Assembly (NCBI RefSeq): GCF_000300815.1
Contig: NZ_AMRX01000007.1
Span: 248,001 to 312,000 of the forward strand
Source: Gayadomonas joobiniege G7
Lineage (GTDB): Bacteria; Pseudomonadota; Gammaproteobacteria; Enterobacterales; Alteromonadaceae
DNA length: 64,000 nucleotides
Reading direction: 5' to 3'
Shown here: in pieces, positions 1 to 64,000 of the stretch
Layout of the letters: each line of letters starts with the position of its first letter
How positions within the stretch are numbered: the first letter of the stretch is position 1
Program-made: the position numbers and the translations under genes
The notes under the pieces: model-generated
What the model saw: only the letters and a program-made list of their open reading frames with translations
Told to the model about the DNA's origin: nothing
Databases searched by the model: none

Positions 1-35
1 CAAGTAGATTTTCGAAAATAAATAACATAGTATAC

Positions 36-84
36 TCAATGGTTTAGCTGTTACTCGCTAGTTAATAATTTAATAAACCATTGA
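36..84. repeat. 11-bp perfect inverted repeat (36-46 / 74-84)
   Basis: TCAATGGTTTA at 36-46 is the exact reverse complement of TAAACCATTGA at 74-84, with a 27-base AT-rich spacer. It lies about 85 bases upstream of the PrtN-like gene. No T-tract follows, so it does not look like a terminator. It could be an operator for the downstream regulator or an end of an integrated element whose integrase lies outside the window. The function is unknown. Confidence 0.45.
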
Positions 85-167
85 AGGTTTTTGTATCTAT
101 GGAAAGGATGTGGATCGTTAAATAGGCCGCAGATGGAAACTCGGAACATTAATTAACGAGGTAATCT

Positions 168-455
168 ATGCGTAACCACTCAAACAAATCTCTTTCTCAA
201 TCTGTATTGTTACTCACGATGGAATTTGGCAATCAAGTTTTAATTCCATTAGAAGAAATTGCTGAAAGGTTACTTGGGTTGAGCGTTAGAACCGCTCAAC
301 GGAAAGCAGGTTCACATGAACTTCCTTTTCCTGTAATGCGATTAATGGATAGCCAAAAATCGCCTTACCTTGTCCATATTAACAGCCTTGCTGAATATAT
401 AGAGAAGAAAGCCAACAGTGCCTTTGACGATTGGAGTCACAATCAGGCTGGTTAA
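168..455 (+). CDS. PrtN-type (pyocin activator family) regulator
   Basis: This 95-residue protein resembles the pyocin activator PrtN family, small regulators found in prophages and genomic islands. The core reads VLIPLEEIAERLLGLSVRTA followed by basic residues, then FPVMRL, then a SQKSPYLVHINSLAEYI tail; the PLEEI / FPV.RL / P.LVH pattern is typical of the family. The ATG has a good ribosome site (GAGG, 7 bases upstream). The gene stands alone and is closed by an intrinsic terminator. In relatives such genes often sit next to a tyrosine integrase, which would be left of the window here. The family call is by recognition; its target genes are unknown. Confidence 0.7.
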   Translation: MRNHSNKSLSQSVLLLTMEFGNQVLIPLEEIAERLLGLSVRTAQRKAGSHELPFPVMRLMDSQKSPYLVHINSLAEYIEKKANSAFDDWSHNQAG

Positions 456-466
456 GTATAGTTTGG

Positions 467-489
467 AAGGGGCTTATGCCCCTTTTTTA
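467..489 (+). terminator. Intrinsic terminator of the PrtN-like gene
   Basis: AAGGGGC / GCCCCTT 7-bp stem with loop TTAT, followed by a run of T. It starts 11 bases after the stop codon. Confidence 0.85.
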
Positions 490-919
490 TTGTATTGTGT
501 TAAATGGTTCAACAAACCTAGCCAAAATCCCATTTATGTCACTAGGTATGATAATGATCGAAATACTGCGTACGCCATCCCAGAGGTTCATTGTACTGAT
601 TATCATATTCCAGTGGATAGGCAAGCTATACTAACTGTCTAGTCATTTCAAAAAAACGTTCTTGCATTTTTTCTGGCTTGTTCCAAAGATAAGTTGTTAT
701 TCACGTACGTAATTCCTTTCATTTGGATAAGGTTTAGTACATTTGTAGTAGTATATATTTCGTAAGTACTAGCATACCATTCTTGTTTTAGTTATTGAAA
801 AAAAACAAAATAATCTGCTATTAATAATAGGCAATGCTTTATAACGAGGCTCTAGAAAGGAAAATATATTTGAAGTATTCTGCCACTACATATACAGAAT
901 TTTTGATAGAGAGTTTAGA
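490..919. other. AT-rich gene-free stretch
   Basis: 430 bases with no convincing coding sequence on either strand; the short frames lack ribosome sites and show no recognisable motif. The sequence is visibly AT-rich, as is common in horizontally acquired DNA. It must contain the promoter of the AbiH-like gene, but I cannot fix it. Confidence 0.5.
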
Positions 920-1804
920 TTGAAAACTTTAGTTATTATCGGTAATGGATTCGATATACAAAACGGTTTATCTACAAGTTATTGGTATTTTCACCAAAAA
1001 TATAGCGACCACCTCGATGACCACTTAGTGTATTTCCCCTCCTTTTTTGATGACCAAGAATGGTCAAATTTCGAAGAAAATTTAGGACTCTTTGATGAAG
1101 ATAACTTCAGAGAAAACTCAGTATGGGAACCAAGTATGGATGACATGATTGAGTCATCTAAATACGTAAACGGCTATAATGATGAAATATTTCAAAAAAC
1201 AGATGAGTTAGTATGTGATATACAAAAAGCATTTAAAGATTGGATTAGAGAAGTAGATCTCAAGAAAGCAACTAAGTTTATGGAATTTCCAAGAGGGTTC
1301 AAATTCATAAACTTTAATTATACATCGACTCTTCAAGATGTGTATTCAGTGCCAGACGAAGATGTATTGCATATCCATGGAAAAGCCAGAGGGAATATAA
1401 TATTTGGGCATGGTATAGGAAATGGTAACCAATCCTCGTCTATGGAACCAAATCAAGATCAGCCTTGGTTTGAGGAGTCATATCAAACTTTAGCATCTGT
1501 AACCGATAAATTTCATAAGCCAGTTAAGAAAATACTTGAAGAGCATAGAACAGACCTAGAAAAATATGGTGATGTTACAAAGGTAATTGTGATTGGACAC
1601 TCTATTAACGATATCGACATTCCATATTTCAAGTGTATTTTAAATGCTTATCCAGATGCAGTCTGGAGGAATTGGAATCATGCAAGTCAAGAATACGATG
1701 GCGTATCAGTTACGCATAATAAATTACTGAGTATTGGAGTTCCTCCTGAAAAGCTATACTCACTATCATCTAAAAAGCTAGGGAGAGCATATCCAATGTG
1801 CTGA
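920..1804 (+). CDS. AbiH-family phage abortive-infection protein
   Basis: This 294-residue protein matches the AbiH family of phage-defence proteins, whose founding member is a lactococcal abortive-infection gene. Visible family hallmarks are an N-terminal LVIIGNGFDIQNGLSTSY (residues 3-20), FINFNYTSTLQDVY in the middle, HIHGKARGNIIFGHG soon after, and VIVIGHSINDIDIPYF near the C-terminus. The reading frame opens with TTG at 920 behind a GAGAG purine tract; no better in-frame ATG precedes the conserved start. It is a single-gene system here, in AT-rich DNA next to a phage-type regulator, so it is probably island-borne cargo. Its trigger and toxic activity are not known from sequence. Confidence 0.82.
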   Translation: MKTLVIIGNGFDIQNGLSTSYWYFHQKYSDHLDDHLVYFPSFFDDQEWSNFEENLGLFDEDNFRENSVWEPSMDDMIESSKYVNGYNDEIFQKTDELVCDIQKAFKDWIREVDLKKATKFMEFPRGFKFINFNYTSTLQDVYSVPDEDVLHIHGKARGNIIFGHGIGNGNQSSSMEPNQDQPWFEESYQTLASVTDKFHKPVKKILEEHRTDLEKYGDVTKVIVIGHSINDIDIPYFKCILNAYPDAVWRNWNHASQEYDGVSVTHNKLLSIGVPPEKLYSLSSKKLGRAYPMC

Positions 1805-2535
1805 GATTTGATGTTTGTTTGGCTTAGTGTTTTATTTACGTACTTCCAATTTAAACAATTAAAGAAATAATCGCACCCAAAACAAGAACCCATTTTGAAC
1901 CCATCTTGTTTTATATTTAAATTTCCATTTAAATTCAACTGGTTAAGAAGTCAATAAATCCAATCAAGCATAGGCGCAACTGAAAATTTGTGATCTAACT
2001 TACTGATGGTCATGAATCTGCATCCATTAATGGATAATGGCTGAAAGCTTTTTTTAGCAAAATATTACCTTTTAATCATTCGGTGATTGCCACTTGGTTG
2101 TCAACCTTTACACCTTAGACTGACAAATGCAGTGACAAAATCAGGGGCTTTTCTATCGAGCGGCATTTTAACAAAAAACGTTTCCTAGGCGAACAAATAG
2201 TTTTTTGTACTCAAGTTGATTATTCAGCCCCATGCTGAACTTTAATACGGGTTTGGGGAGAACACTTATTCTAGGTTTATCGCGACCAGTTTTTACTTAC
2301 TTTCTGAAAGCTATGTTCACTTTAAACCAGTACAATTTTAGTATGAACTCGCTTCCCTAGATGCTTGCATCTTGGCTGATATTGCCCAAGAATTTGGAAT
2401 ATCACTCGCACGTCGTCAATTGTTGATGAGGCAAATGATCAAAAAGTGCAAACCTCTGTTGATTTAGCCAAAACTGATGCGCTGAAACAAAAGTTAACAT
2501 AATCTGAAACACAACATATTAATACTTGCACGCCT
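1805..2535. other. Gene-free region with possible decayed coding fragments
   Basis: About 730 bases without a supported gene. Short frames of 30-40 codons without start codons or ribosome sites occur near 2120-2230 and 2350-2500 and could be remnants of decayed genes, but none is recognisable. Together with the flanking AbiH gene and the broken lipoprotein it reads as a degraded accessory region. Confidence 0.5.
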
Positions 2536-2985
2536 TTATAAACGCGAGCAAGTTGTCTGATTACCGGCATATTTGGTTAATAATACTCTCTCATCTAACT
2601 GGAGTATTTGTGAGCCCGTTGTTACGCCCACCAATGCATCTTTCATCTGTTTAGGAAACTTCTCTGGGGGTATCTCTCTGCCACCCACAGAAAAACGGGT
2701 GACTGTTAATTTAGTGATAGTTTCTAATAATTCTTCTTTTTTTAATTTCCAGGTACCTTGTGCCATCAATTCAAACGACAGTTTTGTGGCCGACTCTTCC
2801 CCCGTCATCTCAATCATGACATTAGAGGTGCCGTTACTGACGTACTCCACATCACCAGAAAATTTAAAGTTTTCGTCTTCTCCATGACATTTCCAATGGC
2901 CAACCAAAAGTTCTTGCGGGCTTTTTGAGCAAGCCGCTAGGATAAAACTAAAGGTCAATAAAATGCCGATTTTGCGTACTAACAT
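2536..2985 (-). CDS. Putative lipoprotein of unknown function
   Basis: A 149-residue protein with a clear lipoprotein signal: MLVRKIG, a hydrophobic stretch, then the lipobox LAAC (Cys19). The mature part (VGHWKC... GTWKLKKEELLETITKL ... LQLDERVLLTKY) looks like a small beta-rich domain, as in proteins that compare a GxW core with a background state, but I do not recognise a family. The start is well supported by AAGGAAAAGGATT directly before the ATG. It has no partner in an operon. A membrane-anchored periplasmic or outer-membrane location is inferred. Confidence 0.7.
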   Translation of the reverse strand: MLVRKIGILLTFSFILAACSKSPQELLVGHWKCHGEDENFKFSGDVEYVSNGTSNVMIEMTGEESATKLSFELMAQGTWKLKKEELLETITKLTVTRFSVGGREIPPEKFPKQMKDALVGVTTGSQILQLDERVLLTKYAGNQTTCSRL

Positions 2986-3193
2986 AATCCTTTTCCTTGA
3001 TAAGTCTGCAGTCAGATTGAATATAATTTATTAGACATTTAATAGTAAAGCTTATTTTTTAAACAGATTCACCTATTTTTTAAATCACTTTTTATAAACC
3101 GTTAAAAAGGCTTAAATTGCCGCAAAACTGCCATCTTATCGTCACAAGTCAGTGCCCCAAAATATCCTTTCCTTTTTGAAACAAGGGAAGATA

Positions 3194-3420
3194 ATGAAAT
3201 TAAAAGTATTGGCTGTGAGTTTGGCCACTATCATACGGCTTAGCGGTTGTGATTTAGAAATCACTGATGTTTCTGATTGGCCGTGATCAATGATGATGAC
3301 TTTGCCGCTTGGTCAACTGCTGGTGTTTTAGAGCAAAAATATCTAGACGACAGTCAATCGATTATTGATGGGAATACGCTTTATTTTTTAGAAAACTTAT
3401 CACTTAAAATTGCCAAATAA
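3194..3420 (+). pseudogene. Frameshifted small lipoprotein
   Basis: An ATG at 3194 starts MKLKVLAVSLATIIRLSGC, a lipoprotein-type signal ending in a lipobox-like LSGC, but the frame stops at 3284-3286. From 3283 another frame runs without a stop to TAA at 3418 and encodes an acidic sequence (INDDDFAAWSTAGVLEQKYL ... FLENLSLKIAK). A single one-base frameshift near 3283 would join both into a protein of about 75 residues. An intrinsic terminator follows. It may be a real decayed gene or a sequencing error. Confidence 0.5.
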
Positions 3421-3440
3421 ATGTATGATTTGGTAAAAAT

Positions 3441-3462
3441 AAAGGCTGGATCTCCAGCCTTT
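3441..3462. terminator. Intrinsic terminator between the broken lipoprotein and the alginate lyase
   Basis: AAAGGCTGG / CCAGCCTTT 9-bp perfect stem with loop ATCT, A-rich on the left and T-rich on the right, so it can act in both directions. It probably ends the leftward alginate operon (after 3522) and the rightward pseudogene. Confidence 0.75.
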
Positions 3463-3521
3463 ATTTATATGGTGTCAACAATTTTTTTTGGTTCGCTGTC
3501 CCAGAGATCTTCAACAAAGCG

Positions 3522-5762
3522 TTATTGGTAAACAATATTTTTCGTTTTAAAATCTGGCTTATTGGCACGTATTTTTGGTGTACCTTTCAGTGTAATATCT
3601 TCAATCACAGTAATGGGTTCACCATTAGTGAGATATAACTCAAGTGGCGCACTATCAGTCCATTCGGTATCACTAATATGCAGTTTTTGCACCCCATGAA
3701 AATACATAGAAGCACCGGTTCTATGAGTTTTTCCTGTACCCACGTTGATCAGGCGGTTATTTGTCACTGTGACCATAGGACCAAACGTACTCTCATCAAA
3801 ACCACCTCGGTACACAGTTGCAACCTCTTCTTTGATATCAGCAAAGGTATTTCCCGAAAGCGTTAAATTTTCAACACTATACACACCTAAATCATCGGTT
3901 TCTTTGTTCAGTTCTAAAATGGCTCCGGTAATATTGCGCATTTCAGAGTCGACAATTTTTATGCTATCGGCAAAGGTGCCAGCGTGCGCCTTAAAGAAGT
4001 AAAAATAACCATTCACATCCAAGTCTGTAACTTTAACGTTGCGCACCGACAATGAATAATTAATATTCATTGAATATCGACTCGTCCTTATCACACTATT
4101 GCCTTTATAATCCGGTGATTCTCTACCTTCGAACCAAAGGTTTTCAAGCTCAAGCGCACCACCATTTTCAATCACGATAAAGCTTGGTTTTTCAGAGCGA
4201 ATAATAGGCTTTTTACCTGCTTGTGCTTTAATGGTAATTGGATGATGGATATTCGCAAAACGGGTTAACAAATATTCACCGCCATTTTCTAATACTAATA
4301 CATCTCCAGGTTGACTGTGTTTGAGCGCATCAACTAGCGTATCAACACCCGCTTTAACTTTAATTTTTTGCCCACTGGCAAAAGCAATTTGGCTATCTTT
4401 TTTCGGATAATAACTAGCACCCGTCTGCGCTTTGCTTACTGGCAGTTTAACCTTGCCAAAGTTTATCTTGTCCAGCAGTGCTTGATCTGGAACCTTTAGT
4501 CCATGGCGGTTGGTGTGGACAGAATAAGGGACTTTATTAAAGCCAGATTTAAGCGGGTTGTTAGCATCCTCATTAATAATATTGCCGTTAAAGCTAATGC
4601 CCGACATATCATCAAATAAGGTAAACGGGTTTTGGTTATATTTCCCCATAATAATGTTGTTGTGCATTTTCGAGCTGGTTGGCGGCGCAGAACGCTCTTC
4701 ATCTGCACCTGCCCCCAATTGAATGTAATCACTATCGATCACTACATTATTATTCATCTCCGATTCAATCACAGGGTCATATCGGTTTGGCGGTGAATTT
4801 GGCACCCCATTCATGATTACAAGCGCGCCTCGAAATCTGTGCCCTGTCAAACCGTAAAGATAGTTATTATTCACAGTTTGATGTTCGTTAATAATTCTAA
4901 TCCCACCAGTATTTGGTTTACGGTTCCCCAAAAAATAGTTATTTTCGACCTTAGTATAATGACCATGACGCATTGTTAACGTGCCTTGAGTTTCGTAAAA
5001 AACATTGCCATTAAATGTATTTCCGCTCGACTTGTTAGAAATAATTTCATGTTCGCCATTGGTACGATCAAAATAATTATACTGAACCAAAGTGTTTGCA
5101 TATTCGCGCGAAAAATGGCTTGTCCCTATCCGTAAAGTCTCACCCCCGTTGGCACCTAATACTTGGCGCGGGCCAAAATAATTATATTCAATAACGTGAT
5201 AATTCTTGCGGCTGGCTTCTGAATTCATTCGTACCGCAAAGGTTACCCCACGGTTACGTTTATTAATAAAAGTATTATGGTCAATACGGTTATGCTTACC
5301 ATATACTGCGACCCATAAATCCGATAACTGACGTTCAGGGTGACTAAAATTATCAATTACAACATTACTCAACCGTGAATGATTTGCTAAATCATCTAAC
5401 GAGGTTCTAAACGCAATCACTTCGCCAGTCGGTGTATATCCGTCTTTGAATACCAAACCTTCAACAATAATATATTGGCCGGAAAAGCTTAAATTAGATT
5501 GCCCAGAAATAATCACTTTGCCAGCCGTCTCAGCGGTTAATTTAATAGGTTTATCTTGCTGGCCTTGTGCTTTTAATACCAACTCTACGTCACGCCAAAC
5601 ACCATTGGCCATTACGATGGTATCACCCGGCTGGACCTGTTTAACGGCCTGATTAAATTCTTCAATATTTTTTACCAGTTGTGCACTGGTAAATCCCGAA
5701 AAACAAAGTAGCAATATAAATGACGCCCACTTTGTTCGGTGTATCGAGAGTAACTTACACAT
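3522..5762 (-). CDS. Two-domain PL6 alginate lyase, secreted
   Basis: A secreted polysaccharide lyase of family PL6 (chondroitinase-B-like fold) of about 746 residues. The first half (to about residue 420) is a parallel beta-helix with the PL6 catalytic region: NGEHEIISNKSS supplies the lysine base and LTMRHGHY the arginine. A second beta-helix domain (about 470-746) begins at GVDTLVDALKHSQPGDVLVL, mirroring the N-terminal KQVQPGDTIVMANG. This architecture is that of AlyGC-type exo-lyases. I chose the ATG at 5762 because AAGGAA sits 7 bases before it and the signal peptide (MCKLLSIHRTKWAS...GFTSA) then looks normal; an upstream ATG at 5786 lacks a site. It is the last gene of the left arm, 27 bases after the permease. 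Confidence 0.9.
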   Translation of the reverse strand: MCKLLSIHRTKWASFILLLCFSGFTSAQLVKNIEEFNQAVKQVQPGDTIVMANGVWRDVELVLKAQGQQDKPIKLTAETAGKVIISGQSNLSFSGQYIIVEGLVFKDGYTPTGEVIAFRTSLDDLANHSRLSNVVIDNFSHPERQLSDLWVAVYGKHNRIDHNTFINKRNRGVTFAVRMNSEASRKNYHVIEYNYFGPRQVLGANGGETLRIGTSHFSREYANTLVQYNYFDRTNGEHEIISNKSSGNTFNGNVFYETQGTLTMRHGHYTKVENNYFLGNRKPNTGGIRIINEHQTVNNNYLYGLTGHRFRGALVIMNGVPNSPPNRYDPVIESEMNNNVVIDSDYIQLGAGADEERSAPPTSSKMHNNIIMGKYNQNPFTLFDDMSGISFNGNIINEDANNPLKSGFNKVPYSVHTNRHGLKVPDQALLDKINFGKVKLPVSKAQTGASYYPKKDSQIAFASGQKIKVKAGVDTLVDALKHSQPGDVLVLENGGEYLLTRFANIHHPITIKAQAGKKPIIRSEKPSFIVIENGGALELENLWFEGRESPDYKGNSVIRTSRYSMNINYSLSVRNVKVTDLDVNGYFYFFKAHAGTFADSIKIVDSEMRNITGAILELNKETDDLGVYSVENLTLSGNTFADIKEEVATVYRGGFDESTFGPMVTVTNNRLINVGTGKTHRTGASMYFHGVQKLHISDTEWTDSAPLELYLTNGEPITVIEDITLKGTPKIRANKPDFKTKNIVYQ

Positions 5763-5789
5763 TATAAAGTTCCTTATCTGTAGCAAAAT

Positions 5790-7034
5790 TTAAAGTTGCT
5801 CAACGATGGCCATGACGCCATTTACTGAAATTGCCATTGCAAATAGAAGAGCAAATACTAAAATCACATTAAGAGATTTTCCTGCGACCTGCGTTTTCAT
5901 CAGGGTTTTATTATTAATCACAGATAAAATACCAATGATGACTAAAGGCAATACAAAAACATTAAACACCTGAGATAAAATTTGCCCTTTGATGGGATTA
6001 AACCCAAACACAGGTATAGTTAACGCAAGCAAACAAGCGACCCCTGTGATCACCCTAAACTGCACCGATTTAGTATCTAATTTACCCGAGCGATAATCAG
6101 CAATTAATAAAGGAGCGATCAATAAACACGGAAATACCGAAGACAAACCCGCAGCCAATGTACCAAAAAAGAACACCGTCAAAGCAGTTTTACCTGCGAT
6201 AGGCTCGAGCGCATTTACCATATCCAGCACATGAGTAATACGGGTTCCCTCGTGATAGAGCGCGCCGTGTGCGACAGCCATAACAGATGCGCTAATAATA
6301 AAAACCAATGCAGCGGCCACAAAAGCATCCCGTTTTTGCTGTTTCTGATGTGCCATGTTCCAGCCTTTACCCTGAATAAATAAAGGCCTGGATAAAAAAG
6401 TTGCCGCAGCCATAGTCGTACCAACAAACGCCGCCACCATCATTTTACCCCCCTCAACTTCAGGAATTGATGGCACAAAACCAGTCACAACTTCACTCGG
6501 TAACGGATGAACAACAAACAACGAAAAAACAAAAGATAACCCCATGCAGGAAACAAACATAACAAGAATTTTTTCAAACAAGGAGTACTTACCAATTAAC
6601 ATGATCGAGTACATTATGCCGATAACTGTCACCGCAATCGCTAGCACAACCTGGTACTTATATTCTGTAATCGACGGGGCATAAAGGGCTAACATTTCAA
6701 AAATTATATTGGAGGATATGCCCAATATCCCCATCAGCGAATTCCATTGGCCAAAAGTCACGCCAACAATAATTAAAAGTGCGATCGGCTTACCAAACTT
6801 TAAGTGCTGCTTAAATGCAAAGAGCGCTGTTTTACCCGTCACGATAGCAAAATTACCGTAGGCATATATCAACGCTCCTGAAAATAAACAACTCAAAAAC
6901 AACACCCATAATAATTGCATACCGTAGGAGCTTCCGGCTACTATCATTGAGGTTACACTACCAGTGCCTATTGTGTAGCCAATCGCAAAAAATGCGGGGC
7001 CGAAGCTCATAATTTTTTTCATCATTGACGGCAT
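5790..7034 (-). CDS. Nramp-superfamily permease lacking the metal-binding motifs
   Basis: An inner-membrane protein of about 414 residues with roughly 11 hydrophobic segments. It begins like an Nramp transporter (FGPAFFAIGY ... YGMQLLWVLFL). Canonical Nramp metal carriers have DPGN in helix 1 and MPH in helix 6. Here the helix-1 position reads TIGTG (residues 21-25) and the helix-6 position AAA (GTTMAAATFLS), so the metal-coordinating Asp, Asn, Met and His are absent. Placed between the SDR and PL6 genes of an alginate operon, it more likely carries an organic substrate such as an unsaturated uronate, but that is inference. The ATG at 7034 has AAGG 7 bases upstream; a TTG at 7040 is an alternative. 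Confidence 0.75.
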   Translation of the reverse strand: MPSMMKKIMSFGPAFFAIGYTIGTGSVTSMIVAGSSYGMQLLWVLFLSCLFSGALIYAYGNFAIVTGKTALFAFKQHLKFGKPIALLIIVGVTFGQWNSLMGILGISSNIIFEMLALYAPSITEYKYQVVLAIAVTVIGIMYSIMLIGKYSLFEKILVMFVSCMGLSFVFSLFVVHPLPSEVVTGFVPSIPEVEGGKMMVAAFVGTTMAAATFLSRPLFIQGKGWNMAHQKQQKRDAFVAAALVFIISASVMAVAHGALYHEGTRITHVLDMVNALEPIAGKTALTVFFFGTLAAGLSSVFPCLLIAPLLIADYRSGKLDTKSVQFRVITGVACLLALTIPVFGFNPIKGQILSQVFNVFVLPLVIIGILSVINNKTLMKTQVAGKSLNVILVFALLFAMAISVNGVMAIVEQL

Positions 7035-7073
7035 AATCAAACCTTATTCGAAGTTATTAGGTGTATACAGCGA

Positions 7074-7841
7074 TTACGCCATATACACACCACCATTAAT
7101 ATCCAACGTGGCACCTGTGATAAAACCGTCAAATTCAGAGGCAAAAAAGACAACCGCTCTAGCAACGTCAAAGGGATCCCCCGCTCGCTGCAACGGAATT
7201 TCACTGATGGTTTTATTGGCCGACTCGTCAGTTGTATGTGTTGCATGGAAACGCGTACCCAAAATTAACCCTGGAGTGACCGAATTAACGCGGATTTGAT
7301 GCTCAGCCAATTCAGTTGCCAGTGAACGGCTAAAAGTTAAAACTGCACCTTTAGAGGTCGAATATGCCAGTGAGCCAGCGTGACCACCTTTGCGACCAGC
7401 TAAAGAAGATAAATTGACAATAGATGCACCACTATCCGCCTGTTTTAATAATGGCAGCAATGATCGGGTAACCATCATCATTGACGTTAAATTAACCGAC
7501 ATTACTTTTTCCCAAAATGCGTTGGTAACCGATTCCAACGAATGCCTCTCAACCAAATCTCCAGTGTTATTTACCAATACATCCAGTTGACCAAAATGGT
7601 CCCGTACTTGCTCGGCAAATTGTTTAACTGAAGACTCATCAGTTAAATCAGCTTGGAGTGGAATAATTTTACCAACGCCTTTTTCTGCAATATCTGCTTG
7701 CAAAGACTCAACAGCCGCTTTTGAACTGTAATAATGCACAATAACGTTGGCACCCTGCTCAGCCAACGCAAACGAAATCGCGCCACCAATTCCACTTGCC
7801 CCGCCTGTCACTAAAACATTTTTTCCTGCTAATTTACTCAT
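7074..7841 (-). CDS. SDR oxidoreductase, probable DEH reductase
   Basis: A classical short-chain dehydrogenase/reductase of 255 residues: glycine-rich TGGASGIGGA near the N-terminus, NNTG in the middle, catalytic Ser in SIVNLSSLAG, the YSTSKGA Tyr-Lys pair, and a C-terminal INGG. In alginate loci an SDR often reduces DEH (4-deoxy-L-erythro-5-hexoseulose uronate), the product of exo-lyases, to KDG; the operon with permease and PL6 lyase suggests that role. The ATG at 7841 follows a GTG at 7844, and both are served by the AGG upstream. It is first in the left arm, opposite the TonB receptor. The substrate is inferred from context, not from residues. Confidence 0.8.
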   Translation of the reverse strand: MSKLAGKNVLVTGGASGIGGAISFALAEQGANVIVHYYSSKAAVESLQADIAEKGVGKIIPLQADLTDESSVKQFAEQVRDHFGQLDVLVNNTGDLVERHSLESVTNAFWEKVMSVNLTSMMMVTRSLLPLLKQADSGASIVNLSSLAGRKGGHAGSLAYSTSKGAVLTFSRSLATELAEHQIRVNSVTPGLILGTRFHATHTTDESANKTISEIPLQRAGDPFDVARAVVFFASEFDGFITGATLDINGGVYMA

Positions 7842-7941
7842 CACATTAGACCTAAAATCAATTATTTACCAAAAAATCAAACATCAATTTAGATTAGTTA
7901 AATACGCGTTCAGGGTCGAATACCATCCGCTAAAAAACAAC

Positions 7942-7953
7942 TAAACCGATTTA
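7942..7953. promoter_or_regulatory. LacI-type operator candidate O1
   Basis: TAAACCGATTTA, one mismatch from the perfect palindrome at 8361, located about 100 bases upstream of the SDR start. The CG centre is typical of LacI-family operators. Confidence 0.5.
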
Positions 7954-8322
7954 TTTTTATTAAATCTATCACGCAAAATTTACTTGTCAAGGTCAAAAAC
8001 CAACCAAAAAAGATAAATAAAAAACCAAATATTTACATTTATCGATTTATTTAAACCATAAAAAAGACTAAACAATTATCTCCGGATCATTTTTAAATCA
8101 TCTAAACGGATTGGGATAAACTTTTTTATTTACATAATTAAAAATAAAAACCAAATGATATGAGCGCACAAGCCGTATAAAATTAATCTTTAAATATCAT
8201 TAACTTAAACGATAATTTAAAATAATTTCAAAAAAAATACCGTTTATAACTTGATCTAATACAGGTTTTATGTGAATTTAATGTTAAGCATCTTACACAA
8301 GTGGGATGCATTCAAACTAAGA

Positions 8323-8334
8323 TAAATCGGTTTA
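8323..8334. promoter_or_regulatory. LacI-type operator candidate O2
   Basis: TAAATCGGTTTA, one mismatch from the perfect palindrome, about 130 bases upstream of the TonB-receptor start and 38 bases from the next site. Confidence 0.5.
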
Positions 8335-8360
8335 TTTAATATATTTTTTTATTTTTCAAC

Positions 8361-8372
8361 TAAACCGGTTTA
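8361..8372. promoter_or_regulatory. LacI-type operator candidate O3 (perfect palindrome)
   Basis: TAAACCGGTTTA is a perfect 12-bp palindrome with a central CG step, about 94 bases upstream of the TonB-receptor ATG. Recurrence of the motif at three places in one divergent promoter region is the main support. Confidence 0.55.
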
Positions 8373-8465
8373 TTCAGATACAAAAGAACACACTCAGGCG
8401 GGCACAGCATTGCAGTAACAAGAGCTCACGGGTGTTTGCAAGCTCAGTAACCGGAGATCGAAACA

Positions 8466-11366
8466 ATGAACAACAACTTATCCAAATTAACTATGGCTAT
8501 CCTCTCTGCTACTTTGGTCGGACTGCCATTCACCACTCAGGCTCAAGAAACCCCATCAGAAGACTTAGAAGTTATCCAAGTTAAAGGTATGGCGGGCAGT
8601 ATGGCTGAGTCGGCCAGGCAAAAACGGTTTAATACACGCATTGTTGATGCCGTTGTTGCTGAAGACATTGGTAAATTACCAGACAATAATATCGCAGAGG
8701 CACTTCAGCGTATTACCGGGGTCTCCATAAGCACGAATTTTGGTGTCGGAGAATCAGTCACTATACGAGGCATTTCACAGAACAGAGTCGAGCTAAACGG
8801 TCGCTCGACTTCAGGTAGTGGTCGCGGTGGTATCAGTTTAGAAGACTTTCCGTCGAGCTTCTTAAAAACAGTTGAAGTCATTAAATCGCCCACCCCGGAA
8901 ATGATTGAAGGTGCGTTAGGCGGTACGATTAACATGAAAACGGTTCGTCCGCTTGAGCTAAACGAACCAACTATCGCTTTTACCCTTGATGGGGAATACG
9001 CGGATAAAACTGAAAATTGGGCGCCTCGATTTAATGTCTCAGCAGGCTCAAATTGGGATTTGGGGGATGCTGGTAGTTTTGGTGCATCAGCTGTTTTAGC
9101 ATACCAAGACCGAGAACTGCGCCGCGACGAATTTTTTAACTTGATCACGCCAACGGAGCTCGATTTTGATGGTGATGGTAACAGTGAGCAAGCGAATACA
9201 GCGAGTGGTAACTTTTTAGTCCGCAGCCAAAATACGGTTGAACAAAAAACGGAACAGCGCGAGCGAACTGCTTACGGTATTTCACTGCAATGGGCCCCAA
9301 AAAACGCCGAAGGATTTATCTATCTAGATATCAACACCACTGAGCTAGATGGTGGCCAAGAAGCCTACTCAGTGTTAAATGATAGTAAAGATTACTCCGA
9401 TTTGGTGTTAGCGGACGCCTACGGTGATAGTGAGGGACAGTTACACAATTTTGGCTCTGGCAGTGTGTTTGTACAACCAAAAACCTGGGCTGATTTTACC
9501 ACCAATGATTCTACGTCAAATGCTTTAGGTGGTGAGTTTTTACTCAATGATAGCGTTAAGTTATCGGGTGAAATTGCCTATACTAAATCAGATGCATTAC
9601 AGACAAAATCTGAGTTTAACTTACGCCCAATATCCCGAGATCAGTACGAAGCGGATGGCACTATTACCGAGCACCTATTTACTATCACTATGACTCAGGA
9701 AGGTGATAAAATCCCTGGTTTAGCATTTTCTGACCCAGATGCTTTATTAGATCCAAACAATCTAGCGATCCGCCAATTTACCCACCAAACTTACCAGACA
9801 GATAACGAAGAAACAGCGATTCGTTTAGACGTAGAATATAGCGAACCATTTGGTATTAACTTTATTCGTAACTTTAAAGCAGGTGTTCGAACCACAGATC
9901 GAGATTACGAATTAGACCGCTATGACTTGCGTAATAACGGCAGTGAGCTTAAAAACTTGCAAACCAGTGTGTCTTACGATGGTGTGGTACGTCCAACATG
10001 GGCTGACGAATTTAATGATACCTATGGTGGTTTTAAGGAAATCAACCACGCTAATTCGTTCGACCAGACAGGCATTTCTGGCAGTAACGCATTAACGCAT
10101 TATTGGGTTTACGATGGTGCCCTGTTAGCTTACGACATCAATGGTACCTACGAAAAAGTTAAACAAATGCTGGCTGGAAGCAGCCATGAACTAACGGGCA
10201 GTTTAGCCGACAACATGGTGCGTAATACCGGCTCGTATGCCAAAATCAATGAAGAAACTAGAGCCATTTATGGACAGTTTGAACTAGACTTTGACGAACT
10301 TACCGCTGTCGTTGGTGCAAGGTACGTCACCACAGATCTTGTTTCTAGCACATACGATCAAACCGGCGAGCATGACTACTCTGATTTATTGCCCAGTTTA
10401 AACGTGACTTATAATTTATCACAAGAAACCCTGTTACGATTTGCCGCAGCCAAAGTAATGCGTCGGGGTGATTTTAGTGAACTAAGCCCAGCATTAAACG
10501 TTGATAACTCCTTAGTGACTGGGTCTCAAGGCTCATACAAACTCGACCCTTACCGTATTACCCAATATGATTTTTCAGCAGAACACTATTTTGGCAATGG
10601 TGGTATGGCGTCGGCAGCGATTTTTTACAAAGACGTACAATCCTTTACCGTCAGTAGCAGCTCTTGTATCGCACATCCAAATACAGTGGCCGATCAAAAC
10701 GTTACCGAGTATGTAAATGTTTGTCTACTGGACAATGCTGGCGTCAGCCAAGATGATGTGAGATATGCAACCGGTAACCAAGACTTGGCCTACGTAGAAG
10801 CTCAGCGAGACGCTGGCCTGACAGGTATTGTTATTGATACCGATGTAAATGGCGGTAGTGGTGAAGTCGTTGGTTTAGAACTTGCCTACCAGCAGCAACT
10901 TGACTTTATTCCAGGGCTTGGTTTTGCGACCAACTACACCTACGCAGATAGCGAGCAACCAGATGGTAACCCTCTGTTAGATATTTCTAACCATACCTTT
11001 AACGGACAAGTTTATTGGGAGCATGAGGGGTTTCAAGTCAGGGTCGCTTATAATTGGCGCGACAAATATTTAGACACGCAAGACGAAAAACGTGTGCGTC
11101 CTGTCGGTGCACTGGCAACGGGTATTTACAATCGCACTAATCCAGATGAGGACTATTTTGATCCAACCCTTGGGAATAACTACCGTGATTCTCGCGGCCA
11201 GTTTGATGTATCAGCCAGTTATGACGTCGATGAACATTTTACCTTAATTGCCAACGCAGTAAACTTAACTGGCGAGCCAATTCGTCAGGTCACTGAGCTA
11301 AATAGCATCTGGCTTTACAGTGAATCAGATCGCCGCATTACATTAGGCGTTCGAGCCAAGTTTTAA
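8466..11366 (+). CDS. TonB-dependent receptor, probable alginate-oligosaccharide uptake
   Basis: A 966-residue outer-membrane receptor. A signal peptide (cleavage likely after FTTQA, residue about 26) is followed by the plug domain: a IQVKG segment, then VVAEDIGKLPDNNIAEALQR, TIRGIS and VEVIKSPTPEMIEGALGGTI, all standard for sugar-type receptors. The barrel ends in the usual aromatic-type C-terminus (RRITLGVRAKF). Large receptors of this class import oligosaccharides in Alteromonadales; here the PL7 lipoprotein follows and PL6 diverges, so alginate oligomers are the probable cargo. The ATG has CCGGAG about 9 bases upstream. It is probably controlled by the operators at 8323 and 8361. Confidence 0.88.
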   Translation: MNNNLSKLTMAILSATLVGLPFTTQAQETPSEDLEVIQVKGMAGSMAESARQKRFNTRIVDAVVAEDIGKLPDNNIAEALQRITGVSISTNFGVGESVTIRGISQNRVELNGRSTSGSGRGGISLEDFPSSFLKTVEVIKSPTPEMIEGALGGTINMKTVRPLELNEPTIAFTLDGEYADKTENWAPRFNVSAGSNWDLGDAGSFGASAVLAYQDRELRRDEFFNLITPTELDFDGDGNSEQANTASGNFLVRSQNTVEQKTEQRERTAYGISLQWAPKNAEGFIYLDINTTELDGGQEAYSVLNDSKDYSDLVLADAYGDSEGQLHNFGSGSVFVQPKTWADFTTNDSTSNALGGEFLLNDSVKLSGEIAYTKSDALQTKSEFNLRPISRDQYEADGTITEHLFTITMTQEGDKIPGLAFSDPDALLDPNNLAIRQFTHQTYQTDNEETAIRLDVEYSEPFGINFIRNFKAGVRTTDRDYELDRYDLRNNGSELKNLQTSVSYDGVVRPTWADEFNDTYGGFKEINHANSFDQTGISGSNALTHYWVYDGALLAYDINGTYEKVKQMLAGSSHELTGSLADNMVRNTGSYAKINEETRAIYGQFELDFDELTAVVGARYVTTDLVSSTYDQTGEHDYSDLLPSLNVTYNLSQETLLRFAAAKVMRRGDFSELSPALNVDNSLVTGSQGSYKLDPYRITQYDFSAEHYFGNGGMASAAIFYKDVQSFTVSSSSCIAHPNTVADQNVTEYVNVCLLDNAGVSQDDVRYATGNQDLAYVEAQRDAGLTGIVIDTDVNGGSGEVVGLELAYQQQLDFIPGLGFATNYTYADSEQPDGNPLLDISNHTFNGQVYWEHEGFQVRVAYNWRDKYLDTQDEKRVRPVGALATGIYNRTNPDEDYFDPTLGNNYRDSRGQFDVSASYDVDEHFTLIANAVNLTGEPIRQVTELNSIWLYSESDRRITLGVRAKF

Positions 11367-11374
11367 CCTGTTTT

Positions 11375-11431
11375 AGCAGAAACCAGACGTTAAATTAGTT
11401 TCTTGTCCCCGTTACTAGTTAGGTTTCTGCT
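11375..11431 (+). terminator. Inverted repeat after the receptor gene, partial terminator candidate
   Basis: AGCAGAAACC at 11375-11384 pairs exactly with GGTTTCTGCT at 11422-11431 over a 37-base loop, followed by CTTTTATT. The long loop makes it a weak terminator; it may trim or attenuate transcription between the receptor and the PL7 gene. Confidence 0.4.
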
Positions 11432-11497
11432 CTTTTATTCTGCTTGACCCTATTTTGATTTGGGTCGATTAAACAACCAAAATAATGGAGCTATAAT

Positions 11498-12610
11498 ATG
11501 ATTCGTGCTAAACAAAGCGCTTTAGTGTGTTTGACGAGTGCTTGTGGGCTCATATTAAGCGCCTGTGGTGATTCACAACCAAAATCACCACAGGTAAACA
11601 ATGAGCCAGATTCAGTACTTACTCCCGGCCAAGTGTTTGATCTGAGTAAATGGAATTTAACGATACCGTTAGATCTCGATAATAGCGGCAATGCCGATAC
11701 GATTAGCTCAGCTGATTTAGCTAACTACCAAATTGCTGATTTTTTTTATCTTGATAAAAACCAACATATGGTTTTTGCTGCGCCCAATAAAGCGATAACC
11801 ACGCCAAACTCTACCAATACAAGAAGTGAACTAAGACAAGTATTTGATGAAGACACCGACGATAAAGTTGGCACACGTAATCCAAAAAGTTATTTTGCCT
11901 TAGCATCCAACCCAGAGGCCGAAAAATTTGCATCGATTGGCGCACGTATGCAAGCAACATTAAAAGTTAATCATGTTTCGGTTAACGCCAAGTATGGTGA
12001 CAAACCACCCGCTTATTCGGTTGTTGTCGGACAAATTCATGCCGGAAAGTTAGACGAACTGCGGGATCTGGAATCTGGTTTTGGATGGGGCAATGAACCA
12101 TTAAAAATCTATTATAAAAAATACCCACATCATGCCACTGGTTCAGTATTTTGGAATTACGAACGCAATTTAACCAAAGATGATCCAAACCGGATAGACA
12201 TCGCATATCCAGTATGGGGAGATGGCTGGAACAGTGATGCTGATCCCGGCAAAACGGGTATCGCTCTAGGTGAAACATTTAGTTACACAGTGAATGTCTC
12301 TGGAGATATAATGTACTTAGAGTTTTCTTCTGCTAATCATGCAACGGTGAAACACCAGATAAACTTAGCCAATAATCTAGATGCAAATGGCCAAATTGAT
12401 GAGTATGATCAAAAAGATGGTTACCGAAAGGACTGGCTATTTTTTAAAGCCGGTGCGTATAATCAATGTAGTTCCAAAGATGCCCCATCATTTCGCTACC
12501 CAGCTTGTCCGGGTACTGGCGATTGGCAAACAGATAAAGCAGATGGCAATTATACAAGCGTAACCTTCTCGCGTTTAGAATTAACTGCGCCCGTCGCTAT
12601 GAATAAATAA
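11498..12610 (+). CDS. PL7 alginate lyase lipoprotein
   Basis: A 370-residue alginate lyase of family PL7 (jelly-roll, alginate_lyase2). The N-terminus is a lipoprotein signal ending in LSAC (Cys22), followed by a short linker and the single catalytic domain starting at FDLSKWNLTIP. Three PL7 signatures are visible: RSELRQ, GQIH (catalytic His) and FFKAGAYNQ (catalytic Tyr). It probably sits at the outer membrane and makes the oligomers taken up by the receptor just upstream. The ATG follows TGGAG at normal spacing. It lies 130 bases after the receptor and 67 before the LacI gene. Confidence 0.92.
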   Translation: MIRAKQSALVCLTSACGLILSACGDSQPKSPQVNNEPDSVLTPGQVFDLSKWNLTIPLDLDNSGNADTISSADLANYQIADFFYLDKNQHMVFAAPNKAITTPNSTNTRSELRQVFDEDTDDKVGTRNPKSYFALASNPEAEKFASIGARMQATLKVNHVSVNAKYGDKPPAYSVVVGQIHAGKLDELRDLESGFGWGNEPLKIYYKKYPHHATGSVFWNYERNLTKDDPNRIDIAYPVWGDGWNSDADPGKTGIALGETFSYTVNVSGDIMYLEFSSANHATVKHQINLANNLDANGQIDEYDQKDGYRKDWLFFKAGAYNQCSSKDAPSFRYPACPGTGDWQTDKADGNYTSVTFSRLELTAPVAMNK

Positions 12611-12635
12611 ACCGCCAGAACCAAAAAACCAACTT

Positions 12636-12657
12636 CAGGCATCTTAATTGATGCCTG
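12636..12657 (+). other. Hairpin between the PL7 and LacI genes
   Basis: CAGGCATC / GATGCCTG 8-bp perfect stem with a 6-base loop and no T-tract. It lies just upstream of the regulator's ribosome site, so it may set the relative expression of the two genes by protecting or exposing mRNA ends. Confidence 0.4.
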
Positions 12658-12677
12658 CAAGCAAGGTGATGATGTAA

Positions 12678-13700
12678 ATGACTAAAAAAGTACGACTTAT
12701 TGATGTAGCAACAAAAGCAGGTGTTTCTAAAAGCACAGCCTCTCAATTTTTAAATGGGCGCTTTGACTTTATGTCATTAGAAACCCGTTTAAGAATACAA
12801 AAAACCATTCAAGAACTAAATTATGTTCCGAACAACTTTGCACGCAGCTTAAAAACGAATAAGACCCGCATTTTGGGGGTGATCGTACGGGATATCTCTA
12901 GCAATTATACCGGTCAAGCGATCCGCGGAATGGATGATTATTGTAAAAATCATGGTTATGATTTAATCATTTACAATACCGACTTTGACCCAAAAACTGA
13001 AGAAAGTGCGATTAAAGCCCTTTGCCGGCTCAATGTAGACGGTATTATTATCGCCTCTTGCGGTAGCAACGCCCAATTTATCGAAGAAACCTCACGCAAC
13101 ACAGTACCTGTGATCCAATTTCAATTAGAGCACGAAGATTGTGATACCAGTGTCGTTGTAGCTGATTACAAAAGAGCATCTTTTAACGCCACCAAATACT
13201 TAATTGAGCTGGGTCATAAAGATATTTGTTTTGTTACTCAACCATTTGAAACCGTTAACTCTCGCCGAGAAAAATACCTTGGTTTTGTTGACGCCCACAA
13301 AAAATTATCGGTTCCGATGAGAGAAGATTTAATAATTTATTGGGATCGTAAAAGTGGCTTGCAGACAAACCCACTCGATTTACTGGATACTGAGCAACCA
13401 GCTACGGCATTTTTCACCCAGCAAACCGCTATTACCATGGATATATTAAAGTTGTTTAATAAAGCAAATGTTCAACTGCCAGAACATGCCTCTTTATTAG
13501 GTTTTGAAGATATTCCTAATGCTGAGTTTTTTACCGTCCCCATCAGCGTAATTAAGCAACAACCCTATGAAATCGGCGAGCAGGCAGCCCGGTTATTAAT
13601 TACCAAACTTGACCATCCTAAATCCTTTAATACACGTATTCAGATCCCCTGTGAGTTAGTCCTTAGAGATTCATGTGGTCGCCCTAAAATAAAACTTTAG
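12678..13700 (+). CDS. LacI-family transcriptional regulator of the alginate locus
   Basis: A 340-residue LacI/GalR regulator. The N-terminal helix-turn-helix (LIDVATKAGVSKSTASQFLN, residues 7-26) is followed by a hinge (NYVPNNFARSLKTNKTRILG) and a periplasmic-binding-protein-like sensor domain. An in-frame stop immediately before the ATG at 12678 fixes the start; AAGGTGATG serves as ribosome site. As the last gene of the right arm it most likely binds the TAAACCGGTTTA palindromes and responds to a uronate intermediate. Target and ligand are inferred from position. Confidence 0.88.
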   Translation: MTKKVRLIDVATKAGVSKSTASQFLNGRFDFMSLETRLRIQKTIQELNYVPNNFARSLKTNKTRILGVIVRDISSNYTGQAIRGMDDYCKNHGYDLIIYNTDFDPKTEESAIKALCRLNVDGIIIASCGSNAQFIEETSRNTVPVIQFQLEHEDCDTSVVVADYKRASFNATKYLIELGHKDICFVTQPFETVNSRREKYLGFVDAHKKLSVPMREDLIIYWDRKSGLQTNPLDLLDTEQPATAFFTQQTAITMDILKLFNKANVQLPEHASLLGFEDIPNAEFFTVPISVIKQQPYEIGEQAARLLITKLDHPKSFNTRIQIPCELVLRDSCGRPKIKL

Positions 13701-13704
13701 GGCT
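13682..13704. terminator. Bidirectional terminator between LacI and oxidoreductase genes
   Basis: GCCCTAAA / TTTAGGGC stem with loop ATAAAAC, overlapping the LacI stop codon; the right side runs into TTTGTTATTTT. It separates two convergent genes. Confidence 0.6.
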
Positions 13705-13712
13705 CAAGTTTG

Positions 13713-14675
13713 TTATTTTATCTGCTCTAAAACCGTCTGCATGGTTTGCATTACTTCGCGGGTAAATGCATGCGTCACTAAACTACTTTGTATTTTGCCT
13801 TCTCTGATGCAGCGTTCGGCTTCTTCAATCTCATATTCAAACCCATTAATGGCAAAGGGGCACTGAACCTCAAGACTATGGTTTGGTGTGACTAAACGAA
13901 CTTGTTGCGATTCCCAAAAACCGCCTTGAATCTCGATATGGCCGTTTTCACCAAACAGGTAAAGCACATTATCCGTGCTCAATTGGATGGTACAGGTATA
14001 TTGTGCGATACGGCCCCCGCTAAAGCCTAAATTGGCACACACCATTTCTTCAACACCAGTTTCGCCAATATGCCCCATCGCCTGTATGCTATGCGGCGCT
14101 TCACCCATAAACCAGTGGGCAGTTGCTACATTATAAACGCCCATATCCAATTGAGTACCACCTGCTAGTTCTGGCCGATATAATCTATGTTCGGGTTTAT
14201 TAGGTGCGGTAAAACCAAAGGTTGAGCGGATCAACTTAATCTCACCAATAATGCCCTCATCTAACCACAACTTTACTTGCTGATAAGCCGGTAAAAATAC
14301 CGACCATAAAGCTTCCATTAAAAAAAGGCCTTTTTCAGTCGCCAGTTGTTGCATCTGCTCAACTTCCGCTAAATTGACCCCGAGTGGTTTTTCGCATAAA
14401 ACGTGCTTCCCGGCATTCAAACTCGCTAAAACCTGATGAACATGAAAATTATGTGTTGTCGCTATGTATATAGCATCCACATCTGGGTGTTGATAAACTT
14501 GTTGATAGTCATCATAAAAATCTTCAGCACCGTATAGGCGGGCAAAGTTTTCGGCTTTTACCATACTGCGACTCGCCACTGCAACAATACGACCAAGTTC
14601 TTGTCCTTGTAGAGCTTGTGCAAATCTGTGTGCAATGACACCTGGGCCAATGACTGCCCAGCGGATATCTGACAT
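13713..14675 (-). CDS. Gfo/Idh/MocA-family oxidoreductase
   Basis: A 320-residue NAD(P)-dependent dehydrogenase. The Rossmann motif VIGPGVIAHRFAQAL lies at the N-terminus and the family signature HVLCEKPLGV near residue 95, with a C-terminal alpha/beta domain. It resembles the dihydrodiol-dehydrogenase-like branch; the substrate is unknown. It begins 18 bases after lnt on the same strand and has GGGAG before its ATG, so it is probably the last gene of the miaB-to-lnt operon. It converges on the alginate LacI gene but is not obviously part of that locus. Confidence 0.82.
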   Translation of the reverse strand: MSDIRWAVIGPGVIAHRFAQALQGQELGRIVAVASRSMVKAENFARLYGAEDFYDDYQQVYQHPDVDAIYIATTHNFHVHQVLASLNAGKHVLCEKPLGVNLAEVEQMQQLATEKGLFLMEALWSVFLPAYQQVKLWLDEGIIGEIKLIRSTFGFTAPNKPEHRLYRPELAGGTQLDMGVYNVATAHWFMGEAPHSIQAMGHIGETGVEEMVCANLGFSGGRIAQYTCTIQLSTDNVLYLFGENGHIEIQGGFWESQQVRLVTPNHSLEVQCPFAINGFEYEIEEAERCIREGKIQSSLVTHAFTREVMQTMQTVLEQIK

Positions 14676-14693
14676 AGAGACTCCCTATAGCTT

Positions 14694-16226
14694 TTATGGG
14701 TACTTTTTAAAACGCTGACGGTTCAATAATAAGACGAATATCAATAAAATGAAACTCATGGCGGTTACTATCCGGTCGCCATAGGCTCGATAGAATGTGG
14801 CTCTGTGTTTTATTTGAAGTTGATAGCGCAAAACTGTTTCGATAAATTGCTCTGCTTTTTTAACAACGTTTCCCTGCTCATCAATCACAGCAGTGATACC
14901 CGTATTAGTACTTCGAATAACTGGGATGCCTAACTCAAGCGCGCGCATTCGGGCAATCTCTAAATGCTGATGAGGCCCTTTGGAGCGCCCAAACCAAGCA
15001 TCATTGCTCAAGGTTAAAATAAAATCTGTTTGCTCTGTTAAATTGTCTCTAACCTGGCGACTAAAGAGTATTTCATAACATAAAGCAGGCGTCATAAAAT
15101 AACCATTCGCCAACAATGGTGGCTGTTTATAATCCCCGCGGTCAAACGACGAAAAAGGCAAATCAAAAATCGGCGCCAAATTTCGTAACAGATCCTCAAA
15201 CGGCACAAATTCACCAATCGGCAGCAAATGGTGTTTATTGAACCGATTGGCATGCCCATGGCTATACTGACCGCCCGTTTGCTCCGGTGAAACTTGCCCA
15301 AGTACAATAATGCTGTTAAAAAATTCACCGCTCAACGGACGGTAATCTATGATCCCTGTGACCAATGCCGTGTTGTTGTAGGCAGCGGCTTGATCAATAT
15401 TAATTAAATAGTCTTGGGCATTGGGCTCAATAGAAGGCACAGCAGCTTCGGGCCAAATAACAATGTCAGATTCATTATAATAAGGTCGGCTCATATCCTG
15501 ATATTTAAGCATGGTCGGCCATAGGTATTCAGGTTGCCAACGATTTTCCTGCGCAACATTGCCTTGCACTAAAGTCAAATTAACGGGCGCTTTATCAATC
15601 GACTGTGTTTGGGGTGGTGGCAATAAAAAGACAGGTAGTGCTATCATCAATAGTCCTGCCAATATTTGCCAGCGCGCTTTGCTGATCCCCGCGGCAATTG
15701 CACAACTGGCTAAAACCATTAAAAAAGTCACCCCAGTTTCGCCGAAGTAGACAAATAAATTTGCAAATGGACTGTCAATCTGACTGTAGCCCGGTGATAG
15801 CCAACTAAACCCAGTTAACACATGGCTCCGCAAATACTCTGCGCCTGCCCAAAATGGCGCAATTAAATAAATACTATGATTAAGGTATCGGCTGGCTTTT
15901 TTGGCAAGCCAAACGGGTAAAACAAAATATATCGACAAATAAGCTGCCAATATCCCTATCATAACGACAGAGCCAATTAACGGAACACCGCCGTGTTCAG
16001 ATAAGCTGACATGAATCCAAGACAACCCAATGCCAAACCAGCCAAGAGAAAACGAGAATAGATAAGCGGCTGCTGTTTTAGCTGGCTGCTGCCAAGCAAA
16101 ATAAATAATCAGCGGCAGTGCAAACCAAACCAGCGCGTAATAAGAAAACGGTGCGAATGCCAAAGTTGCTGTACCACCAGCTGCAAATAACCCAGATGGT
16201 ACTGCTAAGGCATAACCTGATTTCAA
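14694..16226 (-). CDS. lnt: Apolipoprotein N-acyltransferase
   Basis: Lnt adds the third acyl chain to the N-terminal cysteine of lipoproteins in the inner membrane. The 510-residue protein has several N-terminal membrane segments and a periplasmic nitrilase domain with the expected Glu-Lys-Cys residues: VIWPEAAVPS, FNKHHLLPIGEFVP and ALCYEILFS. A final membrane helix (VTAMSFILLIFVLLLN) closes the protein. Its ATG overlaps the corC stop by four bases (ATGA), indicating translational coupling. Confidence 0.95.
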   Translation of the reverse strand: MKSGYALAVPSGLFAAGGTATLAFAPFSYYALVWFALPLIIYFAWQQPAKTAAAYLFSFSLGWFGIGLSWIHVSLSEHGGVPLIGSVVMIGILAAYLSIYFVLPVWLAKKASRYLNHSIYLIAPFWAGAEYLRSHVLTGFSWLSPGYSQIDSPFANLFVYFGETGVTFLMVLASCAIAAGISKARWQILAGLLMIALPVFLLPPPQTQSIDKAPVNLTLVQGNVAQENRWQPEYLWPTMLKYQDMSRPYYNESDIVIWPEAAVPSIEPNAQDYLINIDQAAAYNNTALVTGIIDYRPLSGEFFNSIIVLGQVSPEQTGGQYSHGHANRFNKHHLLPIGEFVPFEDLLRNLAPIFDLPFSSFDRGDYKQPPLLANGYFMTPALCYEILFSRQVRDNLTEQTDFILTLSNDAWFGRSKGPHQHLEIARMRALELGIPVIRSTNTGITAVIDEQGNVVKKAEQFIETVLRYQLQIKHRATFYRAYGDRIVTAMSFILLIFVLLLNRQRFKKYP

Positions 16227-17101
16227 CTGATATCGTCCTTGTCGTCTTGTTGGTTTTTAGGCAAAGTGACCTGTAATTGGATAAGTCGGCGTCCATCACA
16301 ACTGGCGACTTTAAATGAAAAGCCGTCGATTTCAATTGATTCGCCTTTATTCGGAACATGACCAAATGCTTGGATCACCATACCGCCAACGGTATCTATA
16401 TCTTGTGATTGCCATTTGGTTTTAAAATAATCGTTAAACTCTTCAATTTCGGTCAACGCATTTACGCTATACACATACCGGGTGATTTTACGGATATCTT
16501 CAGGCTCAACGGCATCATGTTCGTCTTCAATTTCACCAACGATAAGTTCTAGAATATCTTCGATGGTAACTAAACCAGAAACACTGCCAAATTCATCAAT
16601 GACAATTGCCATATGATATCTTTCTTTGCGAAAGTCTTTTAACAAAATATCTAGGCGTTTACTTTCGGGCACAACAACCGCTGGTCTTAACAACTCTTCA
16701 AAGCTGAAATTTTCAAACCCGTTGTGATAAACAAATGCCAATAAGTCCTTAGCAAGTAAGATCCCTTCTACATGATCTTTATCATCACAGATCACCGGAA
16801 AACGGCTATGTGCGGATTCGATCATTATGGGTAAAAATTCTTCAACTAATTGTGACTTTTCGATCGTCACCATATGCGATCTTGGGATCATTACATCACG
16901 TACGCGCATTTCGGCAATATCCATTACCCCCTCGATCATGTCTTTAGTGTCTATATCGATCAAGGCGCGTTCAGCGGCTTCTTCAAATACTTCCTGTAAA
17001 TCTTCTCTGCTTTTCGGCTCCCCGGCAAACATCTGGCCAATTCGATCAAGCCATGATTTATTTTGAGAGCCGTTTGTAGAGTGAGGGTTGTCTTCGCTCA
17101 T
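16223..17101 (-). CDS. corC: CorC/YbeX, CBS-domain protein
   Basis: A 292-residue soluble protein of the HlyC/CorC family. It has paired CBS domains (from MRVRDVMIPRSHMVTIE to about FGSVSGLVTIEDILELIVGEI) and a C-terminal CorC_HlyC domain (VGGMVIQAFGHVPNKGE). There is no N-terminal DUF21 membrane part, as in E. coli YbeX, which is linked to Mg/Co efflux and ribosome metabolism. It sits between ybeY and lnt, the conserved gammaproteobacterial order. Confidence 0.93.
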   Translation of the reverse strand: MSEDNPHSTNGSQNKSWLDRIGQMFAGEPKSREDLQEVFEEAAERALIDIDTKDMIEGVMDIAEMRVRDVMIPRSHMVTIEKSQLVEEFLPIMIESAHSRFPVICDDKDHVEGILLAKDLLAFVYHNGFENFSFEELLRPAVVVPESKRLDILLKDFRKERYHMAIVIDEFGSVSGLVTIEDILELIVGEIEDEHDAVEPEDIRKITRYVYSVNALTEIEEFNDYFKTKWQSQDIDTVGGMVIQAFGHVPNKGESIEIDGFSFKVASCDGRRLIQLQVTLPKNQQDDKDDIS

Positions 17102-17136
17102 TGCGTTAAAATCTCTTTGCTTTGGGATAGATAGTT

Positions 17137-17613
17137 TTAATCAATATGGTAGGGGTCGTCAAACCCTAATTGTGTTAAAATTTTAATTTCGAGGTTTTCC
17201 ATTACCTGCGCGTCTTCTGCTTCAATATGATCATAACCCAGCAAATGTAAACATCCGTGCACGACCATGTGTGCCCAATGAGCTTTTGCCGTTTTATTTT
17301 GTGCAGCCGCTTCTGTAAAAACAACCTCTGCACAGATCACAAGATCACCGACAAACGGCAACTTAATAGTTAAACCGGGTGGGGACTGGAACGGAAACGA
17401 CAATACATTGGTCGCTTTGTTTTTACCTCGGTAGGCATGATTGAGTTGCTGGCTTTCGTTTGCATCTACAATGCGAATGCTTAACTCACTGTGGCCCTGT
17501 TCGGCCAGCGCTCGGCTGGCCCATAACCTAAATTCTTCTTCGCTGGGTAATTGATCAGTTTGAGTTGCAATTTGCAAGTCTAAGTCGACCCCAGCGGGAG
17601 GTTGCTCTGGCAT
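17137..17613 (-). CDS. ybeY: Endoribonuclease YbeY
   Basis: YbeY is a zinc-dependent endoribonuclease needed for 16S rRNA 3' maturation and 70S quality control. The 158-residue protein carries the metal motif [11 protein letters not shown] (three His) near the C-terminus and the conserved [14 protein letters not shown]. It starts 2 bases after the phoH stop, so the pair is probably co-translated. Confidence 0.95.
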
Positions 17614-17615
17614 GA

Positions 17616-18635
17616 TTAGAGTTCTTTCGTTTTTTGTTGTTCAGCACGCTGCTGAGTTTCATCCCAACGCTCATAAGCATCAACCACTCGTTGCACAACC
17701 GGATGACGGACCACATCGTGAGAGCGGAAAAAGTTAAAACTAATGTCTTCAACATCTTTTAAAACTTCCACCGCGTGACGCAAACCAGATTTTTGCCCTT
17801 TCGGCAAATCAATTTGAGTAATATCCCCAGTGATCACAGCTTTAGAGTTAAAACCTATACGTGTTAAAAACATTTTCATCTGCTCTATAGTGGTATTTTG
17901 GCTTTCATCCAAAATCACAAACGCATCATTTAGAGTGCGTCCACGCATGTAGGCTAATGGCGCTATTTCAATTACGCTACGCTCAATTAAACGCTCTACC
18001 TTTTCGAATCCTAACATCTCAAACAAAGCGTCGTACAGCGGGCGTAAATAAGGATCAACCTTTTGGCTTAAATCCCCTGGTAAAAAGCCCAGCTTTTCTC
18101 CTGCTTCAACCGCCGGTCGTGTTAACAAGATGCGGCGTACCTCTTGACGTTCAAGTGCATCTACGGCACATGCGACCGCTAAATAGGTTTTACCTGTACC
18201 TGCTGGCCCAACACCAAAACAAATGTCGTTGGTTAATACGTTATGCACATATTTACTTTGGTTTGGATTACGCGGTTTGATCACACCGCGTTTGGTTTTT
18301 ATAAAAGCTTCTTTGCCTAAGTCTTCGTTATCCGCGGTTTGGTCCAATACTTTTAGCTCTTGGATAGCCAAATGCACCTGTTCCGAATCCAGTTCACTGG
18401 CTTTGCCTTTAACTATTTGTGTTTCCACATAAAGTTTTTTCAAAAGCTCAGCAACCGGTAAAATAACCGTTTGTTTTCCAGTAATTTTAAACTCGTTGTC
18501 CCGGTAACTGATCTCAACCCCTAAACGGCGTTCAATCTGCTTCAGGTTGTCATCAAATGGACCACACAGATTTGCTAATCGAAAGCGGTCTGCCGGTTCG
18601 AGAAATATTTCTATCGACTCGGTTTGGTTACTCAA
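17616..18635 (-). CDS. ybeZ: PhoH-like ATPase YbeZ
   Basis: A 339-residue PhoH-family ATPase that works with YbeY. It shows an N-terminal RNA-binding-like region, Walker [12 protein letters not shown] and Walker [11 protein letters not shown]. The start is TTG at 18635, five bases after a strong AAGGAAGG; no ATG fits. It follows miaB by 20 bases. Confidence 0.93.
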
Positions 18636-18655
18636 AAAAACCTTCCTTATATTTG

Positions 18656-20089
18656 TTACTGGGGAACAAATACCCCAACACCACTCTCATCAGGTTGATT
18701 TTCCTGACGGCGCGATAAAATTTCACTTGGTGCAGTCGCCACACGCAGATCCATCTCTGATTCTACCCGTAACAACTCACCCCGTAGCGAGTTTGCCATG
18801 ACATCAATAATTTTAACATCAACAAATTGGCCAATTACAGTATGAGGCCCTTCAAAATTAACAACTCTGTTGTTTTCAGTACGGCCGCAAAGCTCCATTG
18901 GATTTTTCTTTGACGGCCCTTCAACTAAAATTCTTTGTTCCGTATGCAACATATTTCGCGCTATCTGCATACTTTGCTGATTGATTCTTTGCTGCAACAA
19001 ATGCAAGCGCTGCTTTTTTTCAGCTTCCGGCACATCATCTGGAATATCAGCTGCTGGCGTGCCTGGCCTCGCACTATAAATAAAACTGAAACTCATATCA
19101 AAACCGACTTGGGCGATTAAGTCCATGGTCGCTTCAAAGTCTTCGTTGCTTTCACCCGGAAAACCAATAATAAAATCTGACGACATGCTTAAATTAGGTC
19201 GCACTTTTTTAAGTTTTCTAATTTTAGATTTATACTCAATCGCAGTATGGCCACGCTTCATTTGTGTCAGAATTCGATCTGATCCTGACTGAACCGGCAA
19301 GTGCAAGTGATCAACCAACTCAGGCGTGTCTCGATATGCTTCAATAATATCATCAGTAAACTCAACTGGGTGTGAGGTGGTATAACGAATCCGGTCAATA
19401 CCATCAATGGCTGCGACTAATTTAAGCAATTCAGAAAAATGACACACACCACCATCAAATGTTTCGCCACGATAAGCGTTGACATTTTGCCCAAGCAAGT
19501 TAACTTCCCGTACGCCCTGCTCAGCCAATTGTGCAATTTCGTACAACACATCATCTAATGGGCGAGATACCTCTTCACCCCGCGTATATGGCACCACACA
19601 AAAAGTACAGTACTTAGAACAGCCTTCCATGATCGAAACAAATGCAGTTGGACCTTCAGCACGAGGTTCAGGCAAACGATCAAACTTTTCTATTTCGGGA
19701 AAGCTAACATCCACAACAGAAGACTCACCTTTTTGCACCTGATTAATCATTTCAGGCAAGCGGTGCAAAGTTTGGGGACCAAAAACAATATCCACAAAAG
19801 GCGCACGCTGACGAATTGCTTTACCTTCTTGAGAAGCTACACAGCCGCCCACACCAATAACCAACTCGGGTTTATGCTGTTTAAGTTCTTTCCAGCGCCC
19901 CAATTGGTGAAATACTTTTTCTTGGGCTTTTTCACGAATAGAACAAGTGTTTAACAGGATCACATCAGCATCTTCGGCTTCGTCAGCCAGTGAAAAACCA
20001 TGAGTTGAATCCAGCAGATCCGCCATCTTTTGCGAATCGTACTCATTCATCTGACAACCCCAAGTTTTGATATAAAGCTTTTTACCCAT
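18656..20089 (-). CDS. miaB: tRNA-2-methylthio-N6-dimethylallyladenosine synthase
   Basis: MiaB is the radical-SAM methylthiotransferase that converts i6A37 to ms2i6A37 in tRNAs. The N-terminal UPF0004 domain begins [16 protein letters not shown] and holds three cluster cysteines; the radical-SAM motif [15 protein letters not shown] supplies the CxxxCxxC; a TRAM domain ends the protein. I start at the ATG at 20089, matching known MiaB N-termini; a TTG at 20104 would add five residues. It is the first gene of the operon and diverges from the tetR-like gene. Confidence 0.95.
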
Positions 20090-20254
20090 GTTTTTAACGC
20101 CCAAAATTTAACCAAATGGAAAAAATGACCGCGTATTGTACTGATTTTAGCCGCGCTTCACCATAGCAAAAGCCAGATAAATTCTAAATTCCACATATCT
20201 GTAAAAAGAGATACAATAACTCTTTGTTTAGTAGCTAGATTAGAGGTGTCCAAT

Positions 20255-20824
20255 ATGAGTCGGCAAAAATTTGAAACCGAAAGTGTGATTAAAGCGGCTG
20301 CAGATATTTTTTGGCAGAATGGTTTTAATGGGACATCTATGCAACAGCTGGTCACAGCCACAGGCTTAAAACCAGGCAGCATTTATTTGGCATTTGGCAA
20401 CAAAGAAGGGTTATTTAACGCCACTGTCGAAAATTATGCGCAGGCTTCGCTGGATATGATCAAACAAACCTTTGCAGAGCACGAACAAAGCAATGCTGCT
20501 GTGGTCTCATTTTTTGAAAAAGTTATTCAAGAATCACAACAAACAGCGTACAAATGCTGTTATCTATTAAATTCAACACTTGAGCTATCGCATCAAAATC
20601 CAGCGTTGCATACAAAGGTTGCAGCCCATTTGCAGCGTATCGAAGCACTATTTACCCGTTTATTAGAAAAAGATAATGCGCCAGCAGAAGCACACGGTAA
20701 AGCAAAAGCCATCATGATGGCTTTATTAGGGTTACGCGCATACAGTTACCTGTCGCCATCACCAGCTGAGCTTCGCCAGACACTCAAACAGCTATTACCC
20801 TGGTTAGTTTGGCCACAGCATTAA
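20255..20824 (+). CDS. TetR/AcrR-family regulator
   Basis: A 189-residue regulator with the TetR helix-turn-helix at residues 10-50 (IKAAADIFWQNGFNGTSMQQL ... GLKPGSIYLAFGNKEGLF). The ligand domain is not recognisable; CCYLLNSTLEL resembles the AcuR/NemR-like group. The ATG at 20255 is preceded by GAGG at 8 bases, better than the GTG at 20246. It stands alone, diverging from miaB and converging on ispB; no obvious target gene lies next to it. Confidence 0.85.
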   Translation: MSRQKFETESVIKAAADIFWQNGFNGTSMQQLVTATGLKPGSIYLAFGNKEGLFNATVENYAQASLDMIKQTFAEHEQSNAAVVSFFEKVIQESQQTAYKCCYLLNSTLELSHQNPALHTKVAAHLQRIEALFTRLLEKDNAPAEAHGKAKAIMMALLGLRAYSYLSPSPAELRQTLKQLLPWLVWPQH

Positions 20825-20861
20825 AAATGTAAGTGGCCCAGTTTATTTGTAAAAATAATCT

Positions 20862-21833
20862 TTAATGGTTACGTCTAACCGAAATCCAAGCAAGTGCGGC
20901 TAAAGCTTCTTTATAAGGACCATCAGCTAACACATCGAGCGCATCTACCGCCATTTGAGCATGTTGCTCAGCTTTTTGGCGGGTATAAGCCAGCGAGCGG
21001 TTACCTCGAATAATCGCTTGCACTTGATTTAAATGCTGTAACCCATCACCCTCTTTAATGACTTGTTCTAGCAGCGCTTTTTCTTCAGGTGTACCATGTG
21101 CTAACGCATGGATCAGAGGTAAAGTAGGTTTACCTTCCGCTAAATCATCGCCAATATTTTTACCTAATTCGTCGGCATCTCCGGCATAATCTAACCAATC
21201 GTCCATTAATTGAAATGCCGTGCCTAAATAACGGCCATAATCAGCCATTGCTTGCTCTACTTTGGCTTCTTCTTTATTTAAAACCGCGGCCAACTGGGTG
21301 GCTGCTTCGAATAACTTTGCCGTTTTACAATAAATCACATCCATATAGTTTTTTTCTGAAGTTTCTGGATCATTGCAGTTCATTAACTGCATCACTTCAC
21401 CTTCAGCAATTACATTGGTTGCATTTGACAAAATTTGCATCACTCGCATTTGGTCTAAAGAAACCATCATCTGAAATGAACGAGTGTACAAAAAATCGCC
21501 AACCAACACAGACGCCGAGTTGCCAAACAAAGCATTGGCAGTGTCGCGTCCACGCCTTTTATCTGATTCATCCACTACATCATCATGCAATAAAGTGGCT
21601 GTGTGGATAAATTCAATTATTGCAGCGAGTGTTAAAGAAGGTTCGATATCTCCTTTTAAAGCACGAGTGGCTAACAAAGTAATAAGCGGGCGGATACGTT
21701 TACCACCACTATTAACAATGTAAAAGCCGAGTTGCTGAATCAATGAAACATCACTTTCTAACTGCTGTGCGATGACTTGATTAACGGCCAGCATATCCTG
21801 ACTCGTTAGTGTCTTGATTTCTTCGAGCTGCAT
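20862..21833 (-). CDS. ispB: Octaprenyl diphosphate synthase
   Basis: IspB makes the C40 prenyl side chain of ubiquinone and menaquinone. The 323-residue trans-prenyltransferase has the first aspartate-rich motif LLHDDVVDESDKRRG and the second QLMDDWLDYAGD. It diverges from rplU, the arrangement known from E. coli and many gammaproteobacteria. Confidence 0.95.
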   Translation of the reverse strand: MQLEEIKTLTSQDMLAVNQVIAQQLESDVSLIQQLGFYIVNSGGKRIRPLITLLATRALKGDIEPSLTLAAIIEFIHTATLLHDDVVDESDKRRGRDTANALFGNSASVLVGDFLYTRSFQMMVSLDQMRVMQILSNATNVIAEGEVMQLMNCNDPETSEKNYMDVIYCKTAKLFEAATQLAAVLNKEEAKVEQAMADYGRYLGTAFQLMDDWLDYAGDADELGKNIGDDLAEGKPTLPLIHALAHGTPEEKALLEQVIKEGDGLQHLNQVQAIIRGNRSLAYTRQKAEQHAQMAVDALDVLADGPYKEALAALAWISVRRNH

Positions 21834-21974
21834 CTACTGTATATAAAATTTATTGGCTGATTAAATAGAGCGCACAGTGTACACAATTTTGTGAAAAAAT
21901 ACCCAAAATCATCGACTAAATTTAATTGCGATACCCGAAAGCATAAAAAAGAGGGTTTTGGTGTAAATTTAACC

Positions 21975-22003
21975 TTGCGATTAAAGCAAGCTTGTCGTAG
22001 AAT
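21975..22003 (+). promoter_or_regulatory. Sigma-70 promoter of the rplU-rpmA operon
   Basis: TTGCGA (21975-21980), 17 bases, TAGAAT (21998-22003), then a GC-rich discriminator TCGCGCCC. A GC-rich discriminator is usual for growth-rate and ppGpp-controlled translation genes. Confidence 0.7.
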
Positions 22004-22027
22004 TCGCGCCCTGTTTTGAAGATAAGT

Positions 22028-22047
22028 ACGTTTGCTTAGTCAAACGT
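22028..22047 (+). promoter_or_regulatory. Leader hairpin of rplU
   Basis: ACGTTTG / CAAACGT perfect 7-bp stem with a 6-base loop in the 5' leader, about 27 bases before the rplU ATG. It could mediate autoregulation by L21 or protect the mRNA. Proof is lacking. Confidence 0.4.
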
Positions 22048-22073
22048 GAAAAGATAAGAGAGCGGAGTATATT

Positions 22074-22385
22074 ATGTACGCGGTTTTCCAAAGTGGTGGT
22101 AAACAACACCGTGTAACTGAAGGCCAGACCGTTCGCCTTGAGAAATTAGAGCTTGAAGCTGGTGCTTCTTTAGAGTTCGATAACGTTTTGTTAGTTTCAA
22201 ACGGCGAAGATATTAAAATTGGCGCACCTTATGTTGAGGGCGGCAAGGTTACGGCTGAAGTAGTCGGCCATGGTCGTGGTGACAAAGTTAAAATTGTTAA
22301 GTTTAGACGACGTAAGCATTCTCGCAAACAAGCGGGTCACCGTCAGTGGTACACTGAAGTAAAAATCACTGGCATTAATGCTTAA
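22074..22385 (+). CDS. rplU: 50S ribosomal protein L21
   Basis: L21, 103 residues, starting [14 protein letters not shown] and containing [16 protein letters not shown], both diagnostic. It is first in the rplU-rpmA operon, with GGAG near its ATG. Confidence 0.98.
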
Positions 22386-22402
22386 TAGAGGAGACTGAAT
22401 CA

Positions 22403-22660
22403 ATGGCACACAAGAAGGCAGCAGGTAGTACCCGAAACGGTCGCGACTCAGAAAGTAAACGCCTTGGCGTTAAGCGCTACGGTGGCGAATCTGTATTAGC
22501 GGGCAATATTCTTGTTCGTCAGCGCGGAACTCGTTTCCACGCAGGTGACAATGTAGGTGTTGGTCGTGACCACACTTTATTTGCTTTATCTGACGGTAAA
22601 GTAAAATTTGAAGTGAAAGGTAAAAACAACCGTAAGTTTATTAGCATCGACGCTGCTTAA
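22403..22660 (+). CDS. rpmA: 50S ribosomal protein L27
   Basis: L27, 85 residues, [20 protein letters not shown], with the N-terminal tail that reaches the peptidyl-transferase centre. It lies 17 bases after rplU with AGAGGAG as ribosome site and ends in a strong terminator. Confidence 0.98.
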
Positions 22661-22684
22661 TAAACCCTGCAAAAATGTTTTTAT

Positions 22685-22717
22685 AAAAACCCCGCTTAGG
22701 CGGGGTTTTTTGTTTTT
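22685..22717 (+). terminator. Intrinsic terminator after rpmA
   Basis: AAAAACCCCGC / GCGGGGTTTTT 11-bp stem with loop TTAG, followed by a T-rich tail. It separates the ribosomal genes from obg. Confidence 0.92.
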
Positions 22718-22770
22718 AATTTTTAAAAGATATATCCTAATAACCTATTCGACAATCACGCCAGAGGTAA

Positions 22771-23940
<1,170 letters not shown>

Positions 23941-23946
23941 GTGGTT

Positions 23947-24450
23947 ATGAAAATATCTATGATAGCAGCAATGACGCCTGCCGGCGTCATTGGCGGTGAT
24001 AATAAACTGCTTTGGCATTTGCCAGCTGATTTACAGCACTTTAAACGCCTGACATTAGCAAAACCTATTATTATGGGGCGTAAAACGTTTGAATCTATTG
24101 GTCGTCCACTGCCTGGGCGTTTAAATATTGTTTTAAGTCGGCACCAAGGTGTTGTTCATCCTGACGTTAAAATGGCAAGTTCAGCGAATGAAGCTTTATC
24201 ATTAGCTAAACAAACAACAAACGATGAAGTTATGATTATTGGTGGTGGTCATATCTACCAAACGTTTTTAGCCGACGCCGATACTTTATTTATTACGGAA
24301 GTCGATACTGACGTGAGCGGTGATACTTATTTCCCCACGATCGATGAACAGCACTGGCAATTGATCGATCAAAAAATTGGTCAAACTGATGAAAAAAATT
24401 CTCTAAAGCATGTTTTTAAAACCTATCAACGAAAACCAAAAGGCGCTTAA
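23947..24450 (+). CDS. folA: Dihydrofolate reductase
   Basis: FolA reduces dihydrofolate to tetrahydrofolate. It is a 167-residue protein with MKISMIAAMTPAGVIGG, LLWHLPADLQHFKRLT and GRKTFESIGRPLPGR, all classic DHFR signatures. I chose the ATG at 23947 by homology; the GTG at 23941 is adjacent to the obg stop. The ribosome site (AGGTGG) overlaps the obg stop codon, so the genes are coupled. Confidence 0.95.
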   Translation: MKISMIAAMTPAGVIGGDNKLLWHLPADLQHFKRLTLAKPIIMGRKTFESIGRPLPGRLNIVLSRHQGVVHPDVKMASSANEALSLAKQTTNDEVMIIGGGHIYQTFLADADTLFITEVDTDVSGDTYFPTIDEQHWQLIDQKIGQTDEKNSLKHVFKTYQRKPKGA

Positions 24451-24464
24451 TGCGCCTTTTTTTA
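24438..24464 (+). terminator. Intrinsic terminator of folA
   Basis: AAAAGGCGC / GCGCCTTTT 9-bp stem with a 5-base loop and a T-tail, overlapping the folA stop codon. Confidence 0.9.
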
Positions 24465-24482
24465 ACGATCACCCTATCCGCG

Positions 24483-24500
24483 TGTGAGATATATCTCACA
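24483..24500. promoter_or_regulatory. UvrY/GacA-type binding palindrome
   Basis: TGTGAGATATATCTCACA is a perfect 18-bp palindrome of the form TGTnAG-N6-CTnACA, the box of GacA/UvrY/VarA response regulators that activate csrB/rsm RNA genes. The CRP consensus needs N6 between TGTGA and TCACA; here it is N8, so CRP is less likely. It lies roughly 170 bases before the GGA-rich RNA begins. In E. coli csrB the UvrY box is also far upstream. Confidence 0.7.
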
Positions 24501-24845
24501 AACTCAATAAGATTTTTGCGTTATCTTTTTTGAAGAAAATCACATTTTTTTTCTTATCTTTATGATCTAATTGGATATATTCTCAGTAAAAAACTGTGAC
24601 AAAAAAATGACAAAAAATTATTTCAAACTCGTTGGTTTAATAACACAGTGAGATTGAATATCATTTACTCGTTGCTTAGGAACAAGGAAAGCACCCACAT
24701 TCAGAGCGACATGGAAAAGAAACCATTCAAGGATTAAGGAAAAGGGTAAGGAAAACAGGAGTGAAACATCAGGATGATGTAATAAGGACATTTAGGGTAA
24801 AGGTAAGGACTTATAAGCTGGGATGCTGAAGGAAATTAGGATTAT

Positions 24846-25300
24846 GGATTAAGGACAGCGACAAGAGAGGAACTCTCGCAGGAGCAATCAGGAAGAATTG
24901 GAATAAAAGGAATGCTGAGGACGGCGTAATAGGAAACCAGGAATACGGATTAGGGACAGCGACAAGAGAGGAACTCTCGCAGGAGCAATCAGGAAGAATT
25001 GGAATAAAAGGAATGCTGAGGACGGCGTAATAGGAAACCAGGAATACGGATTAGGGACAGCGACAAGAGAGGAACTCTCGCAGGAGCAATCAGGAAGAAT
25101 TGGAATAAAAGGAATGCTGAGGACGGCGTAATAGGAAACTAGGAGTACGGATTAGGGACAGTGATAAGAGAGGAACTCTCGCAGGAGCAGTCAGGGAGAA
25201 TTGGAATAAAAGGAATGCTGAGGACGGCGTAATAGGAAACTAGGAGTACGGATTAGGGACAGTGATTAGAGAGGAACTCTCGCAGGAGCAGTCAGGGAGA
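24846..25300 (+). repeat. 101-bp tandem repeat, 4.5 copies, inside the CsrB-like RNA
   Basis: Units begin at 24846, 24947, 25048, 25149 and 25250 with an exact 101-base period; the fifth is about half length. Each starts GGATTAGGGACAG (first copy GGATTAAGGACAG), contains the GAGAGGAACTCTC hairpin and carries about ten GGA motifs. Copies 2 and 3 differ at only two bases near their ends; copies 4 and 5 share further changes (AGTGAT, CAGTCAGGGAGA). The graded divergence suggests recent amplification. Confidence 0.95.
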
Positions 25301-25457
25301 TATGGATAGGGAGCGCATAGGATTGTAATATTGGACACAGGGTGGATCCCCAGCAGGAGCGCAAAATAGAACTATTAGATTAAGGAATCTTTTGTACTAA
25401 GGGACATGCGAGTGACATGGCAGGTCATCATCGGGATAAGATGATTCAGATTTATCG

Positions 25458-25481
25458 GGCGGCTTTATGCCGCCTTTTTTT
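25458..25481 (+). terminator. Intrinsic terminator of the CsrB-like RNA
   Basis: GGCGGC / GCCGCC stem with loop TTTAT, followed by seven T. Confidence 0.92.
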
Positions 25482-25526
25482 ATCGTGAAATTATTACTGT
25501 ATTGTCATAATTTTCGGCTTTTCAAA

Positions 25527-25535
25527 TGCTATAAT
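25527..25535 (+). promoter_or_regulatory. Extended -10 promoter of the kinase/phosphatase cassette
   Basis: TGCTATAAT is a perfect extended -10 element (TGnTATAAT), 22 bases before the ATG of the first cassette gene, giving a very short leader. There is no convincing -35 at the right spacing (TTGTCA at 25502 is 22 bases away). The first gene also lacks a clear ribosome site. Confidence 0.6.
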
Positions 25536-25557
25536 CTTTTTATTTTGTAATCTAATT

Positions 25558-27192
25558 ATGCAATTAAGCCGCGCCATCCGCGACAATCTAAAATTTTTAG
25601 TGATTGAAGTAAATGCCCAACTAAGTCACCTGCACACCTACTTAGATACTCGGGTAGAAACAATTGCACAACGGATCTTAAGTCGTAGCGGCTATTCCTA
25701 TAATTTAATGTTGCGCATTCATAATGCAGCGACCCGCCAAATGAGTCCCGCTGATCCACAAATTACATTACAAATGAATGCCGTTTCTAGCATAGCCAGC
25801 GAACTAGAAAGGATCACCCAACTGGCTCGTGAATGTATTCAGCAAACGAGTTATATCGAATCTGAAAAATCAATTAATTTCTCTATCTACTTACCAATGA
25901 TCGAAAAGATCATGAAAAGTACTCAAGTAATTGAAACTTCACTGTTTAATACCAACACAGAAAAAGCACTCAAGCTTGCAAAGACCGAACGTAAACTTGA
26001 TAAATCTTATCAAAAGATTTTTACAAAAAGCATCAAGTCACTGAAAAAAAAGAAAAACATCCAAGATAAAGTGACAGGCCTATTCATTGCACACTACTTA
26101 GAGCAAATGGGCGATTGTTTATTAAATATCAGTGAAGCGATCATCTCAAGTAACATTGGCCAACCAATGGATCTTAACCGCTTTCAATCACTTAAAGAAA
26201 CTTTACAAAGCTGGTCAAGCGAACAAAGCTTAGGACAGGTCGAAGTCTCTCAAATAGCAGAAACACGCTCAGGTAGCAGCATTTCTAGCGTCCGCTACCA
26301 AGACAAAAAAAACAACCAGCAACAAGCGATTTTTAAAGATGGTGAACTCAGTAAATTAAACGAAGAATTTGAAGGCGTAGAACGCTGGCATAAAACCTAC
26401 CCAGGGATAGCACCACAAATTTTAACGTATCAAAAGTCAGGCGATAATGCTGCCCTGTTAATAGAGCACTTACCAGGGATAACCTTTGAACAAATTGTAT
26501 TAAATGCACCAAAATCTCAAATGAACCGCTCTATTGAGCAACTTGCAAAAACACTCGCCGACATTTATAAAACAACCCGTCAAGAAAATACCATTACCGC
26601 AGGTTTTATTAGCCAGACGCGAAAACGGTTGCCAGATGTTTATGCGATTCATCCAGAGTTTCGCCAAAGCAGTGTGAACATTGGCGGCTTAAACCAGCCC
26701 AGTTTAGAAACCTTATTGATAGCCGCAGAAACAATCGAAACTGACTACCCTGCCCCCTTTTCGGTATTTATTCATGGTGATTTTAACCTCGACAATATTA
26801 TTTATAACCCTGCGGTAAACCAAATCAGATTAATAGACTTACACCGCTCCTGTTATTCAGATTATGTGCAAGACATTAGTGTATTTATGGTTTCAAACTA
26901 CCGCCTTCAGGTGTTAGATAAAAAAACACGCACTCGAATTCAAAATCAAGTACTGAATTTTTATAAGCAGATCCGTACAGTTGCTAAAGAACAAAAAGAT
27001 ACTACCTTCGAAATACGCCTCGCCCTAGGGTTGGCCCGTTCTTTTGTCACTTCGACCCGATTTATTATGGATAAAACGATGGCCCGCAACATGTTTTTGC
27101 GCGCCCAGTTTATTTTGGCCCAATTGGTCAAATACCAACATAAAGACTTATCAACCTTTAAACTGCCCATTGAGGAACTTTTTTGTGGTTAA
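25558..27192 (+). CDS. PhoU-like/aminoglycoside-phosphotransferase-like kinase fusion
   Basis: This 544-residue protein has two parts. Residues 1 to about 215 are helical and resemble PhoU: SELERITQLARECIQQT (81-97) and HYLEQMGDCLLNISEAI (179-195) recall the two metal-binding PhoU signatures of the E-R-x-x-D type. Residues about 225-544 form an APH/choline-kinase-like phosphotransferase: a nucleotide lobe, Brenner motif HGDFNLDN (406-413, catalytic Asp408) and metal Asp427 in RLIDLHRS. It is the first gene of a seven-gene cassette and overlaps the next by 8 bases. The substrate is unknown; antibiotic resistance is unlikely given the context. The PhoU assignment is by motif only. Confidence 0.75.
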   Translation: MQLSRAIRDNLKFLVIEVNAQLSHLHTYLDTRVETIAQRILSRSGYSYNLMLRIHNAATRQMSPADPQITLQMNAVSSIASELERITQLARECIQQTSYIESEKSINFSIYLPMIEKIMKSTQVIETSLFNTNTEKALKLAKTERKLDKSYQKIFTKSIKSLKKKKNIQDKVTGLFIAHYLEQMGDCLLNISEAIISSNIGQPMDLNRFQSLKETLQSWSSEQSLGQVEVSQIAETRSGSSISSVRYQDKKNNQQQAIFKDGELSKLNEEFEGVERWHKTYPGIAPQILTYQKSGDNAALLIEHLPGITFEQIVLNAPKSQMNRSIEQLAKTLADIYKTTRQENTITAGFISQTRKRLPDVYAIHPEFRQSSVNIGGLNQPSLETLLIAAETIETDYPAPFSVFIHGDFNLDNIIYNPAVNQIRLIDLHRSCYSDYVQDISVFMVSNYRLQVLDKKTRTRIQNQVLNFYKQIRTVAKEQKDTTFEIRLALGLARSFVTSTRFIMDKTMARNMFLRAQFILAQLVKYQHKDLSTFKLPIEELFCG

Positions 27193-28081
27193 TTTAAAAA
27201 TTGCCGTGATCGGTTTACCCGGAAAATGGTCTAGCGAAAAGCTAGCCGATGCAATCGAAGAAAAAACAGGCTTTCGACTGCTAATAGACATGGCCGATAT
27301 CCGGTTCGACAGCGATACTCAATCACTTTGGCACCAAGAACAAAACCTCGCCGAGCTTGATGCTGTGATGGTAAAAAAAATAAGCCCAGAATATAACCCT
27401 CAAGTAATTGATCGTTTAGAGTTACTGCGTATTTTAGAAGTGCAAGGCGTCCGCGTATTTAGTCCTGCCGATAGCATCATTGGCCTAATAAACCGATTAA
27501 GCTGCACTATAACCTTATGTAAACAACAAATTCCTATGCCACCGACTCAGGTGACCGAATCTGTTGAGCAAGCAATAAAAATAGTAAAAGAATACCAAGA
27601 AGCTGTATTTAAACCGCTATTTTCGAGTAAAGCTCGCGGCATGTTCGTAGCCAAAGCCAGCACACCAGAAGCTGAGTTAAGAGCACAAATTAGTGAATTT
27701 AACGCAGAACATCGCAGTATGTATATCCAGAAAAAACTCGCCCTACCAGGGAAAGATTTAGGTTTAGTGTTTTTAGGCGGCGAATACCTTGGTACTTATG
27801 CCAGAGTGTCAGGTTCGGATACTTGGAATACAACCATTAATAGCGGTGGTAAATATGCCAGCTATCAACCAAGCGAAAAAATCATCGATATTGCCCAGCG
27901 TGCGCAAGCCGCATTTAATATGGACTTTACGACAGTTGATGTTGCCGAATCTGAACTTGGACCCGTGGTATTCGAAGTATCTGCATTTGGTGGCTTTAGA
28001 GGTGCACTAGAAGGCGCTGGCATAGATGCCGCCAGCCTGTACGTTGATTACGTTTTAAAAGAATTAAGGTCTGCGCAATGA
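27185..28081 (+). CDS. ATP-grasp enzyme, GAK-system type
   Basis: A RimK-like ATP-grasp protein of 298 residues. It starts at GTG 27185 (VNLKIAVIGLPGKWSSEKLADAI), 8 bases behind GAGGA and overlapping the kinase stop; an apparent longer frame from 27044 lies inside the upstream gene and is not real. Visible ATP-grasp features are AVFKPLFSSKARGMF (nucleotide-binding Lys) and the C-terminal FTTVDVAESELGPVVFEVSAFGGF, where the metal ligands sit. ATP-grasp enzymes join a carboxylate to an amine or thiol via acyl-phosphate, or phosphorylate small molecules. It resembles the ATP-grasp member of the GAK gene set; the substrate is unknown. Confidence 0.8.
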   Translation: MVNLKIAVIGLPGKWSSEKLADAIEEKTGFRLLIDMADIRFDSDTQSLWHQEQNLAELDAVMVKKISPEYNPQVIDRLELLRILEVQGVRVFSPADSIIGLINRLSCTITLCKQQIPMPPTQVTESVEQAIKIVKEYQEAVFKPLFSSKARGMFVAKASTPEAELRAQISEFNAEHRSMYIQKKLALPGKDLGLVFLGGEYLGTYARVSGSDTWNTTINSGGKYASYQPSEKIIDIAQRAQAAFNMDFTTVDVAESELGPVVFEVSAFGGFRGALEGAGIDAASLYVDYVLKELRSAQ

Positions 28082-29184
28082 ACATAAAGCCAAATCAAAT
28101 GCAATCAAAAAACATTAGCGAACAAATTAAAAACCACTTTAAACATCAGCAATGGTTTGAAACTGATTTTCAATTTTTAATGCTGCCAGTACGAATAATA
28201 AGCAATAATACTGTAGTGCTGCAAAGCTTAAAAAAGTACTTTAGCGAATATATATCGCCACGTGCCGACACACCGGTCACCCAGATTTATGTTTTTGAAG
28301 AAGAAGATAGTACTCCCCTACCTTACGATTGGCAGGATTGGGCACGCGAACCAGGAAAAACAGGGCGCAAAGATGCGTTTGTAGAATGCGAGCAAGGTCG
28401 AGTGATTTTAAAAGTGCGCACAGGAATGCAGTTTTTGCAAAGTCAGCAACACAAAATTGCATGGGGAGCGGTCGCCAACAATTTAAACCAAGTGATTAAC
28501 TTTATAAATAACCAGTATATGAATCATTTACAAGCCGAAGATTGGTTAATCAGCCACGCCTCTGCTTGTTTACTGAATCAGCAGGCACTGGCGTTTGCAG
28601 GTTATTCAGGTGGCGGTAAATCCACCATAATGCTGCATTTAATGAATCAATACGGTGCTAAATTTATTAGTAACGACAGGCTTTTTATCAGTCCAGGTCA
28701 ATCCGCCGTTAAAGTTGCTGGTATCCCTAAATTGCCAAGAGTGAATCCCGGTACTCTAATGAATAACCCAGCGCTGAGCAAAATGCTGGACACAGAGCAG
28801 CTAAATAAATATGCTGAGCTAGCAGAAACAGACTTATGGCAGCTAGAAGAAAAACACGATGTAAACATAAAAAATGTGTTTGGTGATAACAAAGTCGTAT
28901 TGGAAGGCCCATTGGGTGCTTTATATATTTTAAATTGGTCGCATAAGAGCAAACAAGCAACACAAATAAATGCAATCAGTTTGCATCAAAAACCACACTT
29001 ATTAAAAGCCGTAATGAAGAGTCCGGGTCCCTTTTATCAGGACAATTTGGGCGACTTTATTGACGATACGTTTACCCCGCAAGCAGAGGACTACCTTGCT
29101 CGGTTAGCAAATACCAAGGTGTATGAAGTAACAGGTAAAGCCGATTTTCAAGTGCTCAGTCGTTTCTGTGCACAGGAACTTTAA
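28078..29184 (+). CDS. HPr-kinase-related kinase (HprK-related B type)
   Basis: A 368-residue protein with an HPr-kinase-like P-loop, GYSGGGKST (175-183), then FISNDRLFI, where HprK has its metal and catalytic region, and GIPKLPRVNPGTL. The N-terminal 150 residues are not recognisable. The start ATG overlaps the ATP-grasp stop (ATGA). True HprK phosphorylates Ser46 of HPr; this branch lacks the N-terminal DRTGG-like domain and is known mainly from gene-neighbourhood models that pair it with an ATP-grasp enzyme, exactly as here. The target could be a protein or a small molecule. Confidence 0.78.
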   Translation: MNIKPNQMQSKNISEQIKNHFKHQQWFETDFQFLMLPVRIISNNTVVLQSLKKYFSEYISPRADTPVTQIYVFEEEDSTPLPYDWQDWAREPGKTGRKDAFVECEQGRVILKVRTGMQFLQSQQHKIAWGAVANNLNQVINFINNQYMNHLQAEDWLISHASACLLNQQALAFAGYSGGGKSTIMLHLMNQYGAKFISNDRLFISPGQSAVKVAGIPKLPRVNPGTLMNNPALSKMLDTEQLNKYAELAETDLWQLEEKHDVNIKNVFGDNKVVLEGPLGALYILNWSHKSKQATQINAISLHQKPHLLKAVMKSPGPFYQDNLGDFIDDTFTPQAEDYLARLANTKVYEVTGKADFQVLSRFCAQEL

Positions 29185-29201
29185 CTGATGAGGTAGCCGC
29201 G

Positions 29202-30170
29202 ATGCCAAAAAAATTAATTCTAATCTGCGAAGGCAAAAGCGATAAACAAACCCTAATTGGGTCAAGTAATAATGCAAAGCGCAAAGCAACGCGGCCACTA
29301 AGTGATAAAGGTAAACGTTTAGCACAACGGCTCGGAATTTGGTTATTGCGGCAAAATCTTATACTAGACGAGGTTTTGAGTTCAACTTCAGAACGCGCAA
29401 TGACAAGCAGCGAAAAAATGCTTAAAGCAATGAACCTAGGTGCTAACCGGATTCGTAGCACACAAACTTTAGCTAACCTTCGCCCAAAACAACAGCTCAA
29501 AATGATTAAAGAGCTACCTGATTCGGCCAATAATGTCGCCGTAGTTGGTAATAAAAAACAGTTGAGTGCTTTATTAAAAACTTTGTCCAAAGCACCGCAC
29601 GAGCCGCTAAAAGCCTCTTCCCTGATCGTTTTGTCTGGCCCTAAAAAATGGAAAAAAGCAGCGCCAAAGCGCTTTGAAACTTGCGCTCAAACCAATAAAA
29701 AATTACTGCCTAAAGGGTTTCCGTATCCCCACTTAAGTAGTCAAGAGACTCGTATACGGCCAGCCTATTATTACCAACAATCGGCCGTGTTACCTTACCG
29801 TATTAAAAAAGATCAAATTCAACTCTTGTTAATTACCTCAAGTAAAAACAACCACTGGGTGATACCTAAAGGCATTCACGAACCTGGTTTGAGTGCGCAA
29901 GAATCTGCCGCCAAAGAAGCATTTGAAGAAGCAGGCATCGAAGGCAAAGTAGAAGCCTGTTTATTAGGTCAATACGAGATCACTAAATGGCAAGGACAAT
30001 GCACGGTTAAAGTGTATCCGATGCAAGTATTACATCAACTATCTAACGCCCGTTGGCCAGAATCCCACCGGCAGCGAAAATGGATGTCACTAGACGAAGC
30101 CAAAAGCTGTTTAAATAACCCTCAGCTCGAACCTATTATTGAGCAATTGCAGGAATATTTAAGGTCATGA
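29202..30170 (+). CDS. Degenerate SixA-like domain fused to a DIPP-type Nudix hydrolase
   Basis: A 322-residue two-domain protein. Residues 1 to about 135 follow the SixA histidine-phosphatase layout, but the catalytic RHG is CEG (residues 9-11) and the usual VGH is VGN (115-117), while the mid-domain Arg (STSERA, Arg65) remains. The phosphohistidine nucleophile is therefore gone. Residues about 185-322 are a Nudix domain with box GIHEPGLSAQESAAKEAFEE (224-243) then AGI; the REUxEE core is KEAFEE with metal glutamates intact and the first box Glu replaced by Leu. The PKG..E.G pattern is like diadenosine/diphosphoinositol polyphosphate hydrolases. It starts 17 bases after the HprK-like gene. 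Confidence 0.8.
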   Translation: MPKKLILICEGKSDKQTLIGSSNNAKRKATRPLSDKGKRLAQRLGIWLLRQNLILDEVLSSTSERAMTSSEKMLKAMNLGANRIRSTQTLANLRPKQQLKMIKELPDSANNVAVVGNKKQLSALLKTLSKAPHEPLKASSLIVLSGPKKWKKAAPKRFETCAQTNKKLLPKGFPYPHLSSQETRIRPAYYYQQSAVLPYRIKKDQIQLLLITSSKNNHWVIPKGIHEPGLSAQESAAKEAFEEAGIEGKVEACLLGQYEITKWQGQCTVKVYPMQVLHQLSNARWPESHRQRKWMSLDEAKSCLNNPQLEPIIEQLQEYLRS

Positions 30171-30853
30171 ACCAGCCAATCATTGCTTTTATTCGTCATG
30201 CGCATTATTTACAACAAGTCGACGCACCCAGTGCGTTTCAACCACACCCGTTAAGTGAACAAGGCTGGCAACAAGCCGTTCAATGTGCACAGCAAATCAG
30301 CGAATTTTGCTCTAAATATGCCGGTAGGCCTATTTATTTGCATTGTTCAAGCCTGTTAAGGGCTTGGCAAACGGCAGATGCCATTGCAACACAGCTTGAT
30401 AACAAAAACATAAGCGTATGCGCCTTTAGACAAACCGAGCAGTTGTGCGAGCGCAGCGTAGGTGGTTTAGCCAATTTAACAGTCGCGGACATTGAGCAAA
30501 TTTTACAACAAGATCCCAGAGTAAAAGACCTGCCTAAAGATTGGAAATCTGACAGTTATTTTTGTTTACCAGTGCCTGGCGCTGAATCTTTAATGCAAGC
30601 TGGGCAGCGAGTAGCTACGTATATACAATCCCAGATATCGAACGAACCTGTGAATAGCCTGCATTTATTTGTCGGTCACGGTGCATCAATCCGACATGCC
30701 GCCTATCAGCTCGGCATATTAAAATTTGAGCAAATAAAACAGTTAAGCATGCACTACGCACAGCCTGTTATATACCAAAAAACTGACGCAGGCTACCGAA
30801 TAATGCTAGGTGAGTGGAAAGTACGTGCAAAGCACAGTCAATATAGAGATTAA
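30167..30853 (+). CDS. Histidine phosphatase (phosphoglycerate-mutase fold)
   Basis: A 228-residue histidine phosphatase with an apparently complete active site: AFIRHAHYL (Arg10-His11, nucleophile), LHCSSLLRAWQTA (second Arg), QTEQLCERSVGGL (acid Glu) and LFVGHGASIRHAA (second His). It overlaps the Nudix fusion by 4 bases (ATGA). In contrast to that partner's dead SixA domain, this copy looks active, so the two may be a catalytic and a regulatory pair. The substrate is unknown. Confidence 0.82.
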   Translation: MNQPIIAFIRHAHYLQQVDAPSAFQPHPLSEQGWQQAVQCAQQISEFCSKYAGRPIYLHCSSLLRAWQTADAIATQLDNKNISVCAFRQTEQLCERSVGGLANLTVADIEQILQQDPRVKDLPKDWKSDSYFCLPVPGAESLMQAGQRVATYIQSQISNEPVNSLHLFVGHGASIRHAAYQLGILKFEQIKQLSMHYAQPVIYQKTDAGYRIMLGEWKVRAKHSQYRD

Positions 30854-30856
30854 GCC

Positions 30857-32185
30857 ATGCAGTTAGAAAAACATTTAGAAAAAGTGCAAGATAAACTGCC
30901 TTTATCGCAATTACCCCTCACTTCACAAGCCTGGCTTGATGGTAAAAAATTTGCAATACGAAAACGCAAAGCGAACCACCATGTTAGTAAAAAAGCCGTT
31001 AAATCATTATTATCAGGTGCTCGGTGGCAATGGCCGAAACGTGAAATAATTTTTATCACCGACCTACATGCAGATGCCGACGCTTTGCGCCATTCCTTAG
31101 CCTTGTCTGGCGGTGTACGATTAACGGGTAAAAATAGCCAACAACTAGAATTAACTGAATTTGGCCAAAAAGCCCTGTTTGTATTTGGTGGCGACTTTTT
31201 TGACAAAGGCCCCAGTAACCTAGCGCTATTGGAAACTCTATATAAGCTGATTAAACTCGGTGCGAAAGTACGCTTGTTAGCGGGAAATCATGATATTAGA
31301 GTATTATTTGGCATGCGCTGCGTGGGGCAAACCGATGATCCCCGTAACGGTCACTTTTTTATTCGTATGGGCGCAAAAGCAGTGCCATTTTTGAAAGAAA
31401 TTTATGACAAATATATCAGCTCTGCCGATTTGAAAAAAATCCCAGATAGCGATTATTGTCAAAGTCAACTCTACCCTAGCGAAGTTTGGTGGCAAAACTT
31501 TGCCGACCTAGCGGGTTGGGTCATGCCTAAAGTCGCAATTGAGCGCGAAGTAAAAAAAATCGAAAAAAAGACGGAACGCTTCGCGGCTGTTTGCGCCGAT
31601 GCGGGTTTAGATATTCGCCAAGCCTATGCTGCTGCCATTAAGTGGCAAGCGTTATTTTTGCAACCTGATGGTGAGTTTAGTTGGTTTTTTAAACGTCTAA
31701 AACTTGCTTATAAAAGCGGCTCTTTTTTATACGTGCATGCTGGTTTAGATGACCGCATGGCTGCCATGCTTAACGAACATAGCATTAGCCACATTAACAA
31801 ACAATTTCAAAGCGCGTTAAAAGCCAGTCCGTTCGAGTTTTATTATGGGCCTATTGCCAATACCATACGCACCAAATATAGGGTCGTTGATATGCCACTT
31901 ACTCAAATTGGCACAGAGCACGCGCATAAAGCTGGTATTTATGCCATTATGCATGGCCACCGAAATTTGCATCACGGACAGAGAATTGCAGTGCGAAAAG
32001 GCTTATTGCATTTTGAATGTGATGTTACGCTCGATATCAATTCACGGCAAAAAGAAGGCCTAAAAGGCTTAGGTGCTGGCGTTACTCTGATCTCACCCAA
32101 ACAATATATTGCCGGCATTAGTACCGATTATCCTAAAATTAAATTTTTTCAACCTGACAGGATCACCAATAATGGAAAACGATAA
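30857..32185 (+). CDS. Calcineurin-like metallophosphatase
   Basis: A 442-residue metallophosphoesterase with all core motifs of the PPP/calcineurin fold: FITDLHADAD (Asp69, His71), FGGDFFDKGPS (Asp113), LAGNHDIR (Asn144-His145), VHAGLDDR and IMHGHRNLHHG. An inserted helical section rich in Lys (about residues 225-255) separates the two halves. It starts 3 bases after the histidine-phosphatase gene. Family members act on phosphoproteins, nucleotides or Ap4A; this branch is unplaced. Confidence 0.83.
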   Translation: MQLEKHLEKVQDKLPLSQLPLTSQAWLDGKKFAIRKRKANHHVSKKAVKSLLSGARWQWPKREIIFITDLHADADALRHSLALSGGVRLTGKNSQQLELTEFGQKALFVFGGDFFDKGPSNLALLETLYKLIKLGAKVRLLAGNHDIRVLFGMRCVGQTDDPRNGHFFIRMGAKAVPFLKEIYDKYISSADLKKIPDSDYCQSQLYPSEVWWQNFADLAGWVMPKVAIEREVKKIEKKTERFAAVCADAGLDIRQAYAAAIKWQALFLQPDGEFSWFFKRLKLAYKSGSFLYVHAGLDDRMAAMLNEHSISHINKQFQSALKASPFEFYYGPIANTIRTKYRVVDMPLTQIGTEHAHKAGIYAIMHGHRNLHHGQRIAVRKGLLHFECDVTLDINSRQKEGLKGLGAGVTLISPKQYIAGISTDYPKIKFFQPDRITNNGKR

Positions 32186-32441
32186 CTTTCGCTACGAATC
32201 GATTTTTGACAAAGACGCTTTAGTCGAGCTGCTTGAAAATATTACCGAAGGCGTGCGTAGCGGAGCGTTAGAGTTAAGTGATCAAAATAAAAGCATTCAA
32301 TTATCACCACAAGGTTTAATGCAATTTAGGGTCACTGCAGGGCAAGATGGTAGTCAGCATAAATTAAGCTTACGCGTGAGCTGGCAAGGTTCGGAAAAAA
32401 AATCAGGTGATGGTATTTTAAAAGTTAAAGCTGGAAAATAA
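32172..32441 (+). CDS. Amphi-Trp domain small protein
   Basis: An 89-residue protein, start ATG 32172 with AGGA 8 bases before it, overlapping the metallophosphatase by 14 bases. The sequence (FRYESIFDKDALVELLENI ... VRSGALELSDQNKSIQLSP ... LSLRVSWQG) fits the amphi-Trp domain: an amphipathic helix, a short beta section, and a conserved Trp near the end. Such proteins accompany the ATP-grasp and HprK-like genes in the GAK gene set; a role as carrier or substrate is an inference. It is the last gene of the cassette, 3 bases from the convergent tRNA-Ser gene. Confidence 0.7.
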   Translation: MENDNFRYESIFDKDALVELLENITEGVRSGALELSDQNKSIQLSPQGLMQFRVTAGQDGSQHKLSLRVSWQGSEKKSGDGILKVKAGK

Positions 32442-32444
32442 AAA

Positions 32445-32535
32445 TGGCGGTGAGGGAGGGATTTGAACCCTCGATACGCGATTAACGTATACACGAGTTC
32501 CAGTCGTGCGCTTTCAGCCGCTCAGCCACCTCACC
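32445..32535 (-). tRNA. tRNA-Ser (GGA)
   Basis: A full cloverleaf on the minus strand: acceptor GGTGAGG / CCTCACC, anticodon loop CTGGAAC (anticodon GGA), a long variable arm typical of tRNA-Ser, a T arm with GGTTCAAATCC, and an encoded CCA (plus-strand TGG at 32445-32447). Confidence 0.96.
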
Positions 32536-32629
32536 GCTGATGAAAGCGGGCTGAATGATAGGCAAATCAGGCCGCTTTGGCAAGCTTTATCCCGAAAAAT
32601 CAGGATTAAAGCGAGCGTTTGTTGGTTTT

Positions 32630-33694
32630 TTAGGCGTTCCCTTTAACTTTCATTTTTAGTTCGGCAGCAAAATTAAGCATGCGATCTAATGGAATTAAAG
32701 CTTTTTCACGCAATTGATCATCAACAAAAATTTCATGCGGTGACAAGTCGTCAGCAATTAACGCGTTTTCAATAGCCGCTAAGCCATTCATTGCCATCCA
32801 AGGGCAGTGTGCACAGCTACGACAAGTTGCCCCATTACCGCCTGTAGGTGCTTCAATAAAAGTTTTATGCGGGGTTAGCTGCTGCATTTTATAAAAGATG
32901 CCTTTGTCGGTTGCAACAATAAACATCTCATTGTCCATTTCTTGGCTCGCTTTAATGAGCTGACTGGTTGAGCCAACAGCATCAGCTAATTCAATCACCG
33001 AAGCTGGAGATTCTGGATGCACAAGCACAGCCGCTTGCGGATACATAGATTTCATCTCACGCAAATGTTTGGCTTTAAATTCATCATGCACAATACAAGC
33101 GCCATTCCATTTAAGCATTTCTGCACCAGTTTGCTGCTCGATATACGCACCCAAATGTTTATCTGGACCCCAGATAATTTTGTGCCCTTCGCTATCTAAA
33201 TGATCAACAATTTCTAACGCAATAGATGAAGTCACGACCCAATCTGCGCGTGCTTTAACAGCTGCTGAAGTATTCGCATAAACCACAACAGTATGATCTG
33301 GGTGAGCATCACAAAAATCGCTAAACTCTTTTTCCGGGCAGCCCAGATCAAGTGAGCAAGTGGCTTCTAACGTGGGCATAAAAACCCGCTTTTCTGGGCT
33401 TAAAATTTTGGCCGTTTCGCCCATAAATTTAACGCCGGCAACGATTAAAGTTTTAGCTGGATGGTCACGACCAAAACGGGCCATTTCTAACGAGTCTGAT
33501 ACACAGCCACCCGTTTCTTCAGCTAATGCCTGTATTTCTGGATCCGTGTAATAATGGGCTACTAAAACTGCGTCTTTTTCTTCAAGCAGTTTTTTGATCC
33601 TGTTTTTATATGCCGACTTCTCTGCATCGGATAATGGAACAGGTTTTGCTGGGTACTCAAATTCGTAACCCGCATTCAACTCGATTTGTGACAT
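32630..33694 (-). CDS. nadA: Quinolinate synthase
   Basis: NadA condenses iminoaspartate with DHAP to quinolinate in NAD synthesis, using a 4Fe-4S cluster. The 354-residue protein contains [35 protein letters not shown] and the late [14 protein letters not shown] segment; three cysteines of these bind the cluster. The ATG follows a TGAGG-type ribosome site. The nadB partner is not adjacent. Confidence 0.96.
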
Positions 33695-33770
33695 AAGCCT
33701 AACGCCTCATCAGAGAAAGGTAGATAAATTTGCGGCGAATTATACGCTATCTCTTCACTAAAAGGTATCT

Positions 33771-34109
33771 TCAAGAAAGATAAAGCTTATCTGTTTTTGC
33801 CGCACAAATAAAATCGTTTAAATGTAAACCTTTTAAAGTATGTGTCCACCAACGCACAGTGACTTGGCCCCATTCTAAAACTATTTGAGGATGATGACCT
33901 TGTGCATCGGCCAATGCTGCCACCTTTTGCGTAAATTCAGCTGCGGCTGAATATTTTTTAAAACGAAACAATTTAACAATCGTTGGCATTTGCTGATTGC
34001 TGTCTAAATGCCAGCCCGGTAAGTCAGCTAGCGCTGTCTGTATCTCTTGTTCATTAGCCGCGGTGGCTTGACCATGGCAGGGTTGGCAATCTAACTCTGC
34101 TAATTTCAT
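33771..34109 (-). CDS. phhB: Pterin-4a-carbinolamine dehydratase
   Basis: A 112-residue PCD/DCoH protein that dehydrates 4a-hydroxytetrahydropterin, usually supporting phenylalanine hydroxylase. The LPGWHLD and DAQGHHPQIVLEWGQVTVRWWTH segments are diagnostic, with the catalytic HH pair. GGAGG lies 6 bases before the ATG at 34109; a longer GTG start at 34121 would place the ribosome site inside the gene. No phhA is adjacent; psp genes follow on the same strand. Confidence 0.93.
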   Translation of the reverse strand: MKLAELDCQPCHGQATAANEQEIQTALADLPGWHLDSNQQMPTIVKLFRFKKYSAAAEFTQKVAALADAQGHHPQIVLEWGQVTVRWWTHTLKGLHLNDFICAAKTDKLYLS

Positions 34110-34142
34110 ATTCACCTCCACTTGATCTAAAAGATTTACGAC

Positions 34143-34559
34143 TTACAAGCGATCGATTTCTCGGCTAACTTTAAAGCTTTTTGACGTAACAATACGTTCA
34201 ACCGATTGAATCCTCGCTTCTAGTTTATCAAAAGCTTTACTCAACGACGATAACGCTTGTTTAGGCGGCTCGCCTGCTTGCCAAGCATGAGACTTGATAT
34301 CAAAGTGATAATCATCAGTTGACGTCGCCTCAAAGGTTCGGCCTTTACTGGCTCGATCTGACAGATCGTCACTGTCTAAAATCATCCAAGCAGCAATATA
34401 AACAAAAGCAATTAAACTGAATGAAAAAAACAAAGCCCCCACAGTCACCACACGGACCAACCAAGTTTCTAAACCAAAGTATTTTGCAATGCCCCCACAG
34501 ACACCGGCAATGCGCCGGTTGTGCATGCTTCGCTTTAGGGTTTTAGGTCTTGAATTCAT
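34143..34559 (-). CDS. pspC: Phage shock protein C
   Basis: PspC, 138 residues, an inner-membrane toxin/sensor partner of PspB that activates the Psp envelope-stress response. The PspC domain is clear: KTLKRSMHNRRIAGVCGGIAKYFG, then a hydrophobic segment ending YIAAWMILD. The ATG at 34559 overlaps the pspB stop (ATGA). It has a longer C-terminal coiled tail (DKLEARIQSVERIVTS) than the E. coli protein. Confidence 0.93.
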   Translation of the reverse strand: MNSRPKTLKRSMHNRRIAGVCGGIAKYFGLETWLVRVVTVGALFFSFSLIAFVYIAAWMILDSDDLSDRASKGRTFEATSTDDYHFDIKSHAWQAGEPPKQALSSLSKAFDKLEARIQSVERIVTSKSFKVSREIDRL

Positions 34560-34792
34560 AATTTTTCTCTCCAATCTGGGCTTTCTAAATCCAGCAATTT
34601 TTCTAATACCGCAACGCGCTGAGACAAATGCTCAGCACGACCCGCGAGTTGTTTAAGTTGAGCGGCTTCTTCCTCGCTCAACCCTTGCTCAACAAGCCGC
34701 TTGCTGCGATAACTCAAAATCAACCAAATTGGCGCCACAAAGATCATAAATAAAACCAGTGGCGTCACAATTAACGCAATAATAGCCGTCAT
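34556..34792 (-). CDS. pspB: Phage shock protein B
   Basis: PspB, 78 residues: one N-terminal membrane helix (IIALIVTPLVLFMIFVAPIWLIL) followed by a leucine-zipper-like region (LKQLAGRAEHLSQRVAVLEKLL) and the end motif PDWREKL. It is 11 bases downstream of pspA and coupled to pspC. Confidence 0.93.
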   Translation of the reverse strand: MTAIIALIVTPLVLFMIFVAPIWLILSYRSKRLVEQGLSEEEAAQLKQLAGRAEHLSQRVAVLEKLLDLESPDWREKL

Positions 34793-34803
34793 CGCTGGGC
34801 TCC

Positions 34804-35475
34804 CTATTGTTTAGTTTGCTGCTCATTCAGCTTTTTTTTAATTTCAGCCAGTTCATCGGCTAATTCGTCTTCGGCTTCTAATTCGGCAAAAGCACTTTTT
34901 AAATTTTGTTTTTCTATATCATAACTATCGGCGGTTGCATCCAGATCATCAATTTTACGCTCAAATGCATCAAATTTTTGCATCATATCAGATGTTCTGG
35001 TTGATTCTGTTTGGCGTTTTATTTTCACTCTATCTGATGCTGTTTTATGTTTAAGCAATAAAGCTTTTTGCCTCGCTTTTGCATCTTGCAGCTTTTCTTG
35101 AAGTTGATGGATCTCACCTTCAAGCTTTTCTAATCTAGCTTCAAGATCTTCAATCTCTTGTGATAATGCCGCCTGATTTTTTTTCACTTGATTGCGCTCT
35201 AATAAAGCAGCTTTGGCCAAATCTTCTCGACCTTTACTTACCGCTAGCTCAGCTTTTTGCTGCCAATCATGTGCTTGATCATTTAATCGTTGCAAACGGC
35301 GCAATAAGTCTTTTTTCTCCGCCATTACACTAGCAGAGCTAGAACGTACCTCGACTAGAGTATCTTCCATTTCTTGAATAATTAAACGCAGCATTTTTTC
35401 TGGATCTTCTGCTTTGTCTAATAACACATTAATGTTGGCGCTAACAATATCTGCAAATCTTGAAAAAACACCCAT
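34804..35475 (-). CDS. pspA: Phage shock protein A
   Basis: PspA, 223 residues, the ESCRT-III-like membrane-repair protein and PspF inhibitor. I start at ATG 35475 (MGVFSRFADIVSANINVLLDKAEDP), which has AAGGTG 8 bases before it and matches the family; a longer frame from 35577 lacks a site. The rest is coiled coil. Expression is probably sigma-54 dependent, from the promoter at 35566-35581 under PspF. Confidence 0.96.
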   Translation of the reverse strand: MGVFSRFADIVSANINVLLDKAEDPEKMLRLIIQEMEDTLVEVRSSSASVMAEKKDLLRRLQRLNDQAHDWQQKAELAVSKGREDLAKAALLERNQVKKNQAALSQEIEDLEARLEKLEGEIHQLQEKLQDAKARQKALLLKHKTASDRVKIKRQTESTRTSDMMQKFDAFERKIDDLDATADSYDIEKQNLKSAFAELEAEDELADELAEIKKKLNEQQTKQ

Positions 35476-35565
35476 GGTTGTCACCTTTTTTTGTTGATTC
35501 ATATTTAGTCGTAATTGTAACGACGGTTTTTTTGCCTGCATCGCATGGCACTTTATAAATATGGA

Positions 35566-35581
35566 ATCAACAAACATGCCA
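35566..35581 (-). promoter_or_regulatory. Sigma-54 promoter candidate for pspABC
   Basis: On the minus strand TGGCAT-GTTTG-TTGAT: the GG of the -24 box and GA at the -12 position are 10 bases apart. Consensus has GC at -12; the E. coli pspA promoter also deviates there. It lies about 90 bases before the pspA ATG, in the gap with divergent pspF. Confidence 0.55.
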
Positions 35582-35685
35582 AAACTATAACCTAATGTTT
35601 TTAAAGGAATTTATTAAAAACTAGCCACAAACACTATTAGCACTTATAATCAAATAAACCATTTTTTAGTTAAATTAATCACTTT

Positions 35686-36669
35686 ATGACACCACTTATC
35701 GGAGAAAATGAACACTTTTTGGCCGTTTTAGAAAAAGTGTCTAAATTAGCCACGCTCAACAAACCCGTTTTGATTATCGGTGAACGAGGCACAGGCAAAG
35801 AACTCATCGCTGAGCGCTTACATTATTTATCTCAGCACTGGCAGGGGCCGTATATCAAACTAAATTGTGGTGCCATTGCTGATTCGCTACTTGAGTCTGA
35901 GCTATTTGGCCATGAATCAGGCGCATTTACGAGCGCCAACCGCCGCCATTTAGGCCGCTTTGAGCGTGCGAATGGTGGTACTTTATTTTTAGATGAAATT
36001 GCAAACGCTAACCTGAATGTGCAAGAAAAACTTCTTAGAGTCATTGAATATGGCGAATTTGAACGCCTCGGCGGCCAACAGCTGTTAACGAGCAACGCCA
36101 GAATAATTGCTGCAACTCATCAGGATTTGCCTAATTTAGCAGAGCAAGAAAAGTTTAGAGCCGATCTTTTAGACCGTTTAGCTTTTGATGTGATCACACT
36201 GCCCCCACTTCGTGCTAGGCAAAGTGATATTTTGCCATTGGCTGAGCATTTTGCCGTTAAAATGACACAAACATTGCAACGAGATGTATTCAGTGGATTT
36301 TCTAGAGATGCACAAAAGACGCTGTTGGAGTATCATTGGCCAGGAAACGTGCGCGAGTTAAAAAGCGTTGTTGAGCGCAGTGTTAACTTATGCGAGCATC
36401 CGGAGCACAGTTTAAAACAGATTATATTAGATCCTTTTGCTTCAGAGTTTCGCCCGCAGGCACGGCTGAATGAGCCAACTAAGCCACAGTGGCCACTTGA
36501 CTTAAAAGCGTGTAGCGAGGCATTAGAAATTAAGCTAATTAAACAAGCTTTGATTAAAAGCCAGTATAAACAAACGGATGCGGCTCAGTTATTAGGGTTA
36601 AGTTATCACCAATTACGCGCCTACTTAAAAAAATATTCGATTTTGGAAACCAATCGCCAACATGAATAA
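35686..36669 (+). CDS. pspF: Psp operon activator PspF
   Basis: PspF is a sigma-54 enhancer-binding protein without a receiver domain. The 327-residue protein has an AAA+ domain with Walker A GERGTGKE, the sigma-54 contact GAFTSANR (GAFTGA-like, with S for G at the fifth position) and Walker B GGTLFLDEI, plus a C-terminal Fis-type helix-turn-helix (KQTDAAQLLGLSYHQLRAYL). It diverges from pspA. Its end overlaps the sapA start by 8 bases. Confidence 0.95.
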   Translation: MTPLIGENEHFLAVLEKVSKLATLNKPVLIIGERGTGKELIAERLHYLSQHWQGPYIKLNCGAIADSLLESELFGHESGAFTSANRRHLGRFERANGGTLFLDEIANANLNVQEKLLRVIEYGEFERLGGQQLLTSNARIIAATHQDLPNLAEQEKFRADLLDRLAFDVITLPPLRARQSDILPLAEHFAVKMTQTLQRDVFSGFSRDAQKTLLEYHWPGNVRELKSVVERSVNLCEHPEHSLKQIILDPFASEFRPQARLNEPTKPQWPLDLKACSEALEIKLIKQALIKSQYKQTDAAQLLGLSYHQLRAYLKKYSILETNRQHE

Positions 36670-38272
36670 CCAGATTTGCCAATGCGTATTTTACGGCTTG
36701 CTCGCCATGCTTTGTTGTGGTTGTGAGTTCCCAGCAGACACAACGTTTAAAGACGGTATAATTTATTGTTCAGAGGGCAATCCAGATAGTTTCAATCCAC
36801 AGACAACCACCAATCATGTTACTTTGGATGCTAGCGCTCATCAGATTTATGATCGCTTAATAGAGCGCGAGCCCTATACCGGAAATTACTTGCCAGGCCT
36901 TGCGTTGAGTTGGCAGCTTAGTGATGATAAACAAACACTGGATTTAACCCTACGCCGCGATGTGGCTTTTCACACAACTAAATATTTTATGCCAAGCCGG
37001 CCTTTTAACGCGGATGATGTACTTTTTACATTTAATCGCTGGCGCTTAAAAACCCATGCTTTTTACCCTGTTGCGGAAAGTTATCCGCATATGCAGAGCT
37101 ACCAATTAAGAAAAGTCATCACAGATATAAAAAAGCTATCTGAATACAAGGTTCGTTTTACTTTTGCTCATTCTAATCATGATTTTTTATCGCATTTAGC
37201 CAGCGACTATATGAGTATTTTGTCAGCTGAATACGCTAAAGCACTAGAAAAGCTCGATGCCAAAACACAAATTGATAAACTCCCAATTGGCACTGGCCCC
37301 TACTTATTGGTCGACTATATTAAAGATGAATACATACGTTTTAAGGCACATAGTGACTATTGGCAAGGCAGCAGCACATTAAAAAATCTTGTATTTGATA
37401 TTACCCCACAAAGCTCTCGCCGGTTAGCGAAACTAGTGACCGGAGAATGTGATGTCGTGGCTCACCCTGCCGCCAGTGAAATGGCATTATTGCAAGAAAA
37501 AGCAAACATAGCTTTGCAATCAAAAGCGGCAGAAAATACCGCCTTTTGGGCTTTTAATACCAATAAACCACCGTTTGACCAAATACAAGTTAGGCGCGCA
37601 CTCGCAATGGCGATCGACCGACAAAGTATTTATCGGAGCATTTTTTATGGCACTGCATTTCCAGCAGAATCTGTTGTCGCCAGTAGTTCATGGGGACATC
37701 ATAGCGGCTTGCCTAAATTAGAATACAATCCTGAAAAAGCGGCTAAATTATTAGCGCAAGCGAATATCCCGCAAAATTTTAGCTTAGAAATCTGGAGCCC
37801 ACATATTGAAAGGGCTTATGCGCCTAATTCATTAAAGATGGCTGAATTGATTCGCTCTGACTTAGCCCGGGTTGGCATTAAATCAACGATTGTCAGCTAC
37901 GAATGGTCAACGTTAAGACGTAAACTGGCAGAGCAAGATTATGATACCGTATTAATGGGGTGGACAGCTGATTTGCCGTCACCCGACAATTATCTGCAAC
38001 CTGTTTTTTCTTGTGCAGCGAAAGAGGCTGGTATCAATTATGCCAATTGGTGTCAGCCCGAATTTGACGACTTGATAAACAGTGCCATGCAAGCGCCGCA
38101 AAACGAGATTGCTCAAGGTTTTTACCATCAAGCACAAAGTCTATTAAGACAAGAAATGCCGGTCATGCCAATTGCTCATTCAATGAGCTTTTTAGCCAAA
38201 CGCCGACATGTAATTAATGTGAAATTTGTGCCGTTTTCAGCCATCTCATTTAAAAACGCGGAGAAATACTAG
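36662..38272 (+). CDS. sapA: SapA-type peptide-binding lipoprotein
   Basis: A 536-residue solute-binding protein of family 5 (DppA/OppA/SapA). The signal runs MNNQICQCVFYGLLAMLCCGC with a lipobox-like C-C-G-C; the mature protein begins with YCSEGNPDSFNPQ and has the family segment ADDVLFTFNRW. It is the periplasmic component of the Sap transporter that follows. Translation is coupled to pspF by an 8-base overlap, unusual pairing of a stress regulator and transporter. Confidence 0.88.
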   Translation: MNNQICQCVFYGLLAMLCCGCEFPADTTFKDGIIYCSEGNPDSFNPQTTTNHVTLDASAHQIYDRLIEREPYTGNYLPGLALSWQLSDDKQTLDLTLRRDVAFHTTKYFMPSRPFNADDVLFTFNRWRLKTHAFYPVAESYPHMQSYQLRKVITDIKKLSEYKVRFTFAHSNHDFLSHLASDYMSILSAEYAKALEKLDAKTQIDKLPIGTGPYLLVDYIKDEYIRFKAHSDYWQGSSTLKNLVFDITPQSSRRLAKLVTGECDVVAHPAASEMALLQEKANIALQSKAAENTAFWAFNTNKPPFDQIQVRRALAMAIDRQSIYRSIFYGTAFPAESVVASSSWGHHSGLPKLEYNPEKAAKLLAQANIPQNFSLEIWSPHIERAYAPNSLKMAELIRSDLARVGIKSTIVSYEWSTLRRKLAEQDYDTVLMGWTADLPSPDNYLQPVFSCAAKEAGINYANWCQPEFDDLINSAMQAPQNEIAQGFYHQAQSLLRQEMPVMPIAHSMSFLAKRRHVINVKFVPFSAISFKNAEKY

Positions 38273-39297
38273 TGTATATATACCTACTTCGGCGTTTAAA
38301 CCTTTTAGTCACAACCCTTTTTGTGATCAGTGTATTTTCTTTTTCGCTCGGCCATTTATTTCCTGGCGATCCTGTGGTTAATTTTAGCGGTCAACAAAGT
38401 TTAACTTTTGAAGAATATGACGTATTAGAAAAAAAACTCGCGCTGGATAAACCCTATATGGTGCAATATTTTGCGTACTTAGAACGAATGATAGAAGGTG
38501 ATTTTGGCTTTTCCTTTTCGTCTGAACGTCATATCAGTGACGAATTTTTACGAGTATTTCCAGCGACCATTGAACTCAGTGTATACGCTATCTTGGTAGC
38601 CCTTTGTATTGGTCTGCCGTTAGGCTTACTCGCCGGTTTGAAAAAAAATAAAGTCGTCGATAAAGTCATTTTTTCTTTGTCAACCATCGCCAACTCTGTA
38701 CCAATATTTTGGATAGGTTTGTTACTAATTTTACTATTTTCACTCAATTTGGGCTGGTTACCTATTTCAGGAAGACTCAATTTATTATATGAAATTCCTG
38801 CACATACTGGTTTTGTATTTATTGATATTGCGTTAAGTGATATCGACAACAAACCTGCTGTCTATCAAAACGCCTTTTTACACTTAATTTTGCCAACCAT
38901 CACCCTAGCCACACTGCCTACCACATTATTAATAGGGATGATGCGCAGCTCAGTTATCTCTGTGATGAACAGCCAGTTTATTAAAGCTGCTCGGACTAAG
39001 GGGCTGAGCTATTATCAATTGATTCGGCGGCATGTGGTTAAAAATGCGATATTACCTATACTGCCGCAGTTTGGATTGCTTTTTAACACCCTAATGACAA
39101 GCGCCATGATCACTGAATTTATTTTTAGCTGGCCTGGGGTTGGTTATTGGCTGATCGAAGCTATTTACCAACGAGACTATCCGGTTATCCAAACCGCATT
39201 ATTAATAGTTTCAGCTTTTATGGTATTTTTAAATGTCTTGTTAGACATTATTCATTCGTTGCTTAACCCAATAGTGCGTAAGGATATTCATGGCTAA
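38272..39297 (+). CDS. sapB: Peptide ABC transporter permease SapB
   Basis: A 341-residue permease of the DppB type: MYIYLLRRLNLLVTTLFVIS with the GDPV motif, six hydrophobic segments and the EAA loop KAARTKGLSYYQLIRRHVVKNA. It starts with GTG at 38272, sharing one base with the sapA stop. Confidence 0.92.
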   Translation: MYIYLLRRLNLLVTTLFVISVFSFSLGHLFPGDPVVNFSGQQSLTFEEYDVLEKKLALDKPYMVQYFAYLERMIEGDFGFSFSSERHISDEFLRVFPATIELSVYAILVALCIGLPLGLLAGLKKNKVVDKVIFSLSTIANSVPIFWIGLLLILLFSLNLGWLPISGRLNLLYEIPAHTGFVFIDIALSDIDNKPAVYQNAFLHLILPTITLATLPTTLLIGMMRSSVISVMNSQFIKAARTKGLSYYQLIRRHVVKNAILPILPQFGLLFNTLMTSAMITEFIFSWPGVGYWLIEAIYQRDYPVIQTALLIVSAFMVFLNVLLDIIHSLLNPIVRKDIHG

Positions 39298-40180
39298 TAA
39301 TAATATCTACGACCAAAACGAGTATCCTGGGCCATATCAGCTAACTTGGTCCAAATTTAAATCCGACCATCCGGCTTGGGTTTGTTTTTATTTAGTCATG
39401 GGGTTTATTTTCGTCGCTCTGTTTGCGCCGCTGATCGCGCCCTACTCCGCAATGGCTCAACATCCTGAAGCCACTTTATTACCGCCTTCATGGCAAACTG
39501 CTGGTGATGTCAGCTTTTTATTAGGCACAGATGATCTAGGGCGAGACCTATTATCACGTTTGATTTACGGCGCCCAAATCACTTTTGGATTAAGTCTGTT
39601 GGTCGCGTTAGTCGCCATGATTATCGGTGTTGCACTCGGTGCATTGGCAGGGGCCAGTAAAGGGCTCAAGTCGAGTGTTTTTAATCACTTTTTTGATACC
39701 ATATTGTCTATCCCATCACTGCTGTTGGCTATTATTATCGTAGCCGTTTTAGGGCCAGGTTTGTCAAACACCATTTGGGCGGTTTTATTAGTGTTAGTGC
39801 CTCAGTTTGTGCATAGCACTCGGATTGCGATTCAGGCCGAGCTAAAAAAAGAATATGTGACGGCTGCCCGTTTAGATGGTGCAAACGAATGGCAGATTTT
39901 AAAAAACTCTGTTTTTCCGAACATAGTTGAAACGTTAATACTCCAGTATACACTCGCGGTATCTACCGCCATTATTGATATCGCGGCATTAGGCTTTTTA
40001 GGTTTGGGCGCTCAACAAGGTTCACCTGAGTGGGGTGCTATGTTATCAGAAAGCATAGATTTAATTTATCGAGCCTCTTGGTTGATAACCCTGCCCGGCG
40101 TCACCATGTTTTTATCATTATTATCGGTCAACACAGTGGGTCATGGTTTGCGTCATGCGCTTAAGAGCAGGAGCGAATAA
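39290..40180 (+). CDS. sapC: Peptide ABC transporter permease SapC
   Basis: A 296-residue DppC-type permease: one N-terminal helix, the conserved FLLGTDDLGRDLLSRLIYGA, then membrane segments and the EAA loop TAARLDGANEWQILKNSVFPN. It overlaps sapB by 8 bases and sapD by 1. Confidence 0.92.
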   Translation: MANNNIYDQNEYPGPYQLTWSKFKSDHPAWVCFYLVMGFIFVALFAPLIAPYSAMAQHPEATLLPPSWQTAGDVSFLLGTDDLGRDLLSRLIYGAQITFGLSLLVALVAMIIGVALGALAGASKGLKSSVFNHFFDTILSIPSLLLAIIIVAVLGPGLSNTIWAVLLVLVPQFVHSTRIAIQAELKKEYVTAARLDGANEWQILKNSVFPNIVETLILQYTLAVSTAIIDIAALGFLGLGAQQGSPEWGAMLSESIDLIYRASWLITLPGVTMFLSLLSVNTVGHGLRHALKSRSE

Positions 40181-41163
40181 TGTTATTAGACGTTCGAAAT
40201 TTAACAGTTACGTTAAAAACGGAAAGTCTGCAAGTTGATGCGATTGATCGCATGAGTTTATCACTGCGTGCGGGCTCAATTCACGGACTAGTTGGTGAAA
40301 CTGGCTCAGGTAAGTCATTGTTCGCACGTGCCTTGACGGGTACATTGTCAGACAAATGGCACGTTAGAGCCGACCGTATGTTTTGGCAAGGAGAGGATCT
40401 TCTGCGCTTGTCTGATGAGCGCCGCAATCAAATTATCAGCCGCGATATTGCAATGATCTTCCAGGAACCTAGTCAATGTTTAGACCCAACACGCACGGTT
40501 GGCGAACAAGTAAGCGAGGCGATTCCAAACAAAGACTTAAGTGGTGGTTTTTTTAGCCGCGGCAGTCGCCGTAAAGAGAGGGTCATAGAGCTACTCAAAC
40601 GCGTGGGCGTAAAAAGATATGAGCAGTGCTTTTCAAGCTACCCACACGAATTGTCAGAGGGCTTGTGCCAAAAGGTCATGATAGCGATAGCGGTTGCTCG
40701 ACGTCCAAAACTATTAATTGCCGATGAACCAACAGATGCCATGGAAAGCGCGACCAAGATACAAATACTGCGGCTGCTGCAAAAACTTAACCAAAGTAAA
40801 GATATGACGGTTTTGCTCATCACCCACGACTTAGAAGCAGTGAGCCAGTATGCTGATGAAATGACCATCTTATATTCAGGTCAAAGTGTGGAATCGGGCA
40901 GCGTGAAAGAGCTATTAAAAAATCCGTTTCATCCATATACCGACATCTTATTTAAATCTATTCCTAAATTAGGAAAGTTAGAGGCGAAAACACGGCTAAA
41001 TACTTTGCCAGGTTCAGTGCCACCGCTGCAACATCTTCCGACCGGTTGTCGATTAGGCCCTAGATGCCCAAATGCGCAAAAAGAGTGTGTAGTGACACCT
41101 AAAAGCGTTAAAACAAAGGGTCATATTTTTAGCTGCCATTACCCTATTAATCAGAGCAAATAA
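40180..41163 (+). CDS. sapD: Peptide ABC transporter ATPase SapD
   Basis: A 327-residue ATPase. It has Walker A GETGSGKS, a signature in the SapD form ELSEGLCQKVM (not the LSGGQ consensus), Walker B LLIADEPTDAM with Glu intact, and the C-terminal oligopeptide-transport zinc/iron-type cysteine motif CRLGPRCPNAQKEC. Pairs with SapF. Confidence 0.92.
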   Translation: MLLDVRNLTVTLKTESLQVDAIDRMSLSLRAGSIHGLVGETGSGKSLFARALTGTLSDKWHVRADRMFWQGEDLLRLSDERRNQIISRDIAMIFQEPSQCLDPTRTVGEQVSEAIPNKDLSGGFFSRGSRRKERVIELLKRVGVKRYEQCFSSYPHELSEGLCQKVMIAIAVARRPKLLIADEPTDAMESATKIQILRLLQKLNQSKDMTVLLITHDLEAVSQYADEMTILYSGQSVESGSVKELLKNPFHPYTDILFKSIPKLGKLEAKTRLNTLPGSVPPLQHLPTGCRLGPRCPNAQKECVVTPKSVKTKGHIFSCHYPINQSK

Positions 41164-41165
41164 CC

Positions 41166-41951
41166 ATGGCCGAATTATTAGAAGTTGAAAACTTATCAAA
41201 AGTTTATGAGCGGCGTATACTTCCGTGGAAAAAACAAACCACAGTGGCCTTAGAGAGTGTCAGCTTTAAACTCGCAAGCCATAGCACCCTAGCGATTGTT
41301 GGCGATACCGGCTCAGGTAAGTCGACGTTAGCTAAGTTATTAGGGGGCGCTGAGCAACCAAGTACCGGAGAAATTCGTTTATTAGGTAAAAAAGTACATA
41401 GTGGCGATCATAAAAACCGTTGCCGCAATATTCGTATGATCTTTCAAGACCCGGCAACTTCTCTCAATCCTAGTATTTCGATCGGGCAGATCTTAGAAGA
41501 GCCACTTAAACTAAATACCCAGCTGACAGCTAACCAGCGACAAGACAGAATACGGGAAACTTTAGCCATGGTCGGCTTGTTATCAGATTACATATGGCAT
41601 TACCCGAATATGTTATCCAGCGGTCAAAGGCAACGTATCGCACTGGCTCGAGCACTTATTTTGCAACCGAAAATTATCGTGGCCGACAAACCGTTTGCAG
41701 CTATGGATCCATCCACTCGCTCGCAAATGGTCAACCTGTTTTTGCAGCTACAAGCAGATTTGGGCTTATCGTATGTATTTGTATCTCACAACCTGAATAT
41801 TGTTCGTCACATTAGCGACCAGCTATTTGTAATGGAAGATGGGAAAGTGGTCGAGCGTGGCGATACTCAAACGATATTGGCCGACCCAAAACAAGTCGTC
41901 ACTAAAAAATTACTCTACTCTCAACAAATGTTAGGCACAAAAAAAGGGTAG
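41166..41951 (+). CDS. sapF: Peptide ABC transporter ATPase SapF, altered Walker B
   Basis: A 261-residue ATPase with Walker A GDTGSGKST and signature MLSSGQRQRIALARAL. The Walker B region reads IIVADKPFAAMD: Asp is followed by Lys (codon AAA) where the catalytic Glu normally stands. Its own hydrolytic site would be impaired, leaving SapD's site as the active one. It begins 2 bases after sapD and ends in a strong terminator that contains its stop codon. Confidence 0.9.
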   Translation: MAELLEVENLSKVYERRILPWKKQTTVALESVSFKLASHSTLAIVGDTGSGKSTLAKLLGGAEQPSTGEIRLLGKKVHSGDHKNRCRNIRMIFQDPATSLNPSISIGQILEEPLKLNTQLTANQRQDRIRETLAMVGLLSDYIWHYPNMLSSGQRQRIALARALILQPKIIVADKPFAAMDPSTRSQMVNLFLQLQADLGLSYVFVSHNLNIVRHISDQLFVMEDGKVVERGDTQTILADPKQVVTKKLLYSQQMLGTKKG

Positions 41952-41965
41952 CTCAGCTACCCTTT
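41943..41965. terminator. Bidirectional terminator between sapF and ppiD
   Basis: AAAGGGTAGC / GCTACCCTTT 10-bp stem with loop TCA, including the sapF stop codon; A-rich and T-rich flanks serve both convergent genes. Confidence 0.88.
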
Positions 41966-41997
41966 ATTAACCCAGTTGGGTTGTTGGTCAGTTTGCC

Positions 41998-43905
41998 TTA
42001 TTCTGCACTTTCTGCCGAAGTTTGGTAAACCTTGATATCAGCATTGTTACGCAAACTCGCAACTAAACCTCGATAATTGTATTCAGACAATACAGACTGC
42101 AAACGCTGCTTGGTCGTCTCATCAACGGTGACGTTTTCCGGAGTGTTCACAGCATTCACTTTAATCAAAGCTAAAGTTTGGTTATCCACCTGTGTCCAAC
42201 TCGCTGATTGTTTATCCGCTTGTGGACGGGCCATCTCAAATGCTTTTGCAGCAATAGGTTGTGCTAAATCACTACCAAAACGGGCAACCTCGTCTGCACT
42301 CTCTAAGGTTAATGATAACTCAGCCAACGCAGCGTTAATATCTTCACCTTGCGACCACTTGTCTGCTTGTTGAGCAACCCACTCTTCGGCCAAACTATTG
42401 GCTTTTTCAGCCGTCAGTGCTGCCACAACATCTTCTCGAACTTCTTCTAAAGGACGTGTTCTGGCTGGCTGGTATTCGTTAACACGAACGACAACACTAT
42501 GTTCGCTTGATAACTCGATTAAGTTAGAGTTATAACCTTGCTCCAAAACATCATTTGACATGGCGGCCTGCACCACTTGATTTTGATCAAATGGGAATTG
42601 TTGGCTGTTAGTATCTTGTAAACCTGTATTTTGCACAGTTAAACCTGTTGCTTCAGCTGCATCGGCAAGCGTATCTGGTTTTTCAAACGCAACATCTGCT
42701 AATTGCTGTTGCTTTTCGATAAAGATATCACGTGCTTTATCGCGCTGAAGTTGTGCTTTGATCTCATCTTTTACTTCATCAAGCGGGCGAACCTGTTCTG
42801 CTTGGATATTAGTTAGTTTAATAATGTGATAACCAAAATCAGATTTTACAACATCCGACACTTCACCCACTTCTTGCAAAGCAAAAGTAGCTTCTTCAAA
42901 CGCTGGATCCATGGCGCCGCGACCAAAATAATTTAAATCACCGCCATTTTCCCCAGAAAACGTATCATCTGAGTGTTCTTTGGCTAACTCGGCAAAATCT
43001 GCACCTGATTTAATCTGGGCCAATAAATCTTCAGCTTCGGCTTTTGCGCTTTCTTCACCGTCAGTTAAGTCGATTAAAATATGTGAAGCGCGGCGCTGCT
43101 CGGGATTCGTATAGTTTTGAGATGTTGACTGATAAAGACTCTCAATTTCACTGTCTTCAACTTCAATATCGTCAGCTACATCTTCCAACTTTAACTCTAT
43201 ATAAGCTAGATCTAAGCTATCGTTTGTTTCATATTGGGTAATATGATTTTCGTAATAACTGTTAATTTCTTCTTCGCTTAATTCAACCTGTGACTCAAAC
43301 TTGGCTACCGGCACTTCAACATAATCCAAATTACGCGTTTGTAATTGTAACGACTGCAGTAACTCGGCTTCATTCGACAATACAAAATCAGATTCAGCTA
43401 AGCCAGCAATCACTGCCGAACGGGTTAAATCTTGACGCATACTTTCTCTAAATTGAGCCGGTGTCATGGTATTTCGAGTTAATACTTGCAAATACCTGTC
43501 ATTATTAAATTTGCCATCTACTTGAAACGCCGGAATATCGAAGATAGCTTTTTTAATTTCCTGATCGCTGACACGGATCCCTTGACGCTGAGCAAAGTCT
43601 AAAATGAGTTGCTCTGAAATTAAGCGCTGTAGCACCCCCTGACGAAAGCTGTTCATATAGTTTGGATCAGACGCTAACTGACTGAACATGTCGCCATATT
43701 GGCTTTCCATACGCGCCCGCTCGGTTTCAAATGCTCGCTCAAGGCGACTACGCTTAATTTCTAAGCCATTGACTTCAGCGGCATTCGGCTCACTGCCAGA
43801 ATTGATATAAGAACCTACACCGGCCAAAGCGAAGCTAAAAATCACCAGGATTAAAATTACTTTTGCTACAGGTCCCTGACTACCTTCGCGAATTCTTTCT
43901 AACAT
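41998..43905 (-). CDS. ppiD: Periplasmic folding chaperone PpiD
   Basis: PpiD is an inner-membrane-anchored periplasmic chaperone with an inactive or weak parvulin domain. The 635-residue protein starts MLERIREGSQGPVAKVILIL with a single membrane helix, then a SurA-N-like domain, a rotamase-like domain (RRASHILIDLTDG ... GGDLNYFGRGAMDPAFEEA ... VKSDFGYHIIKL) and a C-terminal SurA-like part. The order ppiD-hupB-lon is conserved in gammaproteobacteria. Confidence 0.94.
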   Translation of the reverse strand: MLERIREGSQGPVAKVILILVIFSFALAGVGSYINSGSEPNAAEVNGLEIKRSRLERAFETERARMESQYGDMFSQLASDPNYMNSFRQGVLQRLISEQLILDFAQRQGIRVSDQEIKKAIFDIPAFQVDGKFNNDRYLQVLTRNTMTPAQFRESMRQDLTRSAVIAGLAESDFVLSNEAELLQSLQLQTRNLDYVEVPVAKFESQVELSEEEINSYYENHITQYETNDSLDLAYIELKLEDVADDIEVEDSEIESLYQSTSQNYTNPEQRRASHILIDLTDGEESAKAEAEDLLAQIKSGADFAELAKEHSDDTFSGENGGDLNYFGRGAMDPAFEEATFALQEVGEVSDVVKSDFGYHIIKLTNIQAEQVRPLDEVKDEIKAQLQRDKARDIFIEKQQQLADVAFEKPDTLADAAEATGLTVQNTGLQDTNSQQFPFDQNQVVQAAMSNDVLEQGYNSNLIELSSEHSVVVRVNEYQPARTRPLEEVREDVVAALTAEKANSLAEEWVAQQADKWSQGEDINAALAELSLTLESADEVARFGSDLAQPIAAKAFEMARPQADKQSASWTQVDNQTLALIKVNAVNTPENVTVDETTKQRLQSVLSEYNYRGLVASLRNNADIKVYQTSAESAE

Positions 43906-43980
43906 TGTTAATCTCTTGTTAATGCGTGTTCAAATAAACACCAGGTGGAGTGAAAGTTTTTGATGTGCTACAAATAACAA

Positions 43981-44003
43981 AGGCTTCGAGTTATTCGAAG
44001 CCT
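43981..44003 (-). terminator. Intrinsic terminator of hupB
   Basis: AGGCTTCGA / TCGAAGCCT 9-bp stem with a 5-base loop; on the minus strand TTGTTATTTG follows. Confidence 0.75.
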
Positions 44004-44038
44004 AAGCTTATATCTTAATTTTAGAGCACCACTCCAAA

Positions 44039-44314
44039 TTAATCGTTTACAGCATCTTTCAGCGCTTTACCCGGCTTAAAAGCAGGAATTTTAGCCGCTG
44101 GTATTTCAATGGTTTCGCCTGATTGAGGGTTACGGCCTGTGCGTGCTGCACGGTCACGTACCGAAAAAGTACCAAAACCAATTAAAGCAACTTGATCACC
44201 TTCCGCTAACGCGCCAGTGACAGTTTCTATGAACGCGTCCAGTGCGCGACCTGCTGATGCTTTAGAAATATCAGCTTCCGTTGCGATTTTGTCTGTTAAT
44301 TGAGATTTATTCAA
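44039..44314 (-). CDS. hupB: DNA-binding protein HU-beta
   Basis: HU-beta, 91 residues: [20 protein letters not shown], the DNA-binding arm [18 protein letters not shown] and the end [12 protein letters not shown] nucleoid protein between lon and ppiD. Confidence 0.97.
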
Positions 44315-44492
44315 AATTTCATCCCCTTAGGTTTTTATTGTTCTAATACAACAGCGCGAAACAGCCCGTCATATATGGATAGTTGCGAATTTATAACAGG
44401 CTTGGGCTAGCGAATCAATAGCCCAAGGCCAACTAAGTCTGCTTTTACCAAAATTATTCGGTTTTATATTAATGACTGCAATTCAGCAGCCG

Positions 44493-46844
44493 TTATTTTT
44501 TAACAATTTCTATGCCCTCTGGTGGATTTTCTAATGCTAGCTGTAAAACATCATCAATCCATTTAACCGCATGAATTTCTAGATCACCAATAACATTGTC
44601 CGGTATTTCTTTTAAATCACGCTCATTATCTTTTGGAATAATGACACGTTTAATCCCACCGCGGTGTGCCGCCAATAACTTTTCTTTTAAACCACCAATA
44701 GCCAATACTTCGCCGCGCAGGGTAATTTCGCCTGTCATGGCAACATCGCAGCGAACTGGGTTACCGGTGAGGCAAGAAACCAAGGCTGTACACATTGCAA
44801 TACCGGCACTCGGACCATCTTTTGGTGTTGCCCCTTCGGGCACATGCACGTGGATATCACGCTTTTCATAAAAGTCTTCGGCAATGCGCAATGTATCTGC
44901 TCGCGAACGCACTACAGACATGGCCGCTTGAATCGACTCCTGCATGACATCCCCAAGTGAACCTGTGCTGGTCATTTTGCCTTTACCAGGCACTGCGGTG
45001 GTTTCTATGGTTAGCAGGTCGCCCCCCACTTCAGTCCAAGCGAGGCCTGTCACTTGGCCGATTTGGTTTTCGTCATCGGCGCGACCATAATCAAATCTTT
45101 GGACGCCTAAAAAGTCACTTAAATTCGCTTCATCAATGGTGACTTTTTTAATGCTTTTATCCATTAAGATATTTTTAACCGCTTTACGGCATAATTTAGA
45201 GATCTCGCGTTCTAAACTACGTACCCCAGCTTCACGGGTATAATACCGAACAATCCCTAATAGTGCTGACTCATCAACTTGAATCTCGCTTTTTTTAAGG
45301 CCGTTACGCTCTAACTGTTTAGGTAACAAGTGCCGCTTAGCAATATTAAGCTTTTCATCTTCGGTGTAACCAGATAAACGAATCACTTCCATTCTGTCTA
45401 ACAAGGGTCCCGGGATATTCATACTATTGGAAGTCGCTACAAACATCACATCAGATAAGTCATATTCAACTTCTAAATAGTGGTCAGCAAAAGTTGAATT
45501 TTGCTCAGGATCTAGCACCTCTAACAAGGCTGATGCCGGATCACCGCGCATATCCGCTGACATTTTATCAATTTCGTCCAATAAGAACAGTGGGTTTTTA
45601 ACACCGACTTTGGTCATGTTCTGAATTAATTTACCTGGCATAGAACCAATATAGGTTCTTCTGTGGCCACGGATCTCAGCTTCGTCACGAACCCCCCCAA
45701 GCGCCATACGCACATATTTACGCCCAGTCGCTTTGGCGATCGATTGGCCCAACGAGGTTTTACCCACCCCAGGTGGACCAACTAAACATAAAATAGGTCC
45801 TTTAACTTTATTGGTACGCTGCTGCACAGCTAAATATTCAATAATACGCTCTTTGACTTTATCTAAACCATAATGGTCTTTATCGAGCGTTTCTTGCGCG
45901 GCTGGCAAATTGCGTTTAACCTTTGAACGTTTTTTCCAAGGCACAGAGCTGATTGCATCAATATAGCTACGAACCACGGTCGCTTCGGCTGACATTGGCG
46001 ACATCATGCGCAACTTTTGCAGTTCTGATAACGCTTTTTCTTCAGCCTCTTTCGGCATGCTGGCATCTTTGATTTTTTTCTGCAGCGTTTCAAATTCATC
46101 TGGCGCATCATCCATTTCGCCGAGCTCTTTTTGAATGGCTTTCATTTGTTCATTCAAATAATACTCGCGCTGGCTTTTTTCCATCTGTTTTTTGACTCGG
46201 CCGCGAATTTTTTTCTCAACTTGCAATAAGTCGATTTCGCTTTCCATTAACGCCATTAAAAACTCAAGCCGTTCTGAAATATCAATAATTTGCAAAACCG
46301 TTTGTTTGTCTTCAAGTTTTAATGGCATATGTGCAGCCATGGTGTCAGCTAATCGTGCCGGATCTTCAATCCCGTTTAATGAAGTAAGCACCTCAGGTGG
46401 AATTTTTTTATTTAGTTTTACATAACCTTCAAATTGGTTAACGGCTGAGCGAATAAGTACTTCTTGCTCAGTTTCGTCAATAGGATCACTCTCAATTAAA
46501 CCAATGGTTGCTGTAAAATAATCATCACTGTCGTTAAATTCTTCGATTTGAGCACGTTGGCCGCCCTCAACGAGCACTTTAACAGTGCCATCAGGCAATT
46601 TTAACAACTGTAAAATGGTCGCTAATGTACCCATTTCATACAGTTCATCCTGTTTAGGATCGTCTACTGACGCATCCTTTTGCGCCACTAAAAAGATCTG
46701 TTTGTCGTTTTCCATTGCTGCTTCTAAACAACGAATTGACTTTTCCCTTCCGACAAACAATGGGATCACCATATGCGGATACACCACAACGTCCCGTAAG
46801 GCTAGAACTGGAATTTCGAGATGACGGCTAATTTCTGTTGTCAT
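44493..46844 (-). CDS. lon: ATP-dependent protease Lon
   Basis: Lon, 783 residues: an N-terminal substrate domain ([20 protein letters not shown]), AAA+ domain with Walker [11 protein letters not shown] and Walker B LFLLDEID, and a protease domain with the Ser-Lys dyad ([11 protein letters not shown] and [10 protein letters not shown]). It is driven by a clear sigma-32 promoter. The gene lies upstream of hupB, as in E. coli. Confidence 0.97.
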
Positions 46845-46884
46845 ACTTGGACTTCTCTTATCGCAGGTTTTATATAACTAAATA

Positions 46885-46912
46885 CTATGGGGGTAAGGGC
46901 TATTATATCAAG
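46885..46912 (-). promoter_or_regulatory. Heat-shock (sigma-32) promoter of lon
   Basis: On the minus strand CTTGATA, 13 bases, then CCCCATAG: a close match to the RpoH consensus CTTGAAA-N13-CCCCATnT. It is about 40 bases before the lon ATG. Confidence 0.8.
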
Positions 46913-47062
46913 CCAATATATATGGAAACCCCGCATTTTTTATATCTTTTAACGTAAAGTCAGCTTTGACGATCAAAATCCGGTTAAATTTACTTCACTT
47001 CTGATTAAATAATAAACAGAATGCCTTGCATGACGCTATTTATGCCCTACGAATAAACTCAA

Positions 47063-47111
47063 TTGACAGATGATTACAAAATGATAACTTATATGAAACG
47101 CCATTTCATAT
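47063..47111 (+). promoter_or_regulatory. Candidate promoter with operator-like palindrome for the GH gene
   Basis: A perfect -35 box TTGACA (47063-47068) lies upstream; the -10 is unclear (TAACTT at 16 bases is weak). A perfect inverted repeat ATATGAAA / TTTCATAT with a 5-base spacer (47091-47111) covers the expected start-site region, where a repressor could block it. It ends 20 bases before the ATG. Confidence 0.4.
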
Positions 47112-47131
47112 TATAAACAAAGGATTCGATT

Positions 47132-48520
47132 ATGTTTAACTTATGCTGTCAAAAAAATTATCATTTTAGGCGCTATCTTGGCGCCCTTTTTTTACTGTTA
47201 ACCACATCTTGTCACTCATTACTGGCCCATCAAATTGAGTTAAAAACAAATGAACTTAAACAAAAAATCGATATTGTGGGCGGTGATATGGAGCGCTCAG
47301 CCGATTTTTTATTCGAAGCAAGTAACCCTGAGCAAATTCTGGATTGGTATTTTAAGGATATCAATATGCCCTACTGGCGCGTTGTAATTGATAAACACCA
47401 AGAAATGGTTGAAGGAAAAACTAATTTTGAGTTCTACAACAAACAAATTTCTGTAATGAAAAAAATTCGTGCTCGCCAGCCCAATGTTAAATTTTGGGCA
47501 ACGTTAAAAACGGATTACGATGGTTATGGTGATAAAAATAATATGCCAGATTGGGTCTATACAGGCCGAGGTTATAACGGGGGTGAATATCAAGCAAGCG
47601 CTTTTAAAGCGAATAAATGGGCTCGTTTTTTAGCCGATTATTTAAAACTAATGGATGACAACGGAGTGAGTATTGAAATACTTTCAGTGTCGAAAGAATG
47701 GATGCAGGTGATGACAGCGGATAATGAAAAGAATACCATCGTCGAACTAAAACGTTTATTAACAACTCCGAAATATGATGGTGTACCTGTCCCTCAATTT
47801 AATGGACCAGCAGCATGGGGGGTAAAACAAGCGGTTAACTTTGTTAATCAGGTTGCAGAAAAAGGCTATGATGATCTCTACACAGGTTTTTCTGCACACA
47901 CCTATGACAAACCGAGTCCTGATGATTGGCAGCGACTGATAGCGGCTGCAAACAAAATTAACTTACCCGTTTACAACGAAGAAAATAATGCCGGCGGTGG
48001 TGGCCCTTATCATGGTGCGCAGCCGAGTATCGAAAAATCTGTCCGAGTATATGCTAAAAAGGCACCTGCATATCAAGCTGGTCTAAAAGGCGAATTGTTT
48101 TTTGAGCTTTGGTCTCGAGGATATAGCCGTGAGTCTCGCTCAGTCTATTTTAATAAAAATGAAGCGGGTTCGCGCGGCCGAGGTTATTGGCTAAGCCAGC
48201 TATTCATCAATAATGTATACAACAAACATTATGTAGCGGCAGAAATAGATTCCGATTTATCCAAAGATATTAAAGTGATGGCTTTTGCCGATAAAGAGCA
48301 GGCAATCGTTTATTTAATGAATACCTCAGATAAAAATAGCTACCACGGGGTGAAATTAAAGTTAGCCAAGCCGATCCCGAGCCAGCAGATCACACAAAGG
48401 TTATGGGCGAAAGAAACACAGTTGCAAGGCAATACAACCCAATTTAATGTGAATAAATCATCCTTGATATCCGTTGATTTAGTGGCTCCAAGCATCACAG
48501 TATTACTATTTAAGCTATAG
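47132..48520 (+). CDS. Secreted glycoside hydrolase, clan GH-A type (GH30-like)
   Basis: A 462-residue secreted protein. After a signal (residues 1 to about 33; a TTSC just before the end might be a lipobox) comes a TIM-barrel-like domain. VSIEILSVSKEW (Glu189) occupies the place of the acid/base and LPVYNEENN (Glu283/284) that of the nucleophile; FWATLKTDY and TGFSAHTYDKPS are other barrel strands. A C-terminal beta domain (IKVMAFADKEQAIVYLMNTSD...) is usual for GH30. I cannot fix the family or substrate; a marine galactan or xylan is possible. The ATG follows AAAGGAT. It is flanked by core genes lon and cstA, so it may be an inserted accessory gene. Confidence 0.62.
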   Translation: MFNLCCQKNYHFRRYLGALFLLLTTSCHSLLAHQIELKTNELKQKIDIVGGDMERSADFLFEASNPEQILDWYFKDINMPYWRVVIDKHQEMVEGKTNFEFYNKQISVMKKIRARQPNVKFWATLKTDYDGYGDKNNMPDWVYTGRGYNGGEYQASAFKANKWARFLADYLKLMDDNGVSIEILSVSKEWMQVMTADNEKNTIVELKRLLTTPKYDGVPVPQFNGPAAWGVKQAVNFVNQVAEKGYDDLYTGFSAHTYDKPSPDDWQRLIAAANKINLPVYNEENNAGGGGPYHGAQPSIEKSVRVYAKKAPAYQAGLKGELFFELWSRGYSRESRSVYFNKNEAGSRGRGYWLSQLFINNVYNKHYVAAEIDSDLSKDIKVMAFADKEQAIVYLMNTSDKNSYHGVKLKLAKPIPSQQITQRLWAKETQLQGNTTQFNVNKSSLISVDLVAPSITVLLFKL

Positions 48521-48536
48521 ATCTGGCAGGCAAAAG

Positions 48537-48562
48537 GCCCAGTGAACTAACTGGGCTGTTTT
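48537..48562. terminator. Terminator between the GH gene and cstA
   Basis: GCCCAGT / ACTGGGC stem, 6-base loop, then TGTTTTTG. It overlaps the cstA stop and ends the rightward GH gene. Confidence 0.75.
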
Positions 48563-50004
48563 TGTTTATGTTGCAAAATTAAATAAATGCTACCTACCAG
48601 TATGGTCGCGGCCCCAATGGGGATCCCATAATCATGTGGCAAATCAAAACCAATTTGCGCAGTTGCAATGTACGAAATAGTCACTGCTGTGCCTATCACC
48701 GCCGGAATACTTGTGATCCAGTGAAATGCATTTTGATCACGCAAATATTTAGTTGCTAGCCATAACACACTGGTCGATAACAACATATTAGAAAAGGCAA
48801 AATATCGCCAGATAAGTGAAAAGTCTAACAATGTCATAAAATAAGCGATGGTTAAAATAGGCACAGCCACCATCAGACGGTTTTTAACACTTTGTGGGAT
48901 ATTAAAAGCATCAACTAAGGTTAATCGTAAACTTCTAAACGCAGTATCTCCTGAGGTGATTGGAAATACAGCGACCGCTATAATTGCCATAATGCCACCA
49001 GCAATACCAAGATAACTGCTGGCAATATGTTTTACCACCATGCCTGGGCCACCTAGATCTAACATTTCTTTTAACCCAGCATAGCCCTCTGGAAATGCTG
49101 CGATACCGGCAAGCGCCCAGACACAAGCCACTATGCCCTCGCACATCATACCGCCGTAATACACAGGACGAACATATTTTTGATTGGTTAAGCAGCGTGC
49201 AATGATAGGCGCTTGAGTTGAGTGAAAACCACTGATCGCACCGCAGGTAATAGTAATAAACAGCAGTGGCCAAGTTGGCAGTCCGTCTGGGTTGGGTGTT
49301 AGAATATTGTGCGAGTGCCCGTCTTTAAAGTAAGCCAAAAAATCACTGCCCACGGGAAGATGAGGTGCATCCATTAATAATGCAATGGCGATCATACTCG
49401 TCATCACAATCATTAATAACCCAAACAAGGGGTATAAACGGGTGATAATTTTATCTATTGGTAATAAAGTTGCGAGCAAGTAGTAGGCTAAAATCAATAA
49501 TACCCAGAAGGTATTGTTGGCCAGCCAGGTGTCTTTAAACAGATCTAAGTTACTTAATAAACCGGCAGGACTCATAACAAAAACCACACCAACAAAAAAC
49601 AGCAGCATGGCGGTAAACAGCAACATAAAACCTTTAAAGATCAGGTTGTAATAGTGGCCTGCAATTTCTGGTAAACTTTTGCCATCTTCTTTTATACTCA
49701 TCACCCCTGAAAAAAAGTCGTGTACAGCACCACCAAGCACATTCCCTAAAACAATCCATATGAGTGCGACCGGGCCATACAATGCGCCTAAAATAGGTCC
49801 AAAAATTGGCCCAACCCCAGCAATGTTTAAAAATTGAATTAAAAAAGCTCTAACTGGGTGTATTGCAACATAGTCGACCCCTTCAGCGAATTTTTGTTGC
49901 GGTGTGATGGCACTTTTATCTATCCTCGCCTGACGCTCAACAAAGGGACTATAAAACCTGTAGCCAATGAGTAAAACTGTTAAACAAATAAAAAAGATGA
50001 GCAT
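48547..50004 (-). CDS. cstA: Short carbon-starvation protein CstA
   Basis: A 485-residue membrane protein of the CstA family, known as pyruvate or peptide transporters (CstA, BtsT). It shows the CstA core: FAEGVDYVAIHPVRAFLIQF, GAVHDFFSGVMS, and the HSTQAPIIARCL segment. E. coli CstA and BtsT are about 700 residues, so this form lacks about 200 C-terminal residues; other bacteria have comparable short versions. The start is supported by AGGTAG before the ATG. It converges on the GH gene and lies next to clpX. Confidence 0.88.
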   Translation of the reverse strand: MLIFFICLTVLLIGYRFYSPFVERQARIDKSAITPQQKFAEGVDYVAIHPVRAFLIQFLNIAGVGPIFGPILGALYGPVALIWIVLGNVLGGAVHDFFSGVMSIKEDGKSLPEIAGHYYNLIFKGFMLLFTAMLLFFVGVVFVMSPAGLLSNLDLFKDTWLANNTFWVLLILAYYLLATLLPIDKIITRLYPLFGLLMIVMTSMIAIALLMDAPHLPVGSDFLAYFKDGHSHNILTPNPDGLPTWPLLFITITCGAISGFHSTQAPIIARCLTNQKYVRPVYYGGMMCEGIVACVWALAGIAAFPEGYAGLKEMLDLGGPGMVVKHIASSYLGIAGGIMAIIAVAVFPITSGDTAFRSLRLTLVDAFNIPQSVKNRLMVAVPILTIAYFMTLLDFSLIWRYFAFSNMLLSTSVLWLATKYLRDQNAFHWITSIPAVIGTAVTISYIATAQIGFDLPHDYGIPIGAATILVGSIYLILQHKQKQPS

Positions 50005-50052
50005 CGTGCTACCTGCTTGAGTTAATTAACAAAAACAACATCACTATAACAA

Positions 50053-50089
50053 AAAAAGCGCCAGTCGAGAACTCGAACTAGCGCTTTTT
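50053..50089 (-). terminator. Intrinsic terminator of clpX
   Basis: AAAAAGCGC / GCGCTTTTT outer stem with an inner TCGAG-AA-CTCGA stem; on the minus strand a T run follows. Confidence 0.85.
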
Positions 50090-50147
50090 AAATAGTCTCT
50101 GTTCAGGTGAACAATGACCTTAAGCAGGCGGTTTAATCGCTCAAAAG

Positions 50148-51437
50148 CTATTCTGAAGCCGCTTGTTTATTTTTTTGCTGGTAAATCATTATAGGATCAG
50201 ATTCACCTCGGATCACGGTTTCGTCAATAACAACCTTGCTTACATCTTCTTTAGATGGCAATTCATACATAGTATTTAATAAAATGCCCTCAAGGATCGA
50301 GCGTAAGCCGCGGGCACCTGTTTTTCGCTCCATTGCTTTACGTGCCACGGCTTTTAAAGCATCTTCACGAAACTCAAGCTCAACGCCTTCCATATCAAAT
50401 AAAGCGCCATATTGTTTGGTTAACGCATTTTTAGGTGCGCTCAGTATCTGTACCAATGCAGCTTCATCTAATTCAGTCAGTGTTGCAACCACTGGCAGTC
50501 GACCGATAAATTCTGGAATTAAACCATATTTAACTAGATCTTCTGGTTGTACTTCGGCAAATTGTTTACCAATTGACACTTCGGCTTGTTTGTTTTTAAC
50601 TTCTGCACCAAACCCAATACCTGTGCCTTTAGCAGTTCTTTGCTCAATGACTTTTTCTAAACCAGCAAATGCACCGCCACAGATAAACAGAATTTTTGAA
50701 GTATCCACTTGCAAAAATTCTTGTTGTGGATGTTTACGGCCACCCTGCGGTGGTACTGATGCAATCGTCCCTTCAATCAACTTAAGCAATGCTTGTTGCA
50801 CGCCCTCACCTGAAACGTCCCGGGTAATTGAAGGGTTGTCAGATTTGCGCGAAATTTTATCTATTTCGTCAATGTAAACAATGCCTCGTTCGGCTAAGCT
50901 GACGTCATAATCACATTTTTGCAGCAGTTTTTGAATGATATTTTCAACATCTTCACCAACATAACCAGCTTCGGTTAATGTGGTGGCATCCGCCATCGTA
51001 AAAGGCACATCTAAAAAGCGAGCCAAAGTTTCGGCTAATAAGGTTTTACCACTACCCGTTGGGCCAATTAATAGAATATTACTTTTACCTAATTCAACAT
51101 CCACTTTAGATTTTTCGGCATTGCGTAAACGCTTGTAATGGTTATATACCGCAACCGATAACACTTTTTTAGCATGCTGCTGATCAATCACATAATCATC
51201 TAAATGTTTATGGATCTCAAATGGAGTCGGCAGCTTGTCACGCGATGTTTTCACGTCAGTCGCTATGTCTTTTATTTCTTCTCGGATGATGTCGTTGCAA
51301 AGCTCAACGCATTCATCACAGATGAATACTGAGGGGCCCGCGATTAACTTACGAACTTCATGCTGACTTTTACCACAGAACGAGCAATGCAATAATTTAT
51401 TATCGCTTGACCCATCACCATTGCGGGAATCTGTCAT
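50148..51437 (-). CDS. clpX: ATP-dependent Clp protease ATPase ClpX
   Basis: ClpX, 429 residues: N-terminal C4 zinc finger ([15 protein letters not shown] ... ICDECVELC), Walker [11 protein letters not shown], Walker [10 protein letters not shown] and the IGF-type loop (GTGIGFGAE) for docking ClpP. It is 51 bases after clpP, and GAGGTAG precedes the ATG. Confidence 0.97.
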
Positions 51438-51488
51438 GTATCTACCTCTATCTAAATTAAGCTAGTTGCCTAAAGGATCAGACCCACT

Positions 51489-52121
51489 TTATGACGATTT
51501 TGTTTCATCGCGACGGTTTAATATCTTATCAACTAAACCGTATTCTAATGCAGAATCTGCAGTCATAAAGTTGTCTCTGTCAGTATCTCTAGCAACAGTT
51601 TCGAGGTCCTGACCAGTATGCTCGGCCATTAAACGATTTAATTTGTCTTTAATGGCTAATATCTCTCGGGCGTGAATTTCAAAATCAGATGCTTGCCCTT
51701 GGAAACCACCTAACGGCTGGTGAATCATCACCCGCGAGTTAGGTAAACAAAAACGTTTGCCTTTAGCGCCAGCAGATAATAAAAACGCACCCATGCTGGC
51801 AGCCTGACCCATACAAACCGTTGAGACATCAGGTTTAATAAATTTCATTGTATCATAAATCGCCATCCCAGCAGTCACTGAGCCACCTGGCGAATTAATA
51901 TAAATGTGGATGTCTTTTTCTGGATTTTCTGATTCCAAAAAAAGTAACTGAGCCACAATCAGGTTGGCCATATGATCTTCAACTTGGCCAACCAAAAAAA
52001 TAACCCGTTCTTTCAACAGGCGCGAATAAATGTCAAACGATCGTTCACCTTTGGCGGTTTGTTCGATAACAACCGGAACCAGTGCATTCATTGCTTGTAA
52101 ATTTGGATCTTCTGTAGTCAT
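51489..52121 (-). CDS. clpP: ATP-dependent Clp protease proteolytic subunit ClpP
   Basis: ClpP, 210 residues, with the serine in [12 protein letters not shown], the histidine in MIHQPLGG and the later aspartate (RDTDRDNF). Standard tig-clpP-clpX order. Confidence 0.97.
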
Positions 52122-52138
52122 GGATTATTAGTACTCTA

Positions 52139-52175
52139 AAAATAGAAAAGGCCTGAACGAAAACTCATTCAGGCC
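52139..52175 (-). terminator. Terminator/attenuator between tig and clpP
   Basis: GGCCTGAA / TTCAGGCC 8-bp stem with a 10-base loop, and TTTTCTATTTTT after it on the minus strand. It will limit read-through from tig into clpP. Confidence 0.75.
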
Positions 52176-52221
52176 ATTTAAACAAGGCTCACCCTGCTTA
52201 GTCAATCACAAATTATGAATA

Positions 52222-53514
52222 TTAGGCTTGTTTATTCATAATTTCGTCAAATGTTTTGGCCACAGTTTCAACTTGAGCCTGTTCCAAAATAAAGTCGATT
52301 GCCTGATCTTCCATTACAACGTTCTGTACGTTCTGCAACATCTCTTTGTTATTGTAATAATACTCAACAACTTCTTCTGGAGATTCGTAAGCAGACGCCA
52401 TTGTTTCAACCGTTTCTTTAACACGCTCGTCATCAACTTTGATGTCGTTGGCTTTAACTAGTTCAGATAACAATAAACCAGTTTTGACACGACGCTCAGC
52501 TTGGTCATTAAATAATTCAGCTGGCAATTCGATATCTTGGTTACCACCAAAACGTTGCAGTGCTTGCTGACGTAAAGTATTAACCTCTTGCTCAACTAAC
52601 GCTTTTGGTACTTCTAAAGAAGCCGCATCAACTAACGCTGTAATTGCATTTTCTTTTACTTTGTTTTTAAGCGCCTGGTTCAATTCACGCTCCATGTTTT
52701 GACGAACTTCTTTTTTCAGTGCGTCAATGCCACCTTCTTCGATACCGAATAATTTGATAAATTCTTCATCGATTTCTGGTAGTTCACGAGCTTCAACTTT
52801 ATTGACTTTAACTTTAAAAACGGCTTCTTTACCTTTTAACTCTTCGGCTTGATAGTCTTCTGGGAAAGTCACTTCTAAATCTTTTTCGTCACCAGCTTTC
52901 AGACCTTTTAAGCCGTCTTCAAAACCAGGGATCATACGATTAGAGCCTAACTCAATGTCAAAACCTTCAGCTTTGCCACCTTCAAACACTTCACCGTCAA
53001 CTGAACCTTCAAAGTCTAAGTTAACTTTGTCACCGTCTTCAGCAGCACGTTCAACTTCAACAAATTTCGCATGTTGTTTACGTAAAGTTTCTAACATGTT
53101 TGCTAAATCTTCGTCAGTCACTTCAGCCGTTGGCTTTTCAATTTTTAAAGCGTCTAAACCTTCAACTTTAACGTCTGGGTAAACTTCAAAAACTGCAGTA
53201 AAGCTAAAGTCTTGACCGTCTTCTTGCTTTTGATCTTCAATCGTAGGCGTACCAGCTGGGTTTAATTTTTCTTGCACAACCGCTTGGTAGAAGTTTTGTT
53301 GGATAACATCTTGTGCAACTTCCTGACGTACCGCAGAGCCATAACGCTTTTTGATCACACTAACAGGCACCTTGCCTGGACGGAAGCCGTCGATACGCTG
53401 AGTTTTAGCTAATTGCTGTAAACGGCTTTTTACTGCAGACTCTACTTTGTCTGCAGGTACTGTAATAGTTACTCGGCGTTCTAAGCCTTGAGTTGTTTCA
53501 ACAGAAACTTGCAT
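52222..53514 (-). CDS. tig: Trigger factor
   Basis: Trigger factor, 430 residues, ribosome-bound chaperone: N-terminal domain with the signature [17 protein letters not shown], a PPIase domain ([21 protein letters not shown]) and a helical C-terminal domain. I start at the second ATG (53514, [14 protein letters not shown]) because it matches E. coli and has GAGG at good distance; the first ATG at 53520 is too close. Confidence 0.96.
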
Positions 53515-53738
53515 TGTCATACCTCAAAATTACGAGCGCTGAAGCTCTTTTTCCTTTGGGGCTTCTCTAAACAGAGCCCAGAAACGAGTTAAGAAACCAT
53601 GTCAGCTTAAATCTTTGGCAGCTGATATGATCCTGTACATTAAAAAATGACGCAGCATTATAGCGGTGAGGCAAGCTATAGTCGAGTGAGAATGTAAAAT
53701 AAGTGAGATTTTTTAAAACAAATAAGAAAAAGACGAAG

Positions 53739-53815
53739 TGGTCGGTGATGCAAGATTCGAACTTGCGACCCCTTGGACCCAAACCAAGTGCGCTACCAGG
53801 CTGCGCTAATCACCG
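53739..53815 (-). tRNA. tRNA-Pro (TGG), copy 1
   Basis: Acceptor CGGTGAT / ATCACCG, anticodon loop TTTGGGT (anticodon TGG), T loop GTTCGAATC, CCA encoded. Identical in sequence to the copy at 54049. Confidence 0.96.
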
Positions 53816-53836
53816 ACAAGTAAACAAAAAAGAAAA

Positions 53837-53913
53837 TGGGGTGGCTGATGGGACTTGAACCCACGACAACCGGAATCACAATCCGGGGCTCTACCAACTG
53901 AGCTACAACCACC
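53837..53913 (-). tRNA. tRNA-His (GTG)
   Basis: Anticodon loop TTGTGAT (GTG), acceptor GTGGTTG / CAGCCAC with the extra G at -1 typical of tRNA-His, CCA encoded. Confidence 0.96.
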
Positions 53914-53936
53914 ATATTGAAGCGTTTTATTCTAAA

Positions 53937-54013
<77 letters not shown>

Positions 54014-54048
54014 ATAATTCGGGGTCCGAACGTCTCATTTAAAATGAG

Positions 54049-54125
54049 TGGTCGGTGATGCAAGATTCGAACTTGCGACCCCTTGGACCCAAACCAAGTG
54101 CGCTACCAGGCTGCGCTAATCACCG
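54049..54125 (-). tRNA. tRNA-Pro (TGG), copy 2
   Basis: Same 77 bases as the tRNA-Pro at 53739. It is the promoter-proximal gene of the tRNA-Pro-Arg-His-Pro operon. Confidence 0.96.
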
Positions 54126-54159
54126 ACGTTTTGCGAGGTCCCCCTCGACAGCGGGGCGC

Positions 54160-54188
54160 ATATTACCTAGAACGCAGGGTCAGGTCAA
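54160..54188 (-). promoter_or_regulatory. Promoter of the tRNA operon
   Basis: On the minus strand TTGACC, 17 bases, TAATAT, then a very GC-rich discriminator (GCGCCCCGC), the stable-RNA pattern associated with ppGpp/DksA control. It lies about 35 bases before tRNA-Pro copy 2. Confidence 0.8.
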
Positions 54189-54271
54189 ACACTTTTTTGA
54201 AGTTTTTTGACAATTTAGTTTGTTTGCTTATTTTTACCGCAATATGTTGTTTAATTAGGCAGATAAATCAA

Positions 54272-54295
54272 AAAAGGCGCTTTTCAGCGCCTTTT
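54272..54295 (-). terminator. Intrinsic terminator of the chemoreceptor gene
   Basis: AAAAGGCGC / GCGCCTTTT 9-bp stem, 6-base loop, followed on the minus strand by TTGATTT. Confidence 0.88.
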
Positions 54296-54317
54296 AATTT
54301 TTATAACTCATCACCCG

Positions 54318-55805
54318 TTAAAATTTAAACTGGCTAATTTGTTGCGACAATTTACGCTCGACTTCCATCATAGTTCGGGTACTGCCTTCCAGTTCGTTGG
54401 TTTCGTCGGTCAGCTTTTTAGCACCATCAACCAAATGCTCAATGCCCTGACTCACTTCTTTGGTTAAAACCGACTGTTCTTCTGTCGCACTAGCGATTTG
54501 AATAATCATATCGTTAATGCCATTTATTTTTTCTGAAATTTGCTCAAATGAACGAACTGTCTTTTCGGTCGATTCAATGGTTTCCTGAACTAATTCAGTA
54601 CTGCGGTAAGATGCTTTATAAGAATCATCGGCTTTCATCTGTAGTGATGCGATGATACTTTCAATTTCTTCGGTGGATTGACGTGTTTTACTCGCAAGCG
54701 AGCGAACTTCATCTGCAACCACAGCAAAACCGCGCCCCGATTCTCCTGCTCGGGCGGCTTCAATGGCTGCATTCAGCGCCAATAAGTTTGTCTGCTCTGC
54801 AATACCTTTAATAACATCTAAAACGCCACCGATGTTTTCACTGGCAGCTTTAAGTTCAGAGGCAACTTTAGCGTTACTTTGTAATTCGTCAACGAGCTGT
54901 TGCACATGCTCTAAATTGGTTTCTACATCAGTACGGCTGTGACCTGCCATTTCAAAGGCTTCTGTACTGCTTGACGCGGTTAACTCCGCATTTTGAGCTA
55001 TCTCTCCTGTGGCCTCAGAAAGTTGTTTTAAATAACTTAATGAATGTTCGGTTTGTTCTTTTTGCTCACGCATATTTAAAGTCGCTTTATGACCAACTTC
55101 ACTAATCGAACCCGAAATGCCACCCAAACCTTTTGCGCCTGCCGCTACATCGGCAATAATTGCCTGAATCTTCTCAATAAACTGGTTAAAGTTAGTGGCC
55201 AATGTACCGATTTCGTCATTCGTTTTAACTGGGATGCGTTGGGTTAAATCCCCCCCTCCGGCAGCAATATCGCGCAGCATGTCACTGACCTGAGTGAGTG
55301 GTTTAACCACTAACCGTTGGATTAAAATTAACAAGATGATGCTTAAAACAATCATAGAGACGCCCATTGACGTCCATTTTTGAATCCACTGAGCATCCAA
55401 ACGTTCGTCGACCGCACTACGTGAAAAAGCAATTTTGATTTTACCAATTAACTCTTCGTCGGCACTATGAATTGAGTACCACTTAGCCGTGCCATCCTGT
55501 TCTATATCTGTTTTAACTTTAGTTTCGGCCATAGGTTTATCCCTATGGTCGGTCACTTTAATATGGGTAATAGCAACGTTCGGTAGATAAGCTTCAATTG
55601 CATTTTGAATCAGCGGGAAGTCATACGAAAAAACGGGGTCTTGCAAAATAATTTTGAGCTGATTAATAATTTCTTGTTTATTTTTTTGATACCTTTCTAG
55701 CTCTTCTGATGTTTGAACAGACATCGTCCAAAACGCCACAGCGCTCAAAACAATAAAGTTTACACTGACGAGTGCCAGCAGGACTTTTTTGGCGATTGAT
55801 TGCAT
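54318..55805 (-). CDS. Methyl-accepting chemotaxis protein
   Basis: A 495-residue chemoreceptor: one membrane helix at the start ([20 protein letters not shown]), a periplasmic sensor of about 125 residues, a second helix near residue 165-185, HAMP, and the cytoplasmic signalling hairpin with the invariant tip [21 protein letters not shown] use ATG 55805, which has GAGGA upstream and gives a normal signal-anchor; a longer frame begins at 55829. The ligand is unknown. The nearby cheX-like gene may be related. Confidence 0.92.
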
Positions 55806-55959
55806 ACTGCTACTTCCTCTTAAATGCAAAATCGGATATTTGCGTTAGCGAGTTGAAATGTTTAAAAATTAACCATAACTCACTTATTTATTAACATTCT
55901 ATTAAATTTAAGCGAAAACACCTAAATGTACAACTTAAATCTAGATCAGGCCGATTAAT

Positions 55960-56379
55960 TTATTCGCCGGTTAACGTGGCGAGTATTTTACGTTGGCCAC
56001 CAAAATCACGGTGTTCTCCTAGATAAATACCCTGCCATGTGCCCAAATTAAAACGTCCATTGCTGATAGGTAATATCAAAGTCACCCCCATCAGACTCGA
56101 TTTTAAATGTGCAGGCATATCGTCTGGGCCTTCAAAGGTGTGCTGAAAGTAAGGTTGGTTTTCGGGCACCATATGATTGATATGCGCTTCAAAATCACTT
56201 CTCACAGTCGGGTCTGCATTTTCATTTAACGTTAAACTGGCCGAGGTGTGTTGTAATAATAAGTGGCAGGTGCCTATTGTAAAGTCAGATAAGTGAGTCA
56301 GTGCCTGCTCAATTTCATCGGTTATTAAATGAAACCCACGAGGGCGTGCTTTTAAAACGATTTTTTCTTGTTTCCACAT
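55960..56379 (-). CDS. yjbQ: YjbQ/UPF0047 family protein
   Basis: A 139-residue protein of the YjbQ family, reported to have weak secondary thiamine-phosphate synthase activity; the true role is unclear. The conserved [20 protein letters not shown] and [13 protein letters not shown] segments are present. Its ATG immediately follows the cheX stop, so both are co-translated. Confidence 0.93.
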
Positions 56380-56853
56380 TTATTTCACCACCTTATCAAA
56401 ACATATTTCTATATGAGCAGCCCCCGCGTCACTCATAAATGGCATTATCATGACTGGGCCTTCAGATTTATGAGTTAATGTATGGCCTTTTCCGGAAACC
56501 ACGACGGGGGTCGCCATATCAAACTCATAACCTTTTTCTGATAGTAGCCTTTTTGCCCCCCCTGTGACCATATTCGTGATTTCACCGACCATATCTGTGA
56601 CTTCTTCATTCACTTCGTTGGGTTTTTCGCCTAACATGCGCCCCATGACCTCAAGCGCCAAATTTTCTTCAAACGAAACTGAAAACGAACCTTTAGTTTG
56701 TGGACCGACCATACCTATTAATCCAGAAACATCTCCTCTGGCCACTTCATCCTTTTTTATTCTGGGTTTGTCGGGTTTTACTTCTGTCATGGCCATAGTG
56801 CTCAATACATTAACAAAAGCCGATAAAAAAGGATTTACAAAGTCTGCATTCAT
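56380..56853 (-). CDS. cheX: CheX-like chemotaxis phosphatase
   Basis: A 157-residue CheC/CheX-family protein; CheX dephosphorylates CheY-P. The active-site E-x-x-N motif is present in MVGEITNMVTGGAKRLL. It lies upstream of yjbQ and near the chemoreceptor. Confidence 0.85.
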   Translation of the reverse strand: MNADFVNPFLSAFVNVLSTMAMTEVKPDKPRIKKDEVARGDVSGLIGMVGPQTKGSFSVSFEENLALEVMGRMLGEKPNEVNEEVTDMVGEITNMVTGGAKRLLSEKGYEFDMATPVVVSGKGHTLTHKSEGPVMIMPFMSDAGAAHIEICFDKVVK

Positions 56854-56974
56854 TTGATAAACCTATACTAAAAACAGCTGAAAATTTTTAAACGATATTT
56901 ACAACGTAATACAGTTAAATAGTAAACTATCTAATTATTAGTAAGTGTGCCCGAATTGAAAAAATTGTAAACCA

Positions 56975-57004
56975 TGCCAAGGTTAAAAATTTTTAACCTT
57001 GGCA
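56975..57004. repeat. 30-bp perfect palindrome upstream of the DUF1289 gene
   Basis: TGCCAAGGTTAAAAA followed directly by its exact reverse complement. It lies 15 bases before the gene start, between divergent cheX and the DUF1289 gene. It could be an operator or a 5'-leader hairpin that affects access to the ribosome site. Confidence 0.9.
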
Positions 57005-57018
57005 GACTTAAGGCAACT

Positions 57019-57279
57019 ATGCGACAAACTCGGTTATTTGAGGAAGAGATTGAAAGCCCTTGCATTGGCGTGTGCGAGTCAGGCAAACGTGGCTATTGCA
57101 AAGGCTGCTTGCGCAGCCGAGAAGAACGATATTATTGGCCTAAATTAAATAACGAGCAAAAAATTCAAGTTGTGCGATTATGCAAAATGCGCAAAAACCG
57201 CCTTAACAACAAGATAATAAAAGAAAGAGAAGAGGCGTTGCTGAAATCGATCCAGATGCAGCAACTAGACTTGTTTTAA
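57019..57279 (+). CDS. DUF1289 family protein
   Basis: An 86-residue protein of the DUF1289 family: SPCIGVCESGKRGYCKGCLRS with four cysteines suited to bind metal, then W and a basic C-terminal helix. The function is unknown. I start at ATG 57019, with AAGG 5 bases upstream; the frame is open from 56974, but that part would translate the 30-bp palindrome. Its stop overlaps the convergent anti-sigma stop. Confidence 0.85.
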   Translation: MRQTRLFEEEIESPCIGVCESGKRGYCKGCLRSREERYYWPKLNNEQKIQVVRLCKMRKNRLNNKIIKEREEALLKSIQMQQLDLF

Positions 57280-57974
57280 AACATTAATCTTGCAAGAGGA
57301 TTAAGCAAACGCGCTTTTCCTTGGGTAAAGTGCATAGGCTCATCCATAACAGACAAACACAAACAACATTTGCTATCAAAAGTCACTGGCGAATGCTCGA
57401 CTGTATCGTCAACCACAATAAAATCACCCGCATTGTATTCGCCATGTTCATCTTTAAACGAGCCCGACAACACCACGGTAAGCTCTAAACTCTTATGGGT
57501 GTGTGGCGGTACATCCGTCGCGGGCTCGATATAAATTAAATTAGCTTTATACTCATCAAAATCACCGATTGATTTAGTGTGAACCCCACCAATGCTGTGC
57601 CAACGTTTCTTCTGCTCGGAACGATCCGATAATATTTTTGGCAACTTAAACTTGTGTTGTCCAACTTGAAGCATTTTAATTTTTTGTTGCTCGGGTTTAA
57701 CCGATAATCTTGCGTCTTGAGAAGGTTTAGCCCCTTGTTCATCCGCTAGGTTAAAAATGTTTTCTAACATACCATCAAAACTGACGTTTTCTTCGACTTC
57801 CGGCTGTACCTTATTAAGGGCTTTTTCAGCCAGTTCAAACTCGTACTCTCGCACAGATTCACGGCAATCTTTACAGTATTCTAAATGGACTGACACAGCC
57901 AACCCCAAACCCGCAGACAGTTCACCTGCTGCAAACAATTTTAACAATCTTTCTGAGGGATGAAATTTAATCAT
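57276..57974 (-). CDS. chrR: ChrR-family anti-sigma factor
   Basis: A 232-residue ChrR-type zinc anti-sigma factor. The N-terminal domain has the zinc ligands His5, His30, Cys34 and Cys37 (VHLEYCKDC), and the C-terminal cupin (PPHTHKSLELTVVLSGSF) is the signal-sensing part. In Rhodobacter, ChrR releases RpoE on singlet-oxygen stress. The start overlaps the sigma gene by 4 bases (ATGA), giving stoichiometric synthesis. Confidence 0.92.
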   Translation of the reverse strand: MIKFHPSERLLKLFAAGELSAGLGLAVSVHLEYCKDCRESVREYEFELAEKALNKVQPEVEENVSFDGMLENIFNLADEQGAKPSQDARLSVKPEQQKIKMLQVGQHKFKLPKILSDRSEQKKRWHSIGGVHTKSIGDFDEYKANLIYIEPATDVPPHTHKSLELTVVLSGSFKDEHGEYNAGDFIVVDDTVEHSPVTFDSKCCLCLSVMDEPMHFTQGKARLLNPLARLMF

Positions 57975-58555
57975 GCTGTTTGCTCCATCGCTTGCTTGAG
58001 CTTACTAAGGCCGAGACGAATTCTTGATTTAACAGTGCCAAGTGGCACACCAACTTCATCAGCAACCTCTTGTTGAGATTTTTCTTGCAAATAGACTTTT
58101 TCGATAACGTCTCTTTGACTATCTGACATGGCGCTGAAAAAGTGATCCAGCTCGCCTTGCAATAATAAGTTCTCTAACAAAGTAAACTCTTGATAATCTT
58201 CACTGGCGTTATCTTCTAAAATTGGCCAAAGTTCTTCGGCAAAGTTTTCTTCTTTTTGAAAAGATGCTTTTCGCATCATGTCATAACGCACGTTACGAGC
58301 AATAGTATAAATCCAAGTGGATGCAGCCCCTTTGCTTGCATCAAATAAATGCGCTTTCAACCAAACGTTTAGCAAAGTATCTTGCACCATTTCGGTAGCC
58401 AAATGCTCTTTTTTTAATAACTTAAGACCAAAAGATCTGAGCCTGGGTGCAAAGTGTTCAAAAATTTTAGCGTATGCGACTTTATCTCTATCCTGCGCAA
58501 CTTTTGAAAGTAACTCAGCCCATTCGACTGTTGGTTCACTTTCAGTTGCCATCAT
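57971..58555 (-). CDS. rpoE: ECF sigma factor (RpoE/ECF11 type) paired with ChrR
   Basis: A sigma-70-family ECF factor of about 194 residues: sigma-2 domain (FGLKLLKKEHLATEMVQDTLLNVW, WIYTIARNVRYD) and sigma-4 domain (QQEVADEVGVPLGTVKSRIRLGL). I start at ATG 58555, behind an AGG site; the frame is open to 58609 without a site. With ChrR it likely responds to singlet oxygen or related stress and autoactivates. No phrB-like target gene lies next to it in the window. Confidence 0.9.
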   Translation of the reverse strand: MMATESEPTVEWAELLSKVAQDRDKVAYAKIFEHFAPRLRSFGLKLLKKEHLATEMVQDTLLNVWLKAHLFDASKGAASTWIYTIARNVRYDMMRKASFQKEENFAEELWPILEDNASEDYQEFTLLENLLLQGELDHFFSAMSDSQRDVIEKVYLQEKSQQEVADEVGVPLGTVKSRIRLGLSKLKQAMEQTA

Positions 58556-58639
58556 TGAGACCTGCTTCTGATGAGACCTCGTCTGTCGTTCCTCTCTCAG
58601 TGTAACCATAATTAAAAACCCCTTTTAGCACTGATAACT

Positions 58640-58667
58640 CCTACGAGTGGATTTAAACACTAGATCA
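58640..58667 (-). promoter_or_regulatory. Candidate autoregulated promoter of the ECF sigma gene
   Basis: On the minus strand TGATCT, 16 bases, CGTAGG. This resembles the TGATCC ... CGTA/TAAG promoters used by ChrR-controlled sigma factors. It lies about 85 bases before the chosen start codon. Confidence 0.5.
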
Positions 58668-58747
58668 CTAAAAAACAAATTTTTAGGTAGCAAAAGCTTT
58701 ACTTCATGTCTATGCTATTAAAATCTATAGTTTCAAGGGTTTATTTA

Positions 58748-59002
58748 ATGAAAATTAGTGACGAAATCCACAATTATTATGAAACCTTAGTCTCCGAAGC
58801 TTTAGAAAATAAGCATCCAGGACCGGAACCGCTCAGTGACAACGAATTGGCCGACTTAATTTGTCTAACGCTAAACCAATTACCGGCGAAATATATTCGC
58901 CATGATGTCGATCTAGCCTACTACTTGTCAAGTGAAGAAAGAGAGCAAATGAAACAAGCGGTTCACCAAGCTATTGAAGATTCATTAGCTAGATTAATGT
59001 AA
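58748..59002 (+). CDS. ComFB-like small protein
   Basis: An 84-residue protein resembling the late competence protein ComFB family: [20 protein letters not shown] at the N-terminus, then [16 protein letters not shown] and [12 protein letters not shown]. ComFB-type proteins have recently been reported as cyclic-dinucleotide binders; this role is not shown here. I start at ATG 58748, 9 bases after AAGGG; the frame is open from 58706. It precedes rsmS by 19 bases. Confidence 0.7.
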
Positions 59003-59021
59003 GTTGAGGATTTTTAAACGA

Positions 59022-59201
59022 ATGTCTTTAGAAAATGCGCCTAACCACGTAAAATTAGCCGTTGATTTGATTTACTTGTTAGAGTCAAACGAGGTTGCGC
59101 CTGCTGATGTGTTAAAAGCTTTAAAGATAGTCGAGCAAGACTTTAGCAATAAACAAGCTGAGCTCCACTCACCCACTGCTAACATTAAGCGAGAAGTTTA
59201 A
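59022..59201 (+). CDS. rsmS: RsmS/YbaM pleiotropic regulator
   Basis: A 59-residue protein very like E. coli Yba[21 protein letters not shown], then [17 protein letters not shown]. RsmS was described in Pectobacterium as a regulator acting through the Rsm/Csr system. The start ATG follows GAGGA by 12 bases. It lies 11 bases before the second TonB receptor and may be cotranscribed. Confidence 0.85.
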
Positions 59202-59212
59202 GCGAATATTAT

Positions 59213-61315
59213 ATGAAGTTAAAAACAATGTCCGCCCACTTTATTAAAACGGCGCTATTCACGTCAGGGATTTTTGGCTCAGGGTTTGTTTGGGCGCAAG
59301 ATGATTTATTTTCGATGTCGATCGAAGAATTAATGCAAATGGAAGTTGCCAGCGCCACGTTAAGCAACGAAACCTTGGTGAATGTACCAGGTAGTGCGGC
59401 TGTATTTACCCGTCAAGACATCAATCAGCTAGGATTTAGTCGCTTAGACGAGATTTTAAACTATGTTACCGGGATGCAAAGCACTCAATCTGACCGTGAT
59501 GCTCGTTTTAATAAAATATCGTCGCGCGGGCGGAGTTCCAGTGTCGGTGGCCGAGAAATATTACTGCTCATTAATGGCCAACGTATAAACACAGAATATT
59601 CGGGGAACAACGCATTTTCCATGGCATTGGTGCCTTTATCTATTGTTGAAAAAATAGAAGTGATTAAAGGGCCAGGCTCCTCTTTGTATGGTTCTAATGC
59701 TTTTTTAGCTGTGATAAACGTGCTTACTAGGAAAAACGAACAAACTCATACTCGTTTAGCCACTGGTAATATGGGGGTGACAGAAGCCTCATTAAGTACT
59801 GGTTTTAAATACGAAGACATCAGTGTTCATTTATCTGCTGCCGTGGGTAAAAGCAGTGGCGACAACTACACCAATGTGACTAACTCATTTGATCCGAGTG
59901 AGGAAGTTGAGCTAACAGACAAAGAATCTCATCGCGAATTATTGTTTAACCTGCAATACAAAGATACCGAATTAAAAGTAATATCTTCAAACCAAGAATC
60001 AGAGGACTTTTACCTACAAGGTAATACGGGCCCTGGTATTAACCGCTCTGAGACCGACTCACTATTTGTGACGTTAAACCAACATATAGACTGGTTTGAA
60101 AATGCACATAGCGAGATATGGCTTGATTACCGTAAAAACGACAATAAGCTATATATCCAAGGCTCAGCCTACGGTACTTTTAGTGGTTTTAGCAATCCTG
60201 AATCGAAACAACCTTTAATTGCTTTAACCCCGATTGAAGAAACCGCACATGGCATACGAGTGAATAACTTTTATCAACCGAGCGACACGCTTAGATTAAG
60301 TTTGGGTTTAGAGTACCGCCAGAGTGAGTTAAACCAAGATACGAGTCAGACCAACTTTGACTACGCAAGCTGTTTGACCAACCAGCTTTGTATGGCTCAA
60401 ATTTTTGGCCTGCCGGTGCCGCCACCGCAAGATATGGAGATAGATTATTATCAAGGCGACTTTAAACCCGCGGTAAAATTTGTAAGTGCCACCGAGCGTG
60501 AAATTTATGGCGCTTTTATACAAGCCCAATGGCGCTTGCGTGACGATACTGAAATTACAGCCGGCATAAGGCATGATGATTATACGGATAGCGGTACCAG
60601 TAATAGCCCACGCTTGAGCATAGTGCATAACTTTAACGATACCCATACCTTTAAAACAAATTATGGCGAAGCTTACCGAGCACCTCAATTAAATGAAATT
60701 GGTTTAGCGAACAATACATTAGTTGAAGGCAACCCAGATTTAACCGCAGAAACCATTCGTTCACTAGACGCCATTTGGCTAACGAATTTTGAAGAATTTA
60801 CAACCTCTTTGACTTATTTTCAGCATAAGATTGACGATGCCATTTTAATTGGGGTTCAAAATCAGGTGGTTAAACTAATTAACTCGTCTGAGAGCCAAAA
60901 GACCGAGGGTTTAGAAGCTGAATTAACTTATTTTGCAACGCAAAATTTGAGCTTGCAAACGGGGTTAACACATATTTTTAATATGTCGGAAGGACAGTAT
61001 CGAGAATCTGACTTTTTAGCTTATGCCATCGTTAATTATGCAATAGACAAATGGAACATTAATTTTAGTGCTAATTATCAAAGTGATAAACAGAACCAAA
61101 TGTTTAGGCAAGATAATGCAAGAGAAACCTTGCCCAGCTTCTGGGTCGCAAATACTCACGTAAGCTATCAACTTGACGAGCATGCTAACCTATTTGCAAC
61201 CGTAAAAAACCTTTTAGATGAAGATTATTACACGCCCTCTGTTAGTAACTTAGCAGATGGCGGTGTTCCCAACCGCGGTCGCAGTTGGTTAGCCGGTGTT
61301 AGCTTTGCCTTTTAG
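59213..61315 (+). CDS. TonB-dependent receptor, CirA/iron-type
   Basis: A 700-residue outer-membrane receptor: signal peptide (cleavage likely after FVWAQ), TonB-box-like start, then a plug with VNVPGSAAVFTRQDINQLGF, ISSRGRSSSVGGREILLLINGQR and EVIKGPGSSLYGSNAFLAVINVLTRK. The barrel ends RGRSWLAGVSFAF with terminal Phe. It resembles colicin-I/siderophore receptor types rather than the sugar type; the ligand is unknown. It follows rsmS closely and ends with an intrinsic terminator inside ygiQ. Confidence 0.88.
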   Translation: MKLKTMSAHFIKTALFTSGIFGSGFVWAQDDLFSMSIEELMQMEVASATLSNETLVNVPGSAAVFTRQDINQLGFSRLDEILNYVTGMQSTQSDRDARFNKISSRGRSSSVGGREILLLINGQRINTEYSGNNAFSMALVPLSIVEKIEVIKGPGSSLYGSNAFLAVINVLTRKNEQTHTRLATGNMGVTEASLSTGFKYEDISVHLSAAVGKSSGDNYTNVTNSFDPSEEVELTDKESHRELLFNLQYKDTELKVISSNQESEDFYLQGNTGPGINRSETDSLFVTLNQHIDWFENAHSEIWLDYRKNDNKLYIQGSAYGTFSGFSNPESKQPLIALTPIEETAHGIRVNNFYQPSDTLRLSLGLEYRQSELNQDTSQTNFDYASCLTNQLCMAQIFGLPVPPPQDMEIDYYQGDFKPAVKFVSATEREIYGAFIQAQWRLRDDTEITAGIRHDDYTDSGTSNSPRLSIVHNFNDTHTFKTNYGEAYRAPQLNEIGLANNTLVEGNPDLTAETIRSLDAIWLTNFEEFTTSLTYFQHKIDDAILIGVQNQVVKLINSSESQKTEGLEAELTYFATQNLSLQTGLTHIFNMSEGQYRESDFLAYAIVNYAIDKWNINFSANYQSDKQNQMFRQDNARETLPSFWVANTHVSYQLDEHANLFATVKNLLDEDYYTPSVSNLADGGVPNRGRSWLAGVSFAF

Positions 61316-61324
61316 CGGGCTAAG

Positions 61325-63514
61325 TTAGCTGGATTTCGCTTTTTTAAATGGGCGCTTTTTAGCGCCTGTTTTGTTTTTAGGCTGCTGTTGGTTGTGCAAA
61401 CCTGGCTGATTTTTAGTAAAACGAGTTGCAGCCTTCTGGTATTGACCAGGTTTCTTTTTTTGGGTCTGACCTGGTGGTACTAAATGATTTGCTCCGTTAC
61501 CAATTAAGCGGCTTAATCCCATCTTTTTAAGCGCTTCACGAATAATTGGCCAACCATTTTCGTCATGGTATCTTAACAAAGCTTTGTGCAAGCGACGTTG
61601 ACGGTCTCCTCGTGGAATAAACACCTTTTCACTTTTGTGAGTGACTTTATGCAAAGGATTAGACTCTGTGTGATACATAGTGGTTGCATTTGCCATTGGC
61701 GATGGATAAAAGTTTTGCACCTGATCTAATCTAAATTTATTTTGTTTTAGCCACAGCGCCAAATTGACCATATCTTGATCGGTTGTGCCAGGATGCGACG
61801 AAATAAAATAAGGGATTAGATACTGCTCTTTTCCTGCTTCTTTAGAGTATTTGTCAAATAGCTCTTTAAATTTGTAATAAGTGCTCATACCTGGCTTCAT
61901 CATTTTATTTAATGGCCCTTCTTCGGTATGCTCAGGTGCAATTTTTAAATAACCACCAACATGATGTTGCACCAATTCTTTTACATAGTTTGGATCTTCT
62001 ACGGCAAGATCATAACGCACACCTGAAGCGATGAGGATCTTTTTAATGCCTTTTACAGCACGAGCTTTACGGTACAAATTAACCGTGGGGCTTTGGTCTG
62101 TATCCATGTGACCACAAATATCGGGCCACACACAAGACATCCGGCGGCAAGTTTGCTCAGCTTTAGGATGTTTACAGCGCAACTTATACATGTTAGCTGT
62201 TGGTCCCCCCAAATCAGAGATAACGCCGGTAAAACCTGGCACTTTATCGCGAATTTGTTCAACCTCTTTGATGATAGATTCTTCGGAGCGGCTTTGAATA
62301 ATTCGACCTTCGTGCTCTGTAATAGAACAAAAAGTACAGCCGCCAAAACAGCCTCGCATGATATTCACCGAGGTTTTTATCATGTCGTACGCAGGTATTT
62401 TTGCTTTGCCATAACTTGGGTGTGGAACCCGAGCGTACGGCAGATCAAACACTGCATCCATTTCTGAAGTCTCTAGCGGATAGGCGGGCGGATTAATCCA
62501 AACAATGCGGTCACCATGGCGCTGTACTAAAGCCCGTGCACACCCTGGGTTAGTTTCTTGATGTAAAATACGTGAGGTATGTGCGTAATAAGTTTTTTGC
62601 GCGCGCACCACATCATAAGGGGGTAAATTAACATATGTCATTTCCCACGGCCGCCGAGTTTTAGCAGGCTGAATTTGCACAACTTTAGCTTCTTGCGGGT
62701 TGGCTTCGCTTTGTTTGCTGTCACAGCTTGATTCTTGAATCATTTCGTAGGGGCTGGGAATAGGATCAATTTTACCTATTTGATCAACTTCGGTTGAATC
62801 AACGCCAAACCAACCTGGTAATGGCTCTTTTCGGAGCACAGCGGTACCGCGAATATTTTGCATTTCGGCTAAGGTTTCACCAGCAGCAAAACGGTGCGCA
62901 ACTTCCGCTAGTGGTCGTTCAGCGTTGCCAAAAATTAGCATATCCGCTTTTGAGTCAAACAATACTGAGCGGCGCACTTTATCTGACCAATAATCATAAT
63001 GCGCAATCCGCCTTAAACTCGCTTCTATGCCACCAATCACAACGGGTACCTTAAAAGCTTCTTTACACCTTTGAGTATAAACAGTAACCGCACGATCAGG
63101 ACGTTTGCCCCCAACATTCCCCGCAGTATAAGCATCGTCATGGCGCAACTTACGATCTGCGGTATACCTGTTGATCATAGAATCCATGTTGCCCGCGGTT
63201 ACGCCAAAAAATAGTTTTGGCTCGCCCAGTTTCATAAAGTCTTTTTTGCTCGTCCAGTCTGGCTGTGAAATGATACCCACTTTAAAACCTTGCGCTTCTA
63301 GCATACGGCCAATTACCGCCATACCAAAACTGGGGTGATCAACGTAAGCATCCCCCGTGACAATAATAATGTCACACTGAGTCCAACCGAGCTGTTTCAT
63401 TTCTTTGCGAGACATGGGTAAAAAAGGTGCCGCTTGCGCAGCATGCACACCATCAGTGTAAGAAAATAGATCACGCTCAGCGCGCATTCTTTGCATATGT
63501 TGTTTGGCTACCAT
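61325..63514 (-). CDS. ygiQ: YgiQ family radical SAM protein
   Basis: A 729-residue radical-SAM protein of the YgiQ/UPF0313 family, with an N-terminal B12-like or Rossmann domain (ITGD-type start: [18 protein letters not shown]), the cluster motif [18 protein letters not shown] and a long basic C-terminus ([17 protein letters not shown]). The function is not established. Convergent with the TonB receptor. Confidence 0.94.
61349..61378 (+). terminator. Intrinsic terminator of the second TonB receptor
   Basis: GGCGCT / AGCGCC stem with TTTT loop, followed by TGTTTTGTTTTT, located inside the 3' end of ygiQ. Confidence 0.75.
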
Positions 63515-63641
63515 AATTAACCCGCTTGACTACCAAAAATGGGGCGGCAGTTTACCAGATAGCCAACTTGAATAAAATCTTTGATCTATTGGTTAAAACG
63601 AGGCTTAATAGTAGATTAAAGTTAAAAAACTTAGGTGGTGT

Positions 63642-64000
63642 ATGCGCTATTTTGTCTTCTGGTGTTTATTTACGTTTAGTGCCAATAGCTTAGCTTGGCA
63701 AACCCTATCACAAAGTCGGTTTGCTTCGCCGGAAGAACCATTGCAAATAAAATTTACTCAAAGTGAAATAAAACAAATAGACGAGTTAAAAAGCTTAGCC
63801 GCAAACGAGTTTATTCAAATACAGCTACCCACCAGCGATATACAACCACTAACTTTTATCCTCTCGCGCAGCGAAATACTGCAAAATAACCTCGCCAAGC
63901 GTTACCCCAACTTGCATACTTTTAGCGGACACCAAGTTAATCAACCTGATAACTTAATCGTGTTGACCTTGGCAGACTCAGGACTAATTGCCGATTATCA
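63642..64000 (+). CDS. Secreted protein, metalloprotease-propeptide-like (cut by window end)
   Basis: The first 119 residues of an exported protein, running off the window. The signal peptide is MRYFVFWCLFTFSANSLA. The following segment (IQIQLPTSDIQPLTFILSRSEIL ... LAKRYPNLHTFSG) resembles the propeptide of secreted reprolysin-like (M12B) metalloproteases in marine bacteria. The catalytic part would lie beyond the edge, so the family is only suggested. Confidence 0.6.
   Translation, partial: MRYFVFWCLFTFSANSLAWQTLSQSRFASPEEPLQIKFTQSEIKQIDELKSLAANEFIQIQLPTSDIQPLTFILSRSEILQNNLAKRYPNLHTFSGHQVNQPDNLIVLTLADSGLIADY

Follow-up and report, generated by a model that had tools for sequence, protein, structure and literature searches.

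What is the function of a tightly packed set of kinases and phosphate-removing enzymes that a marine bacterium carries and that is also found on plasmids? To address this question, we examined seven genes at positions 25558-32441 of the window (the whole stretch of 64,000 nucleotides that was analysed) from a Catenovulum genome. A preliminary description, made from the sequence alone, had proposed that these genes form a kinase/ATP-grasp/phosphatase cassette resembling the GAK system, with the phosphatases and the Nudix protein as an extension, and that they act as a reversible phosphorylation circuit around a small molecule or the amphi-Trp protein. We found that the seven genes exist as described and at the place described. 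The circuit interpretation is supported only in part, since the composition of the core and the proposed role of amphi-Trp had to be revised, and since the phosphate and polyphosphate context, which is the main functional clue, had not been noticed.

A six-gene core and one variable gene

All seven open reading frames lie on the + strand, and two start codons had to be moved. The ATP-grasp gene starts at GTG 27185 and not at TTG 27044, and the amphi-Trp gene starts at ATG 32172. With these corrections the genes are, in order:

25558..27192 (+), first gene, core gene 1: PhoU-like helical domain (about 1-215) fused to an APH-type kinase (about 230-530)
27185..28081 (+), second gene, core gene 2: GAK system ATP-grasp enzyme, GTG start, overlapping the first gene by 8 nt
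28078..29184 (+), third gene, core gene 3: HprK-related kinase B (HprK-B), with a modelled PEPCK/HprK-like fold
29202..30170 (+), fourth gene, variable: degenerate SixA domain plus DIPP-like Nudix hydrolase domain
30167..30853 (+), fifth gene, core gene 4: histidine phosphatase (HisP; phosphoglycerate-mutase-like, branch 1)
30857..32185 (+), sixth gene, core gene 5: calcineurin-like metallophosphoesterase (MPE), nearest solved relative ApaH
32172..32441 (+), seventh gene, core gene 6: amphi-Trp small protein (89 aa), ATG start

The successive junctions are an overlap of 8, an overlap of 4, a gap of 17, an overlap of 4, a gap of 3 and an overlap of 14 nt.

Whether the genes are co-conserved in other genomes had been named beforehand as one of the observations that could overturn the proposal. 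We compared 32 homologous loci (numbered L051-L082). Seven were set aside because the first or last core gene lies within 400 nt of a contig end (L054, L058, L061, L065, L068, L070 and L079). Of the remaining 25 loci, 24 keep the six core genes in this order on one strand, showing that the arrangement is not chance; the exception, L081, lacks HisP. L063 was counted although its HisP and MPE are short fragments, and L055 was counted although its PhoU-APH is split over two ORFs. Among the loci set aside, L061 in fact has all six genes, with amphi-Trp 4.2 kb downstream, while L054 lacks amphi-Trp although 6.3 kb follow its MPE, and L070 lacks PhoU-APH although 8.9 kb precede its ATP-grasp gene; counting these last two, the figure is 24 of 27. 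The six genes were also kept in order on one strand on the three alphaproteobacterial plasmids examined, out of five that were hit. In contrast, SixA-Nudix is in or near only 14 of 32 loci. Thus, the two phosphatases and the PhoU-APH kinase are not an extension but belong to the core in these Proteobacteria, and SixA-Nudix is the variable gene. Correlated protein distances (0.74-0.90) fit joint inheritance but would also follow from shared species history.

The cassette is rare, being present in 16 of 398 genomes of the phylum (GAK+ genomes); the 16 include the window's own genome and two with matches cut by contig ends. A role in anti-phage defence was considered but not pursued, as only two weak PADLOC matches were observed, Cas9 (0.0046) to the first gene and PDC-S07 (0.0015) to the fourth. 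A phage origin was also rejected: PHROGs matched the first, fourth, fifth and sixth genes only, to families of unknown function, Nudix (5e-26 for the fourth gene), phosphatases and an RNA ligase, while the second, third and seventh genes had no match.

Predicted activities of the encoded proteins

To determine what the proteins may do, we ran profile searches, searches of solved structures, residue conservation analysis and structure modelling. The residues expected of working kinases and hydrolases are kept. The first protein matches Pfam PhoU (44.9 bits) and APH (43.4 bits), both over gathering; its nearest solved structures are PhoU (5e-10) and APH(3') (1e-6), and the HGDFNxDN and IDxHR residues are invariant. 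HisP matches His_Phos_1 with 64.4 bits, and R10, H11, R65, E95 and H171 are invariant. MPE matches Metallophos with 35.9 bits, and its DxH, GGD, GNHD, HAG and GH residues are invariant.

The ATP-grasp enzyme scores 436.5 bits with TIGR04356 (cut-off 300), followed by MptN (8.8e-44) and RimK-family ligases, and has RimK/LysX relatives in the PDB (best 7e-20). These relations raise the possibility of cofactor-type biosynthesis, in which the ATP-grasp enzyme adds glutamate or another amino acid (as CofF, MptN or RimK), the CofD-like protein makes a phosphodiester, and the kinases and phosphatases make and trim precursors of an F420-like compound. In line with this, TIGR04357-type CofD lies beside the cassette in L059, L060, L064, L067, L077, L082 and two further loci (L142 and L144), and elsewhere in the window's genome, not linked to the cassette (432.6 bits against a cut-off of 340). 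However, the metal-binding E-x-N motif of RimK-type ligases, visible as EVN in the PDB relatives shown, is ExS in the aligned members (E265-V-S267, invariant in 23 of 23). In addition, CofD over cut-off is absent in 12 of 18 GAK+ genomes and present in 6 of 6 Catenovulum genomes without the cassette (GAK-), and this reading does not predict the Pho boxes or CHAD genes described below. We consider it unlikely.

HprK-B scores 302.8 bits with TIGR04355 (cut-off 200), and its Walker A motif GGGKST is invariant. By sequence alone the link to HprK or PEPCK is weak: the best PDB rows were Walker-A matches to ABC transporters, HprK appeared only at 0.9, and a profile alignment to PEPCK (hhalign) covered 35 columns with a probability of 32%. 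The structure model (pLDDT 89), on the other hand, aligned with the small-molecule kinase PEPCK over nearly its whole length (residues 10-368; Z 15.3 over 299 residues) and equally well with HprK over its C-terminal part (3tqf; Z 14.2 over 134 residues, rmsd 2.4). The stretch HASA...GxSGxGK[ST]T is shared with the genome's own PEPCK. HprK-B lacks the catalytic Asp-Asp pair of HprK and PEPCK (IGDDEHGW in the genome's own PEPCK) and has Asn199-Asp200 instead, invariant in 26 sequences.

The amphi-Trp protein scores 60.3 bits with TIGR04354 (cut-off 31); W71 is invariant, and the model shows a helix plus four strands (pLDDT 87). No Foldseek match fell below 0.001, the best VIA Z was 3.0 (GnsA), and the sequence search of solved structures gave nothing better than 0.013, so these comparisons did not settle a relationship for its fold. 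We asked whether the cassette could be a protein-phosphorylation switch, in which HprK-B (and perhaps the APH kinase) phosphorylates amphi-Trp, the phosphatases reverse it and phospho-amphi-Trp acts as a regulator, as HPr-Ser-P does. HprK-B is catalogued as HprK-related and its C-terminal part matches HprK structures, and amphi-Trp is present in 25 of 25 loci not cut by a contig end. No Ser, Thr, Tyr or His of amphi-Trp is invariant, however, the best being Ser10 (26 of 29 sequences) and Ser36 (25 of 29). The Asn-Asp pair, the alignment with PEPCK and the absence of amphi-Trp in L054 also speak against a switch, which does not explain the ATP-grasp enzyme or the Nudix. Amphi-Trp as the phosphorylated protein is therefore unproven, and we regard the switch as unlikely.

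The fourth protein combines a NUDIX domain (37.5 bits) with a SixA-like N-terminus that scores 30.1 bits with TIGR00249, below its cut-off of 74.5, and has SixA relatives (3.5e-14). The RHG catalytic motif of SixA is lost in this copy ("ICEG") and in 9 others of 15 aligned, and is kept in 5 (L059, L060, L064, L073 and L077), leaving the cassette with three plausible hydrolases (Nudix, HisP and MPE). The nearest solved relatives of the Nudix half are diphosphoinositol polyphosphate phosphohydrolases (DIPPs; named entries 9.3e-15 to 7e-14, top row 2duk (MS0616) 9e-15), followed by Ap4A hydrolases (1e-9), and the Nudix glutamates E239, E242 and E243 are invariant; hydrolysis of PP-InsP, polyP or ApnA was not assayed. 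The nearest solved relative of MPE is ApaH (5e-4), and a separate ApaH-type gene lies next to the cassette in L056, L074 and L075. These matches would also fit dinucleoside-polyphosphate or damaged-nucleotide housekeeping, in which MPE, Nudix and HisP clear ApnA or similar alarmones made by side reactions and the kinases salvage the products. Such a role does not explain the rarity of the cassette, its carriage on plasmids or a kinase/ATP-grasp set that stays with the hydrolases, and we consider it the least likely of the alternatives to our preferred reading.

Phosphate and polyphosphate context

Next, we searched upstream of the first gene for tandem Pho boxes (CTGTCAT-N4-CTGTCAT). This test used a different set of 32 loci, namely the window, 28 of L051-L082 with PhoU-APH, and three plasmids. 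At least 11 of 14 positions matched on the coding strand in 11 of 32 loci, against 0.33 +/- 0.55 in dinucleotide shuffles, while other spacings of 0-11 nt gave 0-3 loci and 0 of 400 permuted half-sites reached 11. In eight loci, and likewise in L142, the first gene had been moved upstream to a same-strand Nudix or CHAD gene; when PhoU-APH was taken as the first gene throughout, 7 of 29 loci had a box against 4 of 147 neighbouring genes (p=3e-4). An initial scan of both strands had given 8 of 29. The background is not nil, because the opposite strand also gave 4 of 32 loci, and at 13 matches cassette and neighbours do not differ (1 of 29 and 1 of 147). Moreover, 21 of 32 loci miss the threshold, and the cassettes of the window and of C. 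sediminis show no Pho box above chance on the coding strand (9 of 14; shuffle fractions 0.36 and 0.46). The window does have an 11 of 14 match on the opposite strand (25406-25423), inside a GGA-rich stretch; for the upstream array, the Rfam family CsrB gave only 12.7 bits against a gathering threshold of 71. PhoB-dependent induction was not examined, as no expression data were used. Tandem Pho boxes thus precede the cassette in a subset of its relatives, among them Marinomonas and Pseudooceanicola algae with its plasmid copy.

We then examined the flanking genes. CHAD domains bind polyP (PMC6537752), and a folD-ppk-parA-CHAD arrangement is conserved in Acidithiobacillus (PMC10892726). CHAD lies in the flanks of 4 of 32 loci, where about 0.05 would be expected; this estimate assumes a mean genome of 4.2 Mb and does not correct for kinship, and L061 and L079 are one family. 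A CHAD plus ParA gene pair adjoins the cassette in three loci. Adjacency of CHAD and ParA was checked within 1.5 kb in the 30 loci returned for 75 positive genomes, plus six others. The pair was found in 4 of 16 GAK+ and 3 of 382 GAK- genomes (p=6e-5). For this comparison the line was drawn after the list had been seen, between 1e-90 and the next, partial match (2e-68, in the genome G611, left out), and four of the six training sequences come from GAK+ genomes in the sample. Among the GAK+ genomes not used to build the models, the pair was found in 3 of 13 (p=5e-4), although this held-out test is small and related lineages are not independent. Within Catenovulum, the pair is in the 2 GAK+ genomes but in none of 6 GAK- genomes. 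The enrichment holds only for the close, ParA-linked type of CHAD: any CHAD at 1e-25 is in 7 of 16 GAK+ and 93 of 382 GAK- genomes (100 of 398; p=0.14), and this ParA class at 1e-35 is in 5 of 16 and 70 of 382 (75 of 398; p=0.20), so ParA alone or any CHAD was too broad a marker. Most GAK+ genomes lack the pair (12 of 16; 10 of 13 in the held-out set). These results show a physical or phyletic link between the cassette and polyP-binding CHAD genes.

Interpretation and comparison with known systems

We hypothesize, tentatively and at somewhat less than even confidence, that the cassette is a proteobacterial form of the catalogued but uncharacterised GAK system and probably a horizontally mobile operon that works in phosphate-starvation and polyphosphate physiology. 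In this view, the PhoU part of the first protein senses phosphate status; the APH kinase, the PEPCK-like HprK-B and the ATP-grasp enzyme build a phosphorylated, probably pyrophosphorylated or conjugated, small molecule; MPE, HisP and the DIPP-like Nudix strip it again; and amphi-Trp is a small binding or adaptor protein. In some lineages the output would be tied to polyphosphate through a CHAD-ParA (sometimes CYTH) module. Our data establish the fixed gene set, the conserved catalytic residues, the rarity, the plasmid copies, the Pho boxes in relatives and the link to CHAD-ParA, whereas mobility as a block, the direction of each reaction, the metabolite, the sensing role of PhoU and the role of amphi-Trp are our inferences. 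No substrate was identified, and the solved ATP-grasp relatives are amino-acid ligases, which fits a conjugate better than a phosphate ester. If a new phosphorylated metabolite or signal is made, it would be a new layer of phosphate control that can travel on plasmids.

A bolder version, which we consider unlikely but which our data do not rule out, is that the cassette is a bacterial counterpart, built from other parts, of the eukaryotic inositol-pyrophosphate system (PPIP5K and DIPP). The ATP-grasp, PEPCK-like and APH kinases would write a soluble pyrophosphorylated signal, the DIPP-type Nudix, HisP and ApaH-like phosphatase would erase it, the PhoU domain would read phosphate status, and the signal would set polyphosphate storage (through CHAD-ParA where present) under PhoB control. 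This would be a phosphate second messenger not known to us in bacteria. The two systems share the pairing of an ATP-grasp enzyme with a histidine phosphatase and a DIPP-type Nudix, but here they are separate genes and the ATP-grasp protein is nearest to RimK-type ligases among solved structures; inositol was not searched for.

Compared with HPr kinase/phosphorylase and PEPCK, HprK-B shares the modelled fold and the Walker A motif but has Asn-Asp in place of Asp-Asp, and there is no HPr gene in the cassette. The fourth gene shares a SixA-related N-terminal domain with the SixA phosphohistidine phosphatase but, in the window copy, not its RHG motif. As in the polyphosphate-associated parA-CHAD-ppk clusters, CHAD, ParA and, in some, CYTH and Nudix genes lie beside the cassette or elsewhere in several GAK+ genomes, yet none of the seven genes matched a PPK or PPX family, and CHAD-ParA also exists without GAK (3 of 382).

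The closest known system is the GAK system (NCBIfam TIGR04354-04357), as the preliminary description had recognized: the ATP-grasp enzyme, HprK-B and amphi-Trp are over curated cut-offs in the cassette and the CofD-like protein is over cut-off elsewhere in the genome, while the XXXCH protein, another GAK member, was not searched for. GAK genes are named in RefSeq annotation, yet we found no function or biochemistry for them in print, in a literature that excluded preprints and most subscription journals, and no mention of GAK genes in passages from PMC6537752, PMC9239181 and PMC10892726. Linking the set to phosphate starvation and polyphosphate gives it a first testable role and says which media, metabolites and partner genes to examine. 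The cassette differs from the catalogued system in that the curated names seen cover only some of its members: PhoU-APH, HisP and MPE, which RefSeq labels generically, are regular partners here.

Gene content and conservation of the cassette

To determine what is present at the locus, we examined the ORFs and their family matches and found that seven genes on the + strand fill positions 25558-32441 of a window from a genome whose genus is inferred to be Catenovulum (Alteromonadaceae). The observation made in the preliminary description therefore held, although two start codons were corrected, that of the ATP-grasp gene to 27185 and that of the amphi-Trp gene to 32172. In order, the genes encode a PhoU-APH protein, a GAK ATP-grasp enzyme (TIGR04356, 436.5 bits), an HprK-related kinase B (HprK-B; TIGR04355, 302.8 bits), a SixA-Nudix protein, a histidine phosphatase (HisP), a metallophosphoesterase (MPE), and an amphi-Trp protein (TIGR04354, 60.3 bits). 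Neighboring genes overlap by 4, 4, 8, or 14 nt or are separated by 3 or 17 nt. The cassette and the features on either side of it are as follows.

24640-25480 (array 24830-25300): GGA-rich stretch after folA, with a 101-bp unit repeated 4.7 times and a terminator at 25457-25475
25558-32441, + strand: the seven-gene cassette
32445-32535, - strand: tRNA-Ser (GGA) gene, whose 3' end lies 3 nt beyond the cassette

We next searched for the cassette in other genomes. The HprK-B model found 4 of 394 genomes of the order and 16 of 398 of the phylum at 1e-20 (14 over the curated cut-off; the window's own genome is among them), while none of 14 named control genomes was found. We then examined 32 homologous loci (L051-L082), 20 from named contigs and 12 from other genomes. 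Of the 25 loci not cut by a contig end, 24 keep PhoU-APH, ATP-grasp, HprK-B, HisP, MPE, and amphi-Trp in this order on one strand, and the remaining locus, L081, lacks HisP. Two of the 24 have broken genes (L055 and L063), and two of the seven loci set aside lack a gene for which there was room, namely amphi-Trp in L054 and PhoU-APH in L070. In L070 (8945-10612), ATP-grasp and HprK-B occur without PhoU-APH upstream although 8.9 kb is present there, which is a possible other version of the system. The named loci come from Gamma-, Alpha-, and Zetaproteobacteria. Five plasmid records matched, and the three that were opened, all alphaproteobacterial, show the same six genes. In contrast, SixA-Nudix lies between HprK-B and HisP in 10 of 32 loci and elsewhere in the locus in 4. 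Distances between the seven proteins correlate at 0.74-0.90, which fits joint inheritance but also shared species history. The unit is thus a six-gene core with a variable seventh gene, sparse in distribution and carried on plasmids.

Of eight Catenovulum genomes, two carry the ATP-grasp gene over cut-off. One of the six others, G006, has folA, a GGA-rich stretch, an unnamed gene, tRNA-Ser, and nadA where the window has folA, the stretch, the cassette, tRNA-Ser, and nadA. Since in G006 (locus L246) a tRNA-Ser (GGA) and nadA lie near folA without the cassette, this may be the site of its insertion or loss. The GGA-rich stretch of the window contains 67 GGA in 841 nt, against a mean of 6 in equal stretches of the window. 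A GGA-rich stretch also follows folA in the six Catenovulum genomes without the cassette, so a CsrB-like RNA is likely, although the CsrB model of Rfam scores only 12.7 bits.

Active-site residues and predicted structures

We next asked whether the residues expected of active enzymes are kept. The APH residues (HGDFNxDN and IDxHR), the Walker A of HprK-B (GGGKST), the HisP residues R10, H11, R65, E95, and H171, the metallophosphoesterase motifs, and the Nudix glutamates are invariant. Two known motifs are changed in the aligned members: HprK-B has Asn-Asp in place of Asp-Asp (26 of 26), and the ATP-grasp enzyme has ExS in place of the ExN seen in its solved relatives (23 of 23). The SixA half has lost RHG in the window and keeps it in 5 of 15. 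From these observations, we infer active enzymes on unusual substrates.

HprK-B is modeled well (pLDDT 89). The model aligns with PEPCK over residues 10-368 (2pc9: Z 15.3, 299 residues, rmsd 5.1) and with HprK over residues 156-368 (3tqf: Z 14.2, 134 residues, rmsd 2.4); other PEPCK rows lie within 1 of HprK, so the two are tied by Z and differ in coverage. By sequence, the link is weak, as HprK was found only at 0.9 in the search of the PDB. The genome's own PEPCK shares the HASA...GxSGxGK[ST]T stretch (hhalign 35 columns, probability 32%). These results favor a small-molecule kinase but do not prove it. The amphi-Trp protein is predicted to be a helix plus four strands (pLDDT 87), with no clear fold relative.

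Links to phosphate and polyphosphate

To test for a connection to phosphate regulation, the PhoB site CTGTCAT-N4-CTGTCAT was sought on the coding strand in the 300 nt before the first gene of 32 loci (the window, 28 of L051-L082, and three plasmids). Eleven loci reach 11 of 14 matches, against 0.33 +/- 0.55 (maximum 3) in 200 dinucleotide-shuffled replicates, and six reach 12, against 0.01. Other spacings from 0 to 11 nt give 0-3 loci, while 400 permuted half-sites give a mean of 0.54 and a maximum of 8, the highest being mostly shifted versions of the same site; the opposite strand gives 4. When PhoU-APH was taken as the first gene throughout, 7 of 29 loci against 4 of 147 neighboring genes reached 11 matches (p=3e-4), 5 of 29 against 3 of 147 reached 12 (p=0.003), and 1 of 29 against 1 of 147 reached 13 (p=0.3). 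Two of the four neighbors are at the CHAD operon of L079. L080 has four half-sites in a row. The positive loci are Photobacterium, two Marinomonas, Paracoccus, two Rhodobacterales plasmids, and five further genomes. In contrast, the window and C. sediminis (NZ_CP041660) are negative (9 of 14), although the window has an 11 of 14 match on the other strand at 25406-25423, within the GGA-rich stretch.

A second link is to CHAD proteins. A CHAD protein of about 500-530 aa next to a ParA ATPase lies beside the cassette in L061, L071, and L079, and a contig-cut CHAD lies in L058, while about 0.05 CHAD genes would be expected in the flanks. In L061 (11105-12796), an AAA ATPase with weak PtuA similarity (30.6 bits, cut-off 500) and a small gene without a family match sit between the metallophosphoesterase and CHAD, perhaps a defense-type insertion. 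In the phylum sample, a full-length relative with adjacent ParA occurs in 7 genomes, 4 of 16 with the GAK cassette (GAK+) and 3 of 382 without it (GAK-) (p=6e-5). Among 13 GAK+ genomes that played no part in building the models, 3 have the pair (p=5e-4). In Catenovulum, the two GAK+ genomes have the pair, on other stretches of the genome than the cassette (the CHAD of one same-genus genome, G002, is shorter, 319 aa), and six GAK- genomes do not, though they have a weaker, other CHAD. Looser criteria lose significance: any CHAD at 1e-25 is found in 7 of 16 against 93 of 382 (p=0.14) and this ParA class at 1e-35 in 5 of 16 against 70 of 382 (p=0.20).

Near these CHAD-ParA pairs lie CYTH (loci L071, L138, L225, and L227), Nudix (L138 and L225), and SixA-like (L226) genes. 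In L226 (7020-9933), CHAD-ParA with a SixA-like gene lies behind a strong tandem Pho box match (12 of 14) in a genome (G511) in which neither GAK marker searched was found, which suggests that the CHAD-ParA module may itself be under phosphate control. A SixA-CHAD fusion was seen in a GAK+ genome, G461 (L136, 8787-10247), with SixA at 56.6 bits (below its cut-off of 74.5) and CHAD in one ORF. CHAD domains bind polyphosphate (PMC6537752), CHAD proteins localize to polyP granules (PMC6537752, PMC9239181), and folD-ppk-parA-CHAD is conserved in Acidithiobacillus (PMC10892726).

The enzyme types provide a third link. The Nudix half is nearest to diphosphoinositol polyphosphate phosphohydrolases (about 1e-14), and Ddp1-type Nudix enzymes are listed among polyphosphatases (PMC6537752). 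The metallophosphoesterase is nearest to ApaH (5e-4). A second Nudix gene lies just upstream in L062, L063, L066, L067, L069, L073, L077, and L142, an ApaH-type gene lies beside the cassette in L056, L074, and L075, and the CofD-like gene in L059, L060, L064, L067, L077, L082, L142, and L144.

Proposed role of the cassette

Taken together, these lines agree on phosphate/polyphosphate physiology, a context that the preliminary description did not have, but they do not name the substrate. What the analysis shows is the conserved gene set, its sparse distribution and plasmid carriage, the kept residues, the Pho boxes in relatives, and the CHAD-ParA association, while enzymatic activity and the mechanism are our inference. 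The mechanism we prefer is a make-and-break cycle on a small phosphorylated or pyrophosphorylated metabolite, with the PhoU domain as sensor; the reversible phosphorylation circuit around a small molecule or the amphi-Trp protein that had been suggested in the preliminary description is partly supported. Against our reading, there is no coding-strand Pho box in the window, no CHAD-ParA in most GAK+ genomes, and no enrichment of CHAD in general, related lineages were counted separately, and we found no experiment on the system. Two alternatives are not excluded, namely a protein switch with amphi-Trp as the phospho-acceptor and a cofactor pathway in which ATP-grasp acts with CofD. The GAK CofD-like gene (contig C4 of the window's own genome G000, 206818-207918; locus L141, 9301-10470) is kept in eight of eight Catenovulum genomes, six of which lack the cassette, and is over cut-off in only 6 of 18 GAK+ genomes, which weakens it as an obligate partner.

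Our literature searches found no functional study. The families themselves are already catalogued, and the cassette described here is a proteobacterial form with regular extra members.
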